A DNA stretch of 21,802 bases. Origin: a virus. Under the pieces are notes generated by a model, which was given only the letters and a program-made list of their open reading frames with translations, was not told the origin of the DNA and ran no database searches. This document shows, piece after piece, positions 1 through 21,802 of this stretch. A program made the translations under genes and the position numbers. Within the stretch, counting starts at the first letter, position 1. Each line of letters begins with the position of its first letter. The stretch spans positions 1 through 21,802 of the IMG/VR virus record IMGVR_UViG_3300034073_002138. One strand, 5' to 3'.

Positions 1-71
1 TTACCGTCTTTAATCCCGCGAAACAACACATTGTCACCAATAATGGTGACATTAGTGTAAAATGCACTCAT
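1..71 (-). CDS. 43: DNA polymerase gp43, N-terminal 23 codons only (runs off left edge)
   Basis: An ATG at 71 opens a frame that reads without a stop to the window edge and begins MSAFYTNVTIIGDNVLFRGI. This resembles the start of T4-family B DNA polymerase (T4 gp43 begins with an FYISIETVGNNI-type strand), so the gene is called as the replicative polymerase with proofreading exonuclease. The ATG overlaps the TGA of the upstream Sm-like gene as ATGA, which suggests translational coupling. Its position downstream on the same strand as 45-44-62-regA agrees with the T4 gene order. Only the first beta strands of the N-terminal domain are visible, so no catalytic motif can be checked. Confidence 0.8.
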   Translation of the reverse strand, partial: MSAFYTNVTIIGDNVLFRGIKDG

Positions 72-355
72 ACAATCAGTTGTTTTGGAGGAGTTACGAT
101 GCCGCCGAACATTGAGTTATAGGTATTCTTGACATCGTCAGAAGCATCGCCAGAAGTAATGATTCTATCGTGAGATATCTTTTTATTACCTTCCATAAGA
201 TTACACCAAGGAACGAAACCAAAAGTAAATCCGTCTTGTGCAGGACGAAGCATAATTGAAAGTGGATTCTTCAATTCAATATGACTTTCGTTTTCAGAAA
301 CAACTTCGCCAATAATTTCTTCGCCTGTAATCAATTTTAAAATTCTAACAGTCAT
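68..355 (-). CDS. Small Sm/LSm-like protein
   Basis: 95-aa protein. Residues 4-37 (LKLITGEEIIGEVVSE onward, then IELKNPLSI) look like the first strands of an Sm fold, where a G-E-E/D-I-x-G motif leads into a bent beta strand. The rest, with FGFVPWCNL and a C-terminal tail, has no motif I recognise. The ATG at 355 has an AAAGGTG ribosome site six bases upstream. The gene ends in an ATGA overlap with gp43, so the two are probably made together. Sm-like proteins usually bind RNA or act as ring scaffolds; a role here in RNA or polymerase regulation is inference. It could instead be a small beta-barrel of unrelated function. Confidence 0.55.
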   Translation of the reverse strand: MTVRILKLITGEEIIGEVVSENESHIELKNPLSIMLRPAQDGFTFGFVPWCNLMEGNKKISHDRIITSGDASDDVKNTYNSMFGGIVTPPKQLIV

Positions 356-366
356 TTAGTTCACCT

Positions 367-1182
367 TTATTTAAATTTACCAACATCCAGTATATCAGAT
401 TTGTGCACTTCAACGTAACCTTTTTTACCAGAGACTTTGATTGCCCGCCCTCTGGTTTTGTGCGTTGTGTTTGCTGCGATCAACAATACAATCGCCAACG
501 GATCAAATACAAGCACAAGCAATATTATAACCCATCGCACAGCAGAATCAAAATGATTTTCAGCCTCTTTACCATATATCAACTCAGCGATATACTTTAA
601 AGGACCAATTTCAACTTCTTGTTTTTTCTGTTCGGAAAGGAGTTTGTTACGCTCGCTTTTTAGAGCAATCAATTCCTTATCAATTTCAGATCTATTTGTT
701 TCAAGGGTTTTTCTTTCAGAATCTAAACGGCGTTTTTCTTGCAACCCTCTAGTCACACTTCCAAGTTCTATATACTTGACTAGCGTATTGTCGATATTCG
801 TGATTTGTTTAATGTAAAGATCTCTTGTAAACTCTTTACTTGCGATATTGTCATTTAGAGTTTCAATCTGCGCAATCAAGTCACTAGTATTCGCTGCTGA
901 ACTTTCAATATGCGCTCTTGAAAGATAACCAAATATGCCCATTGAAGTGATGAGCATAAGAATTGCAATTGCACTAGTCATATATGAGCGCATCAATAAA
1001 GAACATTGATCCCAATTTCGATACAACCAAGAAACCGAGACGAGTTTAGCAACTTCAAGCGCTGCGCCCATCATTAAGATGGACCAAAACGCGCCACTGA
1101 ATATTGCTGTAAGTCCAATGATTGAGTAGTACGCAGCAACACCAGATAAAAACAATGCGGTCAGCAAAACGATAATTTGCAT
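367..1182 (-). CDS. Integral membrane protein with long central coiled coil
   Basis: 271 aa. Hydrophobic segments lie at about residues 2-22, 28-52, 66-88 and 213-236. Between the third and fourth is a charged, heptad-like region (about 97-190, rich in Glu, Lys, Leu and Asn) that should form a coiled coil. A basic tail of about 35 residues follows the last helix. The start is ATG at 1182; no strong ribosome site is visible, although an AATAAATA sequence close to the T4 late-promoter consensus lies just upstream. No enzymatic motif is seen. Possible roles are membrane anchoring of phage processes or superinfection interference, but neither can be supported from sequence. The gene itself is secure from its length and spacing in the operon. 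Confidence 0.75.
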   Translation of the reverse strand: MQIIVLLTALFLSGVAAYYSIIGLTAIFSGAFWSILMMGAALEVAKLVSVSWLYRNWDQCSLLMRSYMTSAIAILMLITSMGIFGYLSRAHIESSAANTSDLIAQIETLNDNIASKEFTRDLYIKQITNIDNTLVKYIELGSVTRGLQEKRRLDSERKTLETNRSEIDKELIALKSERNKLLSEQKKQEVEIGPLKYIAELIYGKEAENHFDSAVRWVIILLVLVFDPLAIVLLIAANTTHKTRGRAIKVSGKKGYVEVHKSDILDVGKFK

Positions 1183-1211
1183 CTAATTAACCGAATAAAC
1201 AGATTGATTAT

Positions 1212-1490
1212 TTATTCAGTAACTTTTCTGCTCGACATTGCCTTCCATTTGCGCGAAACAATCTGTTCTTCTTTCGATTCAACTTCTTTTTCTATCGAAT
1301 CTACAATCTTTCGTTCATAATTGTCTAAAAGAGTTTTTTCTTTCATATTGCGCGGAACATTGTTGCAATAAAAAACGCCATTAGACATGGTCCATGTATC
1401 TTTGCCAACCTTAAGATACCAGCCCATAAATTCTTTTATGGCAATATCATTTCTTGCGAAATGGTCTTTAAGTTCGGCGAGAGAATTCAT
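1212..1490 (-). CDS. Hypothetical protein, 92 aa
   Basis: I do not recognise the family. The protein has an aromatic-rich middle (FMGWYLKVGKDTWTM, then GVFYCNNVP) followed by a charged helical stretch (about 50-80) that could be a short coiled coil. Its ATG at 1490 overlaps the TAA of the preceding gene as TAATG, with a GGTGA ribosome site, so it is translated as part of the operon. It has no membrane segment or signal peptide. The call rests on tight packing and the absence of a competing frame. Confidence 0.65.
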   Translation of the reverse strand: MNSLAELKDHFARNDIAIKEFMGWYLKVGKDTWTMSNGVFYCNNVPRNMKEKTLLDNYERKIVDSIEKEVESKEEQIVSRKWKAMSSRKVTE

Positions 1491-1696
1491 TATTCACCAT
1501 CGGAAGAATCGCGATTCTCAGAAGTATTGCGTCTCAATTTAAACCCAACATGATTAGCATGCGCCGAGATCATGGCGCGACGAAGATCGCCACGCTCATG
1601 GGCGTTCTTAACCCAACCATACGTTTCAGCCATTGCAAGCGATCGTTTGATGCTGCGTGGAAGTTTAGCGTTAAAAAAATCACTACGATTAGCCAT
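1490..1696 (-). CDS. Small basic conserved phage protein, 68 aa
   Basis: The protein is rich in Arg and Lys and begins MANRSDFFNAKLPRSIKR, followed by AYGWVKNAHERGD-like helices. From memory, similar small proteins recur in T4-like phages of cyanobacteria, but no function is known to me. It starts at ATG 1696 behind an AAAGGTG site and overlaps the 3' end of the methyltransferase gene by eight bases. The net positive charge makes nucleic-acid binding possible; that is inference only. Confidence 0.65.
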   Translation of the reverse strand: MANRSDFFNAKLPRSIKRSLAMAETYGWVKNAHERGDLRRAMISAHANHVGFKLRRNTSENRDSSDGE

Positions 1697-2282
1697 TTAT
1701 GTCACCTTTGTCAATTATCATAAGAATACTATCATTTTTGTTATCTTTAACACGAAGGTCAAAAACCTTTATACATTTTTGCATTTCTTGAGGAACTATA
1801 TTAGATAGTTCATATAACCATCCATATTCTGCAATATCCTCAATACACATTATACCCGTTTTTGAAAGTTTGGGCAAATAATTTTCTATTGCTCTTTTCA
1901 TCGAAGAAAGTGTATGAGGACCATCGTCAATAATCAGATCGAACAGATTGTCTTTCATTAAATTGGCAGTTTCAATAGAGTATGCGTCGGCAGTTATTTG
2001 AACTATTCTTTGTTGGTTTAATAATGCAACACAAGGGTTAATATCAATACCAACAATAGTGGCTTCCGAAAAGTAATCTCTCCATAGAAGATGCGATCCG
2101 CCAGTTAAAATTCCAATTTCTAAAACATTTTTTGCCGCTCTAATACCTTCGAATAATTCTCCATATGCAGATTCAACATACGAATGTTTAACCTCTGTCC
2201 ATTTGCAAATCTCATTATTCTCAGCAAATTTATCAGTTTCGTATTTGTTAGTTTTGCATAAGTCTAATAAATCATTACGCAT
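1689..2282 (-). CDS. Class I SAM-dependent methyltransferase
   Basis: 197 aa. Motif I is VLEIGILTGGSHLLW (about 53-67), the acidic end of strand 2 is IVGIDINPC (Asp80), and motif IV is FDLIIDDGPH (about 114-122). This arrangement matches the small Methyltransf_24/cephalosporin-hydroxylase-like group often found beside glycosyltransferases, where it methylates sugars. The substrate cannot be read from sequence. The start is ATG 2282, overlapping the end of the upstream glycosyltransferase by eight bases, so co-translation with that gene is likely. A second class I methyltransferase occurs at 13207-13857, but the two are not close copies. Confidence 0.8.
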   Translation of the reverse strand: MRNDLLDLCKTNKYETDKFAENNEICKWTEVKHSYVESAYGELFEGIRAAKNVLEIGILTGGSHLLWRDYFSEATIVGIDINPCVALLNQQRIVQITADAYSIETANLMKDNLFDLIIDDGPHTLSSMKRAIENYLPKLSKTGIMCIEDIAEYGWLYELSNIVPQEMQKCIKVFDLRVKDNKNDSILMIIDKGDING

Positions 2283-2997
2283 TCAATGCTTTCTCGCAAC
2301 GTTCCCAAAACATCTCTTGACTGCCTGGATGAAATATTTGAAAGTTGTGATAAAACATTTCACCATGCTCGTCATTACCGAATGAGGTGCCTATACCATA
2401 CACAGGCATTCCATCTTTAAGTGCCCAAAAGGGGCGTTGATCTTTTTCCCAATTGTATTTGTAAGGAGCCTTTGCATAAGAAAGAGGCATCGTCAACTCA
2501 ACTGGAACATTATGTTCTTCCGCTGCCCAAGTATACTCTTCAGCAACATCAGATCGCATCGTTTCTTTCGCTAATGGTGTGCCGATTTTAATAAATGTTT
2601 CTTTCGAAATTGCTAATGCTGAAGGTGCTGCGAATACGTGTTGACCGTTTTCAATGTGATTTGAGCGTTGCGCATTACCAATTAATTTACCTTCAGCAGC
2701 CTTTTCCAAATAGTAATCAATGGCTTTATCATTTAAAGGAATGCAATCAATATCCAATATCAATATTGCATCGTGTTCAAATTTGTGCTCTAATTTTTTA
2801 TCTTTAAAGCCATCAACTTCAACGCCATTCATAGCCCAAAAATAATCAATAAAATCGCCATGACGGATCTCACCTTTTACTTGATACAAAGGAATGTTTG
2901 ATTTATTGTATTTTTTGATAACTTGCTGTTGAAGTTCAGCCGTTTTATTCGAAACATTTCCCATGAAGTATGTTACGATGCAAGGATTTTTCATCAT
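2275..2997 (-). CDS. Glycosyltransferase-like protein with intact DxD motif
   Basis: 240 aa. The central ILILDIDCIPLN (about 79-89) ends a Rossmann-like strand in Asp-Ile-Asp (82-84), the metal and nucleotide-sugar binding motif of GT-A glycosyltransferases. Upstream, KTAELQQQVIKKY and DFIDYFWAMN define a family also represented by the divergent copy at 3817-4443. The C-terminal part carries YGIGTSFGNDEH and ends FWERCEKAL. The start is MM at 2997, overlapping the preceding TGA. The gene is the last of four adjacent glycosyltransferase-type genes and is followed by a methyltransferase, suggesting they build or decorate one glycan. The acceptor is unknown. Confidence 0.7.
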   Translation of the reverse strand: MMKNPCIVTYFMGNVSNKTAELQQQVIKKYNKSNIPLYQVKGEIRHGDFIDYFWAMNGVEVDGFKDKKLEHKFEHDAILILDIDCIPLNDKAIDYYLEKAAEGKLIGNAQRSNHIENGQHVFAAPSALAISKETFIKIGTPLAKETMRSDVAEEYTWAAEEHNVPVELTMPLSYAKAPYKYNWEKDQRPFWALKDGMPVYGIGTSFGNDEHGEMFYHNFQIFHPGSQEMFWERCEKALNA

Positions 2998-3842
2998 TTA
3001 TTACTCTCTAGTTTTTTTATTTCGGAAGAAAGATCTACAGTCAGTTGATCGTAAAACTTCTTGCGTGCTTCAAGTTTAGCGTCATTCACTTGATGATGAA
3101 TGCCACGATCTGCTTGATGGTCTGAGGCGGTCAAACGTCTCTGAATGTTTTTCTTACGGTGTAAGAATGTTTGTGTATATGGAGAAAGATTCAAATGACA
3201 AATTGCGAGTTGATCAGTAGCGCGAGTCAAATCCCAAAAATGTCTACCAACAGAATAAATGGACGTTGCCAGATAATCCACAGGATAGTTGTGAATGCTT
3301 CTCATCCAGCGTGTGTTTAAAATTACGTCAGCAGGTTTCTGTTCTTCAAACAACTGAAACGATTTACCGCGATGAGGGTGCGGATAGTCTGACTTGTAGT
3401 GAACGCCGTGATACCGTTGTTCAAGTAACGGTACATTCGGATCAGGTTCTACGTTTTCATTTTCCAACGTATCATTCATTAAATGACATGGAATTAGAAC
3501 TTGACGATTAACTTTAATGTTGTCCAAGAATGATAAATCGCCAACTAAGAATTCTGTAGCGTTTAAAGTTGTAATCCAACTTCCTGGAAATTCAGCAAGT
3601 AAATCTTTCTCGATTTTACTCAATACAACATCCCATAAGAAATTGCTGACCTCTTTTTGGGTAACTTTATAGTAACGCCAATGTGGCACAAATTTCTTGT
3701 ACAGTTCGTAGGTGTTATCTTCGGAGTTATCATCACAATTGAAATCAACAATAACACCAAGATCAAATTTGTTTGCAGTGTGTGGAAGCCACCACTGCAG
3801 CAAATAATGTTCAGTATCAGTGCTTAATACTACGATCTTCAT
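2994..3842 (-). CDS. Family 2-like glycosyltransferase with altered acidic motif
   Basis: 282 aa. The N-terminal strand and the segment GVIVDFNCDDNSEDNTYEL (about 29-47) match the opening of the Glyco_tranf_2_4/GT92-like group, where D-x-S-x-D-x-T precedes a helix. At the position where that group normally has an Asp-x-Asp-Glu-Phe motif, this protein has LNATEFLVGD. Both aspartates are replaced (by Asn and Thr) while Glu-Phe is kept. It may still be active if this variant is normal for phage members, or it may bind sugar without catalysis. ATG 3842 has a good GGGAG site six bases upstream, even though it lies 26 bases inside the preceding gene. Confidence 0.65.
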   Translation of the reverse strand: MKIVVLSTDTEHYLLQWWLPHTANKFDLGVIVDFNCDDNSEDNTYELYKKFVPHWRYYKVTQKEVSNFLWDVVLSKIEKDLLAEFPGSWITTLNATEFLVGDLSFLDNIKVNRQVLIPCHLMNDTLENENVEPDPNVPLLEQRYHGVHYKSDYPHPHRGKSFQLFEEQKPADVILNTRWMRSIHNYPVDYLATSIYSVGRHFWDLTRATDQLAICHLNLSPYTQTFLHRKKNIQRRLTASDHQADRGIHHQVNDAKLEARKKFYDQLTVDLSSEIKKLESNK

Positions 3843-4443
3843 AAATATCTCCCACTAATACTTCTTCACATTTATTCCAAAATTTTTCTTCGTGGTTTTC
3901 GCCACCAGATTGCCAAAACAAATCTTTACCATCAAGGGCATATGTTTTATTACTATCGTTAATGTTGCTGACAGTTAATGTTACTGTTGGAACTTTATTC
4001 TTTCTTGCCTCTGCAAGTAAATCTCTCATGTTAGGTTCTCCTAACTTTTTATAGGTGGTTTTGCTAAAAGCAATTCCATCACACAATGAGAAATTGAAAA
4101 TCTTACCGTCGAGGGCAGCGTCGACCATCATCTGAATAGAATCTTTATTGAGCGGAACAATTCCGCTATTCAGAAAAACAATAACTTCAGCATCTACTGT
4201 ATTCTTAGAATTTTCTTTCACTGCTTTAGCAATGCTAGGTTCTATATTTTTTGGCATGCAGTTATTCATGATCCAAAGATAATTTAAAAATTCTATTGAT
4301 GGCATGCCAGTTCCGAATCCAAGTTTTGGATACTTCTTCGGATCAAACTTATCATAAATCTCTCTTTTGAGTTCAACAGTTTTACTTTTTATGCCACTAT
4401 AGTAAATTGTTGAAAGCAAAACCGACGAATTTAACGTTTCCAC
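3817..4443 (-). CDS. Degenerate paralogue of the 2275-2997 glycosyltransferase, DxD lost
   Basis: 208 aa, GTG start at 4443 behind GGAGAG (seven bases); no ATG is available near the start. It follows the 2275-2997 protein along its length: KTVELKREIYDKF for KTAELQQQVIKKY, EFLNYLWIMN for DFIDYFWAMN, ISKETFIKIG-type for FSKTTYKKLG, and FWNKCEEVL for FWERCEKAL. The catalytic LDIDCIPLN is replaced by LNSGIVPLN, so both aspartates are gone (Asn92, Gly94). It is also about 30 residues shorter. It looks like a duplicated copy kept as a non-catalytic partner, or one in decay. The open frame and preserved ribosome site argue that it is still made. Confidence 0.65.
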   Translation of the reverse strand: METLNSSVLLSTIYYSGIKSKTVELKREIYDKFDPKKYPKLGFGTGMPSIEFLNYLWIMNNCMPKNIEPSIAKAVKENSKNTVDAEVIVFLNSGIVPLNKDSIQMMVDAALDGKIFNFSLCDGIAFSKTTYKKLGEPNMRDLLAEARKNKVPTVTLTVSNINDSNKTYALDGKDLFWQSGGENHEEKFWNKCEEVLVGDIYEDRSIKH

Positions 4444-5195
4444 GGTAACTCTCCGTTGTATCTCTTCATCATAACTTCATTTCCGTTTAAGAAAAACTCA
4501 CCCTGAACGGAAAGACCTGTGTTGCCTACTCGATATTTTACCGTATAGTCCATAACACCGTCAAATTTTAATTTGTTATTTGGGTGCATCAACATGGCAG
4601 CAATGACGCGATCAATCTCAGGTTGACCAGGTTCTCTAAATTTGCGATACCAAACAGGAGCCATTCCAACCGCAACTTGTTTCTTAATGAAGTAACAATT
4701 TACATCGATGAAGAAGTCTCTTGGATCCAACACCGATGCCCACTTACCAAGACTTTCGCAATCATCTAAACAAATAAATTCACTTTTCTGGCCAATAATC
4801 TTTCTCAGTGAGAATGCCCAATCTAAATTGTTTTCCTTAACAAGTGCAACTAATTTTTCAACATGATCTGGTTCGAGCGCATTGTCTTCATCCAGGAAGA
4901 TAAAGAAGTCGCCATTTGCAACAAAGGTCGCAGCGCCATACACACGATGACCATTATAACGATCAGTGCCTGTCGCATACGGAAGAACGCAGACATGTTC
5001 GTTTGACAGTGCTCCACGTTCGGCGCCAACAGGAAAATTTAAATCATAAAGTATACCATTCACTGCGCCCCATCGTTCATTTCCATCTACAAATACAAGA
5101 TGTTCAATATCTTTATATGTTTGTTCGCGAACTGACTTTATACATTCAGCCAGATGAGGATTACCAATACTTGCCGTGATAATACTTACTTTCAT
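4431..5195 (-). CDS. Glycosyltransferase family 2 (GT-A fold)
   Basis: 254 aa. The N-terminus MKVSIITASIGNPHLAECIK, with SVREQTYKDIEHLVFVDG, is the classical GT2 opening. The metal-binding motif is FIFLDEDNALEPDH (Asp102-Glu-Asp104). The C-terminal half carries the acceptor region, with DVNCYFIKKQV and EIDRVIAAML. It should transfer a sugar from a nucleotide donor. The acceptor may be host lipopolysaccharide, a virion protein or another glycan; sequence does not say. It starts at ATG 5195, overlaps the 2OG oxygenase by four bases and ends 13 bases inside the next glycosyltransferase gene, so the block is one translational unit. Confidence 0.8.
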   Translation of the reverse strand: MKVSIITASIGNPHLAECIKSVREQTYKDIEHLVFVDGNERWGAVNGILYDLNFPVGAERGALSNEHVCVLPYATGTDRYNGHRVYGAATFVANGDFFIFLDEDNALEPDHVEKLVALVKENNLDWAFSLRKIIGQKSEFICLDDCESLGKWASVLDPRDFFIDVNCYFIKKQVAVGMAPVWYRKFREPGQPEIDRVIAAMLMHPNNKLKFDGVMDYTVKYRVGNTGLSVQGEFFLNGNEVMMKRYNGELPWKR

Positions 5196-5944
5196 ATTTG
5201 ACTTCTCTTTTTACAAAATTCCATAATGCTAGGGTCGTTATATTGATCTTTATGAGGCGTGAAGAACGCTTTCTTTCTCGTTTCTGTTTCGAGAGTAATT
5301 GGAGTGAGATAATATGTTGCAAGACTCATTCTAGCCACTTCTGGTGGGCAGGTCAATTCATCTGGCAGTCCATGCCAAGAATTATGAGTTGTATCGAAAA
5401 TAACTGCACGATTAAATTTGTTTTCGTATCGCGCATAACACTCTTTGGGGAGATTTTTTTCGTAGTCGTGCGACCAGAACTCTATTCCGCCGCCCCAGTC
5501 TGCTTGCCAGTCTGGAGTCATGTATACAATGACATTGAAGTTTCTGCGCAATGGAAGTTTTGGATGCACAGAATAGTCCTTATGAATGTTCAATTTACCG
5601 CCACGACAGTGCGAATGCATTCCTCCGCCGTGAAGCCCATAATCTGCATGCACCTCATCTATACCAGTAATGACTTGTAACTTATCTACAAATTCTTTGC
5701 TACAAAGGTAGTATAATGCAGAGTAGATACTCGCTGGAAATTTATCCCAGTGCGAACATGCTTTCTTTACTTCAACAGGATTATCGTATGCAACAGTCCA
5801 AACATCAGAATTGTGTTTTGGAAATTCTTCTGCAATCTTAACGGCAAGTTCTTCTTCGAAGAAGTTATCAATCACGACATGATTGAATGGCAATGCAGTT
5901 TTAAACTTCTCGGATAATGAGAGAAGATCTAATTCATTAATCAT
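5192..5944 (-). CDS. 2-oxoglutarate/Fe(II)-dependent oxygenase, prolyl-4-hydroxylase type
   Basis: 250 aa. The iron triad is visible: NIHKDYSVHP gives His121-x-Asp123, and NSWHGLPD gives the distal His191. Arg205 in VARMSLATYYL is the likely 2-oxoglutarate carboxylate ligand. WGGGIEFW lies between them, as in the 2OG-FeII_Oxy_3 family. The N-terminal NHVVIDNFFEEELA is the usual lead-in strand. Such enzymes hydroxylate protein side chains, sugars or nucleobases; the position just upstream of glycosyltransferases makes a hydroxylation-then-glycosylation series conceivable but unproven. It starts at ATG 5944, after a hairpin and T-run. Two further, different 2OG oxygenases occur at 10466-11622. 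Confidence 0.85.
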   Translation of the reverse strand: MINELDLLSLSEKFKTALPFNHVVIDNFFEEELAVKIAEEFPKHNSDVWTVAYDNPVEVKKACSHWDKFPASIYSALYYLCSKEFVDKLQVITGIDEVHADYGLHGGGMHSHCRGGKLNIHKDYSVHPKLPLRRNFNVIVYMTPDWQADWGGGIEFWSHDYEKNLPKECYARYENKFNRAVIFDTTHNSWHGLPDELTCPPEVARMSLATYYLTPITLETETRKKAFFTPHKDQYNDPSIMEFCKKRSQI

Positions 5945-5990
5945 AAAAAATCCATCAGTGACATTGTATGATATATTTAGTCGTCACTGA
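5945..5990 (-). terminator. Hairpin followed by T-run, possible weak terminator
   Basis: An 8-bp perfect inverted repeat, TCAGTGAC at 5955-5962 and GTCACTGA at 5983-5990, encloses a 20-base AT-rich loop. On the - strand the second arm is followed after a few bases by TGGATTTTTT, just before the ATG at 5944. The stem overlaps the stop codon of the 5984 gene. It could attenuate transcription into the glycosyltransferase operon or act on translation of the oxygenase. The long loop makes it a weak terminator at best. Confidence 0.35.
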
Positions 5991-6247
5991 AAGGTAACTC
6001 GCAATATTCCCGCAAACAATATAACGCCAATTACGCCATTCAATATCATCAATGCGCGATCATTCCATTTAAATCCGACGTAAAACCAACCAACGGCACC
6101 AATCCAACTGCAGATTAAATCAATCCATTGAAATTGAATCAGACCGCTGGCTCTAACTGTAATCCCAATTAATGTGATGAAACTGGCAGTCCATTTGACG
6201 TACCATGTAATGTCATATTTTGGTGTTACTGATTTAAGTGTGCTCAT
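5984..6247 (-). CDS. Small membrane protein, three helices
   Basis: 87 aa. Three hydrophobic segments are seen at about 15-33, 40-58 and 65-83, with WIGAVGWFYVGFKWNDRALMILN linking the second and third. From memory, proteins of this pattern (GW.YvG..WnDRAl) are common in T4-like phages of aquatic bacteria, but they have no known role. It starts at ATG 6247, overlapping the stop of the Fe-S-type gene as ATGA. It is probably inserted in the host inner membrane, and sits in a block of three small genes of which two are membrane proteins. Confidence 0.65.
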   Translation of the reverse strand: MSTLKSVTPKYDITWYVKWTASFITLIGITVRASGLIQFQWIDLICSWIGAVGWFYVGFKWNDRALMILNGVIGVILFAGILRVTFQ

Positions 6248-6426
6248 CTACGGCAACTTCCTTTGTTTGCTTTTCGTTCTCTTTCTTCGCATTCTCTTAC
6301 AACAGACTTCTTCTCATCGTGAGTCATTTTCGTCCATTGTGAAATTTCTTGAAGTGTGCGAAAACACCCGAGGCAGAAACCGCTTCGGGTGTTCATTTTG
6401 CATATCCCTTTACATGGGCTTCGCAT
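6244..6426 (-). CDS. DUF1289-type small cysteine protein (predicted Fe-S binding)
   Basis: 60 aa. SPCKGICKMNTRSGFCLGCF followed by RTLQEISQWTKM matches the bacterial DUF1289 signature. Four cysteines (5, 9, 18, 21) form a C-x3-C...C-x2-C set, followed by the typical R-T-x-x-E-I-x-x-W. In bacteria these are short proteins or C-terminal extensions predicted to bind Fe-S or zinc; their function is not established. The phage copy is complete. The start at ATG 6426 overlaps the upstream TAA as TAATG. Likely acquired from a proteobacterial host and retained, but its role in infection is unknown. Confidence 0.8.
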   Translation of the reverse strand: MRSPCKGICKMNTRSGFCLGCFRTLQEISQWTKMTHDEKKSVVRECEERERKANKGSCRR

Positions 6427-6635
6427 TACAACTTGAACTTATCCTGCATAGTAAACTTATCAACATAAAAACTGTAAGTCAGCCAAGTAAACCAACCAAT
6501 CATACTCACAAGCATGAACAATAATCCCAATTTGGGACCAAGAATGCTCAACAAAAAATAAAATACAACACCAGCAGCAAAAAGTACTGCAACAGACTTC
6601 ACAGTTTCAACAGCAGCTTGTTTATGAATACCCAT
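6426..6635 (-). CDS. Small membrane protein, two helices
   Basis: 69 aa. Hydrophobic segments lie at about 12-32 and 36-57. A short charged C-terminus ends KDKFKL-like. It starts at ATG 6635 behind a strong AGGAG site six bases away, making it the first well-initiated gene downstream of the homing-endonuclease insertion. I do not recognise a family and see no signal peptidase site. Confidence 0.6.
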   Translation of the reverse strand: MGIHKQAAVETVKSVAVLFAAGVVFYFLLSILGPKLGLLFMLVSMIGWFTWLTYSFYVDKFTMQDKFKL

Positions 6636-6674
6636 AAAAATCTCCTATGTTAACCTCGCCGCATGCGAGAGATG

Positions 6675-6682
6675 TATAAATA
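6675..6682 (+). promoter_or_regulatory. T4-type late promoter TATAAATA for the HNH gene
   Basis: An exact match to the T4 late-promoter octamer TATAAATA on the + strand. The start site predicted from T4 spacing is about 6688, which is exactly the first base of a leader stem (GTCG, 6688-6691). The promoter drives the only + strand gene in the window. Its sequence and spacing are matched by the - strand promoter at 17344-17351. Confidence 0.65.
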
Positions 6683-6687
6683 AAGGT

Positions 6688-6743
6688 GTCGATCGCGATG
6701 TTACTACCATCCACCGACTTTAATACTACTATGGAGTATCAAC
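6688..6743 (+). promoter_or_regulatory. Structured 5' leader of HNH gene (two hairpins at start site and ribosome site)
   Basis: GTCG (6688-6691) can pair with CGAC (6715-6718). ATACT (6723-6727) can pair with AGTAT (6735-6739), which holds part of the GGAG ribosome site in the 7-base loop and 3' arm. The leader at 17284-17338 has the same two stems at the same places with different bases in the first stem. This suggests translational control like that of T4 homing endonucleases, whose ribosome sites are sequestered in early transcripts. Confidence 0.5.
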
Positions 6744-7298
6744 ATGTGTATATATCACAAGCATCATATCATACCAAAACACATGGGCGGCACTGACGAC
6801 CCATCAAATATCATCGAACTCACTGTCGAAGAGCATGCCGAAGCGCATCGAAAGTTGTTCGAACAATACGGTTGTCCTGAAGATTTCGCAGCCTGGAAAG
6901 GTTTATCTGGACAAATGAATAAAGGTGACATCATAAAATTTCTACAAAGCGAAGGTTCTAAAATTTCAAACTTAGAAAGATTAGCGACCAAAACGCATAA
7001 TTTTTTAGGCGATAATAATCCATCTAGAAAAAAAGTCAAATTAGGGACTCATCACTTTCAACAAAATGTCGGGAACAGACCTGCCGATATTACACAAAGA
7101 TCTTTAGTTGCTTCGAGATTACATCATTGGCAATCTAAAAAACACGCAGAAGTTGTAGGGAAAAGAAGCAAGAAATTGATCGAAGAACAAAAACATCCTT
7201 TTGGACAAACAGTAAAATGCCCTAATTGCGGTAAACAAGGGCAAAAAAGTTCAATGAATCGATGGCATTTTTCAAATTGTTCTAGCGTCTCATCTTAG
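6744..7298 (+). CDS. Freestanding HNH homing endonuclease
   Basis: 184 aa. The N-terminus has the HNH nuclease core: YHKHHIIPKHMGGTDDPSNI (about 4-23) followed by ELTVEEHAEAHRKL. The middle contains a NUMOD3-like DNA-binding segment (GDNNPS, then LGTHHF). The C-terminus is a CPNCGKQGQKSSMNRWHFSN zinc-finger-like module with a final Cys. It is the only + strand gene, runs against the surrounding operon and overlaps the convergent gene by 17 bases, the layout of a mobile insertion. Expression is from its own late promoter with a structured leader. The target is probably a homologous intergenic region in related phages. The same 5' leader and C-terminal finger occur in the gene at 16903-17283. 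Confidence 0.85.
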   Translation: MCIYHKHHIIPKHMGGTDDPSNIIELTVEEHAEAHRKLFEQYGCPEDFAAWKGLSGQMNKGDIIKFLQSEGSKISNLERLATKTHNFLGDNNPSRKKVKLGTHHFQQNVGNRPADITQRSLVASRLHHWQSKKHAEVVGKRSKKLIEEQKHPFGQTVKCPNCGKQGQKSSMNRWHFSNCSSVSS

Positions 7299-7602
7299 AA
7301 ATTTCTTCAGCCTCTTTTTGATCGAATACTGGAACCAAATTTGATTTATGCATTACAGCCACACCCAACAATTTTCTTTCGCCTGTATACATCAGGCTCT
7401 CTCTTTTTTCTGTAAAGATTTTATCAGAATTGAGCGACTGAACACTGCGAGCAGCATCAGCCCCAACTCGTGAACCATATTCAAGGCGCGGAAGTTTCTC
7501 TACTCCGAGAATTGCCGCGCTTTTGTTATACTTCTTCGCAATCACACCTTTTGGCTTACGCTTCTTCTTTGGTTTGAAACGCGCAGCGCAATAGATCATC
7601 AT
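7282..7602 (-). CDS. Conserved hypothetical phage protein with basic N-terminus
   Basis: 106 aa. It begins MMIYCAARFKPKKKRKPKGV, a strongly basic stretch that could contact nucleic acid, followed by mixed alpha/beta sequence ending EAEEISKMRR. No motif of known function is recognised. The start is one of two adjacent ATGs at 7602 or 7599, with GGAG upstream; the first overlaps the stop of the previous gene. Its 3' end overlaps the convergent HNH gene by 17 bases, so the mobile element inserted just after this gene without breaking it. Confidence 0.65.
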   Translation of the reverse strand: MMIYCAARFKPKKKRKPKGVIAKKYNKSAAILGVEKLPRLEYGSRVGADAARSVQSLNSDKIFTEKRESLMYTGERKLLGVAVMHKSNLVPVFDQKEAEEISKMRR

Positions 7603-7787
7603 AGCGGATACTTCTCCACATGTTCGTTATAGAAACGAGCAACGGTGTCGAGTTTAGCGCGCATCTCATGCGGTACTGGCATATCGTGAATCGCAGCCAA
7701 TGCAAGCATTTCATTTACAAATCGACGCAACACTCTCAGTTCTTCAGTTGTTCCGCGAGGCAAAACTTCGAAATCTTCTTTAGACAT
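7599..7787 (-). CDS. Hypothetical protein, 62 aa, helical
   Basis: Mostly helical, with TEELRVLRRFVNEMLALAAI and MRAKLDTVARFYNEHVEKY. No known family is recognised. ATG 7787 has a good GGAG site seven bases upstream. It overlaps the 3' end of the small hydrophobic gene at 7780-7950 by eight bases and the next gene by four. Soluble, no signal peptide. Confidence 0.65.
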   Translation of the reverse strand: MSKEDFEVLPRGTTEELRVLRRFVNEMLALAAIHDMPVPHEMRAKLDTVARFYNEHVEKYPL

Positions 7788-7950
7788 TTAATAACTCCAC
7801 TGCTGAACTACAAGAATAAAAAAGTAATATGATCAAAACAACAAACAATGTTCCGATGTACTGCCAGATAAAACTAATTACTGAAAAGAAAAATTTCAAT
7901 AAAAGAAATGGCAATAAAAGAAAGAGCAGCAGTACAATCAAGAATTCCAT
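7780..7950 (-). CDS. Small hydrophobic membrane peptide, 56 aa
   Basis: An open frame starts at ATG 7950, one base after the TAA of the preceding gene, and ends at TAA 7780-7782 inside the start of the next gene. The packing matches its neighbours and fills an otherwise empty 160-base gap. It begins MEFLIVLLLFLLLPFLLLKF and has a second hydrophobic run (YIGTLFVVLIILLFY, about 31-45), followed by SCSSAVELLNV. It therefore has two likely membrane helices. The Leu-rich start is partly encoded by a repeated caataaaagaaa sequence (+ strand). No ribosome site is obvious, so coupling to the upstream stop is probable. A non-coding AT-rich spacer is the alternative. Confidence 0.55.
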   Translation of the reverse strand: MEFLIVLLLFLLLPFLLLKFFFSVISFIWQYIGTLFVVLIILLFYSCSSAVELLNV

Positions 7951-7951
7951 A

Positions 7952-8173
7952 TTAGACTTTTTCTACCAATTTAGATAAAGTGTAATCGGCAATCTTCGCT
8001 CGAATCATCGAGGGAATATCCGTATACGGATCCTCAAGATAATACGAACAACCATCTCTCCAAGTATTGTACTTCACAAAGCGAGCAAAGTCAAGCATGT
8101 GTCTGCTATTGCTCGGATCAAACGGTTCTCTTGCTCTTGGTGCAAGAACAGAACGTCTATATTCATTCGTCAT
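7952..8173 (-). CDS. Conserved hypothetical phage protein, 73 aa
   Basis: It begins MTNEYRRSVLAPRAREPFDP and contains FARFVKYNTWRDGCSYYLEDP and IRAKIADYTLSKLV. It resembles small conserved proteins of T4-like phages, without assigned function. The start at 8173 is preferred over ATG 8182 because GAGG lies nine bases before 8173 but directly abuts 8182. The gene overlaps the preceding stop by 11 bases. It is soluble, with no signal or membrane segment. Confidence 0.65.
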   Translation of the reverse strand: MTNEYRRSVLAPRAREPFDPSNSRHMLDFARFVKYNTWRDGCSYYLEDPYTDIPSMIRAKIADYTLSKLVEKV

Positions 8174-8360
8174 CTTCTTCATCCTCGCTCACATCTGTAG
8201 CAAGAGAATCAATTACACCCCAACCAAGTTCAATCAAACGATCTTCAACTTGATCGGGGTCAGCGCCTCGCAATTCATCTGCAACAAAACAAACAACAGC
8301 ACAATCGCGTCGACGAAGTTCGCTTAACAACTCAAGAGTTTCAATAGTACCAAGATTCAT
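8163..8360 (-). CDS. Small phage protein of the ELRG...ELGW family, copy 1
   Basis: 65 aa from ATG 8360, which has AGGAG seven bases upstream. A further in-frame ATG at 8402 would add 14 residues but lacks a ribosome site. The core CAVVCFVADELRGADPDQVE then DRLIELGWGVIDSLAT matches the gene at 8610-8831, which has CAVIVFTPEELRG and ERLVELGWEVIDDLAT. The pattern V-x-F/W-T/A-x-x-E-L-x-G, V-E-x-R-L-x-E-x-G-W-x-x-I-D recurs in small proteins of many phages, with no known function to me. The C-terminus is very acidic. The two copies flank an unrelated gene. Confidence 0.7.
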   Translation of the reverse strand: MNLGTIETLELLSELRRRDCAVVCFVADELRGADPDQVEDRLIELGWGVIDSLATDVSEDEEDDE

Positions 8361-8394
8361 AACTTCACTCCTGTACGGAATTCGTTCCCACAAC

Positions 8395-8610
8395 TCACTC
8401 ATCTCGTTTCAAACCCCATGGGCAGTATTGATCGTACAACTTGACGCCAATCTTCCTGTGACCCATAGACTCAAGTGTACCTAAAAGATTATGAATCCGC
8501 AAGTTATTTCGATTCCCCCTTTGCCACGCATCAGTATCGTCGTTGAATTCATAATACCAGTCGTGACTTTTAAGTAAACTCTCAAGTTCAACTAGGATTT
8601 CATCAACCAT
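8395..8610 (-). CDS. Conserved small phage protein with SHDWYYEFNDD motif
   Basis: 71 aa. The stretch LLKSHDWYYEFNDDTDAWQRG is, from memory, a recurring signature of short proteins in many tailed phages, where it is annotated only as hypothetical. The rest is a helix and a short C-terminal strand (KIGVKLYDQYCPWGL). The start is ATG 8610, overlapping the upstream TAA as TAATG, with GAGGGTG as ribosome site. It sits between two paralogues of another family, so the duplication of those either jumped over it or it was inserted later. Confidence 0.7.
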   Translation of the reverse strand: MVDEILVELESLLKSHDWYYEFNDDTDAWQRGNRNNLRIHNLLGTLESMGHRKIGVKLYDQYCPWGLKRDE

Positions 8611-8831
8611 TATAATTCACCCTCTCTCGGTTCGGTGGCAAGATCATCAATCACTTCCCAGCCGAGTTCAACCAAACGTTCTTCAACTTTGCTTGGCTTT
8701 GCACCACGCAATTCCTCTGGAGTAAAAACAATCACAGCACAACCCATCGCTTCCAAAGCGCGCGAGTGTTCTACAACTTTAGACATTTGTATTGACGTTT
8801 GATTATCAAACACAGTTCTTAAATCTTCCAT
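8610..8831 (-). CDS. Small phage protein of the ELRG...ELGW family, copy 2
   Basis: 73 aa. The core MGCAVIVFTPEELRGAKPSK and VEERLVELGWEVIDDLATE is closely similar to copy 1 at 8163-8360, while the N-terminal 25 residues differ. The start ATG 8831 is supported by GGAG eight bases upstream and a TGATG overlap with the previous gene; the later in-frame ATG at 8786 has no ribosome site. The predicted fold is a short beta strand, helix, strand unit. Function unknown. Confidence 0.7.
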   Translation of the reverse strand: MEDLRTVFDNQTSIQMSKVVEHSRALEAMGCAVIVFTPEELRGAKPSKVEERLVELGWEVIDDLATEPREGEL

Positions 8832-9064
8832 CAGTAGTGCTCCGCATTATAGTCAATATCACCTGGATCAAAAACGAGATCATCGTAACTGACCATATCG
8901 CCATCATTCTCACTGTAGTCCATGTCACGATTTTCATACGCAGCGAGAATCTCATTGACTTCGCTCAAAGTAAGACCAGTGATCTTAGCGATCTCTGTTT
9001 CCTTAAGACCATCATGGCGATGCATCTCAATTACATCAATTTCTAAATTTTTAAAATAACCCAT
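8831..9064 (-). CDS. Small protein with helix-turn-helix-like segment and acidic tail
   Basis: 77 aa. Residues about 20-42, GLKETEIAKITGLTLSEVNE followed by IL, have the spacing of a helix-turn-helix of the sigma-region-4/Trp-repressor-like kind (E-x-E-I-A-x-x-x-G-L-x-x-x-x-V). The following 30 residues are Asp/Glu/Tyr-rich. ATG 9064 is chosen over a more upstream start because AAAGGTG precedes it at the right distance and it follows the preceding TAA by one base. A DNA-binding regulator or an adaptor for host RNA polymerase is possible; the acidic tail could also act as a DNA mimic. No family is recognised. Confidence 0.6.
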   Translation of the reverse strand: MGYFKNLEIDVIEMHRHDGLKETEIAKITGLTLSEVNEILAAYENRDMDYSENDGDMVSYDDLVFDPGDIDYNAEHY

Positions 9065-9065
9065 A

Positions 9066-9329
9066 TTACACCTTTTGTATTCTATGATCAAATTCAAACT
9101 TCGACAATGCTACTGGAACCTTGACTTGCTTACCAGCACGTGTGAAGTCGTTATTTGCGAAACTGTCATACACACAGTCAATCAAAAAGACTTTAACGTC
9201 GTCTACAACTTTAATCTCGCGAACCACACCAACAACATAACATTCAACGCCTGTTCTTGGCATAATGTCGTATGCTTTGATGCATTCACCAACATTAATC
9301 GCAGATTCAAATTTAGACTTCGCTGTCAT
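9066..9329 (-). CDS. Small beta-rich phage protein, copy 1 (VGxxxKxxD...CYxVGxV family)
   Basis: 87 aa. VGECIKAYDIMPRTGVECYV followed by VGVVREIK aligns with the gene at 9786-10055 (VGDVVKSLDFVGINDCYYVG then LVVGIS). The pattern, a G-D/E-x-V-K-x-x-D loop then C-Y-x-V-G-x-V, suggests a small beta barrel. It is common among short phage proteins but has no assigned function to my knowledge. ATG 9329 overlaps the TAA of the preceding gene. The ribosome site (GGAG ten bases away) is distant, so coupling may matter. Confidence 0.65.
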   Translation of the reverse strand: MTAKSKFESAINVGECIKAYDIMPRTGVECYVVGVVREIKVVDDVKVFLIDCVYDSFANNDFTRAGKQVKVPVALSKFEFDHRIQKV

Positions 9330-9559
9330 TAGAATGGCACTCCGTCAATAATGTCAACAGTCTGCGAACGACGCTCATCACGATACACACGATCGCCGAT
9401 CGTCAGAAGAATGTTGCGCGCACGCTCAAGTCGATCTGCCATGCTGTAGCAATCTCGGCTACTCAGATCGTACTGCGTCATCGTGTTTGCCAAAACATGA
9501 TCGACACCATCAACAAGGTCAATCGCTTCAGACAAAATCGTTTCAGTTTGCACTTTCAT
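9329..9559 (-). CDS. Hypothetical protein, 76 aa, helical
   Basis: It begins MKVQTETILSEAIDLVDGVD and continues with two further helices (DCYSMADRLERARNILLTIG). No family recognised. The ATG at 9559 is chosen over a GTG four codons upstream because GGGAG and AAGGAG precede it and it follows the previous TGA by two bases. It is soluble, with mixed charge and no cysteine pairs that would suggest metal binding. Confidence 0.6.
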   Translation of the reverse strand: MKVQTETILSEAIDLVDGVDHVLANTMTQYDLSSRDCYSMADRLERARNILLTIGDRVYRDERRSQTVDIIDGVPF

Positions 9560-9561
9560 AA

Positions 9562-9786
9562 TCACTCCCACTCCTTGAAATTTTGTTCTGCCTCGTTCTC
9601 GTCGAAGCCAAGATTGTACTCAACAATTTGTTGCGCAGTCATGTCTTTCTCGGACACGCGAGCACTATTGAAAGTCACATAGCCATTGATGTCACTTTTC
9701 ATATAGTGCGGACTTCGAGCGCGACGATAATAACTGTCAGCGCGACCACGATCATACGGACTACCATGTCGGTCATCGATATTCAT
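9562..9786 (-). CDS. Conserved phage protein with HGSPYDRGRADSYY motif
   Basis: 74 aa. The N-terminal DDRHGSPYDRGRADSYYRRA is, from memory, a strongly conserved signature among short proteins of many phages and some prophages. EYNLGFDENEAEQNFKEWE closes the protein. The family is of unknown function; the Tyr/Arg-rich opening suggests binding to RNA or DNA, which is inference. ATG 9786 overlaps the previous stop as TAATG, with AGGTGG upstream. Confidence 0.75.
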   Translation of the reverse strand: MNIDDRHGSPYDRGRADSYYRRARSPHYMKSDINGYVTFNSARVSEKDMTAQQIVEYNLGFDENEAEQNFKEWE

Positions 9787-10055
9787 TAGGCAACCACCTG
9801 AATGCGAGGAGCGGCACCCTTTTCTTCAGCCATGTCGTCGAAGAAATGGTTGCCAAGAAGCGGAGCAGTGAAGAAGTCAGACGGAAATTTCTTGTCCAAC
9901 TTACCCTGCCACACACGCTTGATGGTCTTGGCACGGAAAGTGCCGTCCATGTCACTGATGCCGACCACGAGACCGACATAATAACAGTCGTTGATACCAA
10001 CGAAGTCAAGAGACTTGACGACGTCACCTACTTTTACAGTGTTTTCGTATTTCAT
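9786..10055 (-). CDS. Small beta-rich phage protein, copy 2, read from a leaderless promoter
   Basis: 89 aa. KVGDVVKSLDFVGINDCYYV followed by GLVVGISDMDGTF aligns with copy 1 at 9066-9329, while the C-terminal 30 residues (HFFDDMAEEKGAAPRIQVV) differ. There is no ribosome site before ATG 10055; instead TATAAT ends six bases upstream of the ATG, so transcription probably begins at the start codon. It is the first gene of the small-gene operon that continues to 7282. Base composition here is more GC-rich than in the glycosyltransferase block. Confidence 0.65.
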   Translation of the reverse strand: MKYENTVKVGDVVKSLDFVGINDCYYVGLVVGISDMDGTFRAKTIKRVWQGKLDKKFPSDFFTAPLLGNHFFDDMAEEKGAAPRIQVVA

Positions 10056-10090
10056 AAGACTATTATAGCAAAATGCCCTGAAAAACGCAA
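10056..10090 (-). promoter_or_regulatory. Sigma70-type promoter giving a probable leaderless mRNA
   Basis: On the - strand TTGCGT (10085-10090) and TATAAT (10062-10067) are separated by 17 bases. The start expected seven bases after the -10 hexamer falls at 10055, the A of the ATG. The 31-bp repeated element lies two bases upstream of the -35 hexamer. The layout is the same as at 10397-10431. Confidence 0.65.
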
Positions 10091-10092
10091 TA

Positions 10093-10123
10093 GTAAAAAC
10101 CCTAATAGAATCAACAACTTACG
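10093..10123. repeat. 31-bp repeated element upstream of promoter, copy 1
   Basis: On the + strand it reads GTAAAAACCCTAATAG with AATCAACAACTTACG directly after. It is 28/31 identical to 10435-10465, and all three differences are transitions. Both copies abut a -35 hexamer, so the element may be an activator site or UP-like element for early transcription. Confidence 0.7.
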
Positions 10124-10135
10124 ACAACAGATGTT

Positions 10136-10396
10136 TTAGTGAAAAAGAGCCCTATCAACGTCCTGCGGCATGGCTTCAGGATTGTATAAAATCGACTCGA
10201 ATTCTAGGTGTTCGTAGATGTATTCGAGCATTTCAGCCTGAAAATATACTAGTTCGTCGACGTCTGCCGTTGAATTTTCAGGCTTAAAATCTGTGGGAAA
10301 ATCGAATCCGAGCCTAATGGCTTCGGCTTTAAGGTTGTTAATTGACTTGATGACTGCTGCCCTATAGCCTTGGGCGTAGGCTTTTTCATTTACCAT
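10136..10396 (-). CDS. Hypothetical acidic helical protein, 86 aa
   Basis: It begins MVNEKAYAQGYRAAVIKSIN and is largely helical, with an acidic second half (DVDELVYFQAEMLEYIYEHL). No family recognised. There is no ribosome site; a consensus-like promoter ends six bases before the ATG at 10396, so the mRNA is probably leaderless. The gene stands alone between two copies of the same promoter unit, which suggests it is an independently controlled early gene. Confidence 0.6.
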   Translation of the reverse strand: MVNEKAYAQGYRAAVIKSINNLKAEAIRLGFDFPTDFKPENSTADVDELVYFQAEMLEYIYEHLEFESILYNPEAMPQDVDRALFH

Positions 10397-10431
10397 AGAA
10401 CAATTATCGTTGATTTTACTCTAAAAGTCAA
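10397..10431 (-). promoter_or_regulatory. Strong sigma70-type promoter giving a probable leaderless mRNA
   Basis: TTGACT (10426-10431) and GATAAT (10403-10408) on the - strand are 17 bases apart, close to consensus. Transcription is expected to start at about 10396, the A of the ATG. The 31-bp element begins three bases upstream of the -35 hexamer. Confidence 0.7.
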
Positions 10432-10434
10432 CGG

Positions 10435-10465
10435 GTAAAAATCCTAATAAAATCAATAACTTACG
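10435..10465. repeat. 31-bp repeated element upstream of promoter, copy 2
   Basis: On the + strand it begins GTAAAAATCCTAATAA and ends CAATAACTTACG. It differs from copy 1 at three positions. It ends immediately before the stop codon of the 10466 oxygenase gene. The short GTAA...TTAC ends are inverted, but no long stem is present. Confidence 0.7.
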
Positions 10466-11056
10466 TCAGCGCCAGGGAGGACCTTCAAACCACCCAACAA
10501 GACTGTACCGTTTGCCTTTCGTTACAGGTCGAACGCCATGATGAAGAAAGGACGGAAATGCCATGAGTGTGCCTTGTTTGCGTATTTCATGACAATTTGG
10601 TTTTTCGCGAACTTCATGACCAAATTCGAAATCACCACCTTCGTAAGTATTTGGATCTGAAAGTTGAACAATGGCAGAGACCTTTCTTTGATGACCATAC
10701 TGCGATGCAATACCATTAGCATCCAGCCAATCTAAATCCATATGCAATTTATATTCGCCCTGATATTGTTCTGAGTATTGAGTAAATTGCAAAGGTGGTA
10801 AAGATGTTATATGCGCTTTAAAGTATTCATTGTTCATACGTGTCACAATACCCCAAAACACTCTATGAACAAAATGAAGTTCAGGATGATTTTCTGGTAT
10901 CCAAACAAGTTTACTTCTTCTGTGTTCAAACGTTTTCTTTAATTCAGGAGTGCCGCCTGTTTGTGCCCAAGATGGTTTTTGCTTTTTAGCAGAATTGATA
11001 ATCTGCTCGCACTGACTTGGTGTGAACGCTTGTGTATGTGACCACAACGCTTTCAT
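10466..11056 (-). CDS. 2OG-Fe(II) oxygenase, tandem copy A
   Basis: 196 aa. EYKLHMDLDW gives His105-x-Asp107; FLHHGVRPVTKGKRYSLVGW gives the distal His (172 or 173) and Arg183 ten residues on, which binds 2-oxoglutarate. YEGGDFEF lies between, as in PiuC/P4Hc-type enzymes. It is clearly paralogous to the next gene upstream (11053-11622): both have THLPPLQFT/SLPPLQFT, the HxD at residue 105 and a RYSLVGWFEGP ending. The likely substrate is a protein, sugar or nucleobase; not determinable. It overlaps copy B by four bases, and the two may work as a heterodimer. Confidence 0.85.
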   Translation of the reverse strand: MKALWSHTQAFTPSQCEQIINSAKKQKPSWAQTGGTPELKKTFEHRRSKLVWIPENHPELHFVHRVFWGIVTRMNNEYFKAHITSLPPLQFTQYSEQYQGEYKLHMDLDWLDANGIASQYGHQRKVSAIVQLSDPNTYEGGDFEFGHEVREKPNCHEIRKQGTLMAFPSFLHHGVRPVTKGKRYSLVGWFEGPPWR

Positions 11057-11622
11057 TGAAATTTAGGACCCTCAAACCATCCAACAAGGCTATAACGAGT
11101 TCCTCTTGTTACAGGTTTAAGTGAGTGGTGAACAAACGACGGAAATGAAATGACTGTTCCTTGAGTTTCAATTTTTTCTTTTGGTGGGTATTGATTTAAA
11201 TTTTCTAAAACAAGTTCTCCACCGTCATAATCACTTCTTGGTGACAATTGTGTTATCATCGAAACTTTACGATGTCTAGGTGTATCAGTGATCCAAAACA
11301 CGTCTTGATGACTTTTATACTCATCCAAGTTTGTTGAATGATATTCTGTAAATTGAAGAGGTGGTAAATGTGTTACATTAAAACCAAAGAAATCGCGATT
11401 AATTCGAACCAACAATTTCCAATATTCATCGAATAAGAAAGTGAAATCTGGATTGTCTTCAGTAATCCAACGCACAGTGGAACGTCTGAGAGTTTTAACT
11501 GCATCGCCAGTTAAACCACCAACTGTTGGCGTTTGTGCTGGTAACTTAAATGCCAGTTGAACTATTTTACTGCAAGTTTCTGGCGTGAAGTAATTTTCCC
11601 AATATGCCCATTCACCTTTCAT
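11053..11622 (-). CDS. 2OG-Fe(II) oxygenase, tandem copy B
   Basis: 189 aa from ATG 11622, chosen because GGAG lies five bases upstream and it forms an ATGA overlap with the dCMP deaminase stop; a TTG eight codons earlier is less likely. EYKSHQDVFW gives His105-x-Asp107, FVHHSLKPVTRGTRYSLVGW gives the distal His (165 or 166) and Arg176. All residues needed for Fe(II) and 2-oxoglutarate are present, so unlike one of the glycosyltransferase duplicates neither oxygenase copy is decayed. Between the two copies the substrate-facing middle (residues about 28-60) differs most, suggesting different substrates. Confidence 0.85.
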   Translation of the reverse strand: MKGEWAYWENYFTPETCSKIVQLAFKLPAQTPTVGGLTGDAVKTLRRSTVRWITEDNPDFTFLFDEYWKLLVRINRDFFGFNVTHLPPLQFTEYHSTNLDEYKSHQDVFWITDTPRHRKVSMITQLSPRSDYDGGELVLENLNQYPPKEKIETQGTVISFPSFVHHSLKPVTRGTRYSLVGWFEGPKFQ

Positions 11623-12098
11623 AGTAACTCCATTGGCATGTTCCAAACTCTAATTTTAACACCCGCTTCGCGCAGCATAATTTCTGAGTGATCAATTGAG
11701 TAATGCTTTCCTGCACCTTTACCAGAGAACGGTCGATTTGGTCCGATAACTTCCTTGATGCCTGCTTGAATGAGTGCGCGACTACATTCAGCGCAAGGTT
11801 TCGGTTCCCAATTTAGATAGGCTTTGGCGCCATTTAATGAAACGCCAACACGTGCTGCATTGAAGATTGCATTGCGTTCAGCATGCTCAACCCAATGATA
11901 CTTTTCTGGACTCTTCCATCGATCTTTCCAATCTTCTTCAATGCCTCTTGGAAAGCCATTAAAACCCGTTGACAAGATGACGTTATCATCATTGACAATA
12001 ATACACCCCACTTTTGTCGACGGGTCCTTGCTTTTCTGAGAAATCAGAGTAGCCTGTAAGATAAACAATTCATCCCACGTCAATTCATCATTATGCAT
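11619..12098 (-). CDS. cd: dCMP deaminase
   Basis: 159 aa. HAERNAI (His72, Glu74) and PKPCAECSRALIQAGI (Cys102, Cys105) form the zinc site and proton-shuttle glutamate of the cytidine/deoxycytidylate deaminase family. The N-terminal SKDPSTKVGCIIV and GFNGFPRG are typical of dCMP deaminases such as T4 Cd. The enzyme converts dCMP to dUMP, feeding thymidylate synthesis. With the dUTPase at 12623-13195 it supplies dUMP, either for dTMP or for a hydroxymethylated thymine precursor if the phage modifies its DNA. It starts at ATG 12098; the ribosome site is weak. Confidence 0.92.
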   Translation of the reverse strand: MHNDELTWDELFILQATLISQKSKDPSTKVGCIIVNDDNVILSTGFNGFPRGIEEDWKDRWKSPEKYHWVEHAERNAIFNAARVGVSLNGAKAYLNWEPKPCAECSRALIQAGIKEVIGPNRPFSGKGAGKHYSIDHSEIMLREAGVKIRVWNMPMELL

Positions 12099-12117
12099 AA
12101 TATAGTTATCTCAATGG

Positions 12118-12561
12118 TTATTTGATATCAATCTTACGAGGTTTCTGTTCTTCAGGAATGACATTTTCTAATTGAATAGAAAGAATGCCATCAGCAAGAG
12201 TCGCATCACGAACCACTACTGTGTCAGCAAGAACAAATTGGCGAGAAAACTGACGACCAGCAATACCCTTTACAAGATAGTTGCGTTCGTCGGTGTCTGT
12301 CTTTTTGCCTTTGATTTTTAGAGAGTTTCTCTCAGAAGTGATTTCGATTTCATCTTGTTTATAACCAGCGACTGCAAGTTCAACTGTGAAATTGTATTCG
12401 TCAGTTTTAATGACGTTCACAGGTGGGAACGATGTAGTTCCTGTTGCAGTTAAGATTCTGGTTGCGTTGTCCAGCGTAGAAAACACATGTTCAAAACCAA
12501 GTGCTGCTGGAAGTAAACGATCAAGATGATCCATAGATGTAAGTGCAGTTATATTAGTCAT
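12118..12561 (-). CDS. hsp20: Hsp20 small heat-shock protein (IbpA-like)
   Basis: 147 aa. The N-terminal MDHLDRLLPAALGFEHVFSTL resembles the IbpA opening. The alpha-crystallin domain spans about 45-138, with NFTVELAVAGYKQDEIEITS and the closing ADGILSIQLENVIPEEQKPR containing the A-x-G-I-L-x-I/V-x-L signature. ATG 12561 has a strong AAAGGAG site seven bases away. Small heat-shock proteins hold unfolding proteins and are common in T4-like aquatic phages, perhaps for head or replication proteins. The 61 bases upstream contain only a CCCATATGGG palindrome and the ribosome site. Confidence 0.93.
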   Translation of the reverse strand: MTNITALTSMDHLDRLLPAALGFEHVFSTLDNATRILTATGTTSFPPVNVIKTDEYNFTVELAVAGYKQDEIEITSERNSLKIKGKKTDTDERNYLVKGIAGRQFSRQFVLADTVVVRDATLADGILSIQLENVIPEEQKPRKIDIK

Positions 12562-12622
12562 TTGTAACTCCTTTAATAAGCAAGTTTATAGTTATAGACC
12601 CCATATGGGCATCCAATACTAT

Positions 12623-13195
12623 TTAGGCATTATTTACGCCTGTGCTTCCAAAACCGCCACTTCTTTCGGAGTGTTTTTCTGGTCTCTCAGAGGCAACAAT
12701 AAACTGAAATGGTTCATTTGCAACAATTTCAGCCTGAGCAATGCGATCACCACGACGAATTGTTGTATGCATTTTAGAAACGTTCGTCAAAAGAACAAAC
12801 ACTTCCTCTTGATAATCAACATCAACAATGCCTTCGCAGTTCGCTAGGATCAATCCTTTCTTAAGCGAAAGCCCTGAGCGAGGATGAAGGCGAATGCTAT
12901 AGTTCTGAAGTGGAAGTTCGTCGTCGTGTCGTGCAATGTCTGCAAACGTCTCAATTGTAACGTAGCGTTCGATCTTGAAGATCAATCCTGTAGGGATGAG
13001 CAAACGATCACCAGGATAGACTGACAACTCACCTAAATGATTTACATTATATTCAATTGGTGAATTGAATGAATCATATCCACTCACAACGTTTGAAGTT
13101 GGTTGGAATGATAAATCAAAGCAATTTGCTAAAGAAGTGCCATATGTTGGAAGTTCAATATCATCACGAAGTCGATATACATTCACTGAGAGCAT
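12623..13195 (-). CDS. dut: dUTPase (dUTP diphosphatase), trimeric type
   Basis: 190 aa, longer than the usual 140-155. The motifs are in order: an A-x-x-F-D-L variant of motif 1 (about 23-28), PRSGLSLKKG motif 2 (105-114), NCEGIVDVDYQEEV motif 3 (119-132, with the catalytic Asp), RRGDRIAQ motif 4 (147-154) and RSGGFGSTG motif 5 (178-186). The extra length lies mainly between motifs 1 and 2 (about 32-60). It hydrolyses dUTP to dUMP, preventing uracil incorporation and feeding thymidylate synthesis. ATG 13195 has AAAGGA upstream. Confidence 0.93.
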   Translation of the reverse strand: MLSVNVYRLRDDIELPTYGTSLANCFDLSFQPTSNVVSGYDSFNSPIEYNVNHLGELSVYPGDRLLIPTGLIFKIERYVTIETFADIARHDDELPLQNYSIRLHPRSGLSLKKGLILANCEGIVDVDYQEEVFVLLTNVSKMHTTIRRGDRIAQAEIVANEPFQFIVASERPEKHSERSGGFGSTGVNNA

Positions 13196-13206
13196 AATTT
13201 ATTCCT

Positions 13207-13857
13207 TTATGTGTTATAAACAAAAACTTTACTATTTTTTTGCATGCTTGGATGATATGGTTTACCATCTTTAATTTCAAATAAGAAGCAACCATTTCTC
13301 CAAGGATCATGAAATTCACCTGGACCAAAGATTTCTCCAACTGCTTGTTGAATGACTGGCGTCCATGCGTAATCATGTCCAGCAAAAACGCTATTTGGTT
13401 TCATTTTAGGAAGCCATGCAATAATGTCGCGCTTAACGCCTTCATAACTATGATCGCCATCCACAAAAACAAAATCAAGCGAGCCGTCTTCATAGTCTGC
13501 TGCCGCAGCAACGGAATCTTTGCGAATTGGATTTAGCACATGACGAACAGGATCAATATTTCTTAAAAAGGTGTTATAAAGTTCCTTGCCGAAAAGATCC
13601 TGTGAAACTACTTTACCGTCAATGACGGTATTCTCTTTGACATATGCTTCTTCAGCCCAAATGTCAATACAATCGAATTTAATGTCTTTACCTGAGTTGA
13701 TAAGTTCAACTCCCATGAATGCAGCCGACATTCCCTTCCAACTACCAATTTCTACAAAGTGACTGCCTGATGGAAATCGATCAACCATTGCTCTATAGAG
13801 ATGGGGAAAGGTAAACCAATTTTCACCCATATGTGGCTGATTATAAAAATGATCCAT
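13207..13857 (-). CDS. Class I SAM-dependent methyltransferase (Methyltransf_24-like)
   Basis: 216 aa. FVEIGSWKGMSAAFM (about 34-48) is motif I, CIDIW holds Asp65, and FVFVDGDHSYEGVKRDI (129-145) is the characteristic motif IV with Asp133, Asp135 and His136. A typical member of the Methyltransf_24 class methylates sugars or small molecules and may need a divalent metal bound by D-G-D-H. The start is ATG 13857 with AGGAG eight bases upstream, two bases after the cupin stop. It follows a cupin, the kind of pairing seen in sugar-modifying clusters. Confidence 0.82.
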   Translation of the reverse strand: MDHFYNQPHMGENWFTFPHLYRAMVDRFPSGSHFVEIGSWKGMSAAFMGVELINSGKDIKFDCIDIWAEEAYVKENTVIDGKVVSQDLFGKELYNTFLRNIDPVRHVLNPIRKDSVAAAADYEDGSLDFVFVDGDHSYEGVKRDIIAWLPKMKPNSVFAGHDYAWTPVIQQAVGEIFGPGEFHDPWRNGCFLFEIKDGKPYHPSMQKNSKVFVYNT

Positions 13858-13859
13858 TA

Positions 13860-14129
13860 TCAAATCTCCTGTATCATAATCTTAAGGTCACTCAAACCAC
13901 GTTTCACGCGATGATAAGTGTTTGCTGGAATAGTATAGACTTCTCCAACTTTTATTTCTATGGGTAAACGATTGTCTAATTGCAATAACCAACCTTCACC
14001 TTCAATTATAGTTATGACTCGCGTTGAATGGTCGCGATGCCAAACTAATTCTTCGCTAACGACATTTTTGTCAAAGATACGATAAAAACTGTTAGCGTCA
14101 ATACGTTCTTCAACGTAAGGGTTTACCAC
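13860..14129 (-). CDS. Small single-domain cupin
   Basis: 89 aa. WHRDHSTRVITIIEGEGWLL (about 31-50) and GEVYTIPANTYHRVKRG (63-79) are the two conserved cupin strands. They give candidate metal ligands His32, His35 and His74, plus Glu44 or Glu46. Cupins of this size often bind a metal and act as isomerases, dioxygenases or binding proteins. No ATG is available: the start is GTG at 14129, or TTG at 14132, inside the 3' end of the previous gene, with AGGTAAG upstream. Weak initiation would be regulated by coupling. Substrate unknown. Confidence 0.75.
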   Translation of the reverse strand: MVNPYVEERIDANSFYRIFDKNVVSEELVWHRDHSTRVITIIEGEGWLLQLDNRLPIEIKVGEVYTIPANTYHRVKRGLSDLKIMIQEI

Positions 14130-14662
14130 CAAGTCTTACCTGAGTTTGAAAAATATCTTGGCCAACGGCATGCCCAGTAAGAAGCACTGGTCTTATCTTT
14201 GTTAGTCAAACAGTGGTGACGAGCAACAAAAGAACGAACACGCGCAGGATCGTTATACTTTTTTGCCATACCTGATTGACTGAAATTAACTTTCTTGACA
14301 TTACCATCACTGGTGCGAACATAAACAGCCCCACCACTTCCTTGACGAAATGGTTTGCCGATACCTTTACCCTCAGTTTTATCTTCTTCGTTAATATCTT
14401 CAATCTCAATTGGAAAATCTAATGGTACTTGTTTGCCATTAAACTCAGCAAACTCGCCGATGTCGCTTTCAAGCAAATCAACTTCCCATTCATCAGCAGG
14501 TACATACATGCCGCGAGAATATAGTTTCTTTGCTTCACGAATCAACTCAAAGAATTTATCAGAACCTGGACGAAAAATATTTTCAGTAAATGAAATCTTT
14601 TCGTCTAAGTGGTACTTAACCGCTTCTGATAGAGAAACTTCGTCGTTGATTCTGTTTGTCAT
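14123..14662 (-). CDS. Conserved T4-like phage protein with C-terminal RxSFxxRHxC...YWxCRxPRY domain
   Basis: 179 aa. The N-terminal two-thirds is charged and variable. The C-terminal 75 residues hold GKPFRQGSGGAVYVRTSDGN, VKKVNFSQSG, then RVRSFVARHHCLTNKDKTSA and YWACRWPRYF. This C-terminal block is one I recall as conserved in many T4-like aquatic phages (DUF5872-like, from memory); its function is unknown. The Cys and His residues could bind zinc. The start ATG 14662 overlaps the stop of regA as ATGA, so expression follows RegA. Confidence 0.7.
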   Translation of the reverse strand: MTNRINDEVSLSEAVKYHLDEKISFTENIFRPGSDKFFELIREAKKLYSRGMYVPADEWEVDLLESDIGEFAEFNGKQVPLDFPIEIEDINEEDKTEGKGIGKPFRQGSGGAVYVRTSDGNVKKVNFSQSGMAKKYNDPARVRSFVARHHCLTNKDKTSASYWACRWPRYFSNSGKTWW

Positions 14663-15066
14663 TGCTGTCTTGGCTCCAACTTACGACCTATGTTGTATTT
14701 AGCAACTAGTTGCCAATCGTTCTTGTCTTTGAAAGCAATAATTTTAATTTGAGATAGTGGCGCTTTTGGTTCTTTGATCTTTTCGGAATCAACAACCTTT
14801 AGCAATCCCCACTCCTCTAAAAGATTTGCAATCGAATTACGACGAGCAAGATCATTTTCAGAGATGCTTGATGCTTTACCATCTAGCAAAAATAATTCTT
14901 TGAAATGAACTATGTAATAGCGACCTTGCTTATGTAGAATATGGCAAGATTGATATAAAATATTTTCTTTTTTAGCGGCTACACCGATGCGCGTTAGTGT
15001 CTCGCGGATTTTGAGGAAGTCATCAGCATTCTGTAGCGTCACTTCCACTAAATTATCAACACTCAT
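14659..15066 (-). CDS. regA: RegA translational repressor
   Basis: 135 aa, slightly longer than T4 RegA (122). VEVTLQNADDFLKIRETLTR, KENILYQSCHILHKQGRYYI and VHFKELFLLDGK are near matches to T4 RegA segments (LYQSCHILQKKG, YYIVHFKEM). RRNSIANLLEEWGL and a KDKNDWQLVAKYNIG end also match. RegA binds initiation regions of early mRNAs and blocks ribosomes, switching off early genes including its own operon. ATG 15066 is used rather than a GTG three codons upstream because AGGTGA precedes it and it follows the gp62 stop by one base. It lies directly downstream of gp62, as in T4. Confidence 0.95.
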   Translation of the reverse strand: MSVDNLVEVTLQNADDFLKIRETLTRIGVAAKKENILYQSCHILHKQGRYYIVHFKELFLLDGKASSISENDLARRNSIANLLEEWGLLKVVDSEKIKEPKAPLSQIKIIAFKDKNDWQLVAKYNIGRKLEPRQQ

Positions 15067-15067
15067 T

Positions 15068-15439
15068 TCAGTCACCTATTTTCGTTTTTTCTTTTATAAT
15101 ATCAATTTGCTCATCAGTCAGTACTTTCAAAGCCTCTGCAGCCTTGGCATCAGAATAACCGAAAAATAACTTTATTGATTGCAAATTATCCTCTTGTATG
15201 GGTTTTTCCCATTTGGCAAAGTTTCGTTTCTTCGCCCTGACTATATTTATTAAATAGTCATACTGAGGTTTTCTATCCAGACCGAAATTAACGTTCATTT
15301 GGTTAGCATACATTATGCAATCCATATGATACGAAAGTGCTCGATTTACCATAAAGGAATTGTAGTCTTTTTCGTCCTCCAATATTGGCTTTTTAGTTTG
15401 AAGAATACTCGGTACGATATCCTTGAATAGGTCAGTCAT
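15068..15439 (-). CDS. 62: Clamp-loader small subunit gp62
   Basis: 123 aa, shorter than T4 gp62 (187). EKDYNSFMVNRALSYHMDCI, MYANQMN, then QYDYLINIVRAKKRNFAKWE matches the T4 core (QKDYSKFMVENALS; HFNYLMAAVPRGKRYGKW). It joins four gp44 subunits to make the ATP-driven loader that opens and places the gp45 clamp. It lacks the T4 N-terminal extension. The ATG at 15439 overlaps the stop of the small gene at 15436-15606 as ATGA, behind a GGGGGG ribosome site. Confidence 0.92.
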   Translation of the reverse strand: MTDLFKDIVPSILQTKKPILEDEKDYNSFMVNRALSYHMDCIMYANQMNVNFGLDRKPQYDYLINIVRAKKRNFAKWEKPIQEDNLQSIKLFFGYSDAKAAEALKVLTDEQIDIIKEKTKIGD

Positions 15440-15606
15440 TTAGTCCCCCCAGAAATAACTGTGTAAGATTCGTCAGTTATTTTACGAATACGAATCTCTG
15501 CCTCTACTTGTTTTGCATAACGATGGTCATGCGTAACTAATAGTATCTTATTACCAATACTCACAATATATCGCTTTGGAGCATTTCGAAGACATAATGT
15601 TTCCAT
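15436..15606 (-). CDS. Small uncharacterised protein between gp44 and gp62, 56 aa
   Basis: ATG 15606 follows the gp44 stop as TGATATG, and its own TGA overlaps the gp62 start as ATGA, so an intact frame exactly fills the gap between the two clamp-loader genes. The protein begins METLCLRNAPKRYIVSIGNK and continues ILLVTHDHRYAKQVEAEIRI to end ISGGTK. It is basic, with predicted beta strands and no hydrophobic segment. T4 has no gene here. It may assist clamp-loader assembly or simply couple translation of 62 to 44; both are inference. The exact fit on both sides is the main evidence. Confidence 0.65.
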   Translation of the reverse strand: METLCLRNAPKRYIVSIGNKILLVTHDHRYAKQVEAEIRIRKITDESYTVISGGTK

Positions 15607-15607
15607 A

Positions 15608-16552
15608 TCACTTAAACTCGCAATCGACCATGAGTTCGGTCAAGAACGCCATAAGATTGATTTCCTGATCGGCTGCAAAGGCGGCTTGATACTGATACTT
15701 ACCAAGAAGAATAACTGCCATTGGAATCGTGGTTGGATTTAAAACGTCATATAATTTGTCGTAAATTTCGCGCATAATTCGATGAGTATCGTTGTCGGTA
15801 TTCTGGGCGACCCACTTACGAACACTTCGGAAGTCTTTCTCTTTTAAAAAGGCGACAAGTTCAGTGATTTTAAAATCGCCAATGTTAGAAAGAATACCAA
15901 TATCGATCGTACCACCAACGCTGTATCGCTGGAGTTCATTTAAAATTCTTCGATAATCGGGGAAGAACTTTGTAATCAGTTCGGCTACGACCTTCAGATC
16001 ATACGAGATCTTTTCTTCTTTAAGAATCTGCTCAACACGCTTAAGAAAAGCAGAAGCCATCTTCGCTTTCTGACCGTTCTGTAACTTGAAATCAATTACC
16101 GCACATCGAGAGTGTAGCGGTTGAATGATTCGATTTTTAAAGTTGCAAGTGAAGATAAACGAACAGTTTTTAGAAAACTCTTCGATAACGCCACGGAATG
16201 CGGCTTGAGCATTGGCAGTTAGATAGTCTGCCTCATCGATAATAATTACCTTTCTTCCTGTTCCCGTCAGAGAAACGGAGGAAGCGAACCCTTTAATCTT
16301 TACACGTAGAGTATCAATACCTGATTCATCTGAACCGTTGATAATAATATAATCACACTCAATCTCTTCACACATCGCTCGGGCAACAGTTGTCTTACCG
16401 ACACCTGCTGAACCCGAAAGGATCATGTTTGGAATTTCTTTGCGCGCTACATACTCTTGAAAGGTTTTCTTAAAGTTTTCAGGAAGGATACAATCTTCAA
16501 TAGTTTTAGGTCGATATTTTTCGACCCACAACAGTTCCACATTTTGCAACAT
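15608..16552 (-). CDS. 44: Clamp-loader large subunit gp44 (AAA+ ATPase)
   Basis: 314 aa, close to T4 gp44 (319). WVEKYRPKTIEDCILPE is the typical opening. Walker A is GSAGVGKTT (47-55), Walker B is IIIDEADYL (Asp106-Glu-Ala-Asp), and the arginine finger is in HSRCAVIDF (Arg149). The C-terminal half is the collar domain. Four copies with one gp62 bind and open the gp45 clamp using ATP. ATG 16552 has AGGGG seven bases upstream. The gene is separated from gp45 here by a DsbA-like gene, a homing-endonuclease relative and a Tat-signal protein. Confidence 0.97.
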   Translation of the reverse strand: MLQNVELLWVEKYRPKTIEDCILPENFKKTFQEYVARKEIPNMILSGSAGVGKTTVARAMCEEIECDYIIINGSDESGIDTLRVKIKGFASSVSLTGTGRKVIIIDEADYLTANAQAAFRGVIEEFSKNCSFIFTCNFKNRIIQPLHSRCAVIDFKLQNGQKAKMASAFLKRVEQILKEEKISYDLKVVAELITKFFPDYRRILNELQRYSVGGTIDIGILSNIGDFKITELVAFLKEKDFRSVRKWVAQNTDNDTHRIMREIYDKLYDVLNPTTIPMAVILLGKYQYQAAFAADQEINLMAFLTELMVDCEFK

Positions 16553-16579
16553 AATATAACCCCTTCATAATATAATAAA

Positions 16580-16900
16580 TCACTCAGTCACTATTCTACG
16601 CCATTTCCCGTTTGTAAGCAAGTACATTTCACCATCAGGACCGACGGTCATACTTGCGGTTACACGCTTTTCCGTTCCTGGAACAAATTTTGGACCAAAA
16701 CTGATTGTACCGTCTGGTGGCGCAAGTTGACCATATTCATTACCAAGTGTCAACTTACCATTGTAACCAGCAGCTTGAATTTCTTCTATCACTTCACACT
16801 TCTCAGCATCAGGAAGAACAGCAGCAGCGGCTACAACACCACCAGTGGCTACACCACCAGCAAGACCAAGATACTTGAAAAAATTACGTCTTGTTGCCAT
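16580..16900 (-). CDS. Protein with twin-arginine (Tat) signal peptide
   Basis: 106 aa. It begins MATRRNFFKYLGLAGGVATG followed by GVVAAAAV, a good Tat signal with R-R-N-F-F-K and a short alanine/glycine hydrophobic core, and LPDA as a possible cleavage area. The mature part is beta-like: PDGTISFGPKFVPGTEKRVT and TVGPDGEMYLLTNGKWRRI. This would be exported folded by the host. It contains one cysteine (after the signal) and no recognised cofactor motif. The start ATG 16900 has GGAG nine bases upstream; a TTG two codons earlier is unlikely. Its position next to gp44 is unexpected for an exported protein. Confidence 0.7.
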   Translation of the reverse strand: MATRRNFFKYLGLAGGVATGGVVAAAAVLPDAEKCEVIEEIQAAGYNGKLTLGNEYGQLAPPDGTISFGPKFVPGTEKRVTASMTVGPDGEMYLLTNGKWRRIVTE

Positions 16901-16902
16901 GA

Positions 16903-17283
16903 TCAATTACTCCATTGCAAAGATTTACATTTATTAAAATGATACCGATTCATATTGTTTACGCCACCAACTTTACGGCAATGAGGGCATTCAACTGTTC
17001 GGTATTCATAATCCTTCATACGTTCAACTAAAGCAAGACTAATTCTTTTTTTCGCAGAATCTGTATGAGTCTTACCCCAAAAGAAATGTTTTTCGCCAGT
17101 TCTTTCTGCCATGGGATTATTTTTACCCATAAACAGTTCATTTCCTTTATTCCATGGTTCTATGAGTGTAGAATCTTTCGGAACACAATTCAATTGTTGG
17201 TCACTGAATGAAGGGTCTTCGTGATACTCTGTATTGAATAATTTACAGAGAGCCTTATGAGTCTTATATGTATAAATAGACAT
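16903..17283 (-). CDS. Homing-endonuclease relative without a nuclease domain (NUMOD3 plus zinc finger)
   Basis: 126 aa from ATG 17283, which has AAAGGAG upstream; the longer frame to 17340 would read through the leader. LFMGKNNPMAERTG and HFFWGKTHTDSAKKRISLAL form NUMOD3-like DNA-binding repeats. VECPHCRKVGGVNNMNRYHF with a final Cys is the same finger as in the HNH endonuclease at 6744-7298 (CPNCGKQGQKSSMNRWHFSN). The N-terminal 50 residues show neither HNH nor GIY-YIG catalytic residues, although the opening MSIYTYKTHK echoes MCIYHKHHI. It may be a decayed endonuclease, or a DNA-binding protein now acting as repressor. Confidence 0.7.
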   Translation of the reverse strand: MSIYTYKTHKALCKLFNTEYHEDPSFSDQQLNCVPKDSTLIEPWNKGNELFMGKNNPMAERTGEKHFFWGKTHTDSAKKRISLALVERMKDYEYRTVECPHCRKVGGVNNMNRYHFNKCKSLQWSN

Positions 17284-17338
17284 GCTGATACTCCTTTGCA
17301 GTATTAGGGTCCCTGGGAATTGCCGTTCCGCGAGGGAC
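17284..17338 (-). promoter_or_regulatory. Structured 5' leader of the 16903-17283 gene
   Basis: On the - strand GTCCCT (17338-17333) pairs with AGGGAC (17314-17309), with an inner GGAA/TTCC stem. ATACT and AGTAT (17304-17300 and 17292-17288) form a second hairpin around AAAGGAG. Both stems match in position those before the HNH gene at 6744; the first stem has changed bases but kept pairing. Confidence 0.55.
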
Positions 17339-17343
17339 ATCTC

Positions 17344-17351
17344 TATTTATA
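17344..17351 (-). promoter_or_regulatory. T4-type late promoter TATAAATA
   Basis: An exact TATAAATA on the - strand. A start six bases downstream (17338) coincides with the first base of the leader stem. The surrounding TGTATAAATA and the following bases resemble those at 6673-6700 before the HNH gene, so promoter and leader were probably moved together with these genes. Confidence 0.65.
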
Positions 17352-17364
17352 CAAATCAAAAAGA

Positions 17365-17437
17365 AAGAGGTGGGGAAGGTGAAGTCCCATGGTGGCAGTC
17401 TGGCGGATTGTACCATTAGCAGAACGCTACACCTCTT
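17365..17437. other. Cloverleaf-like four-way inverted-repeat structure
   Basis: AAGAGGTG (17365-17372) pairs with CACCTCTT (17430-17437). Inside, and without a single unpaired base at the junction, are three hairpins: GGGA/TCCC (17373-17376, 17385-17388), ATGGT/ACCAT (17389-17393, 17412-17416) and TAGC/GCTA (17417-17420, 17426-17429). It is not a canonical tRNA: there are no linker bases, no T-loop TTCRA, and the middle loop is 18 bases. On the - strand it is followed by UCUUUUU, so it might end the gp45 operon transcript. It could also be a structured RNA or a DNA cruciform. Confidence 0.5.
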
Positions 17438-17449
17438 AGTATTATATAG

Positions 17450-17686
17450 TCACTTAGCCACGTTTTCGTAAATTTCAACGAAGTCGTTCTGCTCGGCAAC
17501 TTCTTCTTCAAAACTACGCTTGTGGTAAACTTTCGCCAGTTTACGAGCCAACTTCTTGGGAATCTCGCATTCGTCTTGCATCTTCTGAAGAATCTCTTTA
17601 ATCAGATCGCGCTCAGCCTCAATACGAGTGAGAGAGTTTGAGATTTCTTGAAGGCATCCCAAAACCTTTGCTTTATCAAGTGCCAT
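17450..17686 (-). CDS. Small helical protein, possibly DsbA-like (late transcription modulator)
   Basis: 78 aa. The N-terminal 35 residues are a charged helix or coiled coil (ISNSLTRIEAERDLIKEIL). The C-terminal KLARKLAKVYHKRSFEEEVA and FVEIYENV resemble the end of T4 DsbA, the double-stranded DNA-binding protein that modulates late promoters (YHKD..E.FEAE..E..ELYD pattern, recalled from memory). ATG 17686 overlaps the gp45 stop as TAATG. As gp45 is itself an activator of T4 late transcription, co-expression makes sense. The identification is tentative; the gene itself is secure. Confidence 0.6.
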   Translation of the reverse strand: MALDKAKVLGCLQEISNSLTRIEAERDLIKEILQKMQDECEIPKKLARKLAKVYHKRSFEEEVAEQNDFVEIYENVAK

Positions 17687-18369
17687 TATTCTTCTCCGAA
17701 GGTAGAGTTAGCGGCTTCAATTGCAATCCAATAGGTCAGATTCTTCGACTCATTATGGAACTTCGAAACACCAACTGAAGAAATCTCAACAACATATTCA
17801 TCGGGAACGACCTTAAGATTTTCGATCTTAAGAGTTGCCTGGAATTTGGTATCAGTATCGCTATCAAGAACGACCTTTGCGTCGTCTACGATTTCACCTT
17901 TAACGTCCATTGCAGCAATCGCGACTTTACCATCTTCATTACTTACAACAACGTTTGGACACTTCAAAATTGAAGCAACACTGAATACCCAATTTAAAGT
18001 TTCAGCAGGAAGTGTAAACTTCACTTCATATGCTGCAATGTTAATGCTCTTGTTTGGAGGGCAGAGAATAAGATTAGTTGCGGTGAAACGCTGACGAATC
18101 GTACCCTTACCGTTCAAACTCTTGAAGACGAGAAAGTCTTGTAGGATCTCTACTTCATTGTCGTTCTTATTCATCGACAAAAGACCAAGTGACTTATTCA
18201 AGTCATAAATTCCAAACTCATGCGGAAAGGTTTCTGCAACAGTTGCTTCTGCGAGAATTGCCTTGTTGGCGGAAATTGTTCGAAGTTTATTACCTGGCTT
18301 GACGACAATCCCACTGTTGATTGACGCAAAGTTTTTCAAAATAGTCACAGTATCATTAGAAAGTTTCAT
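17686..18369 (-). CDS. 45: Sliding clamp gp45
   Basis: 227 aa, nearly the T4 length (228). MKLSNDTVTILKNFASINSG is almost the T4 start (MKLSKDTTALLKNFATINSG), and GIYDLNKSLGLLSM matches T4 AIYDLNGFLGILSL. The C-terminal YWIAIEAANSTFGEE matches the T4 end. Three copies form the ring that tethers gp43 to DNA and, in T4, also activates late transcription. ATG 18369 has GAGG nine bases upstream and lies 14 bases inside the dNMP kinase gene. Late TATAAATA promoters downstream of this gene fit a T4-like clamp-dependent late programme. Confidence 0.97.
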   Translation of the reverse strand: MKLSNDTVTILKNFASINSGIVVKPGNKLRTISANKAILAEATVAETFPHEFGIYDLNKSLGLLSMNKNDNEVEILQDFLVFKSLNGKGTIRQRFTATNLILCPPNKSINIAAYEVKFTLPAETLNWVFSVASILKCPNVVVSNEDGKVAIAAMDVKGEIVDDAKVVLDSDTDTKFQATLKIENLKVVPDEYVVEISSVGVSKFHNESKNLTYWIAIEAANSTFGEE

Positions 18370-19027
18370 AATTTACAACCTCATTTGCTTCAACACGATT
18401 ATTATATAACGAATCTATCAATTTATCAACCCTTATAGTCAATTCTTCCAAAGTACAGTTGTTATCGAGAACAACATCATAATGTGATCCAATCCAAGCC
18501 CACTCCGATTGGTGGACTTCTGGATATGAATTGCGCATCACATCTGGACTGTGAAGACCACGATTACATTCTCTAGCAAGATCATACCACTCAGGTTCAT
18601 CGCCGCGACGAACGCGAATAACTTTGCCGCCAGATTCTACAATTGCATTAATCTCGTTTGGGAAACGAACATCAGCAATGACATAATTGTGATATGGCGC
18701 CTGTTCACATCGACGCATTACAGTATGAACCCAGAGGTCGGGGTGAAATACATCACGACCTGCCTCTGTGCCCATTAGCTGGAGTGCTAATCTTGGTGAA
18801 AACTCACGACCGAATTTTTCTGACCACCATTTGTCTGGCTGCTCGCGCCATGCTCTAGATCCTGGAGTGTCACCTTCAAGCATGGAACGATTCCAACCGA
18901 AGATAGTGGCACAGGCGTCTTTGACGCTGTTTGCATAACTCTCTTTGACAAAATCATGACGATCTACCAAGAGATCTGCAACTGTGCCTTTACCTGCTCC
19001 AATAAAGCCAATTAAACCAATTATCAT
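18356..19027 (-). CDS. Deoxynucleoside monophosphate kinase
   Basis: 223 aa. MIIGLIGFIGAGKGTVADLL contains the P-loop G-x-x-G-A-G-K-G-T (7-15). VIADVRFPNEINAIVESGGK is the conserved strand and lid lead-in of the T4 gp1-like dNMP kinase family, and RLALQLMGTEAGRDVFHPDLW is another hallmark. It should phosphorylate dNMPs (including dTMP or a modified pyrimidine) to dNDPs. It starts at ATG 19027, overlapping the preceding stop, and ends 14 bases inside gp45, so precursor supply and clamp are coupled. Confidence 0.85.
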   Translation of the reverse strand: MIIGLIGFIGAGKGTVADLLVDRHDFVKESYANSVKDACATIFGWNRSMLEGDTPGSRAWREQPDKWWSEKFGREFSPRLALQLMGTEAGRDVFHPDLWVHTVMRRCEQAPYHNYVIADVRFPNEINAIVESGGKVIRVRRGDEPEWYDLARECNRGLHSPDVMRNSYPEVHQSEWAWIGSHYDVVLDNNCTLEELTIRVDKLIDSLYNNRVEANEVVNYETF

Positions 19028-19680
19028 ATGAATGTTATACCTTTACTCTCAAAAAAATCATAATCTTCAGAATACAATTCTCTTACGAATTGTGTGTCAC
19101 TCTCAGTCAAATTTCTTTTTGTCTTAGAAACATTTTTTCTAGGAATGTCAGTTATTGATAAATTTATATTGAATAAACTGAACAAGTTTTTAGTTTCTAT
19201 CTCAAAATTAGAAAAATTTAACATAGTCAAATCAACATCATTATGATTAAACCAAAATGTTTGGGGAAAATAACCACCACAACTTATGCTCAATTTTAAT
19301 CCCCTGCGTAGAGGATCTTCTATGTACATATTTGGTTTTGTTCTTATAACATCATTCAGATTTTTATTCTTCAACTCCAAAATTATATCTTTTGTTTTAT
19401 GGATAAACTCTTCTAGGGACATTTTTTGAGAAACACACTTTTGTTTTAAAGTTTCATCTACATTAGATAAAAATCGATCTATAGGATTTCTATAAAATGC
19501 ATAAAATTTAAAATTTTTGTATTCTTTGGGCAAAAAATTAATATTCAAATGATCATGAATATTATATCCTGGCACCTTTGTCCCAATACCAGTATAGGTT
19601 TTAAATAATTCATATAAAGTAGTCGAGCCAACTTTATTTACATAAAATACACCTATTTTTCTTTCTGGGCAAAGAAGCAT
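19024..19680 (-). CDS. Carbohydrate sulfotransferase-like protein, very AT-rich
   Basis: 218 aa from ATG 19680, one base after the preceding TGA; ATGs at 19698 and 19734 would start inside the upstream gene without a better ribosome site. IGVFYVNKVGSTTLYELF holds the 5'-phosphosulfate loop (K16-V-G-S-T-T), and FYAFYRNPIDRFLSNV the 3'-phosphate motif R-x-P-x-x-R-x-x-S (Arg64-Ser72). This suggests a PAPS-dependent sulfotransferase acting on a sugar. The DNA is markedly more AT-rich than its neighbours, with many AAA, AAT, ATT and TTT codons, so it was probably acquired recently. Acceptor unknown; the adjacent glycosyltransferase may make it. Confidence 0.72.
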   Translation of the reverse strand: MLLCPERKIGVFYVNKVGSTTLYELFKTYTGIGTKVPGYNIHDHLNINFLPKEYKNFKFYAFYRNPIDRFLSNVDETLKQKCVSQKMSLEEFIHKTKDIILELKNKNLNDVIRTKPNMYIEDPLRRGLKLSISCGGYFPQTFWFNHNDVDLTMLNFSNFEIETKNLFSLFNINLSITDIPRKNVSKTKRNLTESDTQFVRELYSEDYDFFESKGITFI

Positions 19681-19681
19681 C

Positions 19682-20479
19682 TCATAAAGATCCAACATAG
19701 TTAGCGACTGCACCCATATCACCTGTAAACGCATATGTTCCAACGTGATGCGTCTTCATCCATGGGCAAAGCCAAATCTTACCACCGATTTTACGCCACC
19801 ACTGGCAAAACATATAATCTTCAGACAAGTAACGATCGCTCTTACCGTGATCAATTACTGTATCGAAGTATGCATGAATGTAGCGTGTGCCGTCGAAGTT
19901 TGCTTGACCAACATGGTCTGGTTTGTAATTGAATTCAGGATAGGCGTCTTTAAATTTACCAAAGACTTCTCGCTGAACCATCATAAACCCAGTCCCAATT
20001 TCCAGAACCTCTAACGGCTCACCAACGTTAAACTGACCTGTGCCTGCAACAGCATTAAAGACATAATCGCCAGTAACCTTTTCGAGTTCTTGCGGTGTAA
20101 TTTCTGGTTTACGTTTCACTGCTTCAATCACAGCACCCCATTTGATAGACTTCTTTGGATATGGTCCACCAATGACTTCTTTATCCAAAGCGAGCATCGC
20201 GATGACATCTTTCGGATCAAAGTGAATGTCAGAGTCAATAAAGAGAAGATGAGTAAATCCAGAACGGAGGAATTCATCTACAAGATAGTTGCGCGCACGA
20301 GTAATGAGTGATTCATTAAAGATATATGAGAATCGAGTTTCAATTCCATAATTCGCACAAACTGCTTGCAAATCCAAACTGGACTTGACGTACATACCGT
20401 GAGCCATACCACCATACATAGGGGTGGCTATGAATAGTTTCTTCTTACGAAGTTGTTCTACAGAGATTTCAAGTTGCAT
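19682..20479 (-). CDS. Glycosyltransferase, GT-A fold, T4-like phage type
   Basis: 265 aa. KLFIATPMYGGMAHGMYVKS is the opening strand, LITRARNYLVDEFL a conserved family motif, and LLFIDSDIHFDP contains the DxD (Asp82-x-Asp84). SEDYMFCQWWRKIGGKIWLC followed by HHVGTYAF is the acceptor-side motif with the catalytic region. This class is, from memory, frequent in T4-like phages of cyanobacteria. ATG 20479 has GGAG nine bases upstream. It overlaps the kinase gene by 11 bases. The sulfotransferase that follows directly could act on its product. Confidence 0.82.
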   Translation of the reverse strand: MQLEISVEQLRKKKLFIATPMYGGMAHGMYVKSSLDLQAVCANYGIETRFSYIFNESLITRARNYLVDEFLRSGFTHLLFIDSDIHFDPKDVIAMLALDKEVIGGPYPKKSIKWGAVIEAVKRKPEITPQELEKVTGDYVFNAVAGTGQFNVGEPLEVLEIGTGFMMVQREVFGKFKDAYPEFNYKPDHVGQANFDGTRYIHAYFDTVIDHGKSDRYLSEDYMFCQWWRKIGGKIWLCPWMKTHHVGTYAFTGDMGAVANYVGSL

Positions 20480-21038
20480 TATTATTCACTCCACTGAAAA
20501 AAGATTTAACATTATCAAGAATCTTTTGTTGGTCGTCGAGATTCTCATTTACCATCACTTCTATATAGTCCATCAAAGTTAGCGAACTGCGAATATTTGA
20601 GATTTTAGTTTTACGAGAGTTCTTAAACTTATCATCTTGGTCATCTTTACGATCAATATGACGTTGATCTAACGTCGAATTTTTGACTGTAAGAATTAAG
20701 ACTTTAAAATCTTCAGGAAATTTTTCCGAAAGAAAATCTAACATCTTTGCGTTAAATAATCGATCGCCTTCAAAAATTACATTTACATTAGGGAGTTCAT
20801 TAAAGAATTTCTCAGCGTCTGGTTGAACTGCCATTGACAAACGATCTGTACCCTGAAAAACGTTACCATCATTTTCATACTTACCAAGAATGTATAAATT
20901 TAACTTTTCAGAATACATTGCATCTAGGAGTTTTTGTGGCTTTACAACTTTCCAATCGTCAGCCATCGAAATCAATTTAAAAATTAAAGTGGTTTTACCA
21001 GTAGCAGGTTCACCACCCATTGCAATCACTCTTGCCAT
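20469..21038 (-). CDS. P-loop kinase, candidate hydroxymethyluracil-DNA kinase
   Basis: 189 aa. IAMGGEPATGKTTLIF is a Walker A motif (Gly9 to Thr16). NVFQGTDRLSMAVQPDAEKF and VNVIFEGDRLFNAKML form the acceptor-side region, with VIFEGD as the Walker-B-like strand, and RHIDRKDDQDDKF a basic lid. It looks like a small-molecule or nucleotide-type kinase. Because the preceding gene resembles amino acid:DNA transferases, the kinase may phosphorylate 5-hydroxymethyluracil in DNA, the first step of thymine hypermodification. That is inference from context; a dNMP or adenylate-like kinase is the alternative. ATG 21038 has GGAGG close upstream. Confidence 0.6.
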   Translation of the reverse strand: MARVIAMGGEPATGKTTLIFKLISMADDWKVVKPQKLLDAMYSEKLNLYILGKYENDGNVFQGTDRLSMAVQPDAEKFFNELPNVNVIFEGDRLFNAKMLDFLSEKFPEDFKVLILTVKNSTLDQRHIDRKDDQDDKFKNSRKTKISNIRSSLTLMDYIEVMVNENLDDQQKILDNVKSFFSGVNNNAT

Positions 21039-21802
21039 AACGCCTCCAGCCCTTCATATACAGGCTTTTCATCTTTAAACAACCAGTCAAGTCTTTCTAT
21101 TCTACCTGTTCTTAGATAGTAAGTAAACTTTTCTTTGTTAATTGTATTTCTTGGGGCAAGCCTCGAATCTAAAGTCTCATTTCTTGCTTGCCATAAAACA
21201 TTCCATTCAATACCGTTCCAACCATCACCTTCTGCTTGAACGATTTCTTCAGACTGGCGGTCGAGATAGTAGCCAAGATATCTCCCATGATTCTCACGAA
21301 AGATTTTCTTGAATGAACAAAGACAAGTCTCCATCGTGAAAAAGTCTATCTGGCTATTCAATTCAGGGAATCGAGATCGGGTTTCCTCAAGAATTTCCTT
21401 GGCGATGCTTTCAAGGTCTGCGCATTCTGAAGCAGTGAGTTTAACATCATATTTGTCGTCTTGCCCGATGGCGAGATGCAAACCATTACGATGAGAACGA
21501 GACCCTGCAAAATCGTCAAGCATGAGGCTGTCAGGTACACAGTTAATGCCAGCAGTATGAACAAGATGCTGAAGATAAAACCAAGTGGAATAGCGACCAA
21601 ATTTGTAAAGAGAAGTCTTAAGATTATTCCAAAGATTGTGGAAAGATTGTGTTTCGTTGTCGCCATAATAATTTTCTAGAACCTCACGTTGAGTTTTCTT
21701 GCCAATAAATTGTTGGTAAGAAGCGAACATGGTCGGCAAGTGACCTTTGTTCCACTTTGTGTCTGTTTGATAACGCAAACGTTGATAATTTTGACTATTC
21801 CA
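21026..21802 (-). CDS. Putative amino acid:DNA transferase / alpha-GPT-pyrophosphorylase-like protein, 5' end outside window
   Basis: 258 codons visible. The frame is open to the right edge (WNSQNYQR precedes the TTG at 21778), so the true start lies outside and the TTG is an internal Leu. Key blocks are NLWNNLKTSLYKFGRYSTWF, SLMLDDFAGSRSHRNGLHLA, FFTMETCLCSFKKIFRENHG and RYLGYYLDRQSEEI. To my memory the D-D-x-x-G-S-R-S-H-R-N-G-L signature belongs to the family predicted to join amino acids or polyamines to phosphorylated hydroxymethyl-thymine in phage DNA. It overlaps the P-loop kinase gene by 13 bases, the usual partner of such enzymes. The family assignment is moderate, as no search was possible. 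Confidence 0.5.
   Translation of the reverse strand, partial: WNSQNYQRLRYQTDTKWNKGHLPTMFASYQQFIGKKTQREVLENYYGDNETQSFHNLWNNLKTSLYKFGRYSTWFYLQHLVHTAGINCVPDSLMLDDFAGSRSHRNGLHLAIGQDDKYDVKLTASECADLESIAKEILEETRSRFPELNSQIDFFTMETCLCSFKKIFRENHGRYLGYYLDRQSEEIVQAEGDGWNGIEWNVLWQARNETLDSRLAPRNTINKEKFTYYLRTGRIERLDWLFKDEKPVYEGLEALWQE

Follow-up and report, generated by a model that had tools for sequence, protein, structure and literature searches.

The window analysed here, namely the whole stretch of 21,802 nucleotides (positions 1 to 21,802), is part of the IMG/VR virus record IMGVR_UViG_3300034073_002138 and carries T4-type replication genes, with the clamp loader (15608-16552) and the sliding clamp (17686-18369) both on the - strand, the latter adjoined on the same strand by a gene for a DsbA-like protein (17450-17686; PF11126, E 1.7e-12). 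A dsbA homologue was reported absent from cyanomyoviruses in a 2010 review (PMC2984593). The named phages nearest to the window DNA are T4-like cyanophages and their relatives, with identity mostly of 60-80%; the window also holds a sulfotransferase-family gene (19024-19743; PF03567, E 7e-8) in this T4-like phage.

Two ORFs of the homing-endonuclease type are each preceded by a structured leader. The copy 1 ORF (6744-7298, + strand) encodes an HNH-type homing endonuclease of 184 aa (MCIYHKHHIIPKH...) with a C-terminal zinc finger, and the copy 2 ORF (16903-17283, - strand) encodes 126 aa in which NUMOD3 and a zinc finger are recognised but no catalytic domain. ORFs resembling the latter (NUMOD3, zinc finger, no recognised nuclease) recur after the leader at loci L102, L232, L383, L305 and L080.

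A preliminary description of this DNA had proposed that both leaders share a late promoter and a common set of motifs. The late-type promoter TATAAATA indeed lies at 6675-6682 (+) and 17351-17344 (-), and the ungapped GTC..TCGCG, the YYTAATACT, GGAGTATCA and the ATG (6744 and 17283) were all found as described. The stem announced at the predicted transcript start also holds, with P1 beginning 5 nt past TATAAATA in each copy. For copy 1, the pairing GTCG/CGAC stands and its length of 4 bp does not: the stem had been noted as only 4 bp because the fifth pair is A.C on the mRNA strand, which is G.U on the other strand. Within the window, TATAAATA is followed 40-70 nt on by GGAGTATCA at these two sites only, and a search for the promoter and Shine-Dalgarno (SD) pattern in reverse across the window gave zero sites. 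Further features had escaped the earlier reading, namely an inner helix, P2, interrupted by two bulges of one base each (C-R-C), a CTA/CAG base, called invariant, on which the SD hairpin rests, a TATTTA in codons 2-4 that is the promoter core reverse-complemented, and the A.C mismatches themselves. Both leaders fit one covariance model with 92 and 81 bits (E = 3e-20 for copy 1 and 1e-17 for copy 2, the model being trained on 60 leaders that include both window copies); its two weakest window matches (14.7 and 14.5 bits) were rejected as chance or as the reverse strand of copy 2.

In copy 1, the sense promoter predicted for the endonuclease mRNA, which on the - strand reads as a distal U-rich tail, is followed by the P1/P2 hairpin (6688-6718), terminator-like on the - strand, where it has two bulged G and then ACCUUUAUUUAUA (6687-6675). 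The SD GGAG (6733-6736, +) has its AG within the next hairpin (P3 or, as the predicted 5' hairpin of an antisense RNA, H3; 6720-6742, -), which is complementary to the SD. A degenerate antisense promoter element occupies 6749-6755 (-), reading TATATAT on the + strand, 5 nt past CAAC, and is a TATATA variant. The putative antisense RNA (6675-6743, -) would measure ~65 nt, starting near 6743 and ending in the U-tract 6687-6675. Copy 2 mirrors this arrangement, with the sense promoter at 17344-17351 (-), the P1/P2 hairpin at 17309-17338, terminator-like on the + strand and followed by ATCTCTATTTATA (17339-17351), and the antisense 5' hairpin P3/H3 at 17285-17307 (+). Here the antisense late-type promoter motif is exact (TATAAATA, 17271-17278, +), overlaps endonuclease codons 2-5 and lies 5 nt before the predicted start of the antisense RNA (17284-17351, +), at G 17284, with an end in the U-tract.

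A family of leaders in environmental phages

Further leaders were sought in IMG/VR by pattern scans, each yielding more than 100 stretches. Scan 1 combined the promoter with TAATACT..GGAGTATCA, so that the SD hairpin was fixed by the pattern; scan 2 used TATAAATA, GGAG and ATGNNTATTTAT with the hairpins unconstrained; and scan 3 relied on the SD hairpin alone, leaving promoter and ORF unconstrained. Scan 2 brought back the same P1/P2/P3 fold in nearly all matches even though its hairpins were unconstrained. A covariance model (R2), built from the hairpins only, without promoter or ORF, gave 328 matches, at least 285 of them distinct, in the loci searched on IMG/VR contigs. The preliminary description had named a lack of further matches as the outcome that would speak against a shared leader; the covariance-model search returned many. 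Counts given below enter related sequences separately unless stated.

Nearly all members precede ORFs of the homing-endonuclease type (NUMOD3, GIY-YIG, HNH), and whole phage records contain up to 15 copies (360 kb), with 13 in records of 361 kb and 333 kb and 7 in one of 244 kb; two records fetched through a chance pattern match contained zero copies by the model. The family sequences are metagenome-derived. Rfam (release 15) gave no match in the window at the gathering score and, at E up to 1 over eight loci, its sole match was a group I intron in another part of L012 (RF00028, 85 bits, 12631-12848), a contig that also bears a leader. When two leaders were compared by Blastn with 50,697 phage records, no real match came up; the model found none in nine named phages (S-PM2, S-SRM01, S-SM2, Mosig, DSL-LC03, DLP_6, S-SKS1, OspM_OC and Vibrio 2.275.O); and scanning 84,980 genomes of bacteria and archaea for the pattern gave a single chance match, within a Clostridia ORF. 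Judged from their sequences, the leaders are members of an RNA family of environmental T4-like phages that is large and undescribed.

Cassettes and mobility

A Pfam census of 117 ORFs following leaders recorded NUMOD3 in 58, GIY-YIG in 15, HNH in 15, SegE GIY-YIG in 8, HNH_5 in 7, a TnsA-like domain in 4 and the I-TevI DNA-binding domain in 4, these matches overlapping and many of the ORFs matching weakly only. The TnsA-like endonuclease N-terminal domain (PF08722) of four leader-associated ORFs is unusual beside homing-type genes.

The preliminary description had seen in the leader a portable cassette moving with endonuclease genes, and two observations bear this out. Core-identical leaders precede unrelated NUMOD3, HNH and GIY-YIG ORFs (L002/L102, L221, L278), and empty-site comparisons with BLAST-derived boundaries show that promoter, leader and ORF were inserted as one unit, whose left edge lies from a few to ~40 nt before the promoter and whose right edge coincides with the stop codon or lies close to it. 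An empty site is found in the window as well (12102-12126), with a GIY-YIG-like cassette at the allelic position in L392 and L305. The endonuclease-type domains, together with this presence/absence polymorphism, identify a phage homing-endonuclease cassette. At L285 (855-909), an intact leader remains where nearly the whole endonuclease is deleted, and at L235 (8656-8712) the leader leads into a non-endonuclease start (ATGGCTAAAAAC...).

Anatomy and covariation

On the mRNA strand, the consensus consists, in order, of the TAAATA core, 3-5 nt, P1 (6 bp), a bulged C, an R:Y pair, a second bulged C, P2 (4 bp), a loop mostly of 6 nt, P2', P1', one base, CTA, P3 (3-6 bp), CAGC, 0-4 nt, ATG, NN and TATTTA. 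The AG of GGAG sits in the 3' side of P3, which occurs in variants such as ATACT/AGTAT, CACT/AGTG, ATTCT/AGAAT and ATATCT/AGATAT. Both-sided changes were observed in 16 of the 18 base pairs, paired cells reached 95.8% (74% when shuffled), and the covariation score was 0.59-0.62 (0.616), compared with 0.188 +/- 0.011 for shuffled and at most 0.119 for slid alignments. At four loci (L061:4026-4097, L415:7041-7112, L273:319-382 and L334:7384-7447) the P3 stem contains the AUG instead of the SD and has a long loop, and TATTTA or a near variant remains close after CAGC.

Strand under selection

The helices of 276 distinct cores, read on the mRNA strand, contain 177 A.C and 27 G.U mismatches, 24 of these G.U being at the loop-closing pair of P2. 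In the other helices the asymmetry is stark, with A.C against G.U counts of 22 and 1 in P1, 62 and 0 at the R:Y pair, and 83 and 1 in P3; one A.C between CTA and CAG is present in nearly all copies. Since an A.C on one strand is a G.U on the other, the pairing appears to be selected on the antisense strand. Kinship does not explain the asymmetry, which persists among 52 clusters (32 vs 2) and among distinct P1 stems (17 vs 1), is equal in every neighbour-orientation class, and recurs in a blind set of 52 further copies obtained from whole-record scans free of pattern bias (47 vs 2). Any search bias opposes the strand result, given that the model derives from the sense strand and accepts G.U on it.

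Folding energies agree. The antisense MFE was lower than the sense MFE in 261 of 274 cores and in 45 of the 52 blind copies, and the difference between the strands was -3.9 kcal/mol, less in shuffled cores (-1.6 kcal/mol); in this comparison the minus-strand cores were short of their last, unpaired base, the pair-count alignments being complete. Copy 1 folds at -7.1 kcal/mol in sense and at -14.2 kcal/mol in antisense. The mismatch counts thus place the selected pairing, as read from the aligned sequences, on the antisense strand, where a single-stranded DNA fold with G.T pairs would give the same bias. More generally, where an element covaries, counting mismatches can tell which of its strands is the RNA.

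These results bear directly on the earlier proposal that the selected feature is an mRNA hairpin masking the ribosome site, in the logic of T4 homing endonucleases. Such a leader has precedent in T4 I-TevI, segB and Aeh1 mobE (PMC2988022, PMC3014915), the AG of GGAG falls within the hairpin in most copies (the AUG instead in a few), and most of the SD is paired in 80% of the late transcripts predicted, so that P3 can still form and some masking is possible. The mRNA strand nevertheless carries far more A.C than G.U, including one A.C inside P3 in nearly all copies, folding is weaker on the sense strand, and the second antisense hairpin is followed by a terminator-like U-tract, so the masking hairpin is not supported as the selected feature. 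The known T4 switch, with read-through RNA masked and late RNA free, is likewise inapplicable, for the predicted sense start precedes all three helices, P1, P2 and P3; in neither window copy does an inhibitory helix have its 5' strand upstream of the late start, as it does in I-TevI. The mismatch count strongly disfavours structure selected in the endonuclease mRNA, which we regard as unlikely.

Putative antisense promoter and terminator

In T4-like cyanophages, NATAAATA is a late promoter (PMC2984593). Its core TAAATA was found on the antisense strand, without specifying the motif, in 101 of 115 leaders and in 48 of the 52 blind copies; the sense core occurs in 88 of the same 115 leaders, 2-7 nt ahead of P1. 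At the equivalent place, only 45 of 1531 control ORFs have TATTTA. In the leaders, TATTTA is present at several offsets and in all reading frames, hence its conservation is not that of the protein, and in leaders with the AUG in the stem (L273, L061, L415) it still lies 5 nt after CAGC. The antisense core is usually separated by 5-6 nt from the G of GCUG, which is invariant, and this resembles the spacing on the sense side.

At the opposite end, the antisense strand past the P1/P2 hairpin is A-Y-Y-U-rich and nearly devoid of G, with a U-rich tail often broken by A. In 34 leaders the sense promoter does not adjoin P1, and the hairpin is then often followed by A-U5-7 with the promoter further out; U-tract and promoter are therefore separate features, usually fused. 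A simple terminator scan reported a partial site at copy 2 and none at copy 1, perhaps owing to the bulges and the interrupted U-tract. From these signals, the antisense element is bounded by the NATAAATA motif in codons 2-4 and by a hairpin with a U-rich tract, and we infer an antisense RNA gene of ~65 nt with a 5' hairpin, its own late promoter and an intrinsic terminator.

TATTTA as an antisense NATAAATA promoter and TATTTA as the complement of the sense promoter are the same letters, which conservation alone cannot separate; we read it as a promoter because its flanks do not covary. If it acted as a complement, TATTTA would pair with transcribed TAAATA, so that read-through RNA would close a three-way junction over the start codon, and late RNA, starting past TAAATA, would remain open, following the logic of I-TevI. 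The complementarity of 6-7 nt is kept in nearly all leaders and the pairing has a predicted probability of 0.65 in read-through RNA. No compensatory change accompanies it, however: the base before TAAATA may be C, yet the T after TATTTA is mostly retained, TATATA variants disrupt the pairing, and both the antisense-strand fold and the U-tract are left unexplained. This lock was dropped as first-choice explanation, given flanks without covariation and a strand test pointing elsewhere, and we consider it quite improbable.

An outward late promoter with an insulating terminator, the antisense unit serving neighbouring phage genes, would suit the orientation of the cassettes, in which both neighbours are antiparallel to the endonuclease at 65 of 104 sites. 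Past the U-tract, the antisense strand sometimes carries sigma70-like promoters, recognised by eye, and in T4 an endonuclease gene is more readily retained when promoters lie within it (PMC2988022); we count both for this possibility. The motif, the fold and the mismatch bias are, however, unchanged where both neighbours are co-directional with the endonuclease, for which reason an outward leader for a neighbouring gene was rejected as the main function. A terminator right after the promoter would moreover leave the neighbour undriven, and the 5' hairpin over the SD would have no explanation. We hold service to the neighbours to be just as improbable as the lock.

A hairpin of single-stranded DNA formed by the template strand, serving replication or recombination or being recognised by the endonuclease, would fit a mobile cassette and, through G.T pairs, the strand bias. 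Late-promoter motifs flanking the element on both strands and a U-tract are instead features of an RNA gene, and no second structure was noticed at the 3' end of the cassette in unsystematic insertion comparisons; a DNA hairpin seems very improbable to us. A guide RNA extending into the flanking DNA was also considered and is opposed by the terminator-like tail at the cassette edge.

Proposed control by an antisense RNA

The reading we favour, and judge reasonably likely from the sequence features and by analogy, is that a ~65-nt cis-antisense RNA limits translation of the endonuclease in the manner of RNA-OUT of IS10. The 5' untranslated region of the endonuclease gene would overlap an antisense RNA gene on the opposite strand. 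The sense TATAAATA would drive the endonuclease mRNA late in infection, and the antisense motif an RNA folding into H3, which would hold the complement of the SD, and ending at the P1/P2 terminator. Being complementary to the entire 5' untranslated region, SD included, this RNA could pair with the 5' end of the mRNA and block ribosome binding, the consequence being, by analogy, probably translational repression. The A.C mismatches would leave the mRNA end less folded and the corresponding G.U pairs would keep the antisense RNA fully folded, an arrangement expected of an antisense pair. More cassette copies would give more antisense RNA, and the multicopy mobile gene would thereby limit itself.

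A wider version is doubtful in our view: each antisense RNA would also silence related endonuclease mRNAs in trans, forming a network across the genome of phages that carry a dozen cassettes or more, and between co-infecting phages. If true, shared RNA modules and not swapped nuclease domains would decide which endonucleases are active and would limit homing.

Comparison with known systems

T4-type homing endonucleases are restrained by promoters, operators and ribosome-site hairpins in their own mRNA. If the proposed control is correct, a conserved antisense RNA would add its own level of control in front of hundreds of endonuclease genes whose catalytic domains have been exchanged, and a shared module would stand behind the modular evolution of these genes, in parallel with antisense control in transposons; multicopy control of homing would become testable in phages with 10-15 copies.

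Like T4 I-TevI, I-TevII, I-TevIII and segB and Aeh1 mobE, the family would exert RNA control of endonuclease translation near a late promoter (PMC2988022, PMC3014915). In those genes the fold forms within the gene's own mRNA, in early read-through transcripts, whereas the selected fold described here belongs to the antisense strand and lies wholly past the sense start.

CfrI of cyanophage S-PM2 (F-CphI / psbA) comes from a T4-like phage and, like the RNA proposed here, starts on the antisense strand in the 5' part of an endonuclease gene and runs outward (PMC2984593). Annotated at 136544-136741 in the S-PM2 record, it differs in its length of ~200-225 nt and in extending into psbA. The model had no match in the CfrI region (best 7.4 bits, E 0.03 in 901 bases), and TATTTA, sought near the CfrI start, was absent.

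RNA-OUT of IS10 (Tn10) is a 69-nt RNA that matches the translation initiation region by complementarity over its first 35 nt and mediates multicopy inhibition (PMC5006887). A sequence relation between it and the present family is not expected. As in the RNA-OUT/RNA-IN pair, a mobile gene would be faced at its start by an antisense RNA from the opposite strand, and, as in the RNA-OUT type, the selected fold lies on the strand opposite the mobile gene, going by A.C/G.U counts that a DNA fold would resemble. Unlike IS10, the mobile gene is a phage homing endonuclease, with putative late-type promoters on both strands and two separate hairpins with a predicted terminator, and the fold is kept by covariation across hundreds of unrelated cassettes.

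Follow-up and report, generated by a model that had tools for sequence, protein, structure and literature searches.

What is the cloverleaf-like structure that lies behind the sliding clamp gene of a T4-like phage, and does it act as DNA or as RNA? The window, that is, the whole 21.8-kb stretch of DNA analyzed here, covers positions 1-21,802 of IMG/VR record IMGVR_UViG_3300034073_002138 and comes from a T4-like phage. The core gene order on its - strand is gp45, DsbA-like gene, element, NUMOD3 gene, Tat-like gene, gp44, gp62, and regA (Table 1). A sequence-only reading of the window had described the element as downstream of the gp45 operon, in a gene-free stretch between the DsbA-like gene and a late promoter. 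The gene-free position was as described; however, the element is located inside the gp45-dsbA-gp44-gp62-regA cluster, which continues past it on the same strand.

Table 1. Features of the element and its neighborhood in the window, listed in the direction of the - strand.
Feature	Position	Strand	Remark
gp45 sliding clamp	17686..18369	-	
DsbA-like transcriptional regulator of T4 type, PF11126	17450..17686	-	gene upstream of element
Whole element, four-way-junction RNA, 73 nt	17365..17437	-	strand of gp45-dsbA-gp44 cluster
P1 5' strand AAGAGGUG	17430..17437	-	pairs with 17365-17372
Arm P2, UAGC-GUUCU-GCUA	17417..17429	-	covarying stem, unconserved loop
Arm P3, stem AUGGU/ACCAU	17389..17416	-	18-nt loop L3 at 17394-17411
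L3 invariant core CCAGACUGC	17395..17403	-	antisense to initiator tRNA D-arm
Arm P4, stem GGGA/UCCC with loop L4	17373..17388	-	
L4 invariant core UCACC	17378..17382	-	CACC antisense to G6-G9 of initiator tRNA, beside L3 target
P1 3' strand CACCUCUU	17365..17372	-	
Pyrimidine/U-rich tract after P1	17352..17364	-	
T4-type late promoter TATAAATA, perfect match	17351-17344	-	
NUMOD3-bearing homing-endonuclease-like gene	16903..17340 as listed	-	
gp44 clamp loader	15608..16552	-	next core gene past element

The NUMOD3 gene directly follows the element both in the window (16903-17351 on the - strand, including the late promoter ahead of it) and in one relative, L255. A later ATG near 17284 suits the ribosome site of this gene. 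Hairpins precede the gene start, and one of them (ATACT..AGTAT) encloses the Shine-Dalgarno site. A second homing-endonuclease-like gene (phrog_655) was found at 6744-7298 of the window on the + strand, opposite to the surrounding genes. In relatives, the interval between the element and gp44 is a gene-insertion hotspot harboring many small genes, Tat-like proteins, and endonuclease-like genes.

Inspection of the fold agreed with the initial description: an outer stem of 8 bp (AAGAGGTG/CACCTCTT) encloses hairpins of 4, 5, and 4 bp with no unpaired base at the junction, and all pairs are Watson-Crick. A fifth pair is possible in the TAGC/GCTA hairpin. The folding energy was better than that of most shuffled sequences on both strands, with values of -29.7 kcal/mol on the + strand (z -3.2; 1 of 200 shuffles as good) and -21.5 kcal/mol on the - strand (z -2.1; 3 of 200 shuffles as good). 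By folding energy alone, the element is only moderately unusual, yet the structure was judged to be real because it is conserved among related phages.

Relatives were gathered by protein searches with gp45, DsbA, and gp44, and the motif itself was not used. Many of these relatives carry the same cloverleaf, built from different stems, directly after the dsbA stop. The element core was present in 80 of 152 distinct dsbA-anchored IMG/VR regions and absent in the other 72, as counted by an exact-core search that a strongly diverged copy could escape. Decayed copies were not evident: within ~160 nt of the start of the negative regions, the best partial core has two mismatches, and the model R1 gave no match in the element-less relatives searched. 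In one relative (L249), the usual stop at the end of dsbA (about position 1813 of the oriented strand) is missing and the frame enters the element, which may be real or an assembly error.

Alignment of 64 copies revealed that 97.2% of the pair cells form and that 16 of the 20 pairs show compensatory changes; the covariation score was 0.442 compared to 0.233 in shuffles (0/500). Pairing is thus conserved in relatives. Controls in which the structure was slid along the alignment gave at most 62% paired cells, and RNAalifold recovered the same four helices without guidance, with 20 pairs and a perfect four-way junction. A more divergent set showed covariation in 18 of 20 pairs and a score of 0.674 vs 0.256, in an alignment that was fitted to the model and leans towards the structure. 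The CM R1 matched the window at 17366-17436 (-) with 83 bits, the window being a member of its training set. The same model detected eight divergent copies outside its training set (L503, L505, L507, L516, L518, L519, L521, and L528) at E values of 4e-7 to 2e-11. A further model, R2, was left out because MAFFT misaligned the divergent copies. The element was never found more than once per contig: 15 of the 17 contigs searched, including contigs of 197 and 161 kb, gave one strong match, one gave a chance-level match alone, and the 178-kb contig of L023 gave none. That the element represents a new, conserved family of phage RNA is close to certain.

Searches for known families supported the view that the element is not a tRNA and that no annotated feature explains it. 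ARAGORN detected no tRNA or tmRNA in the window, the Rfam tRNA model was unmatched, and L3 is 18-20 nt long. No Rfam model (release 15, 4227 models) matched at the gathering score, and at E<=10 only unrelated RNAs appeared. Cultured phages gave no notable blastn match, and R1 found nothing in six cultured relatives. Pattern matches in bacterial genome contigs lack the structure and look like chance. Our searches of the open-access literature found no earlier description of this element, nor of any phage RNA directed against initiator tRNA.

As DNA, the structure had been proposed to extrude as a Holliday-junction-like cruciform and to serve as a substrate for endonuclease VII. As far as the sequence goes, a perfect junction could indeed extrude in supercoiled DNA. 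However, the pairing constraint on a cruciform should be the same for both strands, and in the relatives G-U pairs occupy 46 cells on the mRNA strand while A-C pairs occupy 12, part of which come from the misaligned L040 and L238. A cruciform also needs no fixed loops, yet the loop sequences are invariant, and the orientation relative to dsbA was constant in the copies examined. The cruciform is therefore hardly credible. Because of the asymmetry between G-U and A-C and the constant orientation, the element is predicted to act as RNA of the - (mRNA) strand, in the gp45-dsbA transcript, and not as DNA.

The most conserved parts of this RNA are two adjacent loops, CCAGACUGC(UC) in P3 and UCACC in P4, which are near-constant; the L3 core and L4 are preserved in every one of the 80 distinct dsbA-anchored copies. 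Arm P2, by contrast, varies among copies, as does its loop. L3 reads CCAGACUGCUC in most relatives and CCAGACUGCC in the window and some clades, and in the main clade it ends in AUCCGCCAGACUGC(U)C. Divergent members have an altered 5' half of L3 (AAGAACCAGACUGCUC, ACACUCGCCAGACUGCUC, UGCUUUUGCCAGACUGCUC) and retain CCAGACUGCUC and the P4 loop UCACC. Scans with broader patterns for other loop variants returned almost only chance matches. A likeness of the loops to 5S rRNA or the anti-Shine-Dalgarno sequence was dropped, as the divergent members lack the extra bases.

The comparison of the loops with tRNA-fMet was unplanned and was prompted by a chance literature match, a study of tRNA-fMet halves in Pseudomonas. 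The reverse complement of CCAGACUGCUC is GAGCAGUCUGG, which spans positions 10-19 of the initiator tRNA (counting 17a), and that of CACC in L4 is GGUG at positions 6-9. Together, L3 and L4 are antisense to G6-G19 of initiator tRNA-fMet (GGUG-GAGCAGUCUGG) in contiguous, antiparallel order. The base ahead of CCAG is G or A, which suits C20 or U20 of initiator tRNAs. ARAGORN located the 15-mer within initiator-type tRNA-Met(CAU) genes of Pseudomonas, Comamonas, Undibacterium, Halomonas, and others; the initiator tRNAs of enterobacteria and of the E. coli type carry GAGCAGCCUGG, with one mismatch. The exact target context was found in 136 of 145 genomes of the Undibacterium family (Burkholderiales) vs 22 of 200 Pseudomonadota, and the reversed control gave 0.

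Among the stable RNAs of Undibacterium (37 distinct tRNAs, 16S, and 23S; 7,350 nt), GAGCAGUCUGG occurs once, only in the initiator-type tRNA-Met(CAU), at position 10. Shuffled 11-mers matched any of these RNAs in 62 of 20,000 cases, and none did so together with a contiguous shuffled 4-mer (4+11); these odds are optimistic because the reference genome was picked for carrying the match and several host lineages could be tried. We estimate the odds of a chance match over several host lineages at a few per cent for the L3 11-mer alone, and perhaps at the order of 1e-4 for L3 with the adjoining L4 match.

Interaction energies, including the cost of opening the target, were calculated with a model that ignores tRNA tertiary structure and the folded, modified D-arm of the mature tRNA. 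With Undibacterium as the assumed host, each of the seven L3 variants had the initiator tRNA as its best target (-15.7 to -20.0 kcal/mol), with next-best targets at -10.3 to -13.6 kcal/mol. Shuffled loops averaged -10.1 kcal/mol (sd 2.5), and 0 of 60 were as good. Window-like copies, which lack the U of CUGCUC, pair through L3 over about 10 nt with a net energy of -16.6 and are a weaker variant. Pairing through both loops would gain about -31 kcal/mol against an opening cost of about 11. The exact target was not found outside the element in eight element-bearing phage contigs. Phage-encoded initiator-like tRNAs were found equally often in phages with and without the element, and this possible support for the pairing therefore failed. 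Many phage-encoded tRNAs were observed in L738-L745 and L808-L814, often including tRNA-Met(CAU) with a mismatched 1-72 pair (T1-T72, C1-A72, or A1-A72), an initiator-like trait that occurs with and without the element.

Taken together, the best explanation may be that the element pairs with the host initiator tRNA and thereby alters translation initiation, to which we assign a probability of roughly 0.4. Pairing with the initiator tRNA is also, tentatively, the best single explanation of the invariant loops. In the proposed mechanism, the element RNA would either form a segment of the gp45-dsbA mRNA or be released from the 3' end of that mRNA by cleavage. The four stacked helices, with no unpaired base at the junction, would bring P3 and P4 side by side. 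L3 (CCAGACUGCUC) would then pair with G10-G19 in the D-arm of the host initiator tRNA-fMet, and CACC of the L4 sequence UCACC with the adjoining G6-G9. The form bound may be the initiator tRNA itself, its 5' half, or its precursor. Once the initiator tRNA is bound, translation initiation in the infected cell would be altered. The effect could be exerted in trans or on the following gene, which usually starts 17-26 nt past the element. For T4-like phages, probably infecting Burkholderiales or similar bacteria, capture of the host initiator tRNA by the bipartite antisense loops of a four-way-junction RNA is thus a conceivable strategy, at somewhat less than even odds.

The placement of the element bears on a different explanation, in which it acts in cis as an intercistronic structure, namely a leaky terminator, an RNase-processing boundary, or a 3' exonuclease block that parts the gp45-dsbA mRNA from gp44. 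The loops would then be fixed by tertiary docking of P3 and P4, and the tRNA match would be due to chance. Consistent with this, there is a single copy per contig and the place is fixed: P1 begins 7-10 nt past the dsbA end, and 17-26 nt usually separate its other end from the following start codon, whatever the gene (gp44, small membrane proteins, Tat-like proteins, or others). In L308, L247, L073, and relatives, insertions of about 180-700 nt separate the element from dsbA. The GC-rich base helix is followed by a T-rich tract, with a mean of 6.5 T in the 12 nt after P1 compared to 4.2 in control sequence preceding Shine-Dalgarno sites. The sequence-only reading had proposed an elaborate terminator or processing signal because a U-rich tract follows on the - strand; the tract is present and would suit a weak terminator or 3'-end role, but the GC-rich hairpin with a short loop expected of a terminator is absent, as the outer stem encloses 57 nt and three hairpins. 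The U run is clear in the window, L503, and L518, whereas many copies have interrupted pyrimidine tracts (AUCUUCUCUUCGGAG) in its place, and the intrinsic-terminator scan reported none here on the - strand. Moreover, invariant loops would be superfluous in a plain barrier, and the ordered match to the tRNA is left unexplained. We consider this cis-acting role unlikely, if still a serious competitor. As for transcription from nearby, TATAAT-like sites just upstream of P1 were not above shuffles (4.30 vs 4.19), and TATAAATA-like matches exceeded shuffles mostly owing to the last codons of dsbA. In the L068/L073 group and L521/L528, P1 is preceded at a distance of 5-8 nt by an exact TATAAATA, from which a late transcript could start close to the helix; this is not general.

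Binding of a protein, of the phage or the host, or of a small molecule to the two loops could instead control the next gene or the balance of gp45 and gp44, much as other translational operators of T4 do. The invariance of both loops, carried by neighboring arms close to a start codon, would fit such a site, and T4 regulates the same cluster post-transcriptionally, e.g., through RegA on genes 44 and 45 (PMC3014915). However, the next downstream gene varies widely, the Shine-Dalgarno site lies outside the structure, no Rfam riboswitch matched, and RegA operators are unstructured (PMC3014915). An operator or ligand sensor is rather improbable, if likewise a serious competitor. The element might also be a relic, an inverted and decayed copy of a tRNA gene that inherited its initiator match and has no present pairing role. 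Its helices of about 7, 4, 5, and 4-5 bp and total of about 73 nt are tRNA-like, and L050 appears, by eye, to have tRNA genes directly after dsbA, in the usual place of the element. Such a relic is disfavored by the selection seen, that is, strong covariation and frozen loops; in addition, ARAGORN detects no tRNA, and the similarity to tRNA-fMet is limited to two loops on the opposite strand. We regard this origin as very improbable.

If the element pairs with the initiator tRNA, its closest counterparts would be kissing-loop antisense RNAs. The plasmid RNAs CopA/CopT and ColE1 RNAI/RNAII are of this kind, and their known targets are cognate RNAs of the same replicon. Like these, the element is a structured RNA with exposed, single-stranded loops complementary to a specific structured target, given the assumed reference host. 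Unlike these, it sits within a protein-coding cluster, and two neighboring loops of its four-way junction are proposed to recognize a tRNA of the host. Boxes in the RNA of the Ty1/Ty3 retrotransposons pair with the D and T arms of the initiator tRNA; these elements are eukaryotic, and the pairing primes reverse transcription. The complementarity of an mRNA to initiator tRNA arms is shared, but the Ty system has no such four-way junction, and reverse transcription is not known in T4-like phages. The tRNA cloverleaf (RF00005) resembles the element in the four helices and overall size given above, but the element lacks positions 8-9, position 26, a variable loop, and CCA, and 18-20 nt replace the anticodon loop; ARAGORN and Rfam do not recognize it. 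Like T4 intrinsic terminators and RegA operators, the element would be an RNA control point in the same replication gene cluster. RegA operators, however, are A+U-rich, lack structure, and sit at the start codon (PMC3014915); the element folds elaborately and lies ahead of the Shine-Dalgarno site. The phage Melnitz has a glutamine riboswitch on ssrA (PMC9004378), likewise a structured RNA of a T4-like aquatic phage; the element differs from it in sequence and fold.

These findings indicate a strongly supported new family of structured RNA, not represented in Rfam and discovered from raw sequence, that keeps a fixed spot in the cluster of replication genes of a widespread group of uncultured phages. 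Should the pairing prove wrong, the element would still mark a point of control between the genes for the sliding clamp and the clamp loader. If it is true, the pairing would be a new form of viral translation control, exerted by RNA and not by protein and aimed at the tRNA that every protein needs. As far as our searches show, it would be the first phage RNA aimed at the initiator tRNA and would provide a handle on translation initiation. It would also predict host range, namely bacteria with GAGCAGUCUGG initiator tRNAs (initiator tRNA carrying GCAGUCUGG).
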